A stretch of 64,000 bases of DNA, taken from the NCBI RefSeq assembly GCF_014199525.1, contig NZ_JACHNU010000002.1, positions 354,147 to 418,146 of the forward strand. The letters are read 5' to 3'. Source of the stretch: Conexibacter arvalis (GTDB lineage: Bacteria > Actinomycetota > Thermoleophilia > Solirubrobacterales > Solirubrobacteraceae). The notes under the pieces are model-generated. The model was not told the DNA's origin. It made no database searches and was given only the letters and a program-made list of their open reading frames with translations. Positions 1-64,000 of this stretch are shown in pieces. Numbering within the stretch: position 1 is the stretch's first letter; the number at the start of each line of letters is the position of its first letter. Both the position numbers and the translations under genes were made by a program.

Positions 1-28
1 GCCCCGCGGCGCGCCAAGCGCACCCGGC

Positions 29-235
29 CTACCGCTTCAGCGGTCTTCCGTCCTCGTCGCGCGGGATCTCGTCGGGCTGCGGCGACTGACCGTCGAGGTA
101 GCCGCCCGGCCGCTTGCGACCCTCCGGATGGAAGGTCGAGACCAGCAGCACGACGATCGCGATCGCGACGACGGCCAGGCCGACGTAGCCGAGCCAGTCG
201 TCGGTGATCTCGAGGACGGTCGCGAAGGTCGTCAT
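29..235 (-). CDS. Small single-pass membrane protein, unknown function
   Basis: This 68-residue protein has one clear hydrophobic segment (about residues 15-34, rich in V, A, I and L), followed by a short charged, proline-rich cytoplasmic-looking tail ending in KR. It begins 28 bases after the guaA stop on the same strand, so it is probably the last gene of the guaB3-guaA transcript. I do not recognise a family. Nothing in it links it to purine synthesis beyond position, and it may simply be transcribed with its neighbours. Confidence 0.6.
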   Translation of the reverse strand: MTTFATVLEITDDWLGYVGLAVVAIAIVVLLVSTFHPEGRKRPGGYLDGQSPQPDEIPRDEDGRPLKR

Positions 236-263
236 CGCGCGAGGGCTGCGCCGCGGCGCAGCC

Positions 264-1881
<1,618 letters not shown>

Positions 1882-1895
<14 letters not shown>

Positions 1896-3072
1896 GGGCG
1901 ACGGCCCGGCCGTTGGAACCCATGCCCACCTGCTGATCGCGCTGGAGGCTCTTGCCCTCGGTCTGCAGCGCCGGGGCGACCATCAGCTCCGCGCGGTTGA
2001 ACTCGGCGATGTCGCGGTAGCCGCAGGTCGCCATCGAGGTCTTGAGCGCGCCCATCAGGTTGAACATGCCGTCGTTCTCGCGCGCGGGACCGGTGAGGAT
2101 CTCCTCCAGCGAGCCGTTCTGCACCGTCTTGACGCGCGTGCCGCGCGGCAGCGTCGGGTGGAAGGTCGCCATGCCCCAGTTGTAGCCGCGGCCGGGCGCC
2201 TCGTAGGCCTTGGCGAGCGCGGAGCCGAGCATGACCGCGTCGGCGCCGCAGGCGATCGCCTTCGAGACGTCGCCGCCGTTCTTCATGCCGCCGTCGGCGA
2301 TGACGCGGACGTAGTCGCCGGTCTCGAGCATGTGCTGCGAGCGGGCGGCCGCGACGTCGGCGATCGCCGTCGCCTGCGGGACGCCGATGCCCAAGACGCC
2401 GCGGGTGGTGCAGATCGCGCCCGGGCCGACGCCGACGAGCACGCCGGCCGCGCCGGTGCGCATCAGGTGGAGGCCGGTGTGGTAGCTGGCGCAGCCGCCG
2501 ACGACGACCGGCACCGGCACCTCGCCGATGAACTCCTTCAGGTTGAGCGGCTCGGCGACCGTCGAGACGTGCTCGGCGGAGACGACCGTTCCCTGGATCA
2601 CGAGGATGTCGAGACCGGCCTCGAGCGCGATCTCGTAGTGCTCGCGGACGCGCTGCGGCGTCAGCGAGGCGGCGACGACGACGCCCTGGTCCTTGATCTC
2701 CTTGATCCGCTGCGCGATCAGCTCGGGCTTGACCGGCTCGCGGTAGATCTCCTGCATCTCGCGGGTCGCCTCGGCCTGCGGGAGGGCCGCGATCCGCTCG
2801 AGCTGCGCGTCGACGTCCTCGTAGCGACAGAAGATGCCCTCGAGGTTGAGCACGGCGAGACCGCCGAGTCTGCCGATGATGCCGGCGGTCTCGGGCGAGA
2901 CGACGCCGTCGAGCGCGGCGCCGAGGAGGGGGAGCTCGAAGCGGTAAGGGCCGAGCGTCCACGAGATGTCGACGTCGTCGGGGTCGCGCGTGCGTCGCGA
3001 GGGGACGATGGCGACATCGTCGAACCCGTATGCGCGACGAGCTTTCTTACCGCGGCCGATCTCTATTTCCAT
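1882..3072 (-). CDS. guaB3: GuaB3 family IMP dehydrogenase-related protein
   Basis: This 396-residue TIM-barrel protein belongs to the IMP dehydrogenase/GMP reductase superfamily. It carries the catalytic-loop motif GAICTTR with Cys221, the phosphate-binding DGGM segment and the GSALA segment. It lacks the two CBS domains of canonical GuaB. The N-terminus ([12 protein letters not shown], then [14 protein letters not shown]) is the pattern of the actinobacterial GuaB3 clade. I chose the ATG at 3072 because family homology begins there; an in-frame extension to 3198 is arginine-rich and unsupported. It probably makes XMP for the adjacent guaA, but the exact activity of GuaB3 proteins is less settled than that of GuaB. 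A canonical guaB should lie elsewhere in the genome. Confidence 0.88.
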
Positions 3073-3105
3073 GAAAGCACCGTACGGGTCGAGGCGGACG
3101 AAACA

Positions 3106-3124
3106 GCCCCGCACGCAGCGGGGC
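3106..3124 (-). terminator. Terminator-like hairpin in the guaB3 leader
   Basis: A perfect 7-base-pair GC stem (GCCCCGC / GCGGGGC) with a 5-base loop is followed on the minus strand by TGTTT. It lies about 35 bases before the guaB3 start codon and about 150 bases after the end of the kinase gene. It could be an attenuator inside the guaB3 leader or a distal terminator of the kinase operon. Sequence alone does not decide which. Confidence 0.45.
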
Positions 3125-3171
3125 CGGAGGGGAGCTAATCGTCGTCGTGACGGCAACCAGCGACGCCCCCA

Positions 3172-3198
3172 ATCGTAGCAACGCGCCCGTCGGCCCAA
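3172..3198 (-). promoter_or_regulatory. Candidate guaB3 promoter
   Basis: On the minus strand TTGGGC (3198-3193) and TACGAT (3177-3172) are separated by 15 bases, a short but possible spacing. Transcription would begin near 3165, which places the 3106-3124 hairpin in the untranslated leader of guaB3. The assignment rests only on box resemblance. Confidence 0.28.
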
Positions 3199-3247
3199 TC
3201 CCCCGCGCTCGCGCCGGCTTCAGGGGTGTCGGGAGCGCTCCCGGCGA

Positions 3248-3263
3248 CGGCCCGGACGGGCCG
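3248..3263 (-). terminator. Hairpin just downstream of the PfkB kinase gene
   Basis: CGGCCC and GGGCCG form a 6-base-pair stem with a 4-base loop, starting 11 bases after the kinase stop codon. There is no T-run, so it is only a possible terminator or RNA-stabilising hairpin. Confidence 0.3.
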
Positions 3264-3274
3264 CGGGACGACGG

Positions 3275-4234
3275 TCAGGAGACCTCGGCCGGAAGCGAGA
3301 CCGGGATCGCCTCGACCGCCCCCAGCAGGCGCTCGACGGAGTGCGGGTCGATCACGCCGGCGCCGAAGTGCTGGGTCGACTCCGCGCCGCAGGCGACGCC
3401 GAATCTGAGGCACTCCTCAGGGCTGCCGCCGGTGTAGCGGCAGGCGACGTAGCCGGCGAGGAAGGCGTCGCCCGAGCCGACCGCCGCGCGCGCCTCCTGC
3501 TGCTCGACGCGGACCCGGTAGAGCTGCGGCCCGCCGTCGGAGTGGACCTGCGCGAAGCAGCCGTCCGGGACGGTCATGATCGCCTCGCGCGCGCCGAGCT
3601 GGATGATCTCGGCGACCGCGAGCGTGCGGTCCTCGTCGTCGTTGAACTCGTGCCCGACCAGCTCCTCGGCCTCGATCACGTTCGGCGAGACGACGTCGGG
3701 CTCGGCCCGCACCGCGTGGCGCAGCGGCTCCCCGTCGGTGTCGACGATCGTCGTCACGCCGAGCTTGCGCACCTCCTTGATCAGCGCGCCATAGACGTCG
3801 GGATCGACGTTGCGCGGGAGGCTGCCGGCGAAGACGCAGATGTCGGCGCCCTGCGCGAGGTAGAGGAGCTTGTCGCGGAACAGCTCCATCTCGCGCTCGG
3901 TGACGGCCGGGCCGCGCTCGTTGATCTCGGTCTGCACGCCGGTCGTCGGGTCGAGCACCGCGGTGTTGGTGCGCGACTCCTCGCCGATCCGCACGAAGTC
4001 GGTCAGGACCGACTCGGCCGTCAGCGCCTCGACGATGCGGGTGCCGGTCGCGCCGCCGGCGAAGCCGGTCGCGATCACCGGGCGGCCGAGCCGCTTGATC
4101 GCGCGCGCGACGTTGACGCCCTTGCCGCCCGGCATCGTCGTCTGATCGACGGAGCGATGGCGCCGGCCGATGCGGAAGTTCGGCACCTCGAGCGTCTTGT
4201 CGATCGCGGTGTTGAGCGTGACGGTGATGATCAT
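3275..4234 (-). CDS. 1-phosphofructokinase family hexose-phosphate kinase
   Basis: This 319-residue PfkB-family kinase has the N-terminal signature GGKGVNVARAIKRLG (residues 37-51) and the C-terminal signature with catalytic Asp256 in AVGSGDAF. The opening ITVTLNTAID is typical of the FruK/LacC/1-phosphofructokinase branch, which phosphorylates fructose-1-phosphate, tagatose-6-phosphate or fructose-6-phosphate. The exact substrate cannot be read from sequence, and no PTS genes are adjacent. Its ATG overlaps the stop of the upstream carboxypeptidase gene by four bases (ATGA at 4234-4231), so it is translationally coupled into the lysM-dac-pfkB operon, an odd partner for cell-wall genes. Confidence 0.88.
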   Translation of the reverse strand: MIITVTLNTAIDKTLEVPNFRIGRRHRSVDQTTMPGGKGVNVARAIKRLGRPVIATGFAGGATGTRIVEALTAESVLTDFVRIGEESRTNTAVLDPTTGVQTEINERGPAVTEREMELFRDKLLYLAQGADICVFAGSLPRNVDPDVYGALIKEVRKLGVTTIVDTDGEPLRHAVRAEPDVVSPNVIEAEELVGHEFNDDEDRTLAVAEIIQLGAREAIMTVPDGCFAQVHSDGGPQLYRVRVEQQEARAAVGSGDAFLAGYVACRYTGGSPEECLRFGVACGAESTQHFGAGVIDPHSVERLLGAVEAIPVSLPAEVS

Positions 4235-5493
4235 GCTGCCTCCATGTCGGCGCGGCTGCGACGGCGGCGTGCCCCGTGGCGGCGGAGCAGCAGCGCGGTC
4301 GCCCCTCCGATCACCACCACGATCGCTATCAGGCTACCCGGTCTGACGATCGCGTCCGCGGCGCGCTCGAGCAGCCCGACCTCCGGGACGGCCGTTCTCG
4401 TCACGAGCGGGACGGTCGCGATGACACGGCCCGCGCGGCGCACCGTCAGGGAGCCGACGACCGCGTTGCGCGGCAGCGGGCCCTGCAGCTCGGCGGGCGC
4501 GTCGACGACGACGCGCAGGCGCTCGTCGCGGCGGATCAGCTCTCTGACCGTTCTCGTCGCGATCAGCGCTATCTCGTCCTCGGGCCGGTGCTTCAGTCTC
4601 GCCTCGGCGAAGACCTGGCGGCTTCTGACCGGGGTCGCGAAGCGATGCGTGGCGTAGGCCCATCTCAGCAGCGCCAGCGCGTCCGCGTCGCGAGCGCCCT
4701 CGCTCGGCGTGCCGGTGACGGCGGCGACGAACGACAGCCCGCGGCGCGTCCCGGACGCGACGAGCAGGTAGCCGGCGGCGTTGGTGTGGCCGGTCTTGAC
4801 GCCGTTGACCCAGCCGACGCGCTGGACGAGCAGGTTGCGGTTGTAGACGGTCCGCGGGTAGGCGCCGGTGCTGAGCGTCGCCGACGGCATGTCGACGGTG
4901 CGGGCGAGGAAGCGGTCTCTGCGCAGCGCGATGCCGAGCCGCGCGAGGTCGGCCGCGGTCGAGTAGTTCGACGTCGAGTCGAGGCCGACCGGCGTCGAGA
5001 AATGGGTGCCGCGCAGGCCCAGCCTGCGCGCCTTGGCGTTCATCGCGTCGATGAACCGCTGCCGCGATCCGCCGGCGCAGACCGCCAGCGTCTCGGCCGC
5101 GTCGTTGGCGCTCGGGAGCATCAGCGCCCGCAGCAGGTCGCGGACGCTCATCCGCTCGCCCGCGCGCAGGCCGATCTGCGTCTCGGCCGGGGCCGGGCGG
5201 TAGCTCGCGGCGGTGCAGACGCGGTCGAGCGGCAGCTCGTCGACGGCGACGAGCGCGGTCATGATCTTCGTCGTGCTCGCGATCAGGCGGCGCTCGCCGG
5301 CGCCGACGCCGTACAGCGGCTCGCCGGTCGACGTCTCGAAGACCGCTGCCGATCGCGCCGACAGCTTCGGCGGGTCGGGCAGCTTGGCGCTCGCGGACGG
5401 CGCCGCGAGCAGGGCGAGCAGGAGCAGGAAGAGACCGCAGGCGAGCGCGCCGCGCTTCGCCGCTCCCGCGCCTGGACGGCGCGGCGGCGTCAC
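4231..5493 (-). CDS. D-alanyl-D-alanine carboxypeptidase (PBP5/6 type)
   Basis: This 420-residue exported serine peptidase trims the terminal D-Ala from peptidoglycan stem peptides. It has a hydrophobic signal segment (about residues 16-36, ending SASA), the active-site STTK (Ser73, Lys76), the SAN motif (128-130) and KTG (233-235). A C-terminal hydrophobic helix followed by an RRHGARRRR stretch looks like a membrane anchor. I chose the GTG at 5493 because it precedes a proper signal peptide and forms a 4-base GTGA overlap with the upstream LysM gene. The longer reading frame to 5814 is a shadow of that gene. Confidence 0.92.
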   Translation of the reverse strand: MTPPRRPGAGAAKRGALACGLFLLLLALLAAPSASAKLPDPPKLSARSAAVFETSTGEPLYGVGAGERRLIASTTKIMTALVAVDELPLDRVCTAASYRPAPAETQIGLRAGERMSVRDLLRALMLPSANDAAETLAVCAGGSRQRFIDAMNAKARRLGLRGTHFSTPVGLDSTSNYSTAADLARLGIALRRDRFLARTVDMPSATLSTGAYPRTVYNRNLLVQRVGWVNGVKTGHTNAAGYLLVASGTRRGLSFVAAVTGTPSEGARDADALALLRWAYATHRFATPVRSRQVFAEARLKHRPEDEIALIATRTVRELIRRDERLRVVVDAPAELQGPLPRNAVVGSLTVRRAGRVIATVPLVTRTAVPEVGLLERAADAIVRPGSLIAIVVVIGGATALLLRRHGARRRRSRADMEAA

Positions 5494-5801
5494 GGTGCCA
5501 GTCTCAGCCGCTGCCCGACGCGCAGGGCCTGTGCGTCGAGATCGGGGTTGAGCTGCTCGATCGTCTCGAGCGACACGCCGGTGCGCTCGGCGATGAGCGA
5601 GAGGTTGTCGCCGGCCTTCACGACGTAGACGCGCTTTCTCGCGCGTCTTCTCGCCGGTCTGTCCTGCGTCCGCGTCACGGTGGCGGTCTGCGTCGAGTCG
5701 GAGGAGCCGGTCCCGGCGGCCTGCACGACGACGATCACCGCGGCGAATGCCGCGACCAACGCGAGCGGCGCGAGGAGTCGCGCGGGATTGCGGTTGCCCA
5801 T
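5490..5801 (-). CDS. LysM domain membrane-anchored protein
   Basis: This 103-residue protein has an N-terminal transmembrane or signal-anchor segment (about residues 9-28), a Thr/Arg-rich linker, and a single C-terminal LysM domain (about residues 58-102; YVVKAGDNLSLIAE, then LNPDLDAQALRVGQ). LysM binds N-acetylglucosamine polymers, so the protein probably sits outside the membrane against peptidoglycan. It is the first gene of the operon with the D,D-carboxypeptidase (GTGA overlap at its 3' end), which supports a cell-wall role. It has no catalytic domain of its own. Confidence 0.88.
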   Translation of the reverse strand: MGNRNPARLLAPLALVAAFAAVIVVVQAAGTGSSDSTQTATVTRTQDRPARRRARKRVYVVKAGDNLSLIAERTGVSLETIEQLNPDLDAQALRVGQRLRLAP

Positions 5802-6028
5802 CGGCGGCGATCATACCCGCGAGATCGGGCGGCAGCGCGGCAGTTTTCTTGCATCGCCTCGTCGAGGCGCCGCGACGGGGCGCGAGGCGCAGCCGCGGAC
5901 ACGGCGGTCCGGCACGGCTCCCGCCGCGGTCATCTGTCCGCGGCCGAAGCCGTGCAGGATCCGGAAGCGCCCGCTGTCACCGTGGTGCGGAGCGGGCGCT
6001 GGACCGTTGCGGTCTCGGCCGCGATGTC

Positions 6029-6050
6029 CGGGGCCCGATGCCGGGCCCCG
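6029..6050 (-). terminator. Hairpin downstream of the HU gene
   Basis: CGGGGCCCG and CGGGCCCCG form a perfect 9-base-pair stem with loop ATGC, ending 7 bases after the HU stop codon on the minus strand. It lacks a T-run, but its position and strength make it the likely HU terminator. Confidence 0.55.
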
Positions 6051-6056
6051 CAGGAC

Positions 6057-6332
6057 TCAGCCCTTGACGGCTCTCTTCAGCCCCGACCCCGGGGTGAAGC
6101 GCGGGACGCGCGAGGCGGCGATCTGGATCTTCTCGCCCGTGCTCGGGTTGCGACCCTCACGCGCGCCGCGCTCGGCGACGTGGAACTTGCCGAAGCCGGA
6201 GAACGTCACCTCGCTGCCGCGCTTGAGGGCGTCCTCGATCGTCGTGAGGACGGCATCGACAGCGTCTCCGGCGTCCTTCTTGCTCAGTCCGCTGTTCGCG
6301 GCAACCTGGTCGACGAACTCTGATTTCGTCAC
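6057..6332 (-). CDS. hup: HU-family DNA-binding protein
   Basis: This 91-residue histone-like protein compacts and bends DNA as a dimer. It matches HU over its whole length: MTKSEFVDQVA at the N-terminus, the dimerisation core GFGKFHV, and the DNA-binding arm GRNPSTGEKIQI with the intercalating proline. It has no lysine-rich C-terminal extension, unlike the mycobacterial HupB type. The GTG start at 6332 is well supported by a strong GAAGGAGG ribosome-binding site 6 bases upstream. It is monocistronic, with a hairpin directly after it. Confidence 0.96.
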   Translation of the reverse strand: MTKSEFVDQVAANSGLSKKDAGDAVDAVLTTIEDALKRGSEVTFSGFGKFHVAERGAREGRNPSTGEKIQIAASRVPRFTPGSGLKRAVKG

Positions 6333-6366
6333 AGTGATCCTCCTTCGAGGTCGTGGGGAGGGCCGA

Positions 6367-6394
6367 AGCTAACAACCCCCGCGGACGGGAACAA
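6367..6394 (-). promoter_or_regulatory. Candidate HU promoter
   Basis: On the minus strand TTGTTC (6394-6389) and TTAGCT (6372-6367) are separated by 16 bases, about 35 bases before the HU start. Only box resemblance supports it, although the region is AT-richer than its surroundings. Confidence 0.35.
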
Positions 6395-6498
6395 CGCGAA
6401 TTGCCCGCCAGGACGGGGGATCTGACCGTCACAGAACCCGGTGACAAGGTCTCGGACCCATTTAACGCCTTTTCGGCTTCTTCAGCGTTTGCGGGGAT

Positions 6499-7026
6499 TC
6501 ATTCCCCGGCACCCGGCGTGGCGGCGGCAACCGCGTCGAACAACCCCATTCCCGCGGAAATCGCGGTCTGAACGGCGAATCCGGGCGGTTCGAGCGCCTG
6601 GACGCCACTGGACGGGTCGTGCGCCACGACCGCGCCGGGCGGCAGCGGCGGCGGCGCCGGCCGCTCCGCCGGCGCCCCGGCGAGCGCGCCGAGCGCCGCG
6701 TCGACGTCGAGCCGCAGCAGGTCGAGCAACGCCAGCGGGCCGACCGCGAGCACGAGCGCGTTGGGCGAAGCCGCAGGCGCATCCGCGGGCGCTGGGACGC
6801 GTGCGGCGAGCGCCGTTCCACGCGCCTCCCCTCCGGCGCCGACGCGCACGACCAGTTCCGTCGCGCCAGCCGGCATCAGCTCCGCGAGGCGGACGGCGGG
6901 CGCCGCGATCGCCGCCTCTCCGGCCAGCGGACGGCCTTCGCCGTCGAGCACGACCGCCGCGCGCACGTCGGTCGAGAGCTGGCGCAGATAGCGAAGCGCG
7001 AGCGCGGGCGTCAGAATGGCGGCCAT
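6499..7026 (-). CDS. Hypothetical protein with a roadblock-like N-terminal stretch
   Basis: This 175-residue protein is alanine-rich and soluble. The segment LRQLSTDVRAAVVLDGEGRPLAG resembles the strand-turn-strand of roadblock/LC7 or profilin-like domains, followed by a second half rich in proline and alanine. I do not recognise a family firmly. The ATG at 7026 was chosen because upstream codons run into the divergent gene. The start codon shares a CATG tetranucleotide with an ATG of the plus-strand gene, leaving no room for separate leaders unless one start lies elsewhere. Confidence 0.6.
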   Translation of the reverse strand: MAAILTPALALRYLRQLSTDVRAAVVLDGEGRPLAGEAAIAAPAVRLAELMPAGATELVVRVGAGGEARGTALAARVPAPADAPAASPNALVLAVGPLALLDLLRLDVDAALGALAGAPAERPAPPPLPPGAVVAHDPSSGVQALEPPGFAVQTAISAGMGLFDAVAAATPGAGE

Positions 7027-7243
7027 GCCAGAGACCGAGGATACGGGAGTCCCGCTCGACCAGATCGGGTGGGGCGCGACCGTCGTCATCTGCCTCGTGA
7101 CGGTCGTGATCCTGCTGCTGAGCGGCTACGTCGGCTACGGCGCGGTCGTCTTCGCGGTCGCCTGCTCGGCCGCGATCAACCTGAGGCTGCCGCGGGAGCG
7201 CGCCACCGAGCCGGCCGCACGAACCGGTCAGCCGCGCGACTGA
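7016..7243 (+). CDS. Small membrane protein, unknown function
   Basis: This 75-residue protein has one long or two short hydrophobic segments (about residues 18-57), with a short acidic N-terminus and a charged C-terminal tail. Two starts are possible: ATG at 7016 or ATG at 7025 (MPETED). It is divergent from the 6499-7026 gene with overlapping 5' ends, and its last 16 bases overlap the end of rdgB on the other strand. No family is recognised. Confidence 0.55.
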   Translation: MAAMPETEDTGVPLDQIGWGATVVICLVTVVILLLSGYVGYGAVVFAVACSAAINLRLPRERATEPAARTGQPRD

Positions 7244-7827
7244 CGGGCGAGCCAGTCGAGCAGCGCGCGCAGCGCCCGGCCGCGATGGCTGATCGCATCC
7301 TTCTCGGCGTCGGAGAGCTGCGCCATCGTGCGCCCCGCCACGCCGCCGGGCAGCTCGTCTGCGGGAACGAAGGCCGGGTCGTAGCCGAAGCCGCCCTCCC
7401 CCGCCGGCGCGGCGGCGAGCGTCCCCTCGCAGCGTCCCTCGAACAGCTGCTCCACCCCGAGCTCCGGATCGACGTAGGCGATCGCGCAGACGTACGCGAG
7501 CGGGCTGCCGGCCGGCGCCTCGCGCAGCAGCTTCGCGAGGTTCTCCTCATCCGTCGCGCCGGGGCCGGCGAAGCGGGCCGAGTAGATCCCAGGGCGGCCC
7601 CCGAGCGCGGCTGCCTCGACACCGGAGTCGTCGGCGATCGCCGTGCGCCCGGTCGCCGCCGCCGCGGCGCGCGCCTTGCCGAGCGCGTTCTCGGCGAAGG
7701 TCGTCCCGTCCTCGGGCGGCAGCGTCACGTCGTCCGGGAGCGGGTCGATCGCCAGCTCGCCGCCGGTCAGCCGCGTGAACTCGCGCACCTTGTGGTCATT
7801 GCGCGTGGAAAGGATCAGCCGTCTCAT
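7228..7827 (-). CDS. rdgB: XTP/dITP diphosphatase
   Basis: This house-cleaning enzyme hydrolyses non-canonical purine nucleoside triphosphates (ITP, XTP, dITP) to monophosphates, keeping them out of DNA and RNA. The 199-residue length is typical of the RdgB/HAM1 family. Visible signatures are the N-terminal [11 protein letters not shown], the central [20 protein letters not shown] and the C-terminal [18 protein letters not shown]. Its ATG overlaps the rph stop by four bases, so it is the last gene of a coupled murI-rph-rdgB operon, an arrangement common in Gram-positive bacteria. Confidence 0.95.
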
Positions 7828-8597
7828 CTCGTCTCCCCCGCTTCGATGCCGAGCGCCTCGGCGACCGCCGTGACCTGCGCCGCGGCCAGCTGCGCGATCC
7901 CGCGCTCCGCGAGCGCCAGCAGCTCGTCGAGGTGGGCGCGCGACAGCGGGGTCCGCTCCGCGGTCGCCTGCACCTCCACCAAGCCGCCGCTGCCGGTCAT
8001 CACGACGTTCGCGTCGACCTCGGCGGTCGAATCCTCCGGATAGTCGAGATCGAGCAGCGGCACGCCGCCGACGATCCCGGCGGAGACGGCGGCGACCGAG
8101 CCGGTCAGCGGGAGCTGCGCCAGCGCGCCCTCGCGCACGAGCCGCTCGAGCGCGAGCCGCAGCGCGACGTAGCCGCCGGTGATCGCCGCGCAGCGCGTGC
8201 CGCCGTCGGCCTGCAGCACGTCGCAGTCCACCGTGACGGTGCGCTCCCCGAGCCCGGCGAAGTCGACGACGCCGCGCAGCGAACGTCCGATCAGCCGCTG
8301 GATCTCGACGGTGCGGCCGTCCGGACGGCCCTTCGCGACGTCGCGCGGCTTGCGCTGCCCGGTGGAGGCCGGCAGCATGCCGTACTCGGCCGTCAGCCAG
8401 CCGGTGCCGCGGCCGGCCATCCAGCGCGGGACGCCGTCTTCGACCGAGGCGGTGCAGATCACGCGCGTCTCCCCCACCGAGATCAGCGCGGAGCCGGTGG
8501 CGCTGCGCACGAACCCGGGCTCGAACGCGACCGGGCGCAGCTCGTCCGCGGCACGACCGTGGCTGCGCCGCGGCGGCGCTGCGCCCGCGTCGCTCAC
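7824..8597 (-). CDS. rph: Ribonuclease PH
   Basis: This phosphorolytic 3'-5' exoribonuclease acts in tRNA 3'-end maturation. The 257 residues cover the full family: [11 protein letters not shown], the substrate-binding [29 protein letters not shown] and the [17 protein letters not shown] core. About 18 extra N-terminal residues precede the usual start. It overlaps murI upstream and rdgB downstream by four bases each (ATGA), giving a tightly coupled operon. Confidence 0.96.
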
Positions 8598-9445
8598 GCG
8601 GCGGCCCTCAGCGGCTCCAGCCGCACGCGCTCGATCTCGCCGAGCGGCATCTGCAGGAACCGCGTCCCCAGCTCCCGGAAGGCGTCGACGTCACCGGTGC
8701 AGTGGAAGCGGTAGTCGCCCTCGCCGTCGCGCTCGTTGAGCAGGCCGCGCGCCGCCAGCGCCCGCTCGACGCTGCGCACGACGCCCTCGCCGGAGGTGAC
8801 GAGATGGACGCCGCGGCCGAGCATGCGCCGCAGGATCGGGGCGAACAGCGGGAAGTGCGTGCAGCCAAGGATCGCCGTGTCGACCTCGGCGGCGCGCAGC
8901 GCCGTCGTGTAGCGGCGGACGATCTCGACCGCCGGCTCGTCGAGCGGGACGCCGCTCTGGATCAGCGGCGCGAGGTCCGGGCAGGGGACGCTCTCCAGCA
9001 CGACGTGGGGATCGCTCGCGGCGATCGCGCGGGCGTAGGCGCCGCTGTCGACCGTCGCCGGCGTCGCGAGCACGCCGATGCGACCGCTCTCGGTCGCCTC
9101 GACCGCCAGCTGGGCGGCCGGCGCGATCACGCCGAGCACGTCGACGCCGGTGCCGGCCAGCTGCTCCTCCAGCAGCGGCAGCGCCGCCGCCGTCGCCGAT
9201 CCGCAGGCGACGACGATCAGCTTCGCCCCGGCGGCGAGCAGGTGGTCGGAGATCTCCAGCGAGAACTCGCGCAGCTGCGCCTGCGACTTGTCGCCGTACG
9301 GGAAGCGGGCGGTGTCGCCGAGGTAGAGGTAGTCCTCGCTCGGCAGCGAGACCAGCAGCTCGTGGAGGACGGTGAGGCCGCCCACGCCGGAATCGAAGAC
9401 GGCGATCGGACGGTCGCTCGCGGCGCGTTCGGTCGTCGCAGGCAT
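8594..9445 (-). CDS. murI: Glutamate racemase
   Basis: The enzyme supplies D-glutamate for peptidoglycan by two-base racemisation of L-glutamate. This 283-residue protein has [11 protein letters not shown] (residues 17-27), the first catalytic Cys81 in VVACGSATA, and the second Cys195 in GCTHFPLF. Most MurI proteins read ACNTATA at the first site; here Asn-Thr is replaced by Gly-Ser, though both cysteines are kept. The ATG at 9445 begins family homology, and the longer frame to 9877 covers intergenic DNA and the pilin gene. It is the first gene of the murI-rph-rdgB operon. Confidence 0.92.
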
Positions 9446-9537
9446 CGCCTCATGGTGGCAGAGCGCCCCGCGGGAACGAGGCGACCCGCAGGCCGCCTCC
9501 GTTCTCGCGCGCTCGCCGGATTCGTCGAGCAGCGCGC

Positions 9538-9756
9538 TCATCTCATCCCGCCGAGCGCCTTCTTGATCTGGTCGACGATCGCCTCCGCGATGCCGCTGGT
9601 CCCGAATCTCTTGGTCTTCGTCGCGGCGACGACGGCCGCCAGCAACGCGGCGACGAGCAGGATCAGCGCGACGTACTCGACCGTCCCCTGCCCTCGCTCC
9701 GATCTCCACGCCACCGCCAGCCGGAAATGCACCAGCGCCATCATCCGGTAGAACAC
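9538..9756 (-). CDS. Flp-type pilin-like protein (orphan)
   Basis: This 72-residue protein has the GQGTVEYVALILLVAALLAAV segment characteristic of Flp/Fap pilins and TadE-like proteins: a prepilin-peptidase-type G-Q-G-T-V-E-Y site followed by a hydrophobic helix, then a short charged tail. The GTG start at 9756 has a good GAGGAGG ribosome-binding site. ATG codons at 9744 and 9741 are alternatives. No tad or prepilin peptidase genes lie nearby, so the assembly machinery would have to be elsewhere. Confidence 0.75.
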   Translation of the reverse strand: MFYRMMALVHFRLAVAWRSERGQGTVEYVALILLVAALLAAVVAATKTKRFGTSGIAEAIVDQIKKALGGMR

Positions 9757-9897
9757 CGCGTCCTCCTCTGCTCGCTCGACAAGGACGGTCGAGTCTCCGG
9801 ACCGGCGCGTGCCGGTTCGAGACGCATTCGCGACGATCGACGCGCGGAGCGCGCGCGAACGAGCGCAGCGAAGTCACGAAGTAGGCTGCTGCGCCAG

Positions 9898-10875
9898 ATG
9901 CGCGCGCTCGTCGTGACGAACATGTATCCGACCGAGGCCCGACCGGCGCTCGGGCGCTTCGTCCGCGACCAGGTCGAGGCGCTGCGCCGGCTCGACGGGA
10001 TCGAGGTCGAGCTGTTCGCCTTCCCGCCCGGGATGCGCTCCTACCCGCGGGCGGCGCTCGAGCTGCGGCGGCGCTACCGCGGTGAGCGCTTCGACGTCGT
10101 CCACGCCCACTTCGGCCTGACCGCGTGGCCGGCGCTCGCGCTGCGCGGGGCGCCGCACCTCGTCACCTTCCACGGCACCGACCTCGCCCATCCGCGCTCC
10201 GGTCGCCTCAGCCGCGCAGTCGCGCGGATCGTCGACCTCTCCGCGACCGTCTCCGCCTCGCTCGCGGAGCTGCTCCCCGGCGCCGGCCTCACGCGGCGGG
10301 TGGCCGTCCTGCCCTGCGGCGTCGACCTCGACCGCTTCCGCGCGCTCCCGCGAGCGGAGGCGCGCCGGCGGCTCGGACTCGACCCCGACGGCCGCTACCT
10401 GCTCTTCCCGGCCTCGCCGGCGCGTCCGGAGAAGCGCTTCGACCGGGCGCAGGCGGTCGCCGGAGGGGCGACCCTGCTGACGTTGACCGACGTGCCGCCC
10501 GACGAGGTGCCGTTGTGGGTCAACGCCGCCAACGCGGTCGTCGTCCCCTCCGAGCGCGAGGGCTTCGGGCTCGCGACGTTGGAGGCGCTCGCCTGCGACG
10601 TGCCGGTGGTCGCCACGCCGGTCGGCGTCCACGAGCTGGCGCTCGCCGGCGTCGCCGGCGCCCACTGCGGCCCGTTCGACGCCGCCGCGTGGCGGGCGGC
10701 GCTGGCGCCGCATCTCGCCGCCGCCGACCCGCGCGTCGCGGGGCGGGCGCGCGCCGAGCTGTTCTCGGCCGAGCGGATGGCGCGCCGGGTGGCCGCCGCG
10801 TGGCGCGCCGTCGCGGCCGAGCCGGCGGGGACGACCGGGGGCCGTGGGTATACTCGCCGCCTCGGCGCCGCCTGA
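9898..10875 (+). CDS. GT4-type glycosyltransferase
   Basis: This 325-residue protein has the GT-B fold pattern. The N-terminal domain starts RALVVTNMYPTEARPALG and contains DVVHAHFG and LVTFHGTD. The C-terminal nucleotide-sugar domain has the EX7E-type motif (PSEREGFGLATLEALAC). It probably transfers a sugar from an activated donor to a lipid or polysaccharide acceptor, but the substrate cannot be inferred. The middle is shorter than usual and the GRL-type donor loop is degenerate (SPARPEKRF). The ATG at 9898 was chosen because homology begins there. Confidence 0.85.
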   Translation: MRALVVTNMYPTEARPALGRFVRDQVEALRRLDGIEVELFAFPPGMRSYPRAALELRRRYRGERFDVVHAHFGLTAWPALALRGAPHLVTFHGTDLAHPRSGRLSRAVARIVDLSATVSASLAELLPGAGLTRRVAVLPCGVDLDRFRALPRAEARRRLGLDPDGRYLLFPASPARPEKRFDRAQAVAGGATLLTLTDVPPDEVPLWVNAANAVVVPSEREGFGLATLEALACDVPVVATPVGVHELALAGVAGAHCGPFDAAAWRAALAPHLAAADPRVAGRARAELFSAERMARRVAAAWRAVAAEPAGTTGGRGYTRRLGAA

Positions 10876-10901
10876 GTCGTGACGCGGCGCCTCTTCGAAC
10901 G

Positions 10902-12080
10902 ATGAGTGGCCTGTTCCAACGCATCGCACGCCGTCGCTCCGACGACTCCGAGCAGACGTCCGCGTCCGACGCGGGCGTCCAGCCGCCGGCTGCCGACCCG
11001 GCCGAGCAGCCCACGCGCTACATAGGGCTGCCGGCCGATGCCGTCGCCTCGCAGCCGGACCCGCTCCGCGCGCAGCCGCCGGAGCAGCCGGCTCCCCCGA
11101 GCATGACGTCGCAGCAGCCGGACGCAGGCGCGTCGACGGAGCCGGACGACGCCGCGACGACGCAGCCGGACGACGCTGCGACGACGCAGCCGGACGCGCT
11201 CGCGGCGCCGGACCCGCACGACGCCGCGACGCAGCCGGACGACGGCGCGTCGACGGAGCCGGACGAAGGCCCGACGACGGAGCCGGACGACGCCGCGACG
11301 ATGCAGTCGGACGAAGGCGCGTCGACGGAGCCGGACGCGCCGGGGCCCACGCCGCTGCAGGAGCAGCCGACCGCGCTCTTCCCGCTCGTGCCCGAGCAGC
11401 CGACCGAGCTGCAGCCGCCGCTCGCGCCCGACGCGGGCGCGCCGGTCAGCGCTGCCGACGCCGGCTCGACGCCGCTGAGCGCCGGCCCGCCGGCGGCCGC
11501 CGGCCAGGCCGCGCCGGACCACGAGCAGGCCGCGGCTGGCGCGCCGGCCGCGGAGGGCCAGGCGCCCGTCGGGGAGCCGAGCGCGAGCGCCGGCCAAGCG
11601 CCTGCGAGCGGCGAGCCGACCGCCGTGACCGAGCAGCAGCCGCAGCCGCAGGAGCGCAGACCGGGCTTCCGCGAGCGCGGCCGGATGCGCCGACGCCTCC
11701 GCTACCTGCGCAGACTGCGCGAGCTGCAGGTGCGCGACCTCGGCGGCCTGGCGTTCGACCTGCGCCGCTTCGAGCGCAAGCGCGACGACCTGATCGCGCA
11801 GAAGATCGACCAGATCCGCGCGTGCGACGACGAGCTGCGAGCGCTCGAGTCAGCGCTCGACGAGCGCCGCGACATCCGCGACGTGCGCATGCCGGGCGTC
11901 GGCGGGACCTGCCCGCGCTGCTTCTCGCTCTACGGCAGCAACGACCGCTACTGCGCCCACTGCGGCGCCGCCCTCGGCGGTCTCGCGCAGGGCCCGGCGC
12001 AGGTCGCAGCCCCGCCGCCTCCGCCGGCGCCGCCCGCCGGGGCGCCTTCCACACCGACCGCGCCGCCGCCGACGCAGTGA
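10902..12080 (+). CDS. Zinc-ribbon protein with acidic octapeptide repeats
   Basis: This 392-residue protein has three parts. Residues 1-70 are short and charged. Residues 73-250 are a low-complexity region of P-D-D-A-A-T-T-Q-like octapeptides and Ala/Pro/Gln stretches. Residues 255-330 are a basic coiled-coil-like helix (RRRLRYLRRLRELQVRDLGG). The C-terminus has a zinc ribbon with CPRC and CAHCG pairs and a proline tail. The architecture suggests a scaffold or adaptor rather than an enzyme. Its stop overlaps the start of the next zinc-ribbon gene (GTGA), so the two are coupled. No known family is recognised. Confidence 0.75.
   Translation: MSGLFQRIARRRSDDSEQTSASDAGVQPPAADPAEQPTRYIGLPADAVASQPDPLRAQPPEQPAPPSMTSQQPDAGASTEPDDAATTQPDDAATTQPDALAAPDPHDAATQPDDGASTEPDEGPTTEPDDAATMQSDEGASTEPDAPGPTPLQEQPTALFPLVPEQPTELQPPLAPDAGAPVSAADAGSTPLSAGPPAAAGQAAPDHEQAAAGAPAAEGQAPVGEPSASAGQAPASGEPTAVTEQQPQPQERRPGFRERGRMRRRLRYLRRLRELQVRDLGGLAFDLRRFERKRDDLIAQKIDQIRACDDELRALESALDERRDIRDVRMPGVGGTCPRCFSLYGSNDRYCAHCGAALGGLAQGPAQVAAPPPPPAPPAGAPSTPTAPPPTQ
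11118..11330 (+). repeat. Degenerate 24-base tandem repeat encoding octapeptides
   Basis: Nine imperfect in-frame units encode variants of P-D-x-x-A-x-T-[EQ], for example PDDAATTQ (twice in tandem at 11142-11189), PDDGASTE, PDEGPTTE and PDDAATMQ. One unit is shortened by two codons and one lengthened by one codon, all in frame, so the array looks able to expand or contract. Confidence 0.75.
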
Positions 12081-12538
12081 ACGCGACGCGGCCGTCGCCG
12101 ACGACGCCCGGCGCGTTCCTCTGCCCGCGCTGCGGCAACACCCTCCGCGACGATCAGGCGTGGTGCATGGAGTGCGGCCTGGCCGCGCGCACGCGCGTCG
12201 ACCGGCCGCCGAACTGGAAGCTCCCGATCGCCGCGACGCTCGTCGGGCTCGTGCTCGCCGCCGCCGCGATCGCCTACACGCTCGTCGTGCTGCTCGACGA
12301 GCAGCAGCCGCCCCCGACGCCAGCGACGGTCACGATACCGGCGCCGGCCGCGGCGCCCGCGCCGGCCCCGACCCCAGCCGAGCCGATCACCCCGCCGGCG
12401 ACGACGCCGGGCACGACCGTGCCCGGAACGACCAACCCGTCGTCGACGACGCCGACGACCCCGGCGACGCCGCCCGGCACGGCGGCGCCGCCCAGCGCTC
12501 CGGCGGTCCCCGGCAGCGACGACGCCGCGACGCCGTAG
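12077..12538 (+). CDS. Zinc-ribbon membrane protein with Pro/Thr-rich exterior
   Basis: This 153-residue protein starts with a zinc ribbon (CPRCGNTL, then WCMECG, residues 16-36), followed by one transmembrane helix (about residues 54-76) and a C-terminal tail of about 75 residues almost entirely Pro, Thr, Ala and Ser. Such tails usually extend through the wall. The GTG at 12077 overlaps the stop of the preceding zinc-ribbon gene by four bases, so the pair is translationally coupled and may form one complex across the membrane. Function is unknown. Confidence 0.75.
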   Translation: MNATRPSPTTPGAFLCPRCGNTLRDDQAWCMECGLAARTRVDRPPNWKLPIAATLVGLVLAAAAIAYTLVVLLDEQQPPPTPATVTIPAPAAAPAPAPTPAEPITPPATTPGTTVPGTTNPSSTTPTTPATPPGTAAPPSAPAVPGSDDAATP

Positions 12539-12644
12539 CCGCCGCGGGCGCCGGCCGTCATGGCGCGAGCCCGCCGGTGCATCCGGAGCGTCACGCCGGT
12601 CGAGCGCCGGCCGTGGTCCCGCCGCGCCGCGGCCGTTCGGGTCC

Positions 12645-13676
12645 TCACCCGCGCACGGCCGCGAGCGCCGGCCAGCGAGCGGCGAGCCGCTCCGCAGCCG
12701 CCAGCGCCGCAGGCGTGACCGGGACGTCAGCCGGCGTGCGCGGCGCGGGCGCCGTCAGCGCCTCGAGCGTCGCCGCGGTCGAGGCGGCGAGCGCGCGCAG
12801 GTCGTAGCCGCCCTCGAGCACGCCGCCGAGCGGGACGTCCAGCTCGGCCGCGAGGCGGCGCATCGTCGCCGCCATCGCCGCGAAGCCTGCCTCGGTCAGC
12901 TCGACGCCGGCGAGCGGGTCGTCGCGATGGGCGTCGAAGCCGGCCGACAGCAGGATCAGCCGCGGCTCGTACGCCCGCGCGAGCGGCACGACGACGTGCT
13001 CCAGCAGCGACAGGTAGAGCGCGTCGCCGGCGCCGGCGGAGACCGGGATGTTGACGGTGTAGCCGGTTCCCCTGCCGCTGCCGACGTCGCCGGCGGGGCC
13101 GGTGCCGGGATAGAGCGGCAGCTGGTGGATCGACACGAACAGGACCTCGTCGGTCGCGTGGAAGATGTCGTTGGTGCCGTTGCCGTGGTGGACGTCCCAG
13201 TCGAGCACGAGCACCCGGCCGGCCCCGTGCGCGTCGAGTGCGTGGCGCGCCGCGACGGCGACGTTCGAGAAGAGGCAGAAGCCCATCGCGCGGGCCGCCT
13301 CGGCGTGGTGGCCGGGCGGCCGCAGCGCGCTGAAGCCGGTCGACGCCGCGCCGGACATCAGCCGGTCGACCAGCTCGACGGCGCCCCCGGCGGCGTGCAG
13401 CGCCGCCTCGTAGGAGGCCTCGACGACGATCGTGTCGGCGTCGATCGCGCCGCCGCCGGCGGCGCACAGCTCGTCGATCGCGCGGATGTAGCGGACCGGG
13501 TGGACCGCCGCGAGCGTCTCGGACGCCACGCGCGGCGCCTCGACGCGCTCCATCGCGAACCAGTCGTGGCGCTCCAGCTCGCGCTCGATCGCGACGATCC
13601 GCTCGGCCCGTTCGGGGTGCGACCCGGTGTCGTGCAGGAGCGACGATGGATGCGACAGGTAGATCGCGGGCGCCAT
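12645..13676 (-). CDS. HDAC-like deacetylase / acetylpolyamine amidohydrolase family
   Basis: This 343-residue zinc hydrolase belongs to the arginase/deacetylase superfamily. Signatures include the HPER opening, RPPGHHAE (the active-site His pair), LDWDVHHGNGT with the zinc-binding Asp/His, SAGFDAHRDDPLAG with the second zinc Asp, and the EGGYD tail motif. Bacterial members remove acetyl groups from polyamines, acetoin-linked proteins or other amides; the substrate here is unknown. The ATG at 13676 starts the family domain. It is divergent from nadB, with only 25 bases between start codons, so the two promoters overlap. Confidence 0.9.
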   Translation of the reverse strand: MAPAIYLSHPSSLLHDTGSHPERAERIVAIERELERHDWFAMERVEAPRVASETLAAVHPVRYIRAIDELCAAGGGAIDADTIVVEASYEAALHAAGGAVELVDRLMSGAASTGFSALRPPGHHAEAARAMGFCLFSNVAVAARHALDAHGAGRVLVLDWDVHHGNGTNDIFHATDEVLFVSIHQLPLYPGTGPAGDVGSGRGTGYTVNIPVSAGAGDALYLSLLEHVVVPLARAYEPRLILLSAGFDAHRDDPLAGVELTEAGFAAMAATMRRLAAELDVPLGGVLEGGYDLRALAASTAATLEALTAPAPRTPADVPVTPAALAAAERLAARWPALAAVRG

Positions 13677-13701
13677 GCGAGTACCGTACTGGCCCCCTCG
13701 T

Positions 13702-15156
13702 ATGGAACGTCCCGTCACGATCGAGGCCGATCTCGCCGTCGTCGGCGCCGGAGGAGCCGGCCTCTACACAGCCCTCACCGCGGCCGAGGCCGGCGCGCGC
13801 GTCGCGTTGATCTCCGCGACCCCGCTGGCCGAGTCCTCCAGCTACTGGGCCCAGGGCGGGCTCGCCGCGGCGCTCGCGGTCGACGACAGCCCCGAGCGGC
13901 ACCTCGAGGACACGCTCGTGACCGGCCGCGGCACCGTGCGCCGCAGCGCCGCGGAGGCGCTGACGCGCGAGGCGCCGGAGATCGTGCGCGACCTCGAGCG
14001 GCTCGGAGTCCACTTCGACGCCGACCGCCGCGGACGGCTCGCGCTCGGGCTCGAGGGCGGCCATTCGATCCGCCGGATCGCGCACGCCGGCGGCGCCGCG
14101 ACCGGCCGGCGCGTCTCGCGCCAGCTGTCGGCGGTCGCGGCGACCGACGAGCGGATCGCGATCCTGGAGGACTGCCGCGCGACCGCGATCGTCGTCGACG
14201 AGGGCCGCGCCGCGGGCGTCCGCATCCACGACGGCAGAGTCGTGCTGGCGCGCGCCGTCGTGCTCGCGACCGGCGGCGCGGCGGCGCTGTGGGCCCGCAC
14301 GACCAACCCGGTCGGCGCGACCGGCGGCGGGATGGTGCTGGCGGCGCGGGCCGGAGCCGCGCTCGCCGACCTCGAGATGGTCCAGTTCCACCCGACCGCC
14401 GTCGCGGGCGTCGACGGCGCCGACTCCTTCCTCGTGACCGAGGCCGTCCGCGGCGAGGGCGCGCTGCTGCTCGACGAGCACGGCGAGCGGTTCGTCGACG
14501 AGCTGTCCCCGCGCGACGAGGTCGCCCGCGCCGTCGCCCGCAAGATGCTCGCGACCGGCGCCTCGTCGGTCGCCCTCGACATGCGCGCGATCGACCCCGA
14601 CCTCTTCCCCAACGTCGTCGAGGTGCTGCGCAGAGCGGGCCTCGACCCGGTCAGGGAGCTGGTCCCGGTCGCCCCCGCGGCGCACTACATGATGGGCGGG
14701 ATCGCGACCGACCTCGCGGGGCGCTCGACGGTCCCGGGCCTCTACGCCGTCGGCGAGTGCGCCTGCACCGGTCTCCACGGCGCCAATCGGCTGGCCTCCA
14801 ACTCGCTGACCGAGTGCTTCGTCTTCGGCCGCCGCGCCGCGCTCGCCGCGCTGGACGAGCCGCCCCGCGCCGGCAGCCCGGAGCCGCCCCCGTCGGGCCC
14901 GCCGCCGCGGCTGACCGCCGCCAGCCGCGAGGCGCTGTGGCGCGACGCGGGGATCGAGCGCGACGCCGACGGCCTGCGACGGCTGCTCGACGATGACCAC
15001 GAGCTCGTGCGGCTGCTCGCCGCGAGCGCGCTCGCGCGCGAGGAGAGCCGCGGCGCGCACCAGCGCCGCGACTTCCCGACGGTCGATCCCGCACTCGACG
15101 GACACCACACCGTCGTGACGAACGGCGCTCCGCCGTCGCTCGTGTCCTGGCGCTGA
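13702..15156 (+). CDS. nadB: L-aspartate oxidase
   Basis: The enzyme oxidises L-aspartate to iminoaspartate with FAD, the first step of de novo NAD synthesis. The 484-residue protein has the dinucleotide-binding GAGGAGLYTA, SSYWAQGGLAAAL, the FAD/substrate segments HPTAVAG and APAAHYMMGG, and the C-terminal NRLASNSLTECFVFGRRAA. The C-terminal helical domain is short. The gene stands alone; nadA and nadC are not in the window, unlike the usual nadABC cluster. The ATG at 13702 follows a short leader shared with the divergent amidohydrolase gene. Confidence 0.93.
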   Translation: MERPVTIEADLAVVGAGGAGLYTALTAAEAGARVALISATPLAESSSYWAQGGLAAALAVDDSPERHLEDTLVTGRGTVRRSAAEALTREAPEIVRDLERLGVHFDADRRGRLALGLEGGHSIRRIAHAGGAATGRRVSRQLSAVAATDERIAILEDCRATAIVVDEGRAAGVRIHDGRVVLARAVVLATGGAAALWARTTNPVGATGGGMVLAARAGAALADLEMVQFHPTAVAGVDGADSFLVTEAVRGEGALLLDEHGERFVDELSPRDEVARAVARKMLATGASSVALDMRAIDPDLFPNVVEVLRRAGLDPVRELVPVAPAAHYMMGGIATDLAGRSTVPGLYAVGECACTGLHGANRLASNSLTECFVFGRRAALAALDEPPRAGSPEPPPSGPPPRLTAASREALWRDAGIERDADGLRRLLDDDHELVRLLAASALAREESRGAHQRRDFPTVDPALDGHHTVVTNGAPPSLVSWR

Positions 15157-15240
15157 CATCTCCCGTCACAACAGCAGACGAACGACGGCGTTCAGTCCTG
15201 CTTTTCTGACACCGCGTCAAGCGAACGCAAACGTTTCGAC

Positions 15241-15255
15241 TTAACACGCGGTTAA
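15241..15255. promoter_or_regulatory. Inverted repeat in AT-rich leader, possible operator
   Basis: TTAAC-ACGCG-GTTAA is a perfect 5-base inverted repeat in the AT-richer gap between nadB and the next gene, about 95 bases before the start codon. No convincing -35/-10 pair surrounds it. It may be a regulator site or chance. Confidence 0.25.
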
Positions 15256-15349
15256 TAGTCTCGTGGCCTGAGCTTCACAAGACGGTGGGATGCTGGCGCT
15301 CGCCACACCGAGTGCGGCACGGGGATCTGAGAAGGAGAGAGCTGCCGTC

Positions 15350-15796
15350 ATGTATCGCTTCAGCCGGGCGATCTATCGCGAACTCGCGAACGAGATCGTC
15401 GAGGGCCCGACGACCGCGGGCACCATCAGCAACCACGAGCGCGTGTTGAAGGCGTGCGAGTCCGCGATCGAGCGCCTCGCCACCGACCGCCACTACTTCG
15501 CACGTCCTGCCCGCTCGCTGTTCAACGACATCCGGCCGTACTTCCCGATGTCGTCGCAGGCGCGCGTATTCCAGGTGATCGACCGCTACATCGCGTGCGC
15601 GGACGAGTTCCTGTCGCGTCAGCCGATGACCGGGTACGACCTCGCCGGCAACCCGCTCCAGTGCCGCGCGACGACGCGCAAGGGCACGCCCTGCCAGCGG
15701 ATGCCGCTGCCGCACAACGGCTACTGCCCCTCGCACCAGCACCTCGCCGAGACCGAGGAGACGCAGGCACGCGAGGCGGCGCTCGCCGCAGCCTGA
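15350..15796 (+). CDS. Small protein with C-terminal CxxxxxxxxC...CxxH zinc-like motif
   Basis: This 148-residue protein is helical and basic over residues 1-105, with alternating aromatic residues in YRFSRAIYREL. It ends with a compact motif, CRATTRKGTPCQRMPLP then GYCPSHQH, which puts three Cys and two His in a plausible metal-binding knuckle. Short C-x-A-T-x-K-G-x-P-C motifs of this kind occur in many otherwise unrelated bacterial proteins of unknown function. The ATG at 15350 has an AAGGAGAG ribosome-binding site. I cannot assign a function. Confidence 0.7.
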   Translation: MYRFSRAIYRELANEIVEGPTTAGTISNHERVLKACESAIERLATDRHYFARPARSLFNDIRPYFPMSSQARVFQVIDRYIACADEFLSRQPMTGYDLAGNPLQCRATTRKGTPCQRMPLPHNGYCPSHQHLAETEETQAREAALAAA

Positions 15797-15856
15797 GCGC
15801 CCTGCCGCTCGACCGTCCGACGCCGTCGAGCCGCGCGGGATAACTTGCGCGGCTCG

Positions 15857-17899
15857 ATGCTGCTCGGAGTCGACGTCGGAGGCACCTTCACGGATGCCGT
15901 CCTCTGCGGGGACGGCATCCTGGTCACGGCCAAGTCACCGACGACGCCGGAGGACCAGTCGCTTGGGGTGATGGCGGCCGTCGAGGCCGTGCTCGCCCGC
16001 GCCGGGCGCGTCGCGGCCGACGTGACGGCCTTCGCCCACGGCATGACGGTCGCGACCAACGCCCTGCTGGAGGGGAGATCGGCCCGCACCGCGCTGCTCG
16101 CGACCGAGGGCTTCGCCGACGTCGTCGCGCTCGGCCGGCAGGCGCGCGCCGACCTGTACCGGCTGTGCGCCTCCCATCCGGCCCCGCTCGTGCCCGACGA
16201 GCTGCGCTTCGGCGTCCCGGAGCGAATGACGCCGGACGGGCCGCTGCGGCCGCTCACGGAGGATGCGGCGGCAGAGATCGCCGCGCGCGTCGCCGCGGCC
16301 GAGCCGGAGGCGGTCGCGGTCGTGCTGCTGCACGCCTACCGCCATCCCCAGCACGAGCTGCTGCTGCGCGACGCGCTCGCAGCGGCGCTGCCCGGCCTCC
16401 ACGTCTCGCTCTCCCACGAGGTCGTCGGCACCTTCCGCGAGTACGAGCGCGCCGCCACGACCGAGATCGACGCCGCCCTCTCCCCGCTCGTCGGACGCTA
16501 CCTGCGGCGGCTCGCCGAGCGGGCGCGCGCGGCCGGGCTGCCGGAGCCGGCGATCATGCAGTCCAACGGCGGGCTGATCGACCTCGGCGCCGCCGCCGGC
16601 CACGCGTCGTGGACGGTGCTCTCGGGTCCGGCGGGCGGAGCCGAGGGCGCCGCGTTCGCCGCCGCCGCGACCGGCGTCGAGCGGGCGCTCTGCTTCGACA
16701 TGGGCGGCACCTCGTGCGACGTCTGCGTCGTCCACGACGGCGTCGTCGCCGAGTCGGGCAGCGGGGAGATCGCCGGACGGCCGATCGCCCTGCCGACGCT
16801 CGACGTCCACACCGTCGGCGCCGGCGGCGGCTCGATCGCCTGGCGCGACGCCGGCGGAGCGCTGCGCGTCGGGCCGCAGTCGGCCGGCGCCGTCCCCGGG
16901 CCGGCCTGCTACCGGCGCGGCGGCACCGAGCCGACGGTCACCGACGCGAACCTGCTGCTCGGCTACCTGCCACCCGACGCGCCGCTGTCGGGCGAGGTCG
17001 CGCTCGACCGCGAGGCGGCCGAGCGGGCGATCGGCCGCCTGGCGGAGCAGCTCGGCATGGAGCCGCTCGCCTGCGCCGAGGGGATCGTCCGCGTCGCGAA
17101 CGCGGAGATGACACGGGCGCTGCGGGTCGTGACCGTCGAGCGCGGGATCGACCCGCGCGACCACGCGCTCGTCGCCTTCGGCGGGGCCGGCCCGCTGCAC
17201 GCCTGCGCGATCGCCGACGAGCTCGGGATCGAACGGGTGATCGCGCCGCGCGCCTCGGGCGTGCTCGCCGCCTTCGGCCTCGTCGTCTCGCCGCGCCGCC
17301 GCGACGCCCAGCGCAGCGTCCTGCGCAGCGGCGACGCCTTCACGGCCGGCGCCGTCGCCGACGACGTCGCCGCGCTCGCCGCCGAGGCGCGCGCGGCGCT
17401 CGGCGCACCGGAGGCGCCGATCGCGGCGACCTTCGAGCTGCGCTATCGCGGCCAGGCGTTCGAGCTGGCCGTCGAGGCGGCGGCCGACGCGACGCCAGCG
17501 CAGCTGCGCGGCGCCTTCGAGGCGGCGCACGAGGAGCGCTACGGCCACCGCGCGCCCGACGAGGAGGTCGAGCTCGTGACCGTCCGCGTACGCGCGGTGC
17601 GGGAGAGCGAGGCGCTCGCCGAGCTGCCGGCGCCGGCCGGCGAGCTGCCGGCGCCGCTGCGGCGGCCGGCGCGGCTCGGCGGCGCGCCGGTCGAGCTCGC
17701 CGTCTGGCGCGGCGCGTTGCCGCCCGGCGCCGAGATCGCCGGGCCGGCCGTCTGCGAGCTGTCCGAGTCGACGCTGCTGGTGCCGCCGGGCTGGGCCGGC
17801 AGCGTCGGCGCGAGCGGCGCGATCGAGCTGCGCCGCGGCGACCGCGGCACCGGGGCGGATCGCGCGCTTGGAGCGCGGCGCGAGGAGCGCCGGCGATGA
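15857..17899 (+). CDS. hyuA: Hydantoinase A / oxoprolinase A subunit
   Basis: This 680-residue ATP-dependent amidohydrolase subunit has an actin-like ATPase fold. It opens with LLGVDVGGTFTDAVL (the phosphate-1 loop), has AHGMTVATNALLEG, the second nucleotide loop CFDMGGTSCDVCVV and the conserved VAFGGAGPLHAC. Members couple ATP hydrolysis to opening of 5-oxoproline, hydantoin or related cyclic amides, working with a HyuB partner. That partner follows directly with an ATGA overlap. The ATG at 15857 is preferred over a TTG at 15845. No transporter or racemase is adjacent, so the substrate is open. Confidence 0.9.
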   Translation: MLLGVDVGGTFTDAVLCGDGILVTAKSPTTPEDQSLGVMAAVEAVLARAGRVAADVTAFAHGMTVATNALLEGRSARTALLATEGFADVVALGRQARADLYRLCASHPAPLVPDELRFGVPERMTPDGPLRPLTEDAAAEIAARVAAAEPEAVAVVLLHAYRHPQHELLLRDALAAALPGLHVSLSHEVVGTFREYERAATTEIDAALSPLVGRYLRRLAERARAAGLPEPAIMQSNGGLIDLGAAAGHASWTVLSGPAGGAEGAAFAAAATGVERALCFDMGGTSCDVCVVHDGVVAESGSGEIAGRPIALPTLDVHTVGAGGGSIAWRDAGGALRVGPQSAGAVPGPACYRRGGTEPTVTDANLLLGYLPPDAPLSGEVALDREAAERAIGRLAEQLGMEPLACAEGIVRVANAEMTRALRVVTVERGIDPRDHALVAFGGAGPLHACAIADELGIERVIAPRASGVLAAFGLVVSPRRRDAQRSVLRSGDAFTAGAVADDVAALAAEARAALGAPEAPIAATFELRYRGQAFELAVEAAADATPAQLRGAFEAAHEERYGHRAPDEEVELVTVRVRAVRESEALAELPAPAGELPAPLRRPARLGGAPVELAVWRGALPPGAEIAGPAVCELSESTLLVPPGWAGSVGASGAIELRRGDRGTGADRALGARREERRR

Positions 17900-19416
17900 G
17901 CGCGAAGCGCCTCGACCCGGTCGAGCTGCAGGTCGTGGTCGGCGCGCTGCGCGCCAGCTGCGAGGAGATGGGCGCGGTGCTTATCCGCTCGGCCCACTCG
18001 GCCAACATCAAGGAGCGCCGCGACGCGTCGACGGCGCTGTTCGACCCGGCCGGCGAGATGGTGATGCAGGCCGAGCACATCCCGGTCCACCTCGGCGCGA
18101 TGCCGGCGGCGGTCGCGGCGGTCGCTGGCGAGCGCCACAGCCCCGGGCGCGCCTGGATCCTCAACGATCCGTATCGCGGCGGCACGCACCTGCCCGACAT
18201 CACCGTCGTCACGCCGGTCTTCGAGCGCGAAGATCCGGGCGATCCGGGAGCGCTGCTCGGGTTCGCCGCCAACCGCGCCCACCACGCGGACGTCGGCGGC
18301 CCGACGCCCGGCTCGATGCCGGCCGACAGCCGCACGCTCGCCGACGAGGGCGTCGTGATCGGGCCCCAGCCGCTCGACGAGGAGGCGGTCGAGCGGCTGA
18401 CCGCGCAGATGCGCCAGCCGGCGCAGCGACGGGCCGACCTGCGCGCGCAGCTCGCCGCCAACCGCGCCGGCGCCCGTCGGCTCGCGGAGCTGGCGCGGCG
18501 GATCGGCGTCGAGACGCTGTGCGCCGCGACCGCCGAGGTGCTCGACTACGCCGAGCGGCGCACGCGCGCCTGCATCGCAGCCCTCCCCGACGGGGTGCTG
18601 GAGGCGCGCGACGTGCTGGAGGCGGCCGACGGCGACGTCGAGCTGGCGCTGCGGGCGACGATCGACGGCGACCGGCTGGTGCTCGACTTCAGCGGCAGCG
18701 CATCCCAGCACGACGGCAACCTCAACTGCCCGCTCGCCGTCACCCGCTCGGCGTGCTACTTCGCGGTGCGGGTCCTGACCGACCCCGACATCCCGCCGAG
18801 CGCCGGCGCCTACCGGCCGATCGACGTCGTCGCGCCGGAGGGGTCGCTGCTCAACGCGCGGCCGCCGGCGGCCGTCGTCGCCGGCAACGTCGAGACCTCC
18901 TCGCGCGTCGCCGATCTCGTGCTCGCCGCGTTCGGGCGCGCGCTCGGCCAGGGAACGATGAACAACCTGACGCTCGGCAGCGACGACTTCACGTACTACG
19001 AGACGCTCGGCGGCGGCCAAGGCGCCTGCCCGGACGCGGACGGCCCGAGCGCCGTCCACGTCGCGATGTCGAACACGCTCAACACGCCGGTCGAGGCGCT
19101 CGAGCTGGAGTTCCCGCTGCGCGTCGTCGAGTACGGGCTGCGGCGCGGCTCGGGCGGCGACGGGCGTCACCGCGGCGGCGACGGCATCGTGCGGGAGCTG
19201 GAGGCGCTGGCGCCGATGACGTGGTCGCTGATCAGCGAGCGGCGCCGCCACGCCCCGCCGGGCTCAGACGGCGGCCAGCCGGGGGCGACGGGCCGCAATC
19301 TGCTGGACGGCGAGCCGGTCGGGCCGAAGGCCCGCGGGACGCTGGCGCCGGGTGCGCGGCTGCGCATCGAGACGCCCGGCGGCGGTGGCCACGGCGTCAG
19401 TTTTCCACAGCGATAA
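17896..19416 (+). CDS. hyuB: Hydantoinase B / oxoprolinase B subunit
   Basis: This 506-residue partner of the preceding HyuA subunit has the family segments [13 protein letters not shown], the metal-ligand-like [33 protein letters not shown] and the C-terminal [14 protein letters not shown] and ETPGGGGHG. Together with HyuA it probably forms an ATP-dependent cyclic-amide hydrolase. It is translationally coupled (17896-17899) and ends the two-gene operon. An AT-rich intergenic stretch with its own promoters follows. Confidence 0.9.
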
Positions 19417-19477
19417 CTGTCAGACAAAACGCCGTCCGCGACCGGTGAAAGGGTCGTGAAAAGACGCGGGTTTCCAG

Positions 19478-19512
19478 GGGAATTTTGGAATTCCCAGGGT
19501 CTTGCGTACAAT
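19478..19512 (+). promoter_or_regulatory. Candidate promoter with overlapping palindrome (upstream of the DUF1802 gene)
   Basis: TTGGAA (19485-19490) and TACAAT (19507-19512) are spaced by 16 bases, a good housekeeping-type promoter. The -35 box overlaps a perfect 7-base inverted repeat GGGAATT-TTGG-AATTCCC (19478-19495), a natural place for a repressor to bind. The surrounding 170-base gap is much AT-richer than the coding DNA. Confidence 0.45.
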
Positions 19513-19533
19513 GGACATCCCGCCGCGAAAATG

Positions 19534-19562
19534 TTGCATCTTCGCGTAAACGGGCATATACG
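19534..19562 (+). promoter_or_regulatory. Second candidate promoter for the DUF1802 gene
   Basis: TTGCAT (19534-19539) and TATACG (19557-19562) are separated by exactly 17 bases. Transcription would start near 19569, giving a leader of about 18 bases before the ATG at 19587. Confidence 0.45.
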
Positions 19563-19586
19563 CATCCTCTCCCCTCCCCCGGAACT

Positions 19587-20216
19587 ATGCCGATTGCTTT
19601 CAAAGAATGGGCCGTGACTGTGCGCGCGCTCGCCGAAGGCGAGCAATTGCTCACGCTGCGCAAGGGCGGCATCCGCGAAGCCGACAAGCACTTCAGACTC
19701 GAGCACGAGCGGTTCTTCCTGTACCCCACCTTCGACCACCAGCGCCGTGATCTCGTGCGCGAGTCGCATCAGCCCGAGATGGCTCGCGCGCTGGAGGAGG
19801 GCGTCTGGCCCGACGGCGAGCTGCCGCCCCACGCGCTGACGCGCGACGGCGAGATCCCGCAGCCCGATCGGGTGAGGATTCGTGCCTGGGCCGAGGTCGC
19901 CGATCACTGGACGATCACCGACCGCCGCGCCGTCGACGCGCTCTCGCCGTTCTACGTCTGGACGCCCGACTACGCCGAGAAGCGCCTCGACTGGAAGCGT
20001 CGTCATCCGCTCCACGTCGTGCTGCTGCGCACGTACCGCATCCCGCGTCCGGTGACCGTGAAGGTCCGTGACGACTACGGCGGATGTCGCTCCTGGCTGG
20101 AGATCACCCGCGATCTCCCGTTCGAGGGCACCCCGGTCCTCTCCGACGACGAGTTCGAGCGCGCCTCCGAGGAGATCCGCTCGATCGTCTCCGGCCGCGT
20201 CCCGGCGCTCGTCTAG
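19587..20216 (+). CDS. DUF1802 family protein
   Basis: This 209-residue protein shows the DUF1802 pattern: FKEWAVTVRALAEGEQLLTLRKGGI near the N-terminus, then FRLEHERFFLYPTFDHQ, and a central HPLHVVLLRTYRIPRP. DUF1802 proteins are widespread, and their biochemical role is unknown to me. The ATG at 19587 begins the family domain and sits 24 bases after a candidate -10 box. Eight bases separate it from the DUF1152 gene, so the two are likely co-transcribed. Confidence 0.8.
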   Translation: MPIAFKEWAVTVRALAEGEQLLTLRKGGIREADKHFRLEHERFFLYPTFDHQRRDLVRESHQPEMARALEEGVWPDGELPPHALTRDGEIPQPDRVRIRAWAEVADHWTITDRRAVDALSPFYVWTPDYAEKRLDWKRRHPLHVVLLRTYRIPRPVTVKVRDDYGGCRSWLEITRDLPFEGTPVLSDDEFERASEEIRSIVSGRVPALV

Positions 20217-20223
20217 CGCGAAC

Positions 20224-21189
20224 GTGACCTTTCGCGGTGGCGCGCCGGTCGCCGGCATCGACAAGATCCTCGGCCACAGGCGCGCCCTCGCGATCGGCAT
20301 CGGCGGCGGCGGCGACGTCGTCGGCGCCTTCGCCGTCGCCGAGTGCTGCCGTGCGCTCGGCGGCGACGCCGTCATCGGCGGCGTCACCTGGGAGCGGCGT
20401 CCGATCGACCCGCTGCCCGGCGCCCGTCGCGTCGACGAGCTGATCGGAGCCGAGCCGCTCCACCCCGCCGTCGCGCTCGCCGGCCCCGAGACGGTCGGCC
20501 CCGGCGGCTTCCGCTTCGCCGAGTCGCACATGGCCGGACTGCTCGGCTCGCAGGTCGTGCTCGTCGATCCCAACCCCGGACCGGCCGCGATCGCCGACGG
20601 CCTCGCCGCCGCCGCCCGCCGCTTCGACTGCGACCTCGTCGTGCTCGTCGACGTCGGCGGCGACGTGCTCGCCCACGGCGACGAGCCGGGCCTCTCCAGC
20701 CCGCTCTGCGACGCCGTCATGCTCGCCGCCGCGCCGCGGCTGGCCGCGCAGGGGGTCGAGACGGTCGGCGCGCTGTTCGGCGCCGGCTGCGACGCGGAGC
20801 TGACCCCCGACGAGGTGCTCGAGCGGGTCGCCGAGGTCTCCGCCGCCGACGGCCTGCTCGGCGTCTGGGGCCTCACGCCGCCCTCCGTCGCGCGCCTGGA
20901 GCGCGCGATCGAGGTCGTTCCGACCGAGGCGAGCGCGCAGGCCGTCGCCTGCGCGCGCGGCGCCTGGGGACCGCTGCCGATCCGCGGCGGCCGGCGCACC
21001 GTGCAGCGCACGCCGACCGGCGCGATGACCTTCTACTTCGACCCGGCCGCGGCGATCGCCTCGGCCTCCCGCTGCACCGCGGCGGTGCTCGACGCCGACT
21101 CGCTCGAGGCGGCGCAGGAGATCCTCGCCGCCGCCGGCATCCGCACCGAGCTCGACTACGAGCGCGACGCCGCCGCCGGCCGGATCTGA
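20224..21189 (+). CDS. DUF1152 family protein
   Basis: This 321-residue protein has the glycine-rich ALAIGIGGGGDVVGAFAVA near the N-terminus, a second DLVVLVDVGGDVLAHGDE segment, and SSPLCDAVML. This is the DUF1152 pattern, known mainly from archaea and some bacteria. The glycine-rich loops suggest a Rossmann-like nucleotide or sugar-phosphate binding fold, but activity is unknown. The GTG at 20224 follows the DUF1802 stop by 7 bases. Confidence 0.72.
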   Translation: MTFRGGAPVAGIDKILGHRRALAIGIGGGGDVVGAFAVAECCRALGGDAVIGGVTWERRPIDPLPGARRVDELIGAEPLHPAVALAGPETVGPGGFRFAESHMAGLLGSQVVLVDPNPGPAAIADGLAAAARRFDCDLVVLVDVGGDVLAHGDEPGLSSPLCDAVMLAAAPRLAAQGVETVGALFGAGCDAELTPDEVLERVAEVSAADGLLGVWGLTPPSVARLERAIEVVPTEASAQAVACARGAWGPLPIRGGRRTVQRTPTGAMTFYFDPAAAIASASRCTAAVLDADSLEAAQEILAAAGIRTELDYERDAAAGRI

Positions 21190-21258
21190 CCGGGCCGTCG
21201 ACCGCTCCGACGAGGGACAGCGCAGCGCGAGGCCCGGCTGCGCGATGATGGCCGGCGA

Positions 21259-22011
21259 ATGGCTTGGGACGAGACGATCTCGGCGTCGTTCCGCGCCCGC
21301 CACGAGACGGCGGACGCCGACGCGGCGGCACGCGTGCTCGACTCGCTCGAGCAGACCCGCGTGCGGCTCGACGTGCTGTTCCCCAGAACGGTCGCCGACG
21401 TCACCGTCGTCTTCCACCGATCGCCGGCGCTGCTCGACCTCGCCCATCCGCTCGTCCCGCTCGAGCGGCTGCTGACCGCGCCGGCCGCCCGCCGCTACGT
21501 CGTCGGCTCCGCGACCGCGAACACGATCCACGTGCTGGCGCCGGCCGCGCTGCGCCGCCGGGCCTCGAAGGTCGACGGCTCGCGCGCGATGCTCGAACGG
21601 GCGCCCGACGTGCTCTACGCGCGGCTGGTCGTCGGCGCCAACAACCGCCGGCTGCCGCCGCCGTCGACGCCGCCGGCGGTGCTCCACCGCCTGCGCTGGG
21701 CATGGCTGGTCGAGGGCGCCGCCCGCTTCTTCGCCGGCCAGGTCGAGCACGCCCGCCCCGCGATCGCCCGCCGTCTGCGCGAGGGCGGCCGGCCGGCCTT
21801 CCCGCCGAGCCTGCGCGACGCGGCGCTGCTCGGCGGCACGGTGCTCGACCTGCTCGCGCGCGAGGAGGGGCCCGAGGCCGCGATGCGGCTCGCCTGCTAT
21901 CTCGACCCGGAGGGGCCGGAGAAGGCGCTGCGAGAGGCGTTCGGCGGCCGCGCGATCGTCCACACCGAGGGGGCGTGGCGCTCCCACCTCGCGCGACTCG
22001 CGGCGCTGTAG
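21259..22011 (+). CDS. Hypothetical protein, possibly degenerate peptidase-like
   Basis: This 250-residue soluble protein is rich in Ala, Arg and Leu. The central WLVEGAARFFAGQVEHARPAI resembles the helix that follows the zinc site in MA-clan peptidases, but no HExxH motif is present, so a catalytic role as a zinc peptidase is unlikely. I do not recognise a family. It starts 69 bases after the DUF1152 gene on the same strand and converges with the minus-strand cluster that follows. Confidence 0.6.
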   Translation: MAWDETISASFRARHETADADAAARVLDSLEQTRVRLDVLFPRTVADVTVVFHRSPALLDLAHPLVPLERLLTAPAARRYVVGSATANTIHVLAPAALRRRASKVDGSRAMLERAPDVLYARLVVGANNRRLPPPSTPPAVLHRLRWAWLVEGAARFFAGQVEHARPAIARRLREGGRPAFPPSLRDAALLGGTVLDLLAREEGPEAAMRLACYLDPEGPEKALREAFGGRAIVHTEGAWRSHLARLAAL

Positions 22012-22020
22012 CCAACGCGA

Positions 22021-22037
22021 CCGCGGGACCGCCGCGG
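22021..22037. terminator. Hairpin between convergent genes
   Basis: CCGCGG-GACCG-CCGCGG forms a 6-base-pair stem in the 39-base gap between convergent stop codons. It could serve both strands. No T-run is present. Confidence 0.35.
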
Positions 22038-22050
22038 CCCCGGCCCGCGC

Positions 22051-22422
22051 TCAGAAGATCGTGTCGAGCGCCCAGATGACGGCGGCGACGAGCGCGAGCA
22101 CCGCCAGCATCGTCGCGAGCGTCCGGGTCGGCGACGGGCCCGCGGCCGGCGGCGGGAGCAGCTCCGCCTGCAGCAGCACGTCGCGCGCGGCGTCGACGCC
22201 GGACGCCGGCACCATCACGTCGCGCGGGCCGGAGGCGAGGAAGTCCGGCACGTCGAAGCCCATGCTGCGCCGCAGCATGCTCGGGACGCCCTCCTCCAGC
22301 AGCAGGCCCTGGATGAACTCGCCCTCTATCTGGTTTCTGACGCCGAGCACGCGCACGAGCTCGCCCTGCGCGTAGTCGCGCTTGACCCGGCCCGTCCACT
22401 GCGGTGGGAAGGGCTCGGCCAT
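22051..22422 (-). CDS. DUF2007-type protein with C-terminal membrane anchor
   Basis: This 123-residue protein has a DUF2007-like (putative signal-transducing) domain at about residues 20-85: LVRVLGVRNQIEGEFIQGLL, then EEGVPSML and VMVPASGVDAARDVL. One C-terminal transmembrane helix follows (about residues 101-120). The domain would face the cytoplasm on a tail anchor. It starts four bases after the JAMM protease gene and is the last gene of the sulfur-carrier cluster. Function is unknown. Confidence 0.72.
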   Translation of the reverse strand: MAEPFPPQWTGRVKRDYAQGELVRVLGVRNQIEGEFIQGLLLEEGVPSMLRRSMGFDVPDFLASGPRDVMVPASGVDAARDVLLQAELLPPPAAGPSPTRTLATMLAVLALVAAVIWALDTIF

Positions 22423-22426
22423 CGCG

Positions 22427-22819
22427 CTACTCGACGACCAGCTCCGCTTCGCTGACCTGGCCGTCGACGATCCGCCAGGCGCGCACGTCCGGCTCCGGGT
22501 CCTTCAGCCCGACGATGATGTACAGCGAGTCGGGATAGAAGGCGAGGTTGATGTCCGTCTGCGACGGCTCGGGCGCGGTGCGCGTGTGCGAGTGGTAGAT
22601 CGCGCCGAGCTCGTGGCCGGCGTCCTCGATCGCGTCGAGGATCTCCAGCTGCTGCTTGCCGTCGATCTCGTAGCGCAGCGGGCTCGCTGCCATGTTCTCG
22701 GCGGGATGGACGGCGACGGCGACGCCGTCGGCGGAGGCGACCATGCCGCAGCACTCGTTCGGCGCTTCGGCACGTGCGTGGGCGACCAGCTGGTCGTAGA
22801 GCTCGCGGGCGATCTTCAT
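22427..22819 (-). CDS. mec: JAMM/MPN metalloprotease of the Mec type
   Basis: This 130-residue zinc metalloprotease has a complete JAMM motif: Glu22 in NECCG, His76-x-His78 in YHSHTRTAPEPSQTD, and Asp89 with the 10-residue spacing H-x-H-(x10)-D. In Mycobacterium the homologous Mec releases cysteine from the C-terminus of the sulfur carrier CysO. In quinolobactin synthesis a related enzyme (QbsD) trims extra residues after the GG of QbsE. The gene lies in the same strand block as cysO, cysM and the E1-rhodanese, so either role fits here. It is cytoplasmic, with no signal peptide. Confidence 0.88.
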   Translation of the reverse strand: MKIARELYDQLVAHARAEAPNECCGMVASADGVAVAVHPAENMAASPLRYEIDGKQQLEILDAIEDAGHELGAIYHSHTRTAPEPSQTDINLAFYPDSLYIIVGLKDPEPDVRAWRIVDGQVSEAELVVE

Positions 22820-22865
22820 CGCCCGCGAGTGTAGTCGGAAGGAGCGCTTCGCAGCGGGGGAACGG

Positions 22866-23075
22866 CTACGCGACGTCGCGGTCGCGCTCGTCCTTGACGG
22901 CCGTCAGCTCGCGCTCGGACTCGTCGTCCTTCGTGACGCCGGAGATCGAGTCCTTGAACTCGCGCATCCCCTTGCCGATCGAGCGACCGGCCTCGGGCAG
23001 CTTCTTCGGGCCAAGGATGATCAGGGCGATGACGAGGACGAGGACGACTTCCATCGGTCCGATCTGGGAGAACAT
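22866..23075 (-). CDS. tatA: Sec-independent protein translocase TatA
   Basis: This 69-residue protein has the short N-terminal transmembrane helix (residues 8-20, VVLVLVIALIIL), the hinge GPKKLPEAGRSIGKG, an amphipathic helix and a charged tail, all typical of TatA. TatA oligomers help folded proteins with twin-arginine signals cross the membrane. The start has a GAAGGAGC ribosome-binding site. Two genes upstream lies a Tat-type lipoprotein, a plausible client. tatC is not in the window. Confidence 0.92.
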   Translation of the reverse strand: MFSQIGPMEVVLVLVIALIILGPKKLPEAGRSIGKGMREFKDSISGVTKDDESERELTAVKDERDRDVA

Positions 23076-23187
23076 GCTGTCGCTGCTCCTTCGTTGACTC
23101 CATCCGCCGCCGGGGGTTCGACGCGGACGGGCGGTGCGGATGGTTCAGCTCATGCTACCCGTGTTGCGGATGGGACGCGAGCGCGGA

Positions 23188-23775
23188 TCACGGAAGCGCC
23201 GCCTCCCCGCGCTCGAACGCGTCGGGCACGAGCGTCCCGGGCGCATCGCTCAGGAGGCTGCGCAGCGCGACGGCGTGCTGGCCCTCTGCGCCCATGATCT
23301 GCGTCGCCAGCTCGATCAGCGCAGCGTTCTGGAGGTCGCGGACGGCGCCGAGAAAGGTGGTCAGCTGGGCGTCCTCCAGCTCCAGCGCGAAGGCCGCGAT
23401 CGCCGCCGTCGTGCGCAGCCCGCCGAGCGGCGCCCTCAGGCCCAGCTGCGCGCGCCGGCGGGCGAGCTCCGCCTCGCCGCGCGGGGCGGGCGGCGCTCTG
23501 CCGCCGAGCTGCTCGAGCTTGGAGGCGAGCACCTCCGCGTGCTCGCGCTCGTGGTCGCGCACGCGTGCCAGCAGCTCCGGCAGCCGGGGTCGCCCCCGTT
23601 CCGCCGCTCCAGCGGGGACCGCACGGGCCGCGGCGACCGCGACGTCGTAGCTGGCGATCGCGACGCGCTCCAGCAGCAGCGCGCCGGCGACGATGCGGAC
23701 GTCGTCGTCGACTTGCGCGAAGGTCCGCGCCGGGCGCAGCAGCAGGCCGCGACGGCTGACCGCGCCGGCCGTCAT
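23188..23775 (-). CDS. Ferritin-like domain protein
   Basis: This 195-residue protein is a four-helix bundle of the ferritin-like superfamily. It has two pairs of helices with carboxylate/His clusters such as VRDHEREHAEVL and MGAEGQHAVALRSLL. The N-terminus begins MTAGAVSRRGLLLRP, but there is no long hydrophobic segment, so it is probably cytoplasmic. It overlaps the preceding ferritin-like gene by four bases, and the two are probably paralogues acting together. Whether it stores iron or only binds a di-metal site is not known. Confidence 0.72.
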   Translation of the reverse strand: MTAGAVSRRGLLLRPARTFAQVDDDVRIVAGALLLERVAIASYDVAVAAARAVPAGAAERGRPRLPELLARVRDHEREHAEVLASKLEQLGGRAPPAPRGEAELARRRAQLGLRAPLGGLRTTAAIAAFALELEDAQLTTFLGAVRDLQNAALIELATQIMGAEGQHAVALRSLLSDAPGTLVPDAFERGEAALP

Positions 23776-24365
23776 GCGCCGCCCGTGACGAACGGCGTCG
23801 GCGCCGGCCAGCGCCCGAGCCGCAGCCGCAGGACGGCGTCGTGCTCGGCCTCGGTCGTCGCGATCGAGGCGACCGCCTGACGCAGCCGCGAATCGGCGAT
23901 GCGCGGCACCACGCTGCCGTAGACGACGATCGCCTTGCGCTCGACCTGCAGCAGCAGTCTCAGCGTCTCCACCGCGTCGGCGGGCGAGTCGAAGTCATAG
24001 CTCGGCGCCGGCGCGGCCGCGCTCGACCCAAGGTCGGCGACCAGCTCGCGCAGACGCGCGGCGTGGGCCCGCTCCTGCGCGAGGAAGCGCCGCGCGGTGT
24101 CGAGCGCGACGCCCTCGAGCAGCGGCATCGCGGCGGTGTACGCGGCGATCGCGAAATGTTCCGCCGCGAGCGCGCTGTTGAGCAGGTCTGCGTCGCCGCC
24201 GGGGCTCTCGGGCACCGTCTCCGGCACGCCGCCGAGGCGGGCGCCCTCGTCGCGCACGGCGTCGTCTCCCCCGCCGCAGCCGGCGAGGGCGCCGAGCGCC
24301 GGCACCGCGATCGCGCCGGCGCCGATGCCGTGCAGGAAGCCCCGTCGCGTCGGGCCGGCTACCAC
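23772..24365 (-). CDS. Tat-exported ferritin-like lipoprotein
   Basis: This 197-residue protein starts with a twin-arginine signal (TRRGFLHGIGAGAIAV) and a lipobox-like LAGC, so it is likely exported folded and lipid-anchored. The mature part is a ferritin-like four-helix bundle with helices carrying AAEHFAIAAYTAAM, LAQERAHAARLREL, QVERKAIVVY and TTEAEHDAVLRL. Each helix supplies a Glu or His suited to a di-iron site. The GTG start overlaps the end of cysM by seven bases. It lies upstream of tatA in the same gene block, matching its export route. Confidence 0.8.
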   Translation of the reverse strand: MVAGPTRRGFLHGIGAGAIAVPALGALAGCGGGDDAVRDEGARLGGVPETVPESPGGDADLLNSALAAEHFAIAAYTAAMPLLEGVALDTARRFLAQERAHAARLRELVADLGSSAAAPAPSYDFDSPADAVETLRLLLQVERKAIVVYGSVVPRIADSRLRQAVASIATTEAEHDAVLRLRLGRWPAPTPFVTGGA

Positions 24366-25330
24366 CAGACGGTCGAGTCGAGATTCTCGATCTCGTCGAC
24401 CGGCCGGGTGTAGATCCCGGATGAGAGGTACTTCCAGCCGTCGTCGCAGACGATGAAGACGACGTTGCCCTCGTCCAGCTCGTTCGCGATGCGGACGGCG
24501 ACGCGCGCGATCGCGCCCGACGAGACGCCGGCGAAGATGCCTTCCTCGTCGAGCAGCTTGCGCGTCCAGATGATCGCGTCGCGGTTGGTGACGAAGATCT
24601 TCCGGTCGAGCAGCGAGAGGTCGATGATCGGCGGGATGAAGCCGTCGTCGAGCGAGCGCAGGCCCTGGACCGGCTCGCCCTGCATCGGCTCGGCGGCGAC
24701 GATCTTGACGGCGTCGCCGAGCGCCTCCTTGAAGCGGCGGGCGTTGCCCATCAGCGTGCCGCCGGTGCCGAGGCCCGCGACGAAGGCGCTGATCTCGTCG
24801 AGCTCCTCGAGGATCTCCAGCGCCGTGCCGTTGTAGTGGGCGTTCGGGTTGGCGACGTTGCCGTACTGGTACGGCATGTAGTACGAGGGGTCGGACTCGG
24901 CCATCTGAAGCGCCAGCTCGACCGCGCCGTTGGAGCCCTTCGAGCCGTCGGAGTAGACGATCTCGGCGCCGTACATCTCGAGCAGCTGCGTCCGCTCGGG
25001 CGTGACGTTGTCGGGCATCACGACCTTGAGTCTGTAGCCCTTGCGCTTGCAGATCATCGCGAGCGAGATGCCGGTGTTGCCGGAGGTCGGCTCGAGGATC
25101 GTCTGCCCCGGCTTGATCGCGCCTCTCGCCTCGGCGTCCTCGATCAGCGAGCGGGCGACGCGGTCCTTGACCGAGCCGGTGGGGTTCTTGGACTCGAGCT
25201 TGGCCCAGATGCGCACGCCCGGCTTGGGCGAGAGGCGCTTCAGCTCGACGAGCGGCGTGTTGCCGATCGACTGGACGACGTCGCCGTAGCGACCGCCGCA
25301 GGGCTTGTTCTCGAGGCGCTCGGAAGCCAT
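24359..25330 (-). CDS. cysM: CysM-type cysteine synthase (O-phosphoserine sulfhydrylase)
   Basis: This 323-residue PLP enzyme has SIGNTPLVELKRLS, the PLP lysine in NPTGSVKDR, the substrate loop EPTSGNTGISLAM, and the glycine-rich GLGTGGTLMG. Several segments are closer to mycobacterial CysM than to CysK: YQYGNVANPNAHYNGT, LRSLDDGFIPP and GWKYLSSGIYT. Mycobacterial CysM uses O-phosphoserine and thiocarboxylated CysO rather than acetylserine and sulfide. The neighbouring cysO, mec and moeZ-like genes support that route here. The ATG at 25330 starts the family domain. Confidence 0.9.
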   Translation of the reverse strand: MASERLENKPCGGRYGDVVQSIGNTPLVELKRLSPKPGVRIWAKLESKNPTGSVKDRVARSLIEDAEARGAIKPGQTILEPTSGNTGISLAMICKRKGYRLKVVMPDNVTPERTQLLEMYGAEIVYSDGSKGSNGAVELALQMAESDPSYYMPYQYGNVANPNAHYNGTALEILEELDEISAFVAGLGTGGTLMGNARRFKEALGDAVKIVAAEPMQGEPVQGLRSLDDGFIPPIIDLSLLDRKIFVTNRDAIIWTRKLLDEEGIFAGVSSGAIARVAVRIANELDEGNVVFIVCDDGWKYLSSGIYTRPVDEIENLDSTVWW

Positions 25331-25406
25331 TACTTCACGGAGTGTAGCGTGGGGAGGCAAGCGCGATCCGGGCACGCGAACGCGCCCGGACCACGAAGGA
25401 TGCGCC

Positions 25407-25682
25407 TCAGCGGCCCCCGGCCATCGCCGGCAGGATGACGATCGTGTCGCTCTCGCCGACGGTCGTCTGCAGACCGTCGAGCACCCGCACGTCCTCGTCG
25501 TTGAGATAGACGTTGACGTAGCGGTTGAGCTCGCCGTCGGCCGAGAACAGCTGCGACTGCGTCTGCGGATGCTCGGTCGCGAGCGCCTTCAGCACCTCGC
25601 CGACGTTGGAGCCGGCGGCGCTGACCTGCTTCTCGCCGCCGACGGACGGGCGCAGGACCGGTGGGATCTTCACGGTTGCCAT
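25407..25682 (-). CDS. cysO: CysO-like sulfur-carrier protein (ThiS/MoaD fold) ending GGR
   Basis: This 91-residue ubiquitin-fold protein opens with ATVKIPPVLRPSVGG and ends with TIVILPAMAGGR. Sulfur carriers are adenylated and thiocarboxylated on a C-terminal Gly-Gly; here one arginine follows the diglycine (G89-G90-R91). It must either be removed before activation, possibly by the JAMM protease three kilobases downstream, or make the protein non-canonical. The gene lies 10 bases after the E1-rhodanese gene and 76 before cysM, matching the CysO-CysM cysteine pathway. Confidence 0.87.
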   Translation of the reverse strand: MATVKIPPVLRPSVGGEKQVSAAGSNVGEVLKALATEHPQTQSQLFSADGELNRYVNVYLNDEDVRVLDGLQTTVGESDTIVILPAMAGGR

Positions 25683-25692
25683 GTTCGGGACC

Positions 25693-26874
25693 CTAGCCGG
25701 CCGCGGCGCAGAACGCCTCGTAATCGGGGAAGACGCCCATCTCCTCGTCGCTGATCGACTCGGGGTCGCGCGAGCAGATCGGGCAGTCGGGATCGCGCCG
25801 CACCTTCAGCTCGGTGAAGGTCGCGCCGAGCGCCTCGTACAGCAGCAGACGGCCGACCAGCGGCTCGCCCTCGCCCAGGATCAGCTTGACGACCTCGGTC
25901 GCCTGCAGCATGCCCATCGTGCCCGGCAGAACGCCGAGGACGCCGTTGGCGCCGCAGGAGGGCGCCAGCTCGGCCGGCGGCGGCGTCGGGTAGAGGCAGC
26001 GGTAGCACGGCCCGTCGTAGGGCTTGAAGACCGACAGCTGGCCGTCGAAGCCGAGGATCGACGCCGACACGACCGGGATCCCCAGGCGCACCGAGACGTC
26101 GTTGATCAGGTAGCGCGTCGGGAAGTTGTCGAGGCCGTCGACGATGATGTCGTAGCCCTCGACGATCTCCATCACGTTGGAGGCGTCGAGCCGCACCGGG
26201 TACTTGACGACTCTCACGTCGCGGTTGAGGTTGGCGATCGTCGCCTCGGCCGAGTCGACCTTCGGCTCGCCGACCCGCTCCTGGGTGTGGATCACCTGGC
26301 GCTGGAGGTTCGACAGGTCGACCGTGTCGTTGTCGACGAGGCCGAGCGTGCCGACGCCGGCCGCGGCGAGGTAGAGCGCGGTCGGGGCGCCGAGGCCGCC
26401 GGCGCCGAGCAGCAGCACTCTCGCGTCGAGCAGCTTCAGCTGGCCCTCGAGGCCGACCTCGGGCAGCAGCAGGTGGCGCGAGTAGCGGTCGCGCTGCTCG
26501 GCGCTCAGCGTGCGCGGGACCTCGACGTCGTAGCCGCGGTCCTTCCACAGCGTGATGCCGCCGGTCATCGACTCGACGTTCGTGTAGCCAAGGTCCTCGG
26601 TCAGCGTGCGCGCGGCGTACGCGGAACGGTTGCCGGAGGCGCAGTAGAGGACGATGTGGGCGTCGCGGTCGGGCACGATGCCCTCGATGCGAGACTCGAG
26701 GTAGGCGCGGGGAACGTGTCTCGCGCCGGGGATGTGCGCGACGGAGAACTCCTCGTTCTCGCGCACGTCCACGATGACTGCGCCGTTGCCGAGCTGCTCG
26801 TGCACGGCCGCAGGATCCACCTCGTGGATCTGGCTCTTGATCTGACGGAGCAGCTCCGCTCCGGACGGACTCAT
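25693..26874 (-). CDS. moeZ: Rhodanese-E1 fusion (MoeZ/MoeB-like sulfurtransferase-adenylyltransferase)
   Basis: This 393-residue protein should activate the sulfur carrier and load it with sulfur. Residues 15-115 are a rhodanese domain with the persulfide Cys78 in YCASGNRSA. Residues 125-390 are a ThiF/MoeB E1-like domain with the ATP loop GAGGLGAP (158-165), DNDTVDLSNLQRQ, and zinc cysteines C290/C293 and C364/C367. Mycobacterial MoeZ has the domains in the opposite order, E1 first. The start has a GGAG ribosome-binding site. It is first in the cysO-cysM-mec block and so probably its E1 and sulfur donor. Confidence 0.9.
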   Translation of the reverse strand: MSPSGAELLRQIKSQIHEVDPAAVHEQLGNGAVIVDVRENEEFSVAHIPGARHVPRAYLESRIEGIVPDRDAHIVLYCASGNRSAYAARTLTEDLGYTNVESMTGGITLWKDRGYDVEVPRTLSAEQRDRYSRHLLLPEVGLEGQLKLLDARVLLLGAGGLGAPTALYLAAAGVGTLGLVDNDTVDLSNLQRQVIHTQERVGEPKVDSAEATIANLNRDVRVVKYPVRLDASNVMEIVEGYDIIVDGLDNFPTRYLINDVSVRLGIPVVSASILGFDGQLSVFKPYDGPCYRCLYPTPPPAELAPSCGANGVLGVLPGTMGMLQATEVVKLILGEGEPLVGRLLLYEALGATFTELKVRRDPDCPICSRDPESISDEEMGVFPDYEAFCAAAG

Positions 26875-27011
26875 CCGAGAAATCTCCTCAAACTGGGTCG
26901 GCTTTCGGATACTTCAGAAAGGATAGCGCCTCGCGGCGGCAGTCGGAGGGGTCGCGGAACCGTCGTGCGCGGCGGTCGCGCGCGGGGCGCGACGGCTACA
27001 GTGTCGGAGCT

Positions 27012-27644
27012 GTGCCCGCCCGTCTGCGCCTGACGTTCCTCGTCGTCACCAGCCTCGTCGTCGCCGCCCTCGCGGGCGTCGTCCTGTTCGGCGGCGGCTC
27101 ATCGCCCGGCGACGGCGGCGACGCGAACGGCGCCGCCCCCGGGCCCGACCCGACCGGCTTCCACGGCGCCGTGCGGCCCCCCGGTGCCAGAGCGCTCGAC
27201 TTCTCGCTCAGAGATCAGGACGGGCGCGTCGCGACGATGCGCGAGTACCGCGGCAGAGACGTCGTGCTGACGTTCCTCTACTCGACCTGCGAGGACACCT
27301 GCCCGCTGACGACGCAGCAGATCCGCGGTGCGCTCGACGAGCTCGGCAGCGACGTGCCGGTGCTGGCCGTCAGCGTCGACCCGGCCAACGACACCCCCTT
27401 CCGCGCCAAGAACTACCTCGTGAAGCAGCAGATGAACGGGCGCATGCGCTTCCTGCTCGGCAGCCGCGCGGAGCTCGAGCCGATCTGGAAGGCCTACGGG
27501 ATCCAGCCCCAGGGCGAGGGCTTCGAGCACTCCGCCTCGACGGTCGTGATCGACGACCGCGGCGTGCAGCGCGTCGGCTTCCTCACCGACCAGCTGACGC
27601 CCGAGGGCCTCGCGCACGACCTGCGCAGACTCGGCGCCAGCTGA
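27012..27644 (+). CDS. SCO1/SenC family protein
   Basis: This 210-residue thioredoxin-fold protein is anchored by an N-terminal hydrophobic segment (about residues 8-27). It has the copper-binding CxxxC motif (Cys93, Cys97 in STCEDTCP) and the conserved distal His173 in FEHSAS. SCO proteins deliver copper to, or reduce, the CuA site of cytochrome c oxidase on the outer membrane face. No oxidase genes are in the window. It begins with GTG, is monocistronic, and is followed by a strong bidirectional hairpin. Confidence 0.9.
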   Translation: MPARLRLTFLVVTSLVVAALAGVVLFGGGSSPGDGGDANGAAPGPDPTGFHGAVRPPGARALDFSLRDQDGRVATMREYRGRDVVLTFLYSTCEDTCPLTTQQIRGALDELGSDVPVLAVSVDPANDTPFRAKNYLVKQQMNGRMRFLLGSRAELEPIWKAYGIQPQGEGFEHSASTVVIDDRGVQRVGFLTDQLTPEGLAHDLRRLGAS

Positions 27645-27666
27645 GCGGCGGCGCCGCCGGGAACGA

Positions 27667-27694
27667 CGAGAGGCGGCCCGTGAGCCGCCCCTCG
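27667..27694. terminator. Bidirectional terminator-like hairpin
   Basis: CGAG-A-GGCGGC and GCCGCC-C-CTCG form an 11-base-pair stem with one A/C mismatch and a 6-base loop, centred in the 80-base gap between the convergent SCO gene and the 27725-28516 gene. It can fold on either strand. Confidence 0.55.
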
Positions 27695-27724
27695 CAACGT
27701 CTCAGCGTTCGCGGATCGAGCCGC

Positions 27725-28516
27725 TCAGCTGCATCTCGCCGCCGGCGACACCGCGGTGAGCGGGTCGTCGGTGAACGGCGCGGCCGGGTCGAACGAGAAG
27801 TCGGCCGCGAACGGCCAGCCGCCGGAGGGGCAGTTGGTCGTCTCGACGTAGTGGACCTTCACCCGTCTGGCCCTTCTGCCCTTGCCCTTCTTCACCGTCG
27901 TCGTCGCCTTCACGTCGACGTCGAAGAAGACGAGCGGCGCGTAGACGCCGGGCATCACCTCGCGCAGGCCCTTCGGGATCGTCACGTCCAGTCTGTGGGC
28001 GTACTTGCCCGACGCCTTGCCGAGCTTGCCGACGAGCCCGTCGCTGAGCGGCAGCGGGTGCGCCCCGTTCAGCCACAGGATCAGCGAGTTGTTCGTGCTG
28101 TTGATCGCGGTGACCGTCAGGTCCTCCGGCACCTGAGCGCTGCCGATGAAGCCGATCGCTCTCGCGGTGCCTCTGCCGACGATCGAGCCCTTCGGGCATC
28201 TCGACAAGCTCTTCGTCGCCTGGATCGACTTCAGCGAACAGCGCGGGAACAGTCTGTTGTTGAAGCGGATCCCCTTGCCGAACAGCACCTTGACGTTCTG
28301 CGTCGTCGCGGGCTGGGGGCTCGGACTCTGGATCGTCACGCCGATCGCGGCGCCCTTGGGCTTCTTCGGCGTGCCCGCCTTGCCCGGCGTGATGGTGACT
28401 CTCAGCTCCTGAACCATGTCAACCGGCAGCGCGCTCGCGACCTGTGCCGTGGCCGCGGAGGCGCCGAACACTGCCAGCGAAACCCCTGCGAGGGTCCGCC
28501 AACGTGAATACGACAT
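27725..28516 (-). CDS. Secreted protein of unknown function
   Basis: This 263-residue protein has a signal peptide (about residues 1-30, ending VASALP) and a mature part rich in beta-strand-like alternation with basic linkers (KKPKG, KKGKGRRARR). Four cysteines, in PRCSLKS, LSRCPKG, TTNCPSGG and the terminal RCS, suggest two disulfides. The ATG at 28516 has a strong GAGGAGG ribosome-binding site. Similar secreted proteins appear repeatedly in Solirubrobacterales as I recall, but I know no function. Confidence 0.75.
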   Translation of the reverse strand: MSYSRWRTLAGVSLAVFGASAATAQVASALPVDMVQELRVTITPGKAGTPKKPKGAAIGVTIQSPSPQPATTQNVKVLFGKGIRFNNRLFPRCSLKSIQATKSLSRCPKGSIVGRGTARAIGFIGSAQVPEDLTVTAINSTNNSLILWLNGAHPLPLSDGLVGKLGKASGKYAHRLDVTIPKGLREVMPGVYAPLVFFDVDVKATTTVKKGKGRRARRVKVHYVETTNCPSGGWPFAADFSFDPAAPFTDDPLTAVSPAARCS

Positions 28517-28675
28517 GCATCCTCCTCTGGTGATGCTGGTGCGGATGGGAACTACGTGGAATCTACGGGCAAACACCGACGGAGTGTGAGCGATTCGCCA
28601 CAAGCTCCCAGATGTCCGCGTCCGGACAGCTGAGCGCGCTCCCGGCGGGCAGCCCGGCGCGCAGCCGCTCGGCCG

Positions 28676-28885
28676 TCAGTCGGCGGCCGGCGGGGGCTCG
28701 GGCGCGCCCGGCGCGGGCGCCGTCGCGGCCGGCGACCCGCCGGCCTCTGCGGCGGCCGCTCTTCTCTCCGCGTCGCGGCGCTTCTGGCGGATCGTGCTGA
28801 CGATCAGCGCGCCGGCCAGCAGCAGCGCCGGGGCCGCGTAGACCATCGAGACGAGCCAGTGGCCGACGTGCGCGTAGACCGTCAT
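28676..28885 (-). CDS. Small single-pass membrane protein coupled to the polytopic protein
   Basis: This 69-residue protein has one transmembrane helix (about residues 9-31), then a basic stretch RQKRRDAERR and an Ala/Pro-rich tail. Its ATG overlaps the stop of the large membrane protein upstream by four bases (28885-28882), so both should be made in register and may form a complex. It is too short for most gene callers to name. Confidence 0.7.
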   Translation of the reverse strand: MTVYAHVGHWLVSMVYAAPALLLAGALIVSTIRQKRRDAERRAAAAEAGGSPAATAPAPGAPEPPPAAD

Positions 28886-30327
28886 GCGTTCGCCGCCGAG
28901 ATCAGCCACAGCGCGAGGCACGTGAACGCGACCATCACCGCGAGCATCCACAGCTGCGAGCGCAGCGCGGCGCGGCCGTCGCGGAACAGCGCGACGGCGC
29001 GGTCGTGCGCGAGGACGAGGGCGGCGATGTGTCCGAGGACGATCACGAACACCTGGAGATACCAGATCCCGGTCGCGCTGATCACCGTGTAGTCGATCGT
29101 CCAGCTCGCGGTGCCGAGCAGATCGGAGCCGTCGCCGAGCGGATCCGAGACCAGGTAGCCGAGCGCCTGGCCCTGGTAGATCAGCAGCGAGGCGTAGTGG
29201 GCGACCGCGTAGGCGAGCGCGATCGGGACGAGCGTGTGGGCGAAGGCGCGCGCCAGCTCGCCGACCGAGCGATCGCGGTCGACCATGCGCATCCCGACGA
29301 CGCCGATCCGGTAGACGAGCCCGGCCAGCAGCAGGCAGCCGAGCAGGCCGATGGTGAACGACGCCTCCCCCGCCGCCGTCGGGCCGAAGCCAAGGTCCTC
29401 GAAGACCGACTGCAGGTGCGGCGAGAGGTCGGTCCACAGCGGCCCGCCGGAGAGCCCGTCGAAGGTCGTCGAGCCGATCATCGTGCACAGCAGCGCGACG
29501 GTTCCGGGCACGACCTCCATCGACGGCAGGCCGTCGAGCGGCCGGCGCAGCCACAGCGCGCCGTCGCGGCGGACGAGCGGCGCGGCCTTCGCGAACAGGC
29601 CGAAGAAGACGGCGAAGCCGTCGCCGCGCCGGCTCCAGGTCTCGATCCCCCAGACGCTCATCGCAATCAGCTGGAGGGCGGCGTAGCCGAGCGCGAGCAG
29701 CGCCAGCAGGCGCGGGTCGTCGCGGTTCACCGAGACCAGCTCCAGCCACGCGAAGGCGGCGATCGTGACGACCGCGGGCCAATGCCCGAGCCAGCGCGGG
29801 TAGGCGAGCGGCTCCGGCAGCGCGCCCGCGCTCTCGTCCGCGCCGCCGGGGCGGCGCAGCCGAGCGGCCGCCCACGCGGTCGCGCGCGCCAGCGCCCGCC
29901 ACGGGCTGAGCACTCGGAAGAGGTCGCCGAACAGCGCCGAGCCGACCGTCAGGCCGACCCAGAAGGCGACGTAGACGAAGGTCGGCGCGAAGTTCGCGGT
30001 CGGGATCTCGGTGCCGGCGAGGCCGCTGACGACGAGCGCGACGAACAGGCCGATGCCGAGCGCGCCGCCGACGACGTCGACCCACGGGCCGAGCCGAAAC
30101 AGCCGCCGCTCGCGCGGCCGCTGCAGCCGCGGCGACGGCCACAGCAGCCCGAGCGCCGCGAACGAGACGATCAGCACGACCGCCGCCGCCCACGCGAACA
30201 GCCACATCGGCACGGGCAGGTCGGCCTTGCCGACGAGGCCGTGCGCTGAGGCGGAGGCGGGCGGGAGTGCGGCGAGCGCGAACAGCGCGAGCGCGGCGAT
30301 CCGCCCGCTGCGACGGAGAGGGGGCAT
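28882..30327 (-). CDS. Polytopic membrane protein with signal peptide, unknown function
   Basis: This 481-residue protein begins with a cleavable-looking signal (ending ASASAHG) and has about eleven further hydrophobic helices. The first mature residues, HGLVGKADLPVP, and the conserved polar patches FAPTFVYVAFWVG and YASLLIYQGQALGYLVSDPLG suggest a metal- or quinone-binding membrane enzyme. Similar actinobacterial proteins are sometimes labelled fenitrothion hydrolase, a label I would not trust for function. The ATG at 30327 faces the divergent thioredoxin-like gene 60 bases away. Confidence 0.72.
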   Translation of the reverse strand: MPPLRRSGRIAALALFALAALPPASASAHGLVGKADLPVPMWLFAWAAAVVLIVSFAALGLLWPSPRLQRPRERRLFRLGPWVDVVGGALGIGLFVALVVSGLAGTEIPTANFAPTFVYVAFWVGLTVGSALFGDLFRVLSPWRALARATAWAAARLRRPGGADESAGALPEPLAYPRWLGHWPAVVTIAAFAWLELVSVNRDDPRLLALLALGYAALQLIAMSVWGIETWSRRGDGFAVFFGLFAKAAPLVRRDGALWLRRPLDGLPSMEVVPGTVALLCTMIGSTTFDGLSGGPLWTDLSPHLQSVFEDLGFGPTAAGEASFTIGLLGCLLLAGLVYRIGVVGMRMVDRDRSVGELARAFAHTLVPIALAYAVAHYASLLIYQGQALGYLVSDPLGDGSDLLGTASWTIDYTVISATGIWYLQVFVIVLGHIAALVLAHDRAVALFRDGRAALRSQLWMLAVMVAFTCLALWLISAANA

Positions 30328-30387
30328 GCGGGCTGAAGGGGGACCGGCGAGACCGGCGATTCTACGCGCCGCTACGCTTCCGAGCCG

Positions 30388-31146
30388 ATGCGCCCACCCG
30401 CCGAAGCAGAGATCACCGCCCCCTCCTTCCCCGGCAAGGCCAGATGGGTCAACGTCGCGATGCTGCGGATGGACCAGCAGAGAGGCCGCCCCGTCCTCGT
30501 CGAGTTCTGGGACTTCTGCCGCGTCAACTCGCTGCGCACCCTCCCCTACCTGAAGGCGTGGCACGAGCGCTACGCCGACGACGGGCTGCGGGTGATCGGC
30601 GTCCACGCCGCCGGCTTCGAGGCCTCCAGAGACCCTGACGCGATCCGCGCCGCCGTCGAGCGGCTCGGGATCGAGTACCCGGTCCTGATCGACGCGGAGC
30701 TGGAGGCCGCCTCCTACTACGGGATCCAGGGCTGGCCGAGCCGCTACCTGTGGAACCAGGAGAGCCGGCTGTTCGACTTCCACATCGGCGAGGGCGCCTA
30801 CGCCGAGACCGAGCTGGCGATCCAGGAGCTGCTCGGGATCGAGCGCGAGCCGCTCGCGCCGGTCCGTCCGGAGGACGAGCCGGGCCTGCTGCTGCCCGCG
30901 CAGACCGAGGACCAGCCCGGCCCGTACTCGGGTCCCTACGAGGCCGGCGGCGTCTGGGCCGTGCTCTCGGGCGAGGGCGTCGTGCGCGCCAACGGCGTCG
31001 AGGTCGCGGTCAGCCACCCCGGCGCCTATCCGCTGATCGAGCACGACAGCCACACCGCGGGCGTGCTCGAGCTCGAGGTCGGCGACGGCGTCCGCTGCGA
31101 GGCCGTCTGCTTCACCCCCGGCGTCGCCGGCGTCGGCCGCGGGTAG
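30388..31146 (+). CDS. DipZ-like thioredoxin-fold protein with incomplete CxxC
   Basis: This 252-residue protein combines a TlpA/thioredoxin-like domain (residues 10-150) with a C-terminal beta domain like the one following thioredoxin in DipZ proteins. The active-site region reads FWDFCRVNSLRTLPYL; DipZ proteins have CxxC in the same context, and here the second Cys is Asn (Cys44, Asn47). No signal peptide is present. It may work through a single cysteine or may have lost redox activity. It is divergent from the polytopic membrane protein gene and could be a partner. Confidence 0.78.
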   Translation: MRPPAEAEITAPSFPGKARWVNVAMLRMDQQRGRPVLVEFWDFCRVNSLRTLPYLKAWHERYADDGLRVIGVHAAGFEASRDPDAIRAAVERLGIEYPVLIDAELEAASYYGIQGWPSRYLWNQESRLFDFHIGEGAYAETELAIQELLGIEREPLAPVRPEDEPGLLLPAQTEDQPGPYSGPYEAGGVWAVLSGEGVVRANGVEVAVSHPGAYPLIEHDSHTAGVLELEVGDGVRCEAVCFTPGVAGVGRG

Positions 31147-31156
31147 CGGACGCGGC

Positions 31157-32275
31157 TCAGCGCTCGCCGGCGAGGTCGTCCCAGGCGCGGTCGCCGAGCA
31201 GCCGCAGCAGTCTCGGCGGGATCGACGGGTCGTCGTCGACCAGCACGGCCCGCCCCGGCCAGTACGGGCTCTCGTACGGCGCTCTGCTGAGGAACTGCCG
31301 TTCGAACACCCACGTGCCGCAGTTGTGGAGGCGCGCGCCGGAGGCGGTCGTCCAGACGGCCGGGTCGTCGGCCGCGCGCGGCCCCGCGCGGTGGGTGTGG
31401 CCGAAGACGACGTGCGCGGCGTCGAGTGCGAGCGCCGCGGCGGCGTCCGCCATCGCGCGCGTCCCGGCCGTCCCGATCGCCGTGCCGGAGACGTCGGCGC
31501 GGACCGGGCCGATGCCGGCGCGGTTGATCGCGGCGATGCCGAGCGGGAAGAGCGACGCCAGCGCGCGGCGGCGCAGCGGCCGGTGGCCGTCGCCGGCGAG
31601 CGTGCGCCAGACGCGCACCGAGACGCCCTGCGTCCCGCGCGCGGCGCGCGAGCCGTCGAGCGCCTGCTGGGCGAGCGCGTAGGACCAGGCGTAGATCGGA
31701 GCCAGCGCCCGCTCGTAGTCGTCCGGCGCGGCCCCCGTCGCCGGCAGCGGGCCGACGATCCGCCCCATCACGCCGGCGCTGAGCCGCTCGAAGGTCGGGA
31801 CGGTGGTGTGGCGGTCGAGGTAGTGGCCGTGGAGCGCGTAGACGTCGTCGCGCAGCCAGATGCCGGGATAGGCGAGCGTCAGGCGGGCCGGTGCGAGCCA
31901 GCCGGCGATCTCCGCGACCGCGTCCCCGTCGCGCCATTGCACCTGCTCCTCCAGCCGCAGCGGCGGCGGCGCCTGCTCGCGGCGGCGGCGCTCCAGCCAC
32001 GGCTCGACCAGCGCGTGGTCGTGGTTGCCGGGGACGAGCACGACCTCGCGCGCGGCGCCGAGCGTCGCGCCGAGCTGCTCGAAGAACGGCCGCGCCGCCG
32101 CCATCGCGTCGCGCAGCGGCCCCTGGCGCAGCTCGATCGCGTCGCCGAGCAGGACGACGCGACGGATGCCGTCGAGTGACGACAGCAGCGCCTCGCGGAC
32201 GTCCTCGCGGCGCAGCAGGTCGCCGCCGGAGGCGCTGCCGAGGTGGAGGTCGGAGATGACGAGGGTCGCCGCCAC
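31157..32275 (-). CDS. Metallophosphoesterase family protein
   Basis: This 372-residue calcineurin-like phosphoesterase has the di-metal motifs in order: ISDLHLGS, GDAIE (the usual GDxxD with Glu), PGNHDH, the later LHGHY, and FGHTHRAG near the C-terminus. An insertion of about 120 residues separates the last two motif groups. The substrate is unknown. It follows ispH by 22 bases on the same strand, and the pair is probably co-transcribed. Confidence 0.85.
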   Translation of the reverse strand: MAATLVISDLHLGSASGGDLLRREDVREALLSSLDGIRRVVLLGDAIELRQGPLRDAMAAARPFFEQLGATLGAAREVVLVPGNHDHALVEPWLERRRREQAPPPLRLEEQVQWRDGDAVAEIAGWLAPARLTLAYPGIWLRDDVYALHGHYLDRHTTVPTFERLSAGVMGRIVGPLPATGAAPDDYERALAPIYAWSYALAQQALDGSRAARGTQGVSVRVWRTLAGDGHRPLRRRALASLFPLGIAAINRAGIGPVRADVSGTAIGTAGTRAMADAAAALALDAAHVVFGHTHRAGPRAADDPAVWTTASGARLHNCGTWVFERQFLSRAPYESPYWPGRAVLVDDDPSIPPRLLRLLGDRAWDDLAGER

Positions 32276-32297
32276 GGTGCGTGGGCGACGGCCGCGG

Positions 32298-33257
32298 TCA
32301 GGCCGACTGCGCCGCCATCGCCTGGCGGATCGGCTTCGGCAGCATGAAGCGGACGTCCTCCTGGACGACCTCGAGTTCCTCGACGATCGCGGTGCCGCGG
32401 GCGCGGAAGAACTCGACGAGGCGCTGGACGAGCTCCTCGGGCGCGCTCGCGCCGGAGGTGATGCCGACGACGCGGCGGCCCTCCAGCCACGCCTCGTCGA
32501 CCTGGCCCTCGTGGTCGATCAGGTGGGAGTCGGTGCCGAGCTCGCGCGTCACGTCGACGAGGCGCTGCGAGTTGGAGGAGTTCTGCGAGCCGATCACGAG
32601 CACGAGGTCGCACGCTCTCGCCAGCTGCTTGACGGCCGCCTGGCGGTTGGTCGTCGCGTAGCAGATGTCGTCGGTGCGCGGCCCGGTGATGTTCGGGAAC
32701 TTCTCGCGCAGGCGGGCGATGATCGAGCGCGTCTCGTCGACCGACAGCGTCGTCTGCGAGATGTAGGCGATCCTGTCCTGGTCCGCGATCTCGAGCCGGT
32801 CGACGTCCTCCTCGGTCTCGACGAGCACGATGTGGTCCGGCGCCTCGCCCATCGTCCCCTCGACCTCCTCGTGGCCGGCATGGCCGATGAGGACGATCGT
32901 GTAGTCGTCGGCGGCGAATCTGACCGCCTCCCGGTGGACCTTCGTCACCAGCGGGCAGGTCGCGTCGATCGTGTTCAGCCCGCGTCTGGCCGAGTTCTCG
33001 TGGACGCTCGGCGCGACGCCGTGGGCGGAGAAGACGACCGTCGAGCCCTCCGGCACCTCGCTCTCGTCCTCGACGAAGATCGCGCCGCGCGAGCGCAGCT
33101 GCTCGACGACGTGCTTGTTGTGGACGATCTCCTTGCGCACGTAGACCGGCGCGCCGTGGAAGTCGAGCGCGCGCTCGACCGTCTGGACGGCGCGGTCGAC
33201 GCCCGCGCAGTAGCCGCGCGGGGAGGCGAGGAGGATCTTCTCGGGAGCGGGACGCAT
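32298..33257 (-). CDS. ispH: 4-hydroxy-3-methylbut-2-enyl diphosphate reductase
   Basis: The enzyme makes IPP and DMAPP in the last step of the methylerythritol phosphate isoprenoid pathway. The 319-residue protein has the three cluster-binding cysteines Cys17 (PRGYCAGV), Cys101 (DATCPLV) and Cys199 (DICYATTNRQ), plus the catalytic Glu in the GHAGHEEVEGTMGE segment and SSNSQRL. The ATG at 33257 is preferred; eight residues could be added upstream. It is divergent from lepB, with about 40 bases between start codons. Confidence 0.96.
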   Translation of the reverse strand: MRPAPEKILLASPRGYCAGVDRAVQTVERALDFHGAPVYVRKEIVHNKHVVEQLRSRGAIFVEDESEVPEGSTVVFSAHGVAPSVHENSARRGLNTIDATCPLVTKVHREAVRFAADDYTIVLIGHAGHEEVEGTMGEAPDHIVLVETEEDVDRLEIADQDRIAYISQTTLSVDETRSIIARLREKFPNITGPRTDDICYATTNRQAAVKQLARACDLVLVIGSQNSSNSQRLVDVTRELGTDSHLIDHEGQVDEAWLEGRRVVGITSGASAPEELVQRLVEFFRARGTAIVEELEVVQEDVRFMLPKPIRQAMAAQSA

Positions 33258-33297
33258 GCGACTCGACACAGTGTAGGCCACCGTCTACGGTCTTCAC

Positions 33298-33954
33298 GTG
33301 GCGATGGTCCGAAACGACGCCGGCGGCCTCTCCCCCAAGGAGGAGAAGAACGGCACGAACAAGGTGGTCGAGCTCGTCGGGATCGTCGTGTTCGCGCTGC
33401 TGCTCGCCTTCCTGATCCAGCTCTTCCTCGTGAAGACCTACCGGATCCCGAGCGGCTCGATGGAGCCGACGCTCGACATCGGACAGCGCGTGCTCGTCAA
33501 CCGCATCGGCATGCGCTTCGGCGAGCCGAAGGTCGGCGACATCGTCGTCTTCCACCCGCCCGAGGGCGCCGACGTGCGGCCGCTCGGCGCCTGCGGCACC
33601 AGCGACGAGGGCGTCGGCACGACGCGGCCGTGCTCGGTCGCGACCCCCGGCGCCTCCGACCAGACCTTCATCAAGCGCGTCGTCGCCGTCGGCGGCGACA
33701 CGGTCGCGATCCGCGGCGGTCGCGTCGTGCTCAACGGCAGAGTCCAGGACGAGCCGTTCATCCGCCCGTGCGGGCCGGAGGGCGCGTGCAGCTTCCCGAC
33801 CGCGGTCACCGTCCCCGACGGCAGCTTCTACATGCTCGGCGACAACCGCGGCGCCTCCGACGACAGCCGCTTCTGGGGGCCGGTCAAGGAGGACCAGCTG
33901 ATCGGGACGGCGTTCGCGACCTACTGGCCGCCGAACCGGATCGGCCTCTTCTGA
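33298..33954 (+). CDS. lepB: Signal peptidase I
   Basis: This membrane-bound serine protease removes signal peptides from Sec-exported proteins. The 218-residue protein has one N-terminal transmembrane helix (about residues 25-46), the nucleophile Ser54 in SGSMEPTL, the catalytic Lys126 in FIKRVVAVGGD, and the C-terminal GDNRGASDDSR box. The extracellular part contains four extra cysteines in paired loops, GACGTSDEG and RPCGPEGAC, that could form disulfides. The start is GTG. Its last 34 bases overlap the convergent M28 peptidase gene. Confidence 0.95.
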   Translation: MAMVRNDAGGLSPKEEKNGTNKVVELVGIVVFALLLAFLIQLFLVKTYRIPSGSMEPTLDIGQRVLVNRIGMRFGEPKVGDIVVFHPPEGADVRPLGACGTSDEGVGTTRPCSVATPGASDQTFIKRVVAVGGDTVAIRGGRVVLNGRVQDEPFIRPCGPEGACSFPTAVTVPDGSFYMLGDNRGASDDSRFWGPVKEDQLIGTAFATYWPPNRIGLF

Positions 33955-34841
33955 CGCAGCAGCTCCGTCAGCGCCTCGCCGACGGCGTCGAGCGAGCGGG
34001 CGTCGACTCTGTCGAGCCGGTCGCACGCTCTGTGGAAGCAGTCGTAGCGGAAGTCGATCAGGTCGACGGCCGGCACGCCCGCGCGATTGAACGGCGTGTG
34101 GTCGTCGAGGATCTCCCCGACCGCGCGGTCCGGGAAGACCGCGCCGACGCCGACGCGCGCGGCGGCCGCCCGCAGCCGCTCCCAGACCGCCTCGTCCGAT
34201 CCGCCCTCCCGCGGCAGCCGCAGGCCTCGCTGACCGACGAAGTCGACGACGATCGCGGCCCCCAGCTCGTCGGCGTGGCGTCTGACGTAGGCGCGGCTGC
34301 CGCGCAGGCCGCTGGAGTAAAAGTCGGCGGAGTCGTCGGGCGACTCCTCGCCGTCGAAGAGGACGAAGCGCAGCTCGGGCGCGCCGGCCGGGCGGCCGCT
34401 CCGTCTCAGCGCGCGGGCCAGCTCGAGCACGACCGCGGTGCCGGCGGCGCCGTCGTTGGCGCCGACGAAGCCCGGGATCGCCTTCGTGTCGTAGTGGGCG
34501 CCGACGACGATCGCCGGTCGGCTGCCGGGCAGCACGCCGACGACGTTGCGCAGCCCGCCCGGCACCGCTTCGAAGCGGCCGCCGGGAAGCCGCGCGCGCA
34601 GCCATCTCGCGAGCTGGCGCGAGGCGCCCGAGCCGGCGGGACGCGGGCCGCGCGCGACCTGGGCGCGCACGTCGGCGTGGGCGCGCCCGCCGTCGAAGCG
34701 GTCGCCGTTCGCCGCCGGCACGGCGGCCCGTCGCTCGCCGCCGCCGTCGTCGCCGGCCGCCAGCACGATCGCGACGCCGATCGCGATCGCGCCGCAGAGG
34801 AGGACCGGGAGCAGCGCCCATGCGAGTCCGCGCGTCGCCAT
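33921..34841 (-). CDS. M28 family zinc aminopeptidase / glutaminyl-cyclase-like
   Basis: This 306-residue exported enzyme has an N-terminal signal or anchor helix and an M28 catalytic domain. The metal ligands appear in order: His in GAHYDTK, Asp in GANDGAAGTA, the Glu-Glu pair in FDGEESPDD, a later Asp in VDFVGQRG, and His in ILDDHTPFNRAG. The layout also resembles bacterial glutaminyl cyclases, so peptidase versus cyclase activity is open. It ends inside lepB on the opposite strand. Confidence 0.85.
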   Translation of the reverse strand: MATRGLAWALLPVLLCGAIAIGVAIVLAAGDDGGGERRAAVPAANGDRFDGGRAHADVRAQVARGPRPAGSGASRQLARWLRARLPGGRFEAVPGGLRNVVGVLPGSRPAIVVGAHYDTKAIPGFVGANDGAAGTAVVLELARALRRSGRPAGAPELRFVLFDGEESPDDSADFYSSGLRGSRAYVRRHADELGAAIVVDFVGQRGLRLPREGGSDEAVWERLRAAAARVGVGAVFPDRAVGEILDDHTPFNRAGVPAVDLIDFRYDCFHRACDRLDRVDARSLDAVGEALTELLRQKRPIRFGGQ

Positions 34842-34954
34842 GGCGGAAGCTTCGCATGCGGCGCGCCTTCGACATCCGGAGGGTGCGTGGAGCGCTTCCG
34901 GGTAATACGCTTGAAAATCCGGACCAACAGACGGCGGCTTGGGGGTTGTGAGGC

Positions 34955-36706
34955 GTGGCGCAGGAACACCTCGATCGACTGACCGCAGTGGACGCGTCCT
35001 TCCTCCACCAGGAGGACGCCGCGTCGCACATGCACATCGGCGCGGTCACCATCTTCGAGGGGCCGCCGCCGCCGTTCTCAGCGGTGCTCGACCACATCCG
35101 CGGCCGCCTCCGGTTCGTCCCCCGCTACCGGCAGAAGCTCGCCTACCCGCCGCTCGACAGCGGCCGTCCGCTGTGGGTCGACGACCCGACCTTCAACCTC
35201 GAGTACCACGTCCGCCACAGCGCGCTGCCGGCCCCCGGCAGCGAGCAGCAGCTCTACCGGCTCGCCGCCCGCATCACCTCCCAGCAGCTCGACCGCTCCA
35301 AGCCGCTGTGGGAGTGCTGGTTCGTCGAGGGGCTGGAGGACGACCGCTTCGCGCTGATCTTCAAGACCCACCACGCGCTCGTCGACGGCGTCTCGGGCGT
35401 CGACCTCGCGACGGTCCTGTTCGACCTGCAGCCGATGCCGCCGAGACTCGACCCCGAGCCGGAGCCGTGGCAGCCGCGGCCCGAGCCGACGAGCGCGGAG
35501 CTGGTCGCCGCCGGCGTCGCCGGCCTCGCGAAGACGGCCGTCGACGTCGCCTCCAAGGCGCTCGCCGCGGCGACCAACCCGAGCGGCGCAGTCGACGCCC
35601 TGCGCGAGGCCGCCGAGGGGATCGGCGAGATCGTCTGGGCCGGCCTCAACCCGGCGCCGGAGACGCCGCTCAACGTGCCGATCGGGCCCCACCGCCGCTA
35701 CGCGATCGTGCGCAACCAGCTCGACGACTTCCGCTACGTCAAGGGCGTCTTCGGCGGGACCGTCAACGACGTCGTGCTGGCGGTCATCTCCGGCGCGCTC
35801 GGCCGCTGGCTGCGCTCGCGGGGGATCCGCACCGAGGGGCTGGAGCTGCGCGCGCTCGTGCCGGTCTCGATCCGCGGCGAGCAGGGCAGACACCAGCTCG
35901 GCAACCAGATCGTCCTGATGCGCGGTCCCCTCCCGGTCTACATCAAGGACCCGGTCGCGCGGCTGCGGTTCGTGAAGGAGGCGATGGACGGGCTGAAGGA
36001 GTCCAAGCAGGCGGTCGGCGCGAAGGTGCTCGCCGACGTGCAGCAGCTGGCGCCGCCGACCGTGCTCGCGCAGGCATCGCGGATCCAGTTCTCGACCCGC
36101 CTCTTCAACCTGCTGACGACCAACGTCCCCGGCCCGCAGTTCCCGCTCTACGTGCTCGGCCGCGAGCTGCAGGACCTCTTCCCGGTCGCCTTCCTGCCGA
36201 AGAACCACAGCCTCGCGATCGCGATCATGTCGTACAACGGCAGAGTCAACTTCGGCCTGCTCGGCGACTACGACGCGCTGCCCGACGTCGACCTGATCGC
36301 CGACGGCGTCGCCGACGGGCTGGCCGAGCTGAAGCGGGCGGCGCAGGCGAAGGAGGCCCGCATCGCCGGTGCGCGCGCGGCGGTCGACGCGGCGACGAGA
36401 GCGCGCCCCCGCAGCGACGGCAGAGCGCCGGCGAGCGCGAGACGGAGACGGCCGGCGTCGCGCGCCGGCAGGTCCTCGACGGCGCGCAGACCCGGCGGCC
36501 GTGCGCAGCCGCCGACCTCGCGACCGGCCGAGCCGGCGCCGGTCGCCGCTCCGGGCGCGCCGTCCGCCCCCCAGGAGCGGGACGGCGAGCCGCAGCTGCT
36601 GCCGCGCGGGCCGGTCTCGCGCGCCGACGGCCCCGGCGCGGCGATGCGCGCACGACGTCGGCGCCGGCCGTCGTCCAACGGCGCGGGACCGGGCGGCGGC
36701 GCGTAG
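34955..36706 (+). CDS. Wax ester synthase / acyl-CoA:diacylglycerol acyltransferase with long basic tail
   Basis: This 583-residue WS/DGAT esterifies fatty alcohols or diacylglycerol with acyl-CoA, making storage lipid at the membrane. It has the acyltransferase motif HHALVDG (His139, His140, Asp144), the downstream GGTVNDVVLAVISGAL and the C-terminal TNVPGP. The catalytic part ends near residue 470. About 110 further residues are almost all Arg, Pro, Ala and Ser, a tail not usual in the family. The GTG start is supported by homology from residue 5. The gene converges with the subtilase gene 9 bases away. Confidence 0.9.
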   Translation: MAQEHLDRLTAVDASFLHQEDAASHMHIGAVTIFEGPPPPFSAVLDHIRGRLRFVPRYRQKLAYPPLDSGRPLWVDDPTFNLEYHVRHSALPAPGSEQQLYRLAARITSQQLDRSKPLWECWFVEGLEDDRFALIFKTHHALVDGVSGVDLATVLFDLQPMPPRLDPEPEPWQPRPEPTSAELVAAGVAGLAKTAVDVASKALAAATNPSGAVDALREAAEGIGEIVWAGLNPAPETPLNVPIGPHRRYAIVRNQLDDFRYVKGVFGGTVNDVVLAVISGALGRWLRSRGIRTEGLELRALVPVSIRGEQGRHQLGNQIVLMRGPLPVYIKDPVARLRFVKEAMDGLKESKQAVGAKVLADVQQLAPPTVLAQASRIQFSTRLFNLLTTNVPGPQFPLYVLGRELQDLFPVAFLPKNHSLAIAIMSYNGRVNFGLLGDYDALPDVDLIADGVADGLAELKRAAQAKEARIAGARAAVDAATRARPRSDGRAPASARRRRPASRAGRSSTARRPGGRAQPPTSRPAEPAPVAAPGAPSAPQERDGEPQLLPRGPVSRADGPGAAMRARRRRRPSSNGAGPGGGA

Positions 36707-36715
36707 GCGGCGCGG

Positions 36716-38401
36716 TCAGCGCGGCGCGCGCACGACGACCGCGTCGCGCCCCAAGCGCTCGCGGTTGCCGGCGCGATCGAGCGCGCGCGAGCGGACCGCG
36801 TAGCGGGCGCCCGGCGTGACGCCGACGTTCGTCGCGCGCACGCTCGCGCGCAGGACGATCCGCCGCGTCTCCCGCTTGTCGCCGTCGAGCGGCTCCAGCG
36901 ACAGCTCGACCGATCTCACGCCCGACGCGACGACTCCGGCGGGCGCCGGGTCCCCGCTCGTCCAGCGCAGCGCGACGACGCCGCTGCGGGTGCCGGGCTG
37001 GGCCCGCACCTGGGAGACCGGCGCGCGGCGGTCGATCGCGGCCGCCGCCGCGACTGCGCGCCCGGCGTCGAGGATCCCCCAGCCGAGGTCGGCGCTCCAG
37101 CCGCTCCCGGCCGGCCGGGTCGCGGTCCGCTTCAGCAGCCGGACGACCGCTCGGACCGGCAGGTCCGGGTTGAGCGCCCGCACGAGCGCCGCCGTGGCCG
37201 CGACCTGCGGCGCCGCCATCGACGTGCCGGCGAGGTAGCCGTAGCGGCTGTCGCCGGCGATCGCGGTGCGACATCTGCAGGGCACGGTGCCCTGCTCGAA
37301 GCGTGTCGGGCTCGACGGGAAGGCGCCGACGACGCCGAGCGGCGAGCTGGCGCCGACGCCGGCCGTGCCGTACGCGGCGAGCGAGATCTGCGAGCCGAAG
37401 CCGGCGAAGGAGGCGCGCGCGCCGCCGTAGGTCGCGGCGGTGACGCTCAGCCCGATGCCGGCGCCGATGTCGGCGCCGCTCCCGGTCGGCTGCAGGAGGT
37501 TGGCCGGGTCGCCCTGCTCGCGCACCGGCTCGTCGGCCGCCGCCGCGACCAGCACGACGCGGCGGTGGTACGCGTAGCGGATCGCGCGTCTGATCGCCGC
37601 GCTCGCCGGCCGGCTGCCGTCGTCGCCGAAGCTCATGTTGATCGCGTGGGCGCCGCGGTCGGTGGCGTCGACGATCGAGGCGGCGATGCTCGCGTCGCTC
37701 AGGTCGGTCTTCTCGACCACCAGCCGGCAGTCCCGCCCGGCGCCGGCGATCCCGACGGCGTTGCCGGCCGCCGCGCACGCGAGCGAGGCGACGTGCGTCC
37801 CGTGGCCGTCCTCGTCGCTGGACGGGGGCACGTTGGCGTGGCCCGAGCCGCGCTGGTCGACGACGGCGGCGAGCTTGGGCGCGAGCTCGGGGTGGCTCGC
37901 GTCGACGCCGGTGTCGACGACCCCGACGAGCGCGCGCTCGCCGCGCGTGATCTCCCACGCGGCGGGGAAGTTCGAGCGCAGCAGCGGCCACTGCAGCGGC
38001 GTCCCCGCCGGCAGCGGCGAGACCGCCGCGCCGGCGACCGGCTCGGGCAGGTGCAGCCCCGGGTCGTCGGGCACGTCGCGCAGCCGCATCCGACGCTCCG
38101 GCTCCGCCGCGCCGATCCCGGGCGCGGTCGCGAGCCGACGCGCGGCGCGCGCCGGCGACTCGCCGCGCGGCGCGCGGACGGTCGTGAGGCCGATCTGCGG
38201 GACCACGGGACCGGCCGCGCGCATGCCGGCGCTCGCCGCCGCGGCACGTGCCGCCCGGGCGCCGGCCGCGCCGGGCTCGGAGAGCACGACGATCCGGCCG
38301 GTCGGCTGCGCGCCGGCGGCGCTCGCCGTCGTGGCCGCGACGAGCAGGGCGATTCCGAGCAGGAGCCCGGCGACGGCGGTCGGCAGGGCGCGACGGGCCA
38401 T
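36716..38401 (-). CDS. Subtilisin-like serine protease (S8), oxyanion Asn replaced by Asp
   Basis: This 561-residue secreted protease has a signal peptide (residues 1-28), an inhibitor-like propeptide region (about 35-105) and the catalytic triad Asp163 (VVDTGVD), His200 (DGHGTH) and Ser394 (GTSMAAP). The segment that normally reads AAAGN, whose Asn builds the oxyanion hole, reads AAAAD (Asp290). Asp at this site is known in one proprotein convertase, so activity is possible but not certain. The last 100 residues look like a fibronectin-type beta domain. It could process or degrade surface proteins. Confidence 0.88.
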   Translation of the reverse strand: MARRALPTAVAGLLLGIALLVAATTASAAGAQPTGRIVVLSEPGAAGARAARAAAASAGMRAAGPVVPQIGLTTVRAPRGESPARAARRLATAPGIGAAEPERRMRLRDVPDDPGLHLPEPVAGAAVSPLPAGTPLQWPLLRSNFPAAWEITRGERALVGVVDTGVDASHPELAPKLAAVVDQRGSGHANVPPSSDEDGHGTHVASLACAAAGNAVGIAGAGRDCRLVVEKTDLSDASIAASIVDATDRGAHAINMSFGDDGSRPASAAIRRAIRYAYHRRVVLVAAAADEPVREQGDPANLLQPTGSGADIGAGIGLSVTAATYGGARASFAGFGSQISLAAYGTAGVGASSPLGVVGAFPSSPTRFEQGTVPCRCRTAIAGDSRYGYLAGTSMAAPQVAATAALVRALNPDLPVRAVVRLLKRTATRPAGSGWSADLGWGILDAGRAVAAAAAIDRRAPVSQVRAQPGTRSGVVALRWTSGDPAPAGVVASGVRSVELSLEPLDGDKRETRRIVLRASVRATNVGVTPGARYAVRSRALDRAGNRERLGRDAVVVRAPR

Positions 38402-38476
38402 CAGGCGAGGATAGTCAGCACCGGACGCCGCCCCGAGCGGCGCGGCGTCAGGCAACCGGGGAGCGGTCTCGCGCGC

Positions 38477-38773
38477 TCAGAAGCCGAGCGCGAACTTGGC
38501 GTCCTCGCTCATGCGGTCGGGCGACCACGGCGGCGTGAACACCATCTTCGGATTGACCTCGTCGACGTCGTCGAGCTCGCCGACGAACTCGACCATCTGC
38601 TCGCTCACCTGCGGCCCGATCGGGCAGGCCGGCGTCGTGAGCGTGAACGTGATGTTGACGGTCGAGCCGTCGATCTCGACGTCGTAGACGAGACCGAGCT
38701 CGACGAAGTCGAGGCCCAGCTCCGGGTCGATGACGTTGGACAGCGCGTCGTTGACTTCTTCGATGGTCGGCAC
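38477..38773 (-). CDS. Metal-sulfur cluster assembly factor (DUF59/MIP18)
   Basis: This 98-residue protein has the DUF59 pattern IDPELGLDFVELGLVYDVEID, the conserved Cys in TTPACPIGP, and the C-terminal PPWSPDRMSEDAKFALGF found in SufT/PaaD-type proteins. These help insert or transfer Fe-S clusters in the cytoplasm. suf genes are not adjacent. It is divergent from the STAS gene, with 50 bases between starts. Confidence 0.88.
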   Translation of the reverse strand: MPTIEEVNDALSNVIDPELGLDFVELGLVYDVEIDGSTVNITFTLTTPACPIGPQVSEQMVEFVGELDDVDEVNPKMVFTPPWSPDRMSEDAKFALGF

Positions 38774-38823
38774 GGCTTCGAGTCTAGCGACGCCGCCCGC
38801 GGTGGCGGTCGCCGTCGGCCAAG

Positions 38824-39246
38824 GTGAGATTCCACTTATCTTGTTGCGCCGCCCGTGAAGGTTTCGTTAGGTTCGCGCGCATCGTCGACTACGCAGAACA
38901 TCCGCCCACGCTGCGCTGCTCGGGGGACGAGGACCGCGCGACGCAGGCCCGCCGGCGGCCCGCCCTCGCACGGGCGATCAAGGCCCGCGCCGACGTCGTC
39001 GTCGACCTCACCGACCTGACCTGGGCCGACGCCTCGCTGATGCTCGACTTCGCGATGCTCGCGCGCCGGCTGCGCGTGGAGGGTCTCGGCGTCGCGCTCT
39101 GCAACCCGCAGCCGCAGATCGTCGCCCTGATCGAGCTGGTCGGCCTCGACCGGCTCCCGGGCGTGCGCGTCGACCGCGCGACCGCGACCGCGCCGGCGGT
39201 CACGCTCGGCGCGGCGGTGGCGAGGCTGCGCGTCGCGCACGCGTGA
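38824..39246 (+). CDS. STAS domain protein
   Basis: This 140-residue protein has a STAS-like core (about residues 25-125): DVVVDLTDLTWADASLMLDFAM, with a Ser in the position phosphorylated in anti-sigma-factor antagonists, then a helix and VALCNPQPQIVALIELVGL. It could work in partner switching with an anti-sigma kinase, although none is adjacent. The GTG at 38824 is the only reasonable start in frame and has no strong ribosome-binding site. Its first 20 residues (with a CC pair) are not part of the domain. Confidence 0.75.
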   Translation: MRFHLSCCAAREGFVRFARIVDYAEHPPTLRCSGDEDRATQARRRPALARAIKARADVVVDLTDLTWADASLMLDFAMLARRLRVEGLGVALCNPQPQIVALIELVGLDRLPGVRVDRATATAPAVTLGAAVARLRVAHA

Positions 39247-39320
39247 GCGGCCGCGCGCGGCGCGCACGCGCTGACCGCTCCCGGGAGCCGGGGTCGCGCT
39301 CGGGTAGCCTTGGACGGACC

Positions 39321-39791
39321 ATGTTTCCCCTGCTCCTGCTGCTGATCCTCTTCCCGATCGCGGAGCTGTACGTGATCGTCCAGGTCGGGCAGGCGATCGG
39401 CGCCCTGGAGACGATCGGGCTGCTGCTGCTCGGGACGATCCTTGGCGGCGTGCTGCTGCGCTCCCAGGGCCGGCTCGCGTGGCGCCGCTTCCGCGCCGCG
39501 CTCAGCGCCGGCCGCGTCCCCGCCCGCGAGGTCGTCGACGGCGCGCTCGTGATCTTCGGCGGCTCGCTGCTGATCGTGCCCGGCTTCATCAGCGACGTCG
39601 TCGGGCTGCTCCTGCTGCTGCCGCCGACCCGCGTCGCGGTCCGCAAGGCGCTCCTGAGCGGGGCCCGCGGCCGGATGCTGATGACCTTCGCGGCCGTCGG
39701 CGGAGCACCGCGCGGCCGGGCACGGCAGGATTACGACGTGGACTCCACCGCACACGACGTCGACAGCCCCGGCCACCAGCTGCGCGGATGA
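39321..39791 (+). CDS. fxsA: FxsA family membrane protein
   Basis: This 156-residue membrane protein has the FxsA pattern: LLILFPIAELYVIVQVGQAIG, LLGTILGGVLLRSQG, and GALVIFGGSLLIVPGFISDVVG, with three or four membrane segments and a basic tail. E. coli FxsA relieves phage T7 exclusion by the F plasmid; its normal role is unclear. The ATG at 39321 begins the family domain. Its stop overlaps the next gene's start by four bases, the first link of a three-gene operon. Confidence 0.87.
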   Translation: MFPLLLLLILFPIAELYVIVQVGQAIGALETIGLLLLGTILGGVLLRSQGRLAWRRFRAALSAGRVPAREVVDGALVIFGGSLLIVPGFISDVVGLLLLLPPTRVAVRKALLSGARGRMLMTFAAVGGAPRGRARQDYDVDSTAHDVDSPGHQLRG

Positions 39792-40669
39792 TCGGCCCAG
39801 AGCTCGAATCGCCCCGCCCCGCCGACGGCGAGGGCTTCGGCGACGCAGTCACCTACGCCTTCGGCGACCCCGGCGCCGGCCTCTACGGCAGCGTCCGCCT
39901 CGGCCTCGTCCCCGGCGAGCCGCCGCACGCCAGCAGCATCGTGCTGCTGTTCCACGCCGGCGAGATCGTCTCGGTCGCCTCCTCCGGCGCCGTAGAGCAG
40001 TCCGAGCTCGACTGGAGCGAGGTCTCGGCCGGTGACGCGAGCGCCGCGATCGTCGAGCCGCTCAGACGCTGGACCGTCTCCTACGACGGCGACGAGGGCG
40101 GCTTCGAGCTGCGCTTCGACGCCCTCGGCGAGCCGGCCGCGATCGGCCGCGGCGAGCTGGCCGGCAGCGCCGCCGGGCTGGAGGGCTACGAGCAGCTCTG
40201 CCGCGTGCGCGGCACCGTCCAGGTCGGCGAGCGCAGATGGACGCTCGACTGCCTCGGACAGCGCGGCCACACCTGGGGCGCGCCCGACTGGCAGCAGCTG
40301 GAGCTCTCTCGAACCCTGTCGGTCTGGCTCGACGACGAGCGGGGCGTGACGTTCACCGCGGTCCGCCCGCGCGGCGTCGACGGGCACGAGGGCGAGCTGG
40401 TCGACGCCCATCTGTTCGCCGACGGGACCGTCGCGATCGACGACCCGCGCCTCTCGACCGGCCTCGACGGCGACGGCCGCCAGGCGCGCGCCGGGCTGGA
40501 GCTGTGGGTCGACGAGGAGGGCGAGGCCGGTCCACTGCGCGCGGCCGGAGAGGCCGTCTGCGGCACGACCTTCGACCTCGGCGAGCTGCGGCTCGACTGC
40601 GCCTTCTTCACCTGGCGGATGGAAGGGCGCCAGGGCGTCGGACGCTACGACCTGCTGCGGCGCAGATGA
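39788..40669 (+). CDS. Lipocalin-like (CrtC/AttH-style) protein, uncertain
   Basis: This 293-residue protein is rich in beta-strand pattern, without a signal peptide or membrane segment. The segments LDCLGQRGHTWGAPDWQQLELSR, WLDDERGVTFTAVRP and AFFTWRMEGRQGVGRYDLL resemble the double-lipocalin fold of CrtC/AttH-type proteins, but the match is by impression only. It sits between fxsA and a HAD hydrolase with ATGA overlaps on both sides, so all three are coupled. No function can be proposed beyond binding a hydrophobic ligand. Confidence 0.6.
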   Translation: MIGPELESPRPADGEGFGDAVTYAFGDPGAGLYGSVRLGLVPGEPPHASSIVLLFHAGEIVSVASSGAVEQSELDWSEVSAGDASAAIVEPLRRWTVSYDGDEGGFELRFDALGEPAAIGRGELAGSAAGLEGYEQLCRVRGTVQVGERRWTLDCLGQRGHTWGAPDWQQLELSRTLSVWLDDERGVTFTAVRPRGVDGHEGELVDAHLFADGTVAIDDPRLSTGLDGDGRQARAGLELWVDEEGEAGPLRAAGEAVCGTTFDLGELRLDCAFFTWRMEGRQGVGRYDLLRRR

Positions 40670-41331
40670 GCAGGATCGAGGCGGTCGTCTCCGACTTCGG
40701 CGGCGTCCTGACGACGCCGCTGCTGGAGGCGTTCACGGCGGTGCAGACGGCGCACGGGATCCCGCTGGAGGCGCTCGGCGAGGCGATGGTCCGCGCGACC
40801 GAGCGCAACGGCGGCGTCCAGCCGCTGTTCGAGCTGGAGAAGGGCGAGATCAGCGAGCGCGCCTTCGTCGCGCAGCTCAACGCGGGGCTGACCGACGTGC
40901 TCGGCAGACCGGTCGAGCTCGACGGCTTCGGCGAGGCGTTCTTCGCCGCGCTGCGGCCGAACGACGAGCTGTTCGCCTTCATGCGGCAGCTGCACGGGCG
41001 CGGCTACCGGATGGCGATCCTGACCAACAACGTGCGCGAATGGGAGCCGCTGTGGCGCGCGATGCTGCCGATCGACGAGATCTTCGAGCTGGTCGTCGAC
41101 TCGGCCTTCGTCGGGATGCGCAAGCCGGACCCGGCGATCTACCAGCTGCTGCTGGAGCGGCTCGGCCTGCCGGCCGGGGCGGCCGTCTTCCTCGACGACC
41201 TCGAGATCAACTGCGACGCGGCCAGCGCGCTCGGGATGCGGGCCGTCCACTTCCGCGACAACGCGCAGGCGATCGGCGAGCTGGAGCGGCTGCTCGACGG
41301 CGCCGCGGAGATGCCGTCGTCCGCAGGCTAG
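40666..41331 (+). CDS. HAD family hydrolase
   Basis: This 221-residue protein has the HAD motifs: nucleophile Asp in SDFGGVLT, the motif II Thr in ILTNNVREW, motif III Lys in RKPDPAIYQLLLERL and the acidic motif IV VFLDDLEINCDAA. In the first motif the usual second Asp is Gly (DFGG), as in the epoxide-hydrolase-like/ACAD10-like subgroup, so phosphatase activity is not assured. It ends the fxsA operon and overlaps the convergent gene by four bases. Confidence 0.85.
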   Translation: MSRIEAVVSDFGGVLTTPLLEAFTAVQTAHGIPLEALGEAMVRATERNGGVQPLFELEKGEISERAFVAQLNAGLTDVLGRPVELDGFGEAFFAALRPNDELFAFMRQLHGRGYRMAILTNNVREWEPLWRAMLPIDEIFELVVDSAFVGMRKPDPAIYQLLLERLGLPAGAAVFLDDLEINCDAASALGMRAVHFRDNAQAIGELERLLDGAAEMPSSAG

Positions 41332-41783
41332 TTCTCGGAGCCGAGCCGGTCCCAGCAGTACAGCTCGACGCACTCGCGCGCGAGCTCGCGGCAGCGGGCG
41401 TCCGACAGGAACGGCAGGACCATCTCCAGCGACTGCTCCTCGGTGACGCCGGCGTCGAACGCTTCCTCGCCGCGGAAGCCGGCGGCGATCTTCAGCGCCT
41501 CGCGCCGGTTCTCCCCCAGCGAGGGGAAGACGTTGACGAGGAACTCCTTGTTCGCGATCGGGTGGCCGACCTCGAGCGAGGCGTGCCACGCCGCGAGCAT
41601 CGAGAGGTCATGGTCGTCGAGATCGGCGACGGCCTTCGCGTAGTGGGAGTCAAGCTCGGCCTCCGGGATCTCGTCGACCCACGCGCGCACGACTTCTCCG
41701 AGCAGCTGACGGCGGGCCTCTCGACCGACCGAGTTGGCAATCACGCGAATGGCATTCTGAGGCTCGATGAAGCAGAGGGACAT
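41328..41783 (-). CDS. Hypothetical helical protein
   Basis: This 151-residue acidic protein is predicted to be all helical with no membrane segment. Features are an opening MSLCFIEPQNAIRVIA, a His-rich central part (SHYAK, LDDHDLSM, AAWHASLEVGH) and paired cysteines near the end (DARCRELARECVELYCW). The family is not recognised. The ATG at 41783 was chosen because upstream sequence holds a 14-base palindrome shared with the divergent XRE regulator, which suggests the regulator controls it. Confidence 0.65.
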   Translation of the reverse strand: MSLCFIEPQNAIRVIANSVGREARRQLLGEVVRAWVDEIPEAELDSHYAKAVADLDDHDLSMLAAWHASLEVGHPIANKEFLVNVFPSLGENRREALKIAAGFRGEEAFDAGVTEEQSLEMVLPFLSDARCRELARECVELYCWDRLGSEN

Positions 41784-41791
41784 CGGGGCTC

Positions 41792-41805
41792 CCGTGTCGA
41801 CACGG
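41792..41805. promoter_or_regulatory. Perfect 14-base palindrome between divergent genes (operator candidate)
   Basis: CCGTGTCGACACGG reads the same on both strands. It lies 9 bases from the start of the minus-strand gene and about 40 from the start of the plus-strand XRE regulator, a position suited to an operator that controls both. Confidence 0.45.
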
Positions 41806-41842
41806 ATCGAGGAACAGATCTCGTGCAGGAGAGTACGGCTCG

Positions 41843-42208
41843 GTGTGGACGGCAAAAATCACGCTCCCGATGAGAGCCGGCCCGAAGCCGATCCACGACG
41901 TAAATGTCGTTGAAGAAGTGGCGGCCGCAACAGAGGGTGGCGCGGTGCCGGATGCCACCCCCCTGCTGCGCGCGCTCGGCGTCGCGCTGAGAGAACGTCG
42001 CGACGAGCTGGGCCTCACGCAGGAGGCGGTCTCGTTGCGCACGGGCGTCCCGCAGCGCCGGATCTGGGAGCTGGAAGCCGGGATCGGCAACCCGACGGCG
42101 CGCACGCTGCTGCGGCTCGTCGCCGGGTTGGACATGCCCTGCTCACAGTTGTTCATCCGCGCCGAGCAGCTCGCCGGCGCCCCGGACACCGGCGTCGCGG
42201 ACGCCTGA
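41843..42208 (+). CDS. XRE family transcriptional regulator
   Basis: This protein of up to 121 residues has a helix-turn-helix of the Cro/CI type (about residues 44-105): LRERRDELGLTQEAVSLRTGV, then RRIWELEAGIGNPTARTLLRL. The N-terminal 35 residues are not part of the domain. The start may be GTG 41843 or ATG 41870. It is divergent from the 41328-41783 gene with a 14-base palindrome between them, a likely target and possibly an autoregulatory site. Confidence 0.82.
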   Translation: MWTAKITLPMRAGPKPIHDVNVVEEVAAATEGGAVPDATPLLRALGVALRERRDELGLTQEAVSLRTGVPQRRIWELEAGIGNPTARTLLRLVAGLDMPCSQLFIRAEQLAGAPDTGVADA

Positions 42209-42231
42209 CGCGCGCCGACGTTCAACCGGTT

Positions 42232-42251
42232 TTACGACGTTTGCGTCGTAA
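42232..42251. promoter_or_regulatory. Perfect 8-base inverted repeat (operator or terminator)
   Basis: TTACGACG-TTTG-CGTCGTAA lies 24 bases after the XRE stop and before the next gene. It is AT-richer than the surroundings. It could be a regulator site for the next gene or a weak terminator of the XRE gene. Confidence 0.4.
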
Positions 42252-42369
42252 GCCGCGGGCTGCAAACATGGGGAATGCTGGCGTTTCCGTCCCGTCCGTG
42301 ACGGGCGCCGGCATCGAGCGAGCGCCGCGGCCGCCCGGCGGGACGGGCGGCTGTCGGAAGCGCTCCGGA

Positions 42370-42735
42370 ATGGCCACAGACCGGTCGGTCCGCCTCAGCG
42401 AGGATGAGATGCAGGTTGCGAGTGAGCAGGAGCAGGTCGACGAAGGCGAGGAGCGGGTCGCGTCGCTCGTCGAGCGCGGGCTGTTCGCCTCGGCGCTGGA
42501 GTTCTACGGCGCCGCCGGCGCCGCGATCGACTGCGGTGGGAGCGAGAAGCCGGCGCTGCGGCTCGACCTGGATGCGCTCCAAGCGGTGCGCGCCGCGATG
42601 GGCGCGCTGGAGCGCCGCATCGCGATCGCCTGGGGCGCCGGGCTCTCGTACGAGCGGATCGCGAGCATCACGCGGCTCGAGCTCGAGCTGGTCGAGCTGA
42701 TCGTCCGGCGTCAGCGCGCCGAGCCGGCGCGCTGA
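42370..42735 (+). CDS. Small hypothetical protein with HTH-like C-terminus
   Basis: This 121-residue protein is acidic and helical in its first half (LSEDEMQVASEQEQVDEGEE), with a C-terminal segment GLSYERIASITRLELELVEL that resembles a sigma-factor region-4-type helix-turn-helix, followed by basic residues. It could be a small DNA-binding protein. The start is uncertain: ATG 42370 is used here, while ATG 42268 and a TTG at 42241 would extend it. It converges with the large secreted protein gene 12 bases away. Confidence 0.55.
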   Translation: MATDRSVRLSEDEMQVASEQEQVDEGEERVASLVERGLFASALEFYGAAGAAIDCGGSEKPALRLDLDALQAVRAAMGALERRIAIAWGAGLSYERIASITRLELELVELIVRRQRAEPAR

Positions 42736-42747
42736 CGCCCGATCGCG

Positions 42748-44814
42748 TCACCCGACGCGCACCGTCACGGCCGTGGAGGTCGTCGACGCGAACGGGTAGC
42801 CGGCCTGTCTGGGAACGATCGCGCGGAAGGCGAACCGCCCGGAGCGCGAGCGGAAGCTGTAGCGGGTCTTCCATCTGCCCGAGCGCGTCGTGCGGACGGT
42901 CCGGAAGGTCCGCCAGCCCCATCCCTTCTGATGGCCCTGGAGCGTCACGAGCAGGCCGCCGCGTGGGATCGGCGCGCCGGCGACGCGGCCTGCGATCGAG
43001 ACCGTGCCGCCGCCGGCGACGCGCGTGCGGTTGACCCGGACCGTGAGCGGCGCGAGCGACTCGATCAGGACGACGTTGGAGGCCCGGAAGGCGCGGCTGT
43101 CCGCGAACGGGTAGTAGGTCACTCTGACCTGACGGCTCGGCCCGGCCTTCAACGTGTGCGAGAAGCGTCCGTCGTCGCCGGTGCGCACCAGCCCGCTCGC
43201 CTTCCAGCGGCGGTTGAGGATGCGGGCGACGAGGTTGAGCCGGGCGTCGGCGATGCCGCGTCCGGCGGCGTCGGTGACCCGTCCCGTGATCGTCCAGCGT
43301 CTGGCATGGCGGCCGCGTGCCCTCGTCGCGGTTCCGCCGCCCGCCAAGCGGACGCGGAGGGTGACGCGCGCCTGGGCCGAGGCGCCGTCGCCGTTGGGCG
43401 CGTGCCCGCCCTGCTCGGCGATCGGGTTGCGAAGGCCGTCCACGCCGCCGGGCGAGGGGCCGCCGGCCGAGGGCCCGCCCGCCGGCGGGGTCGGCGTCGG
43501 GTCGCCGCCCTGTCTGCCGTCGCCCGGCTTCGGCCCGGGCGGCTCCTCCTCCGCGACGACGACCGCGGTCGGCGTCGAGCGCCCGCTGCCGCTGCCGTTC
43601 GGGTTCTCGGCGACCGCCTCGGCGACGACGCGGTGGCCGACGTCAGCCGAGGTGAGCGTATAGACGGTGCCGCCCGCTCCGGCGATCGCCGCGCACGCCT
43701 CGCCGCCGGCGTCGCAGCGCAGCCAGCGGACCGAGACCGCGGTCGGCGCGCCGTCCCAGGCACCGGTCGTCGCGGTCAGCATCCGGCCGACCCGCGCCTC
43801 GCCGCCGACCTGCGGCACGGCGGTCGCGATCGGCCCGTTGTGGCTCGTGAACGGTCCCTCGTGCAGCAGCGCGACGTTGCCGGCGACGTCCTCCACCTCG
43901 ACCTTCAGCCGGTGCTCGCCGTCGCGCAGCCCACGCGTGTCGAACCCGAAGCTCCCGCTCGCGCTCACCGGGCACGGCTGCGGCGCCGCGAACTCGTACG
44001 GGTCGTCGTTCCCCGGCTCGACGTCCCGACACGCCCCGCCGTTGGAGTCGACCACCTCCCGCCGCACCTCTTCCCCATCGACCGACACGATCACCCGATA
44101 GACCCCGCCGCCCCAATCCCCAGCCGACACCCCCACGACGCCCTCGCCTCGCACGGGCGCGTAGGCACTGCCGGTGTCGACCCAGCCGGTGGGTGGGTGC
44201 AGATCGACAAGCCGGAACCACGCACGCGATATCGCGAGTCTCGCGCGGAACGGTCCGCACAACATGTCTCCCATCTCCTCCCAACAACGCAGCCGAGCGC
44301 TGATGCGTTCCCACGAGCCACCGGCATCCGCAACGGTCGCTCCAGCGTTGGTGCTGTCCGCGCTCGTGCCCCACGGCGGTATTCTCAACTCAAAGCGATT
44401 CGAGACTTCATCGTCGTCGTACCACGTGTCCACAACGTACGGGCGCGCGTACTCGCCGTCGACAACCGGCCACGCGATATCGAAAGTTCGCGCCAGTTCG
44501 AAGCTCGTGATCGTTGTGCCCGGCGCTGCGTCGAACTGCCACGTGCGGCCAACGCCCGGCTCCGCCGGCAACATGTCATCGCCGAACCGGATGCTCATAG
44601 GGCGACCTTGCGTGTTGCACGGCTCGACGGTTCCACCGTCACGATCTTGGCTGGCGGTTGACGCGGTCGCGCTCCACCCCGCGGATCCGACGGGGGTGCC
44701 GGTGGGGGTTTGGCAGGTGTGGACGGTGTAGGTGCCTGCGAGGGCGGCGGGGGTGACGATCAGTGGGAGCAGCGCGGCGAGGGCGCTGGTGAGGAGCCTT
44801 CGGGACATGGTCAT
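42748..44814 (-). CDS. Large secreted Ig-like surface protein
   Basis: This 688-residue protein has a signal peptide (about residues 1-26, ending PAALAG). The mature part starts with a cysteine-containing beta region, YTVHTCQTPTG, then has Ig/fibronectin-like modules with GLRDGEHRLKVEVEDVAGN and WLRCDAGGEACAAIAG. A Pro/Gly linker (about 435-470) leads to two carboxypeptidase-regulatory-like beta modules, GRVTDAAGRGIADARLNL and SIAGRVAGAPIPRGG. No catalytic motif or sortase signal is seen. It lies 22 bases after the sigma/zinc-finger gene, suggesting dedicated control. Confidence 0.78.
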   Translation of the reverse strand: MTMSRRLLTSALAALLPLIVTPAALAGTYTVHTCQTPTGTPVGSAGWSATASTASQDRDGGTVEPCNTQGRPMSIRFGDDMLPAEPGVGRTWQFDAAPGTTITSFELARTFDIAWPVVDGEYARPYVVDTWYDDDEVSNRFELRIPPWGTSADSTNAGATVADAGGSWERISARLRCWEEMGDMLCGPFRARLAISRAWFRLVDLHPPTGWVDTGSAYAPVRGEGVVGVSAGDWGGGVYRVIVSVDGEEVRREVVDSNGGACRDVEPGNDDPYEFAAPQPCPVSASGSFGFDTRGLRDGEHRLKVEVEDVAGNVALLHEGPFTSHNGPIATAVPQVGGEARVGRMLTATTGAWDGAPTAVSVRWLRCDAGGEACAAIAGAGGTVYTLTSADVGHRVVAEAVAENPNGSGSGRSTPTAVVVAEEEPPGPKPGDGRQGGDPTPTPPAGGPSAGGPSPGGVDGLRNPIAEQGGHAPNGDGASAQARVTLRVRLAGGGTATRARGRHARRWTITGRVTDAAGRGIADARLNLVARILNRRWKASGLVRTGDDGRFSHTLKAGPSRQVRVTYYPFADSRAFRASNVVLIESLAPLTVRVNRTRVAGGGTVSIAGRVAGAPIPRGGLLVTLQGHQKGWGWRTFRTVRTTRSGRWKTRYSFRSRSGRFAFRAIVPRQAGYPFASTTSTAVTVRVG

Positions 44815-44836
44815 GGCGTTGGCCTCTCCTTCGGGG

Positions 44837-46366
44837 TCAGAACTCGCCGGCGGCGCCGAACTCGGGGCGGCCGGCCGGTTGGTGAGATGGGGCGCTATGG
44901 GGCCGTGACGTGGATGACGGCGGCGACGACGTCGCGCGACTCGGGTCGGGCGACGTCGCGGTCGCGGCGGCCGGGGCGGCGTCGTCGCGTGCGGCGGAGT
45001 CGCCGGCACCGGCGTCGGCGGGATGCGCGCCGATGGCGGTCGGCGGCGTCGACGAACCACCCGCCGACGTGCCGCGCCTCGCCGCACCGTCCCGCGACGA
45101 CGCGCCCGCCGACGCGCCCTTCGCCGTCGCGCCCGTCGACGCCACGGCCGCGCGGCCGGGATCCCGGCCGCTCCGATCGGCGTCGGCGTCGGCCTCGGCG
45201 CCCGCAGCGGACCCGCGGACCTCGAAGCCGAACTCGCCGAACGCGAGCGACGGCGACATGTCGGACGGATCGGCCCACTCGGGGACCTGCGGCCCGAGTC
45301 CCGGCAGCGCGGCCTGCGTCGGCTGCGAAGCGGCCGACGGCGCGGGCAGCGAGATCGGCTGCGAAGATGCTGGCGCGTCGGGTGCGACCGTCGATGCCGC
45401 AACACGCTCGACGCGCGGCGCCGGCTGTGAGTCGGCCGGGGCGGTGGCCGCGCGCTCGATCGCGGCGCCGCCGCCCGCGACCGCGACGGTCGACGCCGCG
45501 ACGGCCGCGACCTTGCCGCCCGGGAGCGCCTCGAAGGCGCCCTGGAAGCGGACGGCCGAGGCCGTCAGCCGCTCCAGTGCGCCGTGGACGAGCGCTTCAA
45601 GGTGACGGCCGGGGCCGCCGCCCGCACCGCCCGCACCGATCGCCGCGACCGCCGGCAGCAGCAGCTCCGGCGGGACGATCGCTCCGACGTCGCGGGGCGC
45701 GGCGTGGAACCCGCGCAACGTCGCCCGGCAGGCCGCGCACGCGCGCAGGTGGGGCCGCAGCTCGGTGATCTCCCGCGCGCTCGCCTCTCCGTCGGCGAAC
45801 GCCGACAGCGCCGGCAGCCAGCGCTCGCACTCGGCGCCCGACTCGATCGCACGCAGCCGCGCGAGCAGCGCCTTGCGACCCTCCGTCACGGCGCGGTTGC
45901 ATCTCGTGTACGACCAGCCCTCGCGCTCGCAGATCTCCCGGTAGGAGAGCCCCTCGGCGCGCAGGGTCAGCGCGGTCAGCTCCTGCGGCTTCAGGCGGCG
46001 CAGCGCCTCGGCGGTGTGCGCCAGCCGCTCGAAGCGCTCGGCCCGCTCCGCCGGGTCCTCGGACGGCTCGCCGCCGGCCGCCTCGACGTCGACCTCCTCG
46101 CGGCCGAGCAGGCGCTCGCGCTCGACGCGGACCTGGTACGCCTCGTGGCGGATGATCGTCCGCAGGTACGACAGGGGGTTGTCGACCGTCGAGGCTCGCA
46201 GCCGTCTGACGAGGATCTCCAGCGCCCGCTGATAGGCGTCCTGCGCGTCGTCGGCGCACAGCGAGAAGCGCCGGGCGAAGCGCAGCAGCTCCCCCGCGTG
46301 CTCGCGCACGAGCGCGAGCACGACCTCTTCCGCGCCGTCTCGGCGACGGCCCGTCCTCGCTCCCAT
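44837..46366 (-). CDS. ECF-type sigma factor fused to a zinc-finger anti-sigma-like domain
   Basis: This 509-residue protein combines three parts. Residues 15-170 carry sigma-70 regions 2 and 4 (FARRFSLCADDAQDAYQRAL; LTLRAEGLSYREICEREGWS). Residues 178-215 hold a zf-HC2 anti-sigma zinc finger with the H-xxx-C-xx-C motif (His206, Cys210, Cys213). A weakly hydrophobic stretch (about 275-300) and a 200-residue Ala/Ser/Pro tail follow. Such fusions may self-inhibit the sigma part. ATG 46366 has a GGAGGGAG ribosome-binding site. It lies upstream of, and probably with, the secreted protein gene. Confidence 0.87.
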   Translation of the reverse strand: MGARTGRRRDGAEEVVLALVREHAGELLRFARRFSLCADDAQDAYQRALEILVRRLRASTVDNPLSYLRTIIRHEAYQVRVERERLLGREEVDVEAAGGEPSEDPAERAERFERLAHTAEALRRLKPQELTALTLRAEGLSYREICEREGWSYTRCNRAVTEGRKALLARLRAIESGAECERWLPALSAFADGEASAREITELRPHLRACAACRATLRGFHAAPRDVGAIVPPELLLPAVAAIGAGGAGGGPGRHLEALVHGALERLTASAVRFQGAFEALPGGKVAAVAASTVAVAGGGAAIERAATAPADSQPAPRVERVAASTVAPDAPASSQPISLPAPSAASQPTQAALPGLGPQVPEWADPSDMSPSLAFGEFGFEVRGSAAGAEADADADRSGRDPGRAAVASTGATAKGASAGASSRDGAARRGTSAGGSSTPPTAIGAHPADAGAGDSAARDDAAPAAATATSPDPSRATSSPPSSTSRPHSAPSHQPAGRPEFGAAGEF

Positions 46367-46491
46367 CTCTCCCTCCCTGGATCCGATGCGGTGGAGTCGC
46401 GCCGAACGGCGACGCGCCAAGCTCCACACACCGCTGTCATCGACAGGAGGAGGGCGAAACGCGCACGATTCGCCCCACGACCACAGAAAAA

Positions 46492-46508
46492 GTTCGCAAT
46501 TTGCGAAC
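46492..46508. promoter_or_regulatory. 17-base palindrome upstream of the sigma-factor gene
   Basis: GTTCGCAA-T-TTGCGAAC is a perfect inverted repeat about 125 bases upstream of the sigma/zinc-finger gene, within an AT-rich 208-base gap. Two nearby TTTGCGG copies (46511 and 46522) echo its half-site. It is a likely regulator binding site. Confidence 0.5.
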
Positions 46509-46574
46509 TATTTGCGGCCTGTTTGCGGCGTCTCGATCGACGCCTTTCGCGCTTTACGGCCTACGCGGCGCGGA

Positions 46575-47561
46575 TCAGAGGCCGAGCGCGTCCGCCGCGC
46601 CGGCGTACGCGCCGGCGTCGGGCTCGGTGTCGGCCGGGAGGCCCATCGTCGCGCGCGGGAGCGCCGCGGGGCGCGACCAGTTCCAGAGCGCGAGATCGAG
46701 CGCGCCGATCGGCAGCTCGGCGGCGTCGGCCAGCTCCTGGGCGCGCCGCTCCAGCAGCAGCGTGTCGCCGATGCCGAAGACGCGCTTGGCCGCGACCGTC
46801 GTCTCGTCGCTGCCGCCGAGCTGGAGCGCGCCGGCGCGCAGCTCGTACAGCCCGAGCTGGCCGAGGACGTTCAGGAGGTCGTAGCGGGCGTCGCGCGCGA
46901 GGCCCTGGATCGCGAGCCGCTCGTAGACGCGGGCGAAGCGGCGCTCGGGTCTCCACGCGGTCTCGCCGCGGAAGGCCGCCTCCTGCGAGCCGGCGCGCTC
47001 GACCCAGGCGCGGTAGGCGGCGAGCGTCGCCGTCCCGCGAGCCGGCTCGTGCGAGGTGCGCGGGCCGAGCGGGACGTCACTCAGGTCGGGGAGCTCGCCG
47101 GATGCCCAGCTCGTGCGCGCGGCGCGCACGCCGGCGAACGGGTCGTCCCCCTCGAGCGGCCCCAGGTAGGCGATCAGGAAGGCGAGCCAGGTCGCCTCCT
47201 CGCGGTCGGGCTCGCTGGCGACCTCGGCGTAGAGCCCAGCCGGCGCGGCCGCGAGCGTCGCGAGCCGACCGGCCGCGAAGGCGAGCTCCTGCGCGAGCCG
47301 CTCGGCGTCGGCGGTCGCTCTTATGCCCGGCACCAGCGGCGAGCGGTAGCCGTCGTCGGCGGCGCGGGTCGCGCGCCGAACTCTCAGGTCGTTGTTGGTC
47401 GCGCGGCTGCGCGCGGTCGCGCTCGTCGTCGGCCGCTTGCGCGTGACGTGGCCGCCGGTGCTTCTGACCCCCGTCCGGCGCGGTCCGGCGGCCTCGGCCT
47501 GCTCGCGGGAGCAGATCGGGCAGTTCGCGGCGAAGCGGTTGTGGCGGCAGAACGACGGCAC
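46575..47561 (-). CDS. Hypothetical protein with N-terminal zinc motif and helical domain
   Basis: This 328-residue protein begins with a short Cys/His cluster (SFCRHNRFAANCPICSRE), then a basic Thr/Arg-rich linker (residues 30-75). The rest is helical, with a core EPDREEATWLAFLIAYLGPLEG, RFARVYERLAIQGLARDARYDLLNVLGQLGLY and AAKRVFGIGDTLLLERRAQELA. The last part resembles DNA-glycosylase-like helix-hairpin-helix proteins, including predicted thymine-modifying pyrophosphorylases, but this is an impression. The GTG at 47561 is used because it directly precedes the zinc motif. Confidence 0.6.
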   Translation of the reverse strand: MPSFCRHNRFAANCPICSREQAEAAGPRRTGVRSTGGHVTRKRPTTSATARSRATNNDLRVRRATRAADDGYRSPLVPGIRATADAERLAQELAFAAGRLATLAAAPAGLYAEVASEPDREEATWLAFLIAYLGPLEGDDPFAGVRAARTSWASGELPDLSDVPLGPRTSHEPARGTATLAAYRAWVERAGSQEAAFRGETAWRPERRFARVYERLAIQGLARDARYDLLNVLGQLGLYELRAGALQLGGSDETTVAAKRVFGIGDTLLLERRAQELADAAELPIGALDLALWNWSRPAALPRATMGLPADTEPDAGAYAGAADALGL

Positions 47562-47660
47562 GGGGGGCGTTGATTGTAGGGACCTCCCGCCGCGACGTGC
47601 TGTCAGCCCGCGCACCCCGCGGCCCGCCGTCGGCGCGGCGGCGCGACGAGGCCGCGGCGG

Positions 47661-48278
47661 TCACCCGTGACGGGCGAGCCGCTCGATCCCGCCGAGGAAC
47701 AGCTCGGTCGCGAAGCGGACGGTCCGCTCCACGTCCGGCCGCTCCTGCTCGACCATCCGGATCCCCAGCTCGAAGGCGACGCCGCCCATCGCCGCCGACA
47801 GGTAGTCGAGGTCGATCGCGGGCGAGAGGTCCCCCCGCTCGACGAGCACGCGCAGGTCCTCGAACAGCTCGGCGATGCCGCTCGCGAGCGCCGGCGTGTC
47901 GGCGAGCGCCTGGACGGTGCCGGCGTTGCGCCGCAGCAGGTCGAACAGCGGCCGGTCCTCGACGATGAAGGAGAAGTAGACGCGGAAGCCCTCGCGCACG
48001 ACCGCGTCGAGCGCCGTCTCGACCTGACGCACCTCGCGCAGGCGGACGCGCAGCTCCGTCGTGCGCTCCTCGAGCACGGCGTGGAAGACCGACTCCTTGT
48101 CCGGGAAGTAGTTGTAGAACGTCCCCGACGCGAGGCCCGTGCGGCGGATCACGTCGCGGATCGAGGCGCCGTCGTAGCCGCTCTCGGTGAAGACGGCGCA
48201 GGCGGCGTCGAGGATCGCACGGCGGTTCTGCGCCTTCGTCCGCTCGCGCTTGCCCGCGGCCGCGGCGCCGGGCGTCAC
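47661..48278 (-). CDS. TetR family transcriptional regulator
   Basis: This 205-residue regulator has a typical TetR N-terminal helix-turn-helix (about residues 14-60): RRAILDAACAVFTESGYDGASIRDVIRRTGLASGTFYNYFPDKESVF. The C-terminal ligand domain follows. The GTG start overlaps the stop of the upstream monooxygenase gene by four bases (48278-48275), so both are co-expressed and the regulator probably represses its own operon. A perfect inverted repeat in front of the monooxygenase is the likely operator. Confidence 0.92.
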   Translation of the reverse strand: MTPGAAAAGKRERTKAQNRRAILDAACAVFTESGYDGASIRDVIRRTGLASGTFYNYFPDKESVFHAVLEERTTELRVRLREVRQVETALDAVVREGFRVYFSFIVEDRPLFDLLRRNAGTVQALADTPALASGIAELFEDLRVLVERGDLSPAIDLDYLSAAMGGVAFELGIRMVEQERPDVERTVRFATELFLGGIERLARHG

Positions 48279-49654
48279 GACGGCGCTCCGGCCTCCGCCT
48301 CCAGCGCCCTCGCCCGCGGCGGGACCGGCAGCGCGAAGCCGCGCTCGCGCACCCGCCTCGCGCCCGCTCTGCGCTCGCGCCGGAGGTCGTGGAGGTAGTT
48401 GTCGAAGTCGACCTGCATCGTGTGGCGCTTGGAGGCGACGTAGCGCTTGAACATCTTGCGACGCTCGCGCTCGACGTCCTGCGCCAGCGCGGCCGGCGCC
48501 GGCAGCGCGTACTCCCCGCGCAGGTACTCGGCGATCCACCGACCCTGCGCCTCCGCCAGCGGCATGATCGCGCCGAGCGGCTGCAGCAGGCCGACGAAGA
48601 AGACGTCGTGAAGCCGCGGGTGGAAGACGCGGCGGAACAGCGGCAGGTCGTTGTCGGGCGCGCTGATCAGCGACGGGTCGAAGAACGGGAAGGTGACCTT
48701 GTAGCCGGTGCACCAGACGATCGCGTCGATCTGCTCGACCGTCCCGTCGTCGAAGCGGACGCGGTCGCCCTCCAGCTCGGCGATGTTCGGCTTCCACGCC
48801 AGCTCGCCGTGCGCCAGGCGGTTGAGGAAGTCGGCCGAGATCGTCGGATGGGCCGAGCCGATCTTGTGGTCGGGCTTCGGCAGCCCGTAGTCCTCGACGC
48901 GCCCGACGCCGATCCGGTACAGCGCCTGCAGCACGAGCCGTCGCGCCTCCCACGGGATCGCCCCGCTGAAGCGGTTGACGCCGATCTGGTCGAGCGGCCG
49001 GCCGAACAGGTACTTCGGCAGCACGTGGGCGCCGCGGCGCGAGGAGAGGAAGGTCCGCTCGGAGACGAAGCTCGTCTCGACCGCGATGTCCATCGCGCTG
49101 TTGCCGATGCCGACGACGAGCACGCGTCTGCCCGCGAACGGTCTGTTGTCGACGTAGTGGTGGGCGTGGCTCTGCTCGCCGTCGAAGCTGCCGGGGAAGG
49201 CCGGCTCGGGCCAGCGCGGATCCCAGTGGTGGCCGTTGGCGACGACGAGCGCGTCGTAGCGGCGCCGCTCCCCCGTGTCGAGCGCGATCGTCCAGCCGCC
49301 GTCCTCGCCGCGCTCGGCCCGCTCGACCCCGGTCTCGAACGCGATCCGCTCGCGGAAGCCGAAGTGGTCGACGTACGCGTCGAAGTAGTCGGCGATGTGG
49401 CTGTGGTGTGGGAAGTCGGGATACCACGCCGGCATCGGGAAGTCGGTGAACTCCATCCGCTCGCGCGAGGTGTTGATGTGCAGCGAGCGGTAGGCCGACG
49501 ACATCCCGTTGCTGTTGCCGAAGACCCAGTTGCCGCCGACGCGATCGGACTTCTCGAAGCAGTCGAACGGCAGGCCGCGCTCGTGCAGCGCCTTCGCCGC
49601 CGCGATCCCGGACGAGCCGGCACCGATGATGCAGACCGACGGCAGCTGGGTCAT
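48275..49654 (-). CDS. Flavin-containing monooxygenase
   Basis: This 459-residue FAD/NADPH enzyme has the FAD loop GAGSSGIAAAKAL (residues 11-23), the second dinucleotide motif VVGIGNSAMDIAVE, and a fingerprint like FxGxxxHxxxY (FDGEQSHAHHY). Family members oxygenate soft nucleophiles or ketones (FMO or Baeyer-Villiger type); the substrate is unknown. It starts 22 bases from an inverted repeat and is coupled to a TetR regulator, suggesting induction by a xenobiotic or metabolite. Confidence 0.9.
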   Translation of the reverse strand: MTQLPSVCIIGAGSSGIAAAKALHERGLPFDCFEKSDRVGGNWVFGNSNGMSSAYRSLHINTSRERMEFTDFPMPAWYPDFPHHSHIADYFDAYVDHFGFRERIAFETGVERAERGEDGGWTIALDTGERRRYDALVVANGHHWDPRWPEPAFPGSFDGEQSHAHHYVDNRPFAGRRVLVVGIGNSAMDIAVETSFVSERTFLSSRRGAHVLPKYLFGRPLDQIGVNRFSGAIPWEARRLVLQALYRIGVGRVEDYGLPKPDHKIGSAHPTISADFLNRLAHGELAWKPNIAELEGDRVRFDDGTVEQIDAIVWCTGYKVTFPFFDPSLISAPDNDLPLFRRVFHPRLHDVFFVGLLQPLGAIMPLAEAQGRWIAEYLRGEYALPAPAALAQDVERERRKMFKRYVASKRHTMQVDFDNYLHDLRRERRAGARRVRERGFALPVPPRARALEAEAGAPS

Positions 49655-49676
49655 CGACAGCGCTCCCTCTCCAAAC

Positions 49677-49692
49677 GTGACGGGGGCGTCAC
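49677..49692. promoter_or_regulatory. Inverted repeat, candidate TetR operator
   Basis: GTGACG-GGGG-CGTCAC is a perfect 6-base inverted repeat with flanking AAAc and tTTA that extend the symmetry. It lies 22 bases upstream of the monooxygenase-tetR operon. Confidence 0.5.
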
Positions 49693-49745
49693 TTTAAATG
49701 GGCCGGCTCGCGACCGTCAAGCCGCGGCTGCCGGCGCCGCCTCCC

Positions 49746-50750
49746 CTACGCCGGCGCGGCGACGTCCGGCGGCGGCACGTCGCCCTGCTTGCGGTGCTCC
49801 TTGCCGGCTCTGATGACCTCCTTGAAGGAGCGGAATCTGAAGATCAGCGCCAGCGCGCCGAAGGCCATCGCCGCCGCGCCGGCGGCGAGCGCGATCTGCT
49901 GGCCGACCGAGAAGGCGGCGACCTCCGCACCGGTCGCCGCGCCGGCGAAGACCGCCAGCAGCAGCGCCTGCTGCACCCCCGCGCCGCCGGGCGTGAACGG
50001 CATCAGCATCGCGACGACCTGGACCCCGAGCACGAGCATCGCGTTCCTGACGCCGCCGCCGATGTGGAAGGCCTCCAGCAGGAACCAGTAGGTGAAGAAG
50101 CGCGAGACCCACGCGGCCGCCTGCCAGGTGACCATCTCGCGGACGTACCGTCTGCGATCGGTCAGGATCGTGAAGCCCTGCCGGACGCGCGCCCAGAACG
50201 CCTTCACCCTCGCCGACAGCAGCGCGAACGCGACGAGCACTCCGATCCCCAGCGCCGTCAGGAAGAAGAGCGTGAAGCGCGGGTGCGAGGCGAAGAAGGC
50301 GAGGTCGAAGGCCGGCAGCTTCGAGAAGTCCGGCGGCTTCGGGAAGACGCCCTGCGTGAACGCGAACAGCAGGATCAGGACGTTGACCGCGTAGTCGAAG
50401 ACGAGCCCGGTCCACAGCGCCGCGATGATCGCCGGATAGCTGGAGTTGGGGATCGATATGCGCGTCAGGAAGTACTGGACGATCGTCCCGCCGCCGAGCG
50501 GGAAGACCTGGTTGATGCCGACCCCGGAGACGTACGCGCCCCACACGTCGCGCCAGCGCACCTCCTCGGCCGGATAGGCCGCCTGGACGGCGTTGAAGAG
50601 CGCGCGGGAGCGCAGCGTCAGGTAGCCGAAGTAGAACAGCAGCGCCAGCCCGAGCGCCAGCCAGTTGAGCCCCGCGAGGTTGGAGAAGAACTCTCCGACC
50701 GAGTCGAAGAAGCGGCTGATGTCGCTGCCGAGCGAGGCGAAGGGGGTCAT
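49746..50750 (-). CDS. LPG-synthase-type transmembrane protein (COG0392)
   Basis: This 334-residue integral membrane protein has about eight helices and the family segments SGVGINQVFPLGGGTIVQYFL and MPFTPGGAGVQQALLLAVF. It matches the transmembrane half of lysylphosphatidylglycerol synthases and stand-alone flippase-like proteins, without the soluble aminoacyltransferase domain. The likely role is lipid or glycolipid translocation. It follows a strong hairpin located 16 bases upstream of its start codon. Confidence 0.83.
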   Translation of the reverse strand: MTPFASLGSDISRFFDSVGEFFSNLAGLNWLALGLALLFYFGYLTLRSRALFNAVQAAYPAEEVRWRDVWGAYVSGVGINQVFPLGGGTIVQYFLTRISIPNSSYPAIIAALWTGLVFDYAVNVLILLFAFTQGVFPKPPDFSKLPAFDLAFFASHPRFTLFFLTALGIGVLVAFALLSARVKAFWARVRQGFTILTDRRRYVREMVTWQAAAWVSRFFTYWFLLEAFHIGGGVRNAMLVLGVQVVAMLMPFTPGGAGVQQALLLAVFAGAATGAEVAAFSVGQQIALAAGAAAMAFGALALIFRFRSFKEVIRAGKEHRKQGDVPPPDVAAPA

Positions 50751-50765
50751 CGCGGCCCATGGTAT

Positions 50766-50797
50766 GCGGAGGGCCCGGATCCTTCCGAGCCCTCCGC
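50766..50797 (-). terminator. Strong hairpin between gltD and the downstream membrane gene
   Basis: GCGGAGGGC and GCCCTCCGC form a perfect 9-base-pair stem, extended by CGGA/TCCG across one C/A mismatch, with a TCCT loop. It lies about 125 bases after gltD and 16 bases before the next start codon. It may terminate gltBD or act in the leader of the next gene. There is no T-run. Confidence 0.5.
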
Positions 50798-50921
50798 GGC
50801 CGGGAATCGCGGGGGAGACGATTCCGGCGGTGCAGGACGACGTGCGCCCTGCGCCTGGAGAGGATAGCCGGCGGCCGGTCGGACCAAAGCCTCGCGGGCC
50901 GGTCCGGACAGCCGCCGTCCG

Positions 50922-52499
50922 TCAGCGCTGGATCGGGCCGCCCGGGCCGGAGAAGAAGTCCTCGCCCATGCGGACGTTGCCGGCGACGTCGGCCTCGTGG
51001 CGCAGCGTGTGGTCGACCTCGCCGTCCCACGCGCCGATCGCGAGCTTCTCGCGGTCGGCGTCCATCGGCGAGCCGCCGAGGTCGCGGTTGACGATGCGGG
51101 CGCACTTGCGGCCCTCGGCGATCGCCGTCACGACCAGCGACTGGCCGATGCGGGCGTCGCCGCAGGCGTAGACGCCGTCGACGTTGGTGCGGTACGTCTT
51201 CATCGTCTTGACGTTGCCGCGCGGATCGAGCTCGACGCCGAGCTGCTCGACGAGGCCCTCGTGCTCCGGATGGGTGAAGCCGATCGCGTACAGCACGAGG
51301 TCGGCCGGGAGCGCGTACTCGCTGCCCTCGACCACTCTCAGGTCGCGCGAGGAGGTGCCGACGACCTTCCGGGCGTGGACGTGCGTCACCTTCCCGTCCT
51401 CGCCGGAGAAGCCGTACACCTCGGTGCCCCAGCGGCGCTCGCCGCCCTCCTCAAGCGCATAGGTCGTCTCGGTGCGCTTCGGCGGCAGCGGCCACGGCGT
51501 GCGCTCGTCGCGCCCGCCGGGCGGAAGCTCCTGGTAGACGTCGAGGATCTTGGCGCTCTTGGCGCCCTCGCGGTTGGCGTTGGAGATGCAGTCCATCCCC
51601 GTGTCGCCGCCGCCGATCACGACGACGTGCTTGTCCTTGGCGACGATCTCCTCGCCCGGCGCGGGATCGCGCGAGGGGCGGCCCTCCTGTCTGGCGACCC
51701 AGCGGTTGCGCTGGTAGAGGTAGTCCATCGCCGGATGGATGCCGTCGAGCTCGCGGCCGGGCGCGTCGATGTCGCGCGGGACGCGCGACCCGATCGCGAC
51801 GACGACCGCGTCGTGGCGCTCGCGCAGCTGCTCGGCCGTGACGTCCCTGCCGATCTCGACGCCGTAGACGAATCTGATGCCCTCGGCCTTGAGGATCGCG
51901 ACGCGGCGGTCGATCACCGACTTCGGCAGCTTCGCGTCCGGCACGCCGAAGCGCATCAGGCCGCCCGGGCCCTCGTCGCGCTCGTAGACGGTCACGAAGT
52001 GGCCCGACTTGTTCAGCTCGGCGGCGACCGCGAGGCCGGCCGGGCCGGAGCCGACGACGCCGACCGTCCGGCCGGTGCGGCGGTCGGGCGGCTCGGGGAC
52101 GATCCACCCCTCCTCGTAGGCGCGCTCGACGATCGACAGCTCGATCTGCTCGATCGTGACCGGGTCGTCGTTGACCGCCAGCACGCAGGCCGACTCGCAC
52201 GGAGCCGGGCAGATGCGGCCGGTGAACTCCGGGAAGTTGTTGGTCGCGTGCAGCTGGACGATCGCGTCCTGCCAGCGGTCGCGGAAGACGAGGTCGTTCC
52301 AGTCGGGGATCAGGTTCCCGAGCGGGCAGCCCTCGTGGCAGAAGGGGATGCCGCAGTCCATGCAGCGGGCGCCCTGCTTCTGCAGCTCCGCCTCGGGCTG
52401 GAGCGAGAAGTACTGGTCGTAGTCGTTGACGCGCTTCTGCGGGTCGCGCTTGTCGAAGCCGACACGCTGGATTCTCAGGAAACCGCCGAGCTCACCCAT
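50922..52499 (-). CDS. gltD: Glutamate synthase small subunit
   Basis: The small subunit takes electrons from NADPH through FAD and Fe-S clusters to the large subunit for glutamate synthesis. The 525-residue protein has the N-terminal cluster cysteines in RCMDCGIPFCHEGCPLGN and GRICPAPCESAC, the FAD loop VGSGPAGLAVAAEL, the NADPH loop VIGGGDTGMDC and the C-terminal GDARIGQSLVVTAI. The ATG at 52499 has an AAGGAA ribosome-binding site. It follows gltB by 13 bases; both form the ammonia-assimilating enzyme. Confidence 0.96.
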   Translation of the reverse strand: MGELGGFLRIQRVGFDKRDPQKRVNDYDQYFSLQPEAELQKQGARCMDCGIPFCHEGCPLGNLIPDWNDLVFRDRWQDAIVQLHATNNFPEFTGRICPAPCESACVLAVNDDPVTIEQIELSIVERAYEEGWIVPEPPDRRTGRTVGVVGSGPAGLAVAAELNKSGHFVTVYERDEGPGGLMRFGVPDAKLPKSVIDRRVAILKAEGIRFVYGVEIGRDVTAEQLRERHDAVVVAIGSRVPRDIDAPGRELDGIHPAMDYLYQRNRWVARQEGRPSRDPAPGEEIVAKDKHVVVIGGGDTGMDCISNANREGAKSAKILDVYQELPPGGRDERTPWPLPPKRTETTYALEEGGERRWGTEVYGFSGEDGKVTHVHARKVVGTSSRDLRVVEGSEYALPADLVLYAIGFTHPEHEGLVEQLGVELDPRGNVKTMKTYRTNVDGVYACGDARIGQSLVVTAIAEGRKCARIVNRDLGGSPMDADREKLAIGAWDGEVDHTLRHEADVAGNVRMGEDFFSGPGGPIQR

Positions 52500-52512
52500 G
52501 TCCAGTTTCCTT

Positions 52513-55500
52513 TCAGGCTTCGGCGGGCGCGGCCGCATGCTGCGCGACGCCGGTCTCCGTCTGCTCGCGCGCGGCGCGCTCCGCGAGCGCTCGCTTGTAG
52601 TCGCGCGGCATCACCTTCACGAAGCGGGGCGCCGCCTCGTCCCAGCCGTCGAGCAGCCGCTGGGCGACCCTCGATCCGGTCCGCTCGGCATGCTCGGCGA
52701 CGAGCTCCTTCAGCTCGGCCTCGTCGCGCTCGTCCAGCTCGTCGAGATCGACCAGCTCGGTGTTGCAGAGCGAGCCGAAGCGACCGTGCTCGTCGTAGAC
52801 GTACGCGATGCCGCCGCTCATGCCCGCCGCGAAGTTGCGCCCGGTCGAGCCGAGCACGACGACGCGGCCGCCGGTCATGTACTCGCAGCCGTGGTCGCCG
52901 ACGCCCTCGACGACCGCGTGCGCGCCCGAGTTGCGGACCGCGAAGCGCTCGCCCGCGAGGCCGCGGAAGAAGGCGCGGCCGCTCGTGGCGCCGTAGAGCA
53001 CGGTGTTGCCGACGATCGGGGAGTGGTCGACGTCGTGGGCGGCGTCGGGCGCCGGGCGGACGGTCAGGACGCCGCCGGCGAGGCCCTTGCCGGTGTAGTC
53101 GTTCGTCTCGCCGACGAGCGTGAAGCTGATCCCGGGCATCAGCCAGGCGCCGAAGCTCTGGCCGGCCGAGCCCTCCAGCGCGACCTCGATCGTCCCCTCC
53201 GGCAGGCCCTCCGGCCCCAGGCGCTTCGCGACGCGGCTGGAGAGGATGCCGCCGACGGTCCGGTTGACGTTGCGGACGGTCGCCTCGATGCGGACCCGCT
53301 CGCCTCGCGCCAGCGCCGGCTCGGCCTGCTCGACGAGCTGCCAGTCGAGCGCGTCGTCGAGCACCGGCTCCTGCGCGCGGGTCTGGTGCAGGGCCGTGCC
53401 ATCCTCCAGCTCCGGCATCGCGAAGACGGCGCTGAGGTCGACGCCGCGCGCCTTCCAGTGGTCGATCGCCCCGTCCATCTCAAGCAGGTCGGTGCGGCCG
53501 ATCATCTCGTCGAAGGTCCGCACGCCGATCGACGCCATCAGCTGGCGCGTCTCCTCGGCGACGAAGAGGAGGTACGTGACGACGTGGTCGGGCGTGCCCT
53601 GGAAGCGCTTGCGCAGCTCCGGGTTCTGCGTCGCGATGCCGACCGGACAGGTGTTCAGGTGGCAGACGCGCATCATGATGCAGCCCATCGCGATCAGCGG
53701 CGCGGTCGAGAAGCCGACCTCGTCGGCGCCGAGCAGCGCGGCGATCACGACGTCGCGGCCGGTCTTCATCTGGCCGTCGGCCTGGACGACGACGCGCGAG
53801 CGCAGGTCGTTGATCAGCAGCGTCTGCTGCGTCTCGGCGAGACCGATCTCCCACGGCGTGCCGGCCGACTGGATCGACGACTGCGGCGAGGCGCCGGTGC
53901 CGCCGTCATGGCCGGAGATCACGATGTGGTCGGCGTTCGCCTTCGCGACGCCCGCGGCGACGGTGCCGACGCCGACCTCGGAGACGAGCTTGACCGAGAC
54001 CGTCGAATCGGGGTTCGAGCAGCGCAGGTCGTAGATCAGCTGCTTGAGGTCCTCGATCGAGTAGATGTCGTGGTGCGGCGGAGGCGAGATCAGGCCGACG
54101 CCGGGCGTCGAGTGACGCAGCCAGGCGATGTAGTCGTCGACCTTGTGACCGGGCAGCTGGCCGCCCTCGCCGGGCTTCGCGCCCTGCGCCATCTTGATCT
54201 GCAGCTGGTCGGCGTTGACGAGGTAATGCGGCGTCACGCCGAAACGCCCCGAGGCGATCTGCTTGATCGCCGAGCGGCGGCTGTCGCCGTTGTGCTCGGC
54301 CTCGTAGCGCGACGGGTCCTCGCCGCCCTCGCCGGTGTTCGATCTGCCGCCGATGCGGTTCATCGCGATCGCCAGCGCCTCGTGCGACTCGCGCGAGATC
54401 GCGCCGAGCGACATCGCGCCGGTCGAGAAGCGCTTGACGATCTCCTCGGCCGGCTCGACCTCGTCGAGCGGGATCGGCTCGGCGAGCGTCTTCAGCTTCA
54501 TCAGGCCGCGCAGCGACGCCTTGCGGGCGGCGTCGTCGTTGACGGCTCTGGCGAACTCGTCGTAGGTCTGCGCGCCTCTGCCGTCCGACGACGCGCTGCC
54601 GTCGGGCCCGGTTCTGACCGCCTGCTGCAGCAGCGCGATCGTGTCCGGGTTCCAGATGTGGCGCTCGCCGTCGCGGCGCCACTGCAGCACGCCGCCGACC
54701 GGCAGCACCTCGCGGCCGGTGCGCGGGTAGGCGCGGAAATGGCGCTCCAGCGCCTCGCGGGCGATCACGTCGATGCCGACGCCGCCGATGCGCGACGAGG
54801 TGCCGGTGAAGTACTTGTCGATCACGCCCTGCTCGAGCCCGACCGCCTCGAAGATCTGGGCGCCGCAGTACGACTGGATCGTCGAGATGCCCATCTTCGA
54901 GAAGGTCTTCAGCAGGCCCTTGCCGATCGCTCTCACGATCCGCTGCTCGGCCGTCTCGCGATCGAGGTCGACCGGCAGGCGGCCGTGGTCGGCCAGCTCG
55001 TCGAGCGACTCGAACATCAGGTACGGGTTGATCGCGGCCGCTCCATACCCGATCAGCGTCGCCATGTGGTGGATCTCGCGCGGCTCGCCGGTCTCGATCA
55101 CCAGGCCGCAGCGCAGGCGGGTGCCGGCGCGCACGAGGTGGTGGTGGACGGCGGAGACGGCCAGCAGCGACGGGATCGCGACCCGCTCGGTGCCGAGGTT
55201 GCGGTCCGACAGGATCAGGATGTTCGCGCCGCGCTCGATCCACATCGAGGCCTCGTCGCAGATCGCCTCGAGGCGGCGCTCCATGCCGTCCGGGCCCTGC
55301 TCGACCGGCCACGTGAGGTCGATCGTGGCGGCGTGGAATATGTCGTGCGAGACCTGCCGCAGCTTCTCCAGCTCGTGGTTGCGCAGGATCGGCTGCTGCA
55401 TGAACAGCTGATGCGCGTGGGCCGGCGACTCGGTCAGCAGGTTGACCTCGGCGCCGACCGAGGTCGCGAGGCTCATCACGACCGACTCGCGGATCGGGTC

Positions 55501-57066
55501 GATCGGCGGGTTGGTGACCTGCGCGAACAGCTGCTTGAAGTAGGCGAACAGCGGCGGCTGGCGGTCGGAGAGGACCGCGAGCGCGGCGTCGTTGCCCATC
55601 GAGGCGGTCGGCTCCTCGCCGCCCACCGCCATCGGGGCGATCGTCATCCGCAGGTCCTCCTGCGAATAGCCGAACGCCAGCTGCTTGGAGCGCAGCGGCT
55701 CGACGCGCGGGGCGCGCGGGGCGCGCTCGGGCAGGTCCTCGATGTGGACGACGCGCTCGGCGTACCACTCGCCGTACGGACGCTGGCCGGCGATTCTCGC
55801 CTTGACCTCCTCGTCCTCGACGATGCGGCCCTGCTCGAGGTCGACGAGGAAGACCTTGCCCGGCTGGAGGCGGCCCTTGCGGACGATCTCCGACGGCTCG
55901 GCCTTGATCACGCCGGTCTCGGAGGCGAGCACGACGTAGCCGTCTTTCGTCTGCACCCAGCGGCCGGGGCGCAGGCCGTTGCGGTCGAGCGTCGCGCCGA
56001 CCTGGGTGCCGTCGGTGAAGCAGATCGCGGCGGGCCCGTCCCACGGCTCCATGACGCACGAGTGGTAGTCGTAGAAGCCGCGCACGGCCGGCGACAGCTC
56101 GGCGTTGTCGCGGTAGGCCTCCGGCACCATCATCATCACCGCGTGGGTGATCGGACGGCCGTCGAGCACCAGCAGCTCGAGCACGTTGTCGAAGGTCGCC
56201 GAGTCCGACCCGCCCTCGCGCACGACCGGCATGATCTTGTCGAGGTCGTCGCCGAAGTGCTCGGACAGCAGCTGCGACTCGCGCGCGCGCATCCAGTTGA
56301 TGTTGCCGCGCAGCGTGTTGATCTCGCCGTTGTGGGCGAGCATCCGGTACGGGTGCGCCAGCTCCCAGCTGGGGAAGGTGTTGGTCGAGAAGCGCGAGTG
56401 GACGAGCGCGAGGCGGGTGACCATCCGCTCGTCCCCGAGGTCGGGGTAGTAGCCCGACATCTGCGGCGCCGTCAGCATGCCCTTGTAGACGATCGTCCGC
56501 GACGAGAAGCTCGGGATCGCCAGCTCGGGACCGGCGCCCTTCTCGATCAGGCGGCGGATCACGTACAGCTTGCGCTCGAACGAGAGCTGGTCGGGCAGCT
56601 CGTCGGAGGCGCCGACGAAGACCTGGCGGATCCGCGGCGCGGCGGCGTTCGCCATCACGCCGACGTGGGCGTCGTCGACGGGGACGTCGCGCCAGCCGAG
56701 GACGGTCTGGCCCTCGTCGGCGACGGTCCGCTCGATCAGGTCGACGATGCGGTCGTGCTCGGTCGGGTCGGTCGGCAGGAACAGCATCCCGACCGCGAAG
56801 CGCCCTGCGTCGGGCAGCGGGAAGTCGGTGACGGTGCGAAAGAACTCGTGCGGGAGCTGGAGGAGGATGCCCGCGCCGTCGCCGGTCGTCGGGTCCGCGC
56901 CGGCCGCTCCGCGGTGCTCGAGGTTCTCGAGCGCGTAGAGCGCGCGGTTGACGACACCGTGGTCGGCGTCGCCCGTGACCTTGGCCACAAAAGCGACGCC
57001 ACAGGCATCGTGTTCGTTTTCAGGGTGGTAGAGGCCAGAGGCCTTCGGCGGCTTCATCAATGGCAT
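52513..57066 (-). CDS. gltB: Glutamate synthase large subunit
   Basis: This 1517-residue subunit makes glutamate from glutamine and 2-oxoglutarate. It has the Ntn glutaminase domain whose nucleophile Cys22 (HDACGVAF) is exposed by removing a short propeptide, the central domain, the FMN synthase domain ([14 protein letters not shown]-like: [16 protein letters not shown]), the 3Fe-4S cysteines ([15 protein letters not shown]) and the C-terminal beta-helix domain. ATG 57066 gives a 21-residue propeptide; ATG 57057 is also possible. It is one operon with gltD. Confidence 0.96.
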
Positions 57067-57174
57067 GAATCGTGTGTCCCGGCAGGCGTCGCGAACACTG
57101 AGAGGAGGCCACAGGGTACCAGCGGACCGGCCCTCCACAGCGCGCCACTACGCGGATGACGTTGGTATGCAGCG

Positions 57175-58581
57175 TCAGCCGGACACGGCCGCGGGAGTCC
57201 CGCTCGGCACCGCATGCCCACCGCACGCTGCCGCATATGTTGCCGCAATCCGGGCGGCAGCGGCGTCGCGCCCGAAGCGCCGGACCACGTCCGCGTGTGC
57301 CGCCGCCCCGCGGCGACGGCGCTCGGCGGCGTCGTCGACGACCTCGACGAGAGCCGCCTCGAGCGCCTCCCGGTCGTCGGGCGCGATCAGCCATCCGGTC
57401 TCGCCGTCGCGGACGATCTCGGCCGGTCCGAGCGCGTCGGCGGCGACCGCGGGCAGCCCGCAGGCCATCCCCTCGACGAGCACCTGGCCGAACTGCTCGC
57501 GGACCGACGGCAGCACGATCGCGTCGCCGGCGGCGAGGAACGCCGGCAGCTCCTCCTGGTCCTGCCAGCCGGCGAGGAAGACGTCGCGCGCACCGCTGTC
57601 GGCGATCGCCTCGAGCGGGTGCTCGCCCTCCCACTCCCCCGGGTGCCCGCCGACCAGCACGAGCGCCGGCCGCGCGCGGGTCCGCCGCTGGGCGGCGGCG
57701 AACGCCCGGATCAGCAGGCCGATCCGCTTGACCTCCGTGAAGCGGCCGACGTACAGCAGCAGCGGGCCGCCGCCGTCGATCGCCGTCAGGTCGGCCTCGG
57801 CGTAGGCGACCGATCCCTCCTCCCCGCCCGGGCGCCAGCCGCGCGGCCGCTCGACGAGATGGCGGCGCCAGAAGGCGCGACGGTCGGTCGGGGCGTCCGC
57901 GCGCGCGAAGCGGGCGAGGTCGGTGCCGTTCGGGACCGCGACGACGCGCCCGGCCGGGAGGCCGAGCAGCCTGCGGGCCCGCTCGACCTGGCGCGCGGCC
58001 GGGACGACGGTCAGCGTCGCGGCGCGCGCCCACGTCCGCATCCGCGTCGCCCAGGCGGCGGCATGCGTCCACGACGCCGGGGCGCCGGCGTCGATCCGCT
58101 CGAGCATCAGCAGCTCGGTCCCGTGGAGGTGGGTGACGACCGGCGTCCGCGGCGCGATCCGCGCCGCGGCGGCGTGGAGCGGCGTGAGGTGGTTGAGGTG
58201 GAGGAGGTCGGCGTCACGGGCGCCGGCGCGCTCCAGCGCCTGCGCCCAGGTGGCGGCGTGGCGTTCGGCGGCGGCCTCGTCGAGCGCGGCGAAGACGGCG
58301 TCGGGGGCGCCGGGCCGGTCCTCGAAGGAGGCGAGCAGGCCGGCGGTCGCGAGATCGACGGGATGGACGTCGAGGCCGGCGTAGAAGCGCTCGGCGTCGC
58401 CCGCTCCGGCGGCCGAGCCGGAGACGACCGCCGTCGCCCAGCCGTGGTCGGGCAGCGCGCGGGCGAGGCCGCGGATCACGTGCGCCGAGCCGCCGCGCGG
58501 GAAGAAGGCCGAGGCGATCACCGCGCGCCGCGGCGGTGCCGCGTCGGCGGGATCGGGCGTGGCGGGGACGGTCGTCGCCAT
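57175..58581 (-). CDS. GT4-type glycosyltransferase
   Basis: This 468-residue protein has the GT-B pattern with AVIASAFFPRGGSAHVIRGLA at the N-terminus, VTHLHGTELLM, VPNGTDLARF in the interdomain region, LLLYVGRFTEVKRIGLLIRAF and the EX7E-type PSVREQFGQVLVEGMACGLP. It probably adds a sugar to a lipid or polysaccharide. Eleven extra N-terminal residues are low complexity. It follows the 58674-59453 gene by 92 bases on the same strand. Confidence 0.87.
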   Translation of the reverse strand: MATTVPATPDPADAAPPRRAVIASAFFPRGGSAHVIRGLARALPDHGWATAVVSGSAAGAGDAERFYAGLDVHPVDLATAGLLASFEDRPGAPDAVFAALDEAAAERHAATWAQALERAGARDADLLHLNHLTPLHAAAARIAPRTPVVTHLHGTELLMLERIDAGAPASWTHAAAWATRMRTWARAATLTVVPAARQVERARRLLGLPAGRVVAVPNGTDLARFARADAPTDRRAFWRRHLVERPRGWRPGGEEGSVAYAEADLTAIDGGGPLLLYVGRFTEVKRIGLLIRAFAAAQRRTRARPALVLVGGHPGEWEGEHPLEAIADSGARDVFLAGWQDQEELPAFLAAGDAIVLPSVREQFGQVLVEGMACGLPAVAADALGPAEIVRDGETGWLIAPDDREALEAALVEVVDDAAERRRRGAAAHADVVRRFGRDAAAARIAATYAAACGGHAVPSGTPAAVSG

Positions 58582-58673
58582 GCCTCGAAGCTAGCAACAG
58601 GTGCATCGAGCACGGCCGACCGCCCGGCCGGCCGCACCGAGATGGAACTCCCCCGGCGCGAAGGTTCCGGCAG

Positions 58674-59453
58674 CTAGCGCGGAGCGAAGACGACGGCGGT
58701 GGAGACGGGGCGGCCGCCGGGGATGACGGTCTCGAAGGCGCCGCGCGGGACGTTGCGCAGCGCGCCGCCGCAGACGAGCGAGGTGGACCCCCCGCCGTCG
58801 AGGTTCATCGCGTGCTCGGCGCCGAGCTCGACCAGCACGTCGGCCAGCTCGGCCAGCGTCAGGCCCGCCTCGTCGGCGGCGCGGCCGTCGCACGCGAGCG
58901 CGAGCAGCCGGCCGTCACCGGTCAGCGCGAGCGCGGCGCGGGGATGGCGGCCGTCGCTGATGTCGGAGTCGAACTGCGCCTGCCCGGCGGTGAAGCCCTC
59001 CGGATCGGCGCCGTCGAAGGAGGTCGGGACGCCGTCGCGGACGAGCAGCGGGCCGGCCTGCAGCAGGTCGCCGCGCGGCGCGGTGCAGAGCTGCTCGCGG
59101 CCGACGATCGCGACCGCGCCGCGGTCGATGTGCAGGCAGGCGCGGACGCGATCCCACGGCGCCGTGAACGCCGTGCTCTCGCGGGCGATGCCGTGCGTGC
59201 GCAGCTCCCCCAGCGGCCGCCCGTGCGGGCGCACGAAGAAGCCGCCGACGATCGCCTCCGCGGTGCGGGTGCGGGCGCACCAGGCGGCCAGCGGCTCCGG
59301 GCGGGTCAGCCGGGCGACGCGGACGCGGGTGGCGGAGAGGTCGTGGGCGGCGACGTGGACCGTCGTCGCGGCGCCGTCGGCGAGCGAGACGCGCAGCGAG
59401 CGCAGATGCGTCGGAGGGGCGGGCTCCGCGCGGGGTGCGATGAGCGGGCTCAT
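58674..59453 (-). CDS. Phosphodiester glycosidase-like (NAGPA/DUF2233) protein
   Basis: This 259-residue protein has the NAGPA-type core: AIVGGFFVRPHGRPLGELR, a central GREQLCTAPRGDLLQAGPLLVRDG, and the C-terminal AEHAMNLDGGGSTSLVCGG. These domains cleave sugar phosphodiesters in eukaryotes and act on cell-wall or capsule glycans in some bacteria. No clear signal peptide is visible from the ATG at 59453. Its neighbour is a glycosyltransferase, so a role in glycan metabolism is plausible. Confidence 0.82.
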   Translation of the reverse strand: MSPLIAPRAEPAPPTHLRSLRVSLADGAATTVHVAAHDLSATRVRVARLTRPEPLAAWCARTRTAEAIVGGFFVRPHGRPLGELRTHGIARESTAFTAPWDRVRACLHIDRGAVAIVGREQLCTAPRGDLLQAGPLLVRDGVPTSFDGADPEGFTAGQAQFDSDISDGRHPRAALALTGDGRLLALACDGRAADEAGLTLAELADVLVELGAEHAMNLDGGGSTSLVCGGALRNVPRGAFETVIPGGRPVSTAVVFAPR

Positions 59454-59801
59454 GAGCGAGAGGCTCGGCTGCGATCCGTGCAACCGGGTTGAGATGAGGT
59501 GAACACCATGTGACGCGATCGGTCACACCCGCGACCGATCGCGGAACGGTGGCACGCGGGCCGGACGTGCGGGCGCCCGGAGGCCTCCTGCGGCTGGGAG
59601 GCGCGGTCCAGAGCGGTCGGCCTTCTCGCTCCCCGTCATCCTCCCGTCTCGAAGGAACGAGCGGGCTGAGTCGGCCGAACATCGCGCTCGCGGACCGCGA
59701 CGTCCATCCATCTGAAAGTCGGTTTCTCGTGGATCGATTCGGGCACCTTGGAGCCTCCAATCGTTCGGGATGTGCCCGAACACGACGAGGGAGAGACGAC
59801 G
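59454..59801. other. 348-base divergent intergenic region
   Basis: No gene is supported in this gap between divergent genes. It contains the nested palindromes at 59509-59542 and presumably the promoters of both flanking genes. Short reading frames here lack a ribosome-binding site and codon bias. Confidence 0.6.
59509..59542. promoter_or_regulatory. Two overlapping perfect inverted repeats
   Basis: TGTGAC-GCGATCG-GTCACA (59509-59527) overlaps GCGATCGGTC-ACACCCGC-GACCGATCGC (59515-59542). The first resembles a widened CRP/FNR-type site. The second is a 10-base-pair stem that can form a hairpin. Only one can form at a time. Confidence 0.5.
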
Positions 59802-60077
59802 ATGGAAGCCAGCGGCGGAACCAGCGAGACGAACGAACTTCGCAGCGAGCTGCAGAGACTCAGGAAGGAGTTCGAGGTCCAGTCAGCCACGATGGCCGGC
59901 GAGCAAGCGACACAGGCCGCCACCCAGGCCGGGGCGCATGCCACCCAGGGAGCTGTGCAGGCCGGCCAGATGGCCACCGTCACCGCCTCGCAGGCCGGAA
60001 TGATGGCCGCCGTCGCGGCGGGCTCGGTCGGCCTCATCGTCGGCATCTTTCTCGGGATGACGATCGCCAAGGCGTAG
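59802..60077 (+). CDS. Small tail-anchored coiled-coil protein with Ala/Thr/Gln repeats
   Basis: This 91-residue protein has a short coiled coil (about residues 9-28, NELRSELQRLRKEFEVQ), then a stretch of A-T-Q/G-A-x repeats (QATQAATQAGAHATQ, GAVQAGQMATVTASQAG, residues 34-66) and a C-terminal transmembrane helix (about residues 68-88). The start ATG has an AGGGAGAG ribosome-binding site. The repeat pattern resembles amphipathic 11-residue repeats that lie on membranes or lipid droplets. Function is unknown. Confidence 0.68.
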   Translation: MEASGGTSETNELRSELQRLRKEFEVQSATMAGEQATQAATQAGAHATQGAVQAGQMATVTASQAGMMAAVAAGSVGLIVGIFLGMTIAKA

Positions 60078-60158
60078 GAACGCGCCACGAGGCGGCGGCG
60101 CGCCGGCGCTGCGGCGTGGCGGGCGCGACGGCGTGGCGCGCGCCGGACAGGCCGGCGG

Positions 60159-61061
60159 TCAGCCGCGCGACTTGGCGGCGGCTCTTCTCGACGCTCTCGC
60201 GGCGGCGCGTCTGCGTCTTCTCGGCGCGGCGGCGCCGTCGGCGACCGGCTCGGCGGCCTGGTCGCCCTCGCCGTCGCCGTCGCCGCGGACGGTCGCGAGG
60301 CTCGCCTCCAGCGCGGCCATCAGGTCGGGCACCTCGGCCGGTCTCTCGGCGATCGGCTGGACGGCGACCTCCTCGCCGGCCGCCTTGCGCTCGATCAGCG
60401 CGAGCACTCTCTCGCGGTAGTCGTCTCTGAACTTCTGCGGCTCGAACGGCGCCGAGAGGGAGTCGATCAGCTGGCGCGCCATCGCGACCTCGCGCTCGTT
60501 GGCCTCGACGTCGCCGAGCGCCTCCAGCTCGTCGATCCGGTCGGGCGCGTTGACCTCGTCGCCGTAGAGCATCGTCGACAGCGTCAGCACGCCGTCGGCC
60601 GGTCGCAGCGCGCACAGCTGCTGGCGGGTGCGCAGCACGAAGCGGCCGATCGCGACCTTGCCGGCCTCCTCCATCGCGCTCAGCAGCAGCTGGTAGGCCT
60701 TCGCCCCGCCGGTCGCCGGAGCGATGTGGTACGCGCTGTCGTAGTAGACGGGATCGATCTCGGCGAGGTCGACGAACTCCTCGATGTCGATCGTCTTCGT
60801 CGCGCGCGGGTCGAGCGCGTCCAGCTCCTCCTGCGTGATCACGACGTAGTGGTCCGGGGCGATCTCGTAGCCCTTCACGATCTGGTCGTAGGGGACCTCC
60901 TCGCCGTCGATCGAGCAGATCCGCTTCTGGCGCAGGCGCCCACCGTCCTCGGCGTGCAGCTGGTTGAAGCGCACCGTCTTGGGCGCGGTGGCGCTGTACA
61001 GCTTCACCGGGACGTTGACCAGCCCGAAGCTGATCGCGCCGCTCCAGATCGCGCGTGGCAT
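60159..61061 (-). CDS. ku: Ku protein (non-homologous end joining)
   Basis: This 300-residue protein binds double-strand DNA ends and recruits the ligase LigD. It matches bacterial Ku over residues 1-245: RAIWSGAISFGLVNVPVKLYSA, the FNQLH segment, ALDPRATKTIDIEEFVDLAEIDPVYYD and EVAMARQLIDSL. The C-terminal tail is Arg/Ala-rich, as in extended Ku proteins that bind DNA non-specifically. ligD is not in the window. It lies 56 bases after a SigB/SigF-type sigma factor on the same strand. Confidence 0.96.
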   Translation of the reverse strand: MPRAIWSGAISFGLVNVPVKLYSATAPKTVRFNQLHAEDGGRLRQKRICSIDGEEVPYDQIVKGYEIAPDHYVVITQEELDALDPRATKTIDIEEFVDLAEIDPVYYDSAYHIAPATGGAKAYQLLLSAMEEAGKVAIGRFVLRTRQQLCALRPADGVLTLSTMLYGDEVNAPDRIDELEALGDVEANEREVAMARQLIDSLSAPFEPQKFRDDYRERVLALIERKAAGEEVAVQPIAERPAEVPDLMAALEASLATVRGDGDGEGDQAAEPVADGAAAPRRRRRAAARASRRAAAKSRG

Positions 61062-61117
61062 GGGGCCGATCCTCTACCCCCGCCGCCGCGTGCGCAACCG
61101 GTGGGCGCCGGGTTGCA

Positions 61118-61897
61118 TCAGCGATCGCCCGGCGGAAGCGGCGACATCGTGTCGGCCATCCGCTCCAGCGAGCGCCGCAGCAGTCGCGAGACGTGCATCT
61201 GCGAGATGCCGACGCGCTCGGCGATCTCCCGCTGGGTCAGACCTGAGAAGAAGCGCAGCAGGACGATCCTGCGCTCGCGCTCGTTCAGCACGTGCAGCCC
61301 GCGCGCCAGCTCGATCCGCTCCTCGGCCAGCTCGTACTCGGGATCCTCCGCGCCGATCCGCGCGACCGGCTCGCCGTCGTCGCCGAGCGGCTCCTCGAGC
61401 GGCACGGTGCTGTACGCCTGCGCGCCCTGGAGCGCCTCCAGCACCTGCTCGGGCGTCGTCCCGGTCGCCTCGGCGAGGTCCTCGATCGTCGGCGAGCGCC
61501 CGAGCTTCGTCGACAGCCGGTCGGCCTCGCGCGTGACGCGCGCGCTCAGCTCCTGCAGCCCGCGCGAGACGCGCACCGACCACGCCCTGTCGCGGAAGTG
61601 GCGCTTGATCTCGCCGAGGATCGTCGGCACCGCGAAGGTGGAGAAACGCAGCTCGCGGGAAAGATCGAAGCGATCGACAGCTTTGATGAGTCCCACGCAG
61701 CCGACCTGCTCGAGGTCGTCGAGCGGCTCCCCGCGGTTGGCGTAGCGGCGGGCGAGCGACCGGACGAGCGGCATCATCCGCTCGATCAGGACGCGACGGG
61801 CAACCTCGTCGCGCTCCTCGTGCCAACGACGGAGCAGCTCGTGCTCGTCGCAGGCAGCGGCGTCGACCGTCGTCGGGCGAACTGCCGTTGCGGACAC
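61118..61897 (-). CDS. SigB/SigF/SigG-family sigma factor
   Basis: This 259-residue alternative sigma factor has region 2 (DLEQVGCVGLIKAVDRFD, then FSTFAVPTILGEIKRHFRD), region 3 (LSARVTREADRLSTKLGRSPT) and region 4 (GLTQREIAERVGISQMHVSRLL), the order typical of the SigB/SigF stress and sporulation group. GTG 61897 has an AAGGAGG ribosome-binding site 9 bases upstream. It is divergent from a MerR-type regulator that shares an inverted-repeat-rich promoter region, and it may drive ku downstream. No anti-sigma kinase gene is adjacent. Confidence 0.92.
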   Translation of the reverse strand: MSATAVRPTTVDAAACDEHELLRRWHEERDEVARRVLIERMMPLVRSLARRYANRGEPLDDLEQVGCVGLIKAVDRFDLSRELRFSTFAVPTILGEIKRHFRDRAWSVRVSRGLQELSARVTREADRLSTKLGRSPTIEDLAEATGTTPEQVLEALQGAQAYSTVPLEEPLGDDGEPVARIGAEDPEYELAEERIELARGLHVLNERERRIVLLRFFSGLTQREIAERVGISQMHVSRLLRRSLERMADTMSPLPPGDR

Positions 61898-61987
61898 GGG
61901 GTGCGCCTCCTTCGTCGGGTGCCCAGTCCTGGAGGCGCATGCTCTCGCCCACAGATCGCTTGACAAGGTGGGCAGACCCGGTCAGGC

Positions 61988-63172
61988 GTGAACACCGGTC
62001 TTGTCGGGTACAACACTAGGGTGGACAAGACCGGTCAAGGGGGCGAGATCGGGGGGCATACCGTCAGCGCGACAGAGTTCGCGGGGCTGACCGGCGTCTC
62101 GCGCGAGCGCCTGCGCACGTGGGAGCGCCGCTTCGGCTTCCCGCGTCCCGCGCGGGTCGGCGACGGGCCGCGGCGCTACGCGCTCTCCGACGCGGGGCGC
62201 GTCGTCGCCGTCCGCCGCGCCGCCGAGCAGGGCGTGCCGCTCGCGCGCGCGATCGAAGACGCGGGGCACGAGCCCGCGCCGGCCGTCACCGAGATGACGC
62301 TCGCCGCCATGGTCGCGGCGGCGCCGACCCCCGCGCTGGTCGTCGGCGGCCCGCAGCCGCTGCGGATCCTCTACGCCAACATGCCGCTGCGGCTGCTGCC
62401 CGACGACGGCGCCGGAACCGAGTTCGACACGCTCCCGTGGTTCCCCGGAAGCGACCTCGAGCGCACGCTCCAGACGCTCTTCGCCAGCGACGCGCCGGCG
62501 CTCGAGTGCACCCATCCGCCGTGGAGCGGCGAGGCCGGCGCGAGCCGCTCGCTCGCCTACCGGCTGCCGCTCGCCGCCGGCGCGCCCCCGACCGTCGCCG
62601 TGATCGGCATCGACCGCGCCCAGGACCGCCGCACCCGCCGCGACCTGACCGCCGCGCGCGCCGAGCTGGCGCGCATCCGCGTGCGCGAGGCGCGGCAGTC
62701 GCGCTGGCTTGCGCTCGCGGCCGCGCTCGCCGACCGCTTCCAGCACGAGGCCGGCGACGCCGTGCTCGGCTCGATCACCGACACGCTCGTGCGCAGACTG
62801 AGCGCCGTCGACGCCGGCATCGCCGTCTACATGGCCGGCGAGCTGGCGCTCGGCACATCCAGCCGCGGCCTGCTCGGCCCGCGGATGGTGCCGGTCACCG
62901 GCTACGCCGACCTCGGCGCGCTGATGCACGCCGGCAGCCCGGGCTGGCTCTCGGCGGCGGCCGGCGGCGCCTTCGGGGCGCCGGCCGGCCTCCACAGCCT
63001 CGCCGTGCCGATCACCGTCGTCGGCGAGCGGCTCGGCATGCTCCTGCTCGTCTTCGACGAGCCGACCGAGATCGACGACGACGCGCGGCAGCTGCTGTCG
63101 GTCGTCTCGGCCGGCCTCGGCTTCACGCTCCTGCGCGAGCTGCTGCTGAAGTCGGGCAGAGGCGGCGGCTGA
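61988..63172 (+). CDS. MerR-type regulator with GAF-like sensor domain
   Basis: This 394-residue protein has an N-terminal MerR helix-turn-helix (residues 30-95: LTGVSRERLRTWERRFGFPRPARVGDGPRRYALSD), a PAS-like middle (PTPALVVGGPQPLRILYANMPLRLL) and a GAF-like C-terminal domain (LAAALADRFQHEA; LAVPITVVGERLGMLLLVFDEP). It probably senses a ligand and controls its own region. The start is uncertain: GTG 61988 lies upstream of a 12-base inverted repeat, GTG 62021 lies beside its right arm, and translation may be leaderless. It is divergent from the sigma factor. Confidence 0.82.
   Translation: MNTGLVGYNTRVDKTGQGGEIGGHTVSATEFAGLTGVSRERLRTWERRFGFPRPARVGDGPRRYALSDAGRVVAVRRAAEQGVPLARAIEDAGHEPAPAVTEMTLAAMVAAAPTPALVVGGPQPLRILYANMPLRLLPDDGAGTEFDTLPWFPGSDLERTLQTLFASDAPALECTHPPWSGEAGASRSLAYRLPLAAGAPPTVAVIGIDRAQDRRTRRDLTAARAELARIRVREARQSRWLALAAALADRFQHEAGDAVLGSITDTLVRRLSAVDAGIAVYMAGELALGTSSRGLLGPRMVPVTGYADLGALMHAGSPGWLSAAAGGAFGAPAGLHSLAVPITVVGERLGMLLLVFDEPTEIDDDARQLLSVVSAGLGFTLLRELLLKSGRGGG
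61994..62035. promoter_or_regulatory. Perfect 12-base inverted repeat in the sigma/MerR intergenic region
   Basis: ACCGGTCTTGTC (61994-62005) and GACAAGACCGGT (62024-62035) are exact reverse complements 18 bases apart. A further TTGACAAG (61960-61967) and CCCGGTCA lie just upstream. The three GACAAG copies suggest a dimeric regulator, most likely the adjacent MerR protein. Confidence 0.6.
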
Positions 63173-63175
63173 CGC

Positions 63176-63466
63176 TCACACCATCTTGCCGTGCCCGTGG
63201 CCGTGGCCCTCGCGCCACGACATCAGCATCCGGTAGAGCCACAGCACCAGCATCACGCCGATCACGGCGCCTATCAGGCCGCCGAGATCGAAGATGTCGG
63301 AGTCGCCGATGCCGAGCAGCTCGGTGAAGATGAAGAAGCCGGCGAGCGCGCCGACGAGCCCCAGCAGGGTCGTCGCGATGAAGCCCTGCGGCTCGTGTTC
63401 GTCGCCGGGCATCAGGAACTTGCCGAGATACCCCGCGACGATGCCGAGGATGATCGCGCCGATCAT
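63176..63466 (-). CDS. GlsB/YeaQ/YmgE family membrane protein
   Basis: This 96-residue protein has the family pattern of three short membrane helices: IIGAIILGIVAGYLGKFLMPG, FIATTLLGLVGALAGFFIF and LGGLIGAVIGVMLVLWLYRML. It ends in a His/Gly-rich tail (REGHGHGHGKMV), an unusual feature that might bind metal. The start has an AAGGAGG ribosome-binding site. It ends 3 bases from the convergent MerR gene. Confidence 0.9.
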   Translation of the reverse strand: MIGAIILGIVAGYLGKFLMPGDEHEPQGFIATTLLGLVGALAGFFIFTELLGIGDSDIFDLGGLIGAVIGVMLVLWLYRMLMSWREGHGHGHGKMV

Positions 63467-63572
63467 GAGACCTCCTTGAAGGGAGTTGCTTCCGCGCGTG
63501 CGGCGCGGTCCGCTGGCCGGAAGAGTGCCCGGCGCCCGTGGTTTTCAGCCGTCGCTGGTCAGCCGGCGGCGC

Positions 63573-63989
63573 TCAGCCGCGCGGGGCCGGCGGGAGCGCG
63601 ACCAGCTCGGCGAAGAGACGGTCGATCGTCGCCTCCGCGTCCGTGCAGAGGCCGGTGTGGACGGCGGAGGGCTGGATCAGCGCGCTGGAGGGCGCCGTCA
63701 GCCAGCCGAAGCGGTCGGAGCGGTCCATCCGCGCGACCGCGCCGGCCTCGGCGTCGCCGGCGGCGATCCGCTCGACGGCGTGGAGATGGCGCTCCAGCGC
63801 GTCGAGGTCGAGCGCCGGGTCGAGCGCCCGCAGGCGGTCGCGGTCGACGAGCGTGCGCGCGGCGAGGAAGCGCAGGCGCCGCGAGTGCAGCACGACGCCG
63901 ACGTTGAGCGCCTCCCCGCGCGGCAGCGACGGGACGACGCGGAGGATCGCGTACTGGAAGACCTCCTGCGCTTCAGGCGCGCCGGGCAC
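63573..63989 (-). CDS. DUF3037 family protein
   Basis: This 138-residue protein has the DUF3037 pattern: YAILRVVPSLPRGEALNVGVVLHSR, RLRALDPALDLDALERHL and the RSDRFGWLTAPSSALIQPSAVHTG segment. Members are short and often lie next to HipA-like or other kinase genes; the partner gene here lies beyond the window edge. Start GTG 63989 is near the end of the window, so an upstream start is possible. Confidence 0.8.
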   Translation of the reverse strand: MPGAPEAQEVFQYAILRVVPSLPRGEALNVGVVLHSRRLRFLAARTLVDRDRLRALDPALDLDALERHLHAVERIAAGDAEAGAVARMDRSDRFGWLTAPSSALIQPSAVHTGLCTDAEATIDRLFAELVALPPAPRG

Positions 63990-64000
63990 GCTCCGCCTCC

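What the first reader, a model, noticed from the sequence alone, without database searches (positions are those of the whole stretch)
25407..25682. Sulfur carrier ends in Gly-Gly-Arg rather than Gly-Gly
The codons before the TGA read A-G-G-R. ThiS/MoaD/CysO carriers need a free C-terminal diglycine. QbsE in quinolobactin synthesis carries extra residues that a JAMM protease (QbsD) removes, and a JAMM protease lies in this cluster. The arginine could be a one-residue proprotein cap giving a regulated activation step.
Basis: partly seen in the sequence, partly recalled or inferred. Interest (0 to 1): 0.6.

Follow-up and report, generated by a model that had tools for sequence, protein, structure and literature searches.

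The report
Capped CysO sulfur carrier with JAMM protease
A small protein that carries sulfur for making cysteine is encoded with one extra amino acid after its essential Gly-Gly end; most of its relatives across the Actinomycetota carry similar short, ever-changing extra ends that a neighbouring metal-dependent protease probably trims off, which is a known kind of maturation step and nothing special to this arginine.

Summary
On the minus strand, 25682-25407 encodes a 91-aa CysO-like sulfur carrier ending ...LPAMAGGR (Conexibacter, Solirubrobacterales). The arginine is not a lone variant. Of 143 distinct orthologues next to moeZ and/or a JAMM gene across the Actinomycetota, 125 carry residues after the invariant GG, 97 of them only one or two (R, A, S, C, AR, SR, GA...), and 18 end in GG. 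The cap changes at least 102 times on a 143-tip tree while AGG never varies; Pro is never the first cap residue. Stand-alone ThiS proteins end exactly in GG (11/11), and a paralogue linked to threonine synthase is capped in only 9 of 32. An intact JAMM lies in the same cluster, with CysM of the O-phosphoserine type and an E1. One relative has CysO fused in frame to the E1 with the JAMM next door.

Best explanation: the Mec-type JAMM, which releases cysteine from CysO-Cys, also trims the encoded cap, so the cap is short and cleavable but free in sequence. Capped carriers with JAMM proteases are already known (QbsE/QbsD; PtmS2/PtmS3 with PtmS1). A regulatory role for this arginine is not supported. 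New member of a known kind; modest interest. No cleavage was tested here.

The parts
25407..25682 (-). CysO-like ThiS/MoaD-family sulfur carrier, 91 aa, ends ...AMAGG-Arg-stop
   Evidence: orthologues
25407..25412 (-). Arg cap codon (CGC, 25412-25410) and TGA stop (25409-25407)
   Evidence: sequence; same end in the relative G031
25693..26874 (-). E1-like adenylyltransferase/sulfurtransferase (N-terminal rhodanese + ThiF domain), directly upstream of cysO
   Evidence: ThiF 9.6e-81, rhodanese 1.4e-20; NF006444 above cut-off; adjacent in all orthologous loci of the family that were read
24359..25330 (-). CysM-type cysteine synthase, closest solved relative M. tuberculosis CysM (O-phosphoserine sulfhydrylase)
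   Evidence: 3dki_A, 2.3e-95, aligned to the C-terminal Trp
22427..22819 (-). JAMM/Prok-JAB protease of Mec type, motif E...HSHTRTAPEPSQTD intact: probable cap protease
   Evidence: 4.7e-23; 5lda/5ld9 JAMM1; motif
23188..24365 (-). two ferritin-like genes between cysM and the JAMM; present near only some orthologues, probably not part of the carrier pathway

Best explanation
The gene encodes the CysO sulfur carrier of the CysO/CysM cysteine pathway, made as a proprotein with a one-residue cap. The E1 (MoeZ-type) can only adenylate a free C-terminal glycine, so the cap must come off first. The clustered Mec-type JAMM metalloprotease most likely cuts between Gly90 and Arg91. This is the same bond position at which Mec hydrolyses the CysO-Cys adduct after CysM has made cysteine, so one enzyme would both mature the carrier and recycle it every cycle. 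Because the JAMM accepts most residues after GG, the encoded end is free to drift in sequence and by a residue or two in length; the arginine is one of many tolerated caps. Shown: the sequence, the gene cluster, the JAMM motif, and the conserved presence but variable sequence of the cap. Inferred: cleavage by this JAMM, the need for it, and drift as the cause.
For: 125 of 143 distinct moeZ- and/or JAMM-linked CysO orthologues are capped, 92 of 101 of the JAMM-linked ones. Carriers away from the JAMM are much less often capped: thrC-linked paralogue 9/32 (p=6e-11), stand-alone ThiS 0/11 (p=2e-9). Within genomes, cysO capped with the thrC-linked paralogue ending in GG occurs in 17 genomes and the reverse in none (hand count). 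Cap: about 102 string changes on a 143-tip tree, with AGG invariant. No Pro as first cap residue in 130 caps (13 expected from downstream sequence, p=8e-7; 0 of 65 gains on the tree, p=9e-4), though Pro occurs later in caps. Ends are kept short: 80% have 0-2 residues after GG against 4% expected from the downstream stop frequency. JAMM motif complete in 100 of 104 linked genes, the other 4 cut off before the motif; JAMM homologue in 71/71 good genomes of the family. In-frame CysO-MoeZ fusion with adjacent JAMM in L257. OPS-type CysM. Literature: Mec+ releases cysteine from CysO-Cys (PMC3227635); capped PtmS2 (MV) and PtmS3 (C) with JAMM PtmS1 needed in vivo (PMC6006322); DRJAMM frees the C-terminal Gly of a MoaD-MoaE fusion (PMC8832034).
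Against: No cleavage was observed. A general carboxypeptidase could remove one residue. 18 orthologues do without a cap, so it is dispensable for the pathway. The thrC-linked paralogue is capped at times without a linked JAMM (a JAMM elsewhere in the genome could act). The Pro deficit is partly expected if caps arise by single changes of stop codons, and the sequences are related, so p-values are descriptive. The linkage groups depend on how far each stretch was fetched: some moeZ-linked loci have the JAMM beyond it.
Confidence: 0.8

Rival explanations
1. The cap is a selected gate: uncapping by the JAMM is a regulated switch that limits when CysO enters sulfur transfer.
For: Caps are kept in most orthologues and are short; a JAMM is nearly always present.
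Against: Residue and length change between sister species, about 102 changes on 143 tips; about 12 losses against 3 gains inferred. The JAMM is in the same cluster and needed for cysteine release in any case, so it would be expected to uncap at once.
Confidence: 0.08
2. The cap is removed by an unrelated housekeeping carboxypeptidase, the JAMM acting only on CysO-Cys.
For: A single residue is an easy exopeptidase substrate; some thrC-linked carriers without a linked JAMM are capped.
Against: Longer caps (13-53 residues) and a CysO-MoeZ fusion exist, which an exopeptidase would hardly trim neatly to GG; stand-alone ThiS in the same genomes was never capped (0/11), though a general peptidase should let it be.
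Confidence: 0.08
3. The capped protein works unprocessed, or the cap marks a carrier that is no longer a thiocarboxylate carrier.
For: None found; only that cleavage is unobserved.
Against: GG is invariant in 143/143 and the E1 and OPS-type CysM are kept beside it; deletion, insertion and substitution mutants at the GG of E. coli MoaD show that the terminal Gly is needed (as cited in PMC4326299).
Confidence: 0.03

Closest known systems
Mycobacterium tuberculosis CysO-CysM-Mec-MoeZ cysteine pathway
   Same: Carrier homologous to CysO (3dwg_C), CysM closest to the O-phosphoserine sulfhydrylase, JAMM and E1/rhodanese in the cluster
   Different: M. tuberculosis CysO has no cap (in one search its last residue, 93, aligns with Gly90 here); here the rhodanese domain is N-terminal to the ThiF domain, whereas MoeZR has it C-terminal (PMC3227635)
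QbsE/QbsD and PtmS2, PtmS3/PtmS1 capped sulfur carriers with JAMM protease
   Same: Residues after GG (MV in PtmS2, one Cys in PtmS3) and a JAMM gene; JAMM loss abolishes thioplatensimycin (PMC6006322)
   Different: Those are studied in siderophore or antibiotic sulfur supply; here the neighbours are those of cysteine synthesis, and the cap is Arg
HcyS-Ala/HcyD of Wolinella succinogenes (from memory, not tested)
   Same: One-residue cap removed by a JAMM in an amino-acid pathway
   Different: Methionine rather than cysteine synthesis
MoaD-MoaE fusions cut by JAMM (DRJAMM) and MoaX of M. tuberculosis
   Same: Cleavage after GG frees the carrier's C-terminus (PMC8832034, PMC4326299)
   Different: A whole domain, not a short cap, follows the GG; the MoaX protease is not identified

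Membership tests
CysO sulfur carrier | ThiS/MoaD fold with C-terminal GG | tested here: met
   Pfam ThiS 8.3e-14; best solved match Mtb CysO 2e-21; GG present but followed by Arg
CysO sulfur carrier | Clustered with OPS-type CysM, MoeZ-type E1 and Mec JAMM | tested here: met
   window genes and synteny in relatives
CysO sulfur carrier | Thiocarboxylate formation and donation to CysM | not testable with these tools
   needs biochemistry
Mec-type JAMM protease | E...H[S/T]Hx7SxxD zinc motif | tested here: met
   HSHTRTAPEPSQTD in the window, 100/104 linked genes
Capped carrier matured by JAMM (QbsE/PtmS type) | Extra residues after GG, general among orthologues | tested here: met
   125/143
Capped carrier matured by JAMM (QbsE/PtmS type) | JAMM gene in the same cluster | tested here: met
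   window 22427-22819; 101 loci
Capped carrier matured by JAMM (QbsE/PtmS type) | JAMM removes the cap to expose GG | not testable with these tools
   reported for QbsD (cited in PMC6006322), not for this protein
Regulated proprotein switch | Cap sequence conserved | tested here: not met
   about 102 cap changes on the 143-tip tree
Regulated proprotein switch | Uncapping under regulation | not testable with these tools
   needs experiments in cells

The most novel reading that the evidence does not exclude
Across the Actinomycetota the cysteine carrier is kept as a short proprotein because uncapping, by the same JAMM that releases cysteine, is used as a gate or quality check on carrier entry, with only the cleavability and length of the cap, not its sequence, under selection.
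Probability: 0.1. Interest if true: 0.5.

Novelty: new member of a known kind. Interest (0 to 1): 0.3.

Why it matters
It extends a maturation step known from a few siderophore and antibiotic clusters to a primary cysteine pathway across a phylum, and suggests one JAMM doing two jobs on one carrier. It warns annotators and biochemists that such CysO proteins should be expressed as the GG form or with their JAMM. Natural caps that equal the reaction product (AGG-Cys ends, as in L063 and L091) and a CysO-E1 fusion are ready test substrates.

Tried and rejected
Lone variant or sequencing error: rejected, the end is shared with relatives and caps are general. A conserved Arg signal: rejected, the cap residue varies. 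A test of capped carriers in genomes that lack any JAMM could not be made with power: nearly all genomes with a CysO carrier have one. The idea that the genome has only one Prok-JAB: not so, a second one lies in an E1-E2/JAB defence-type operon, so linkage, not uniqueness, points to the Mec gene. No structure prediction was run: complexes cannot be modelled with the tool and the folds were clear from sequence. Look-ups of the 2014 Nature paper on co-opted sulfur carriers and of HcyS/HcyD papers failed: not in the library.

Full report
Observation. The ORF at 25407-25682 is on the minus strand and encodes a 91-residue ThiS/MoaD-family protein that ends P-A-M-A-G-G-R-stop. Its nearest solved relatives are M. 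tuberculosis CysO and the CysO-like 4n6e_B; the alignments stop at Gly90. The window's genus is most likely Conexibacter: genomes of the same genus match records titled Conexibacter in contig length and position. The gene order on the minus strand is moeZ-type E1 (26874-25693), cysO, cysM (25330-24359), two ferritin-like genes, tatA (about 23075-22869), JAMM (22819-22427), DUF2007-like gene.

Not a lone variant. I collected orthologues from 146 genomes of the family, 296 genomes drawn from the phylum, and 80 named contigs, and read each carrier to its stop. Of 143 distinct carriers that lie beside moeZ and/or a JAMM, 125 have residues after GG; 97 of these have one or two. Eighteen end exactly in GG. 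Within the genus the caps are R (three genomes, the window's included), A (three) and SR (one). Long caps also occur (13, 15, 21, 42, 53 residues), and in L257 the carrier runs in frame through GG into the E1 as one 485-residue protein, with a JAMM gene about 470 bases away.

Internal controls. In the same genomes a CysO-like paralogue lies beside threonine synthase, away from the JAMM; 23 of 32 end exactly in GG. Stand-alone ThiS ends exactly in GG in 11 of 11. Fisher tests against the CysO group give 6e-11 and 2e-9; the sequences are related, so these are descriptive. Where I could pair both carriers in a genome, CysO was capped and the paralogue not in 17, the reverse in none (counted by hand).

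How the cap evolves. On a maximum-likelihood tree of the 143 core sequences, with the caps left out, the cap string needs about 102 changes and its first residue about 75, while the A-G-G before it never changes. Under midpoint rooting, loss of the cap is inferred about 12 times and gain 3. The first cap residue is mostly Ala, Arg, Ser, Gly, Cys, Thr, Glu or Gln, and never Pro (0 of 130, 13 expected from in-frame downstream sequence; 0 of 65 inferred gains, p=9e-4), although Pro occurs further on. A caveat is that Pro is not one base change away from a stop codon; Ala is not either, yet is commonest. The downstream stop frequency would leave only 4% of ends within two residues of GG; 80% are. 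So a cap is tolerated if short and cleavable, but its sequence is free.

The protease. The JAMM has the full zinc motif, as do 100 of 104 linked homologues; the other four are cut off before the motif in the stretches read. A homologue is found in 71 of 71 well-assembled genomes of the family. The genome has one other Prok-JAB gene, in an operon with an E1-E2 protein and a metallo-beta-lactamase-like protein that resembles anti-phage defence operons; it is a less likely partner. The CysM beside the carrier matches M. tuberculosis O-phosphoserine sulfhydrylase best, through to its C-terminal Trp.

Mechanism. In M. tuberculosis MoeZR thiocarboxylates CysO, CysM uses O-phosphoserine to make the CysO-cysteine adduct, and Mec+ hydrolyses the adduct to release cysteine and CysO (PMC3227635). 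Removing an encoded residue after Gly-Gly is the same reaction at the same bond position. I therefore infer that this JAMM both matures and recycles the carrier. That would remove selection for a stop codon right after GG and explain drift. A few orthologues end in a single Cys (L063, L091), so that the gene itself encodes what the pathway makes as CysO-Cys. Cleavage was not tested; this is inference from anatomy, comparison and literature.

What is known. A 2018 study of Streptomyces platensis describes capped carriers PtmS2 (MV) and PtmS3 (one Cys), says that capped carriers typically need a protease such as QbsD, and shows that loss of the JAMM PtmS1 abolishes thioplatensimycin formation (PMC6006322). 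JAB cleavage of ThiS/MoaD fusions was predicted in 2006 (PMC1779556) and shown for a MoaD-MoaE fusion in Deinococcus (PMC8832034). HcyS-Ala/HcyD in Wolinella is a one-residue precedent that I recall but could not find in the library. So the finding is a new member of a known kind. What is added here is the phylum-wide extent, the drift of the cap, the contrast with unlinked carriers, and the CysO-E1 fusion. I did not find a published survey of this, but most subscription papers are not in the library.

Noticed in passing
L257 (G210:C1:138500-148800), minus strand from 5302 of the locus: In-frame fusion of a CysO-like carrier to a MoeZ-type E1 with rhodanese (485 aa) with a JAMM gene about 470 bases away; relatives have the two genes apart. 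It would need cutting after GG.
   Followed up: partly
L265:3535-4242 (own genome G000:C1:1121534): MoaD-MoaE fusion with GG inside the chain (VPPVSGG|AGGEG...; Pfam ThiS and MoaE), also seen in several relatives; a likely further client of a JAMM.
   Followed up: partly
L300:486-1301 (G307:C4:140885): ThiS-ThiG fusion in a relative of the same order (Pfam ThiS and ThiG in one frame); a second genome (L301) has a frame that stays open past ThiS too.
   Followed up: partly
L263:2377-5637 (own genome G000:C5, about 205876-209136): Operon of a metallo-beta-lactamase-like protein, an E1-E2 protein and a JAB, resembling ubiquitin-like anti-phage defence operons.
   Followed up: partly
L036:4979-6641 (own genome G000:C4): Threonine synthase gene directly followed by a CysO-like carrier ending in exact GG; the pairing is conserved in the family, and its role is unknown to me.
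   Followed up: partly
window 22866-23075: A tatA-like gene (TatA_B_E 4.2e-19) lies between the ferritin-like genes and the JAMM on the minus strand.
   Followed up: no
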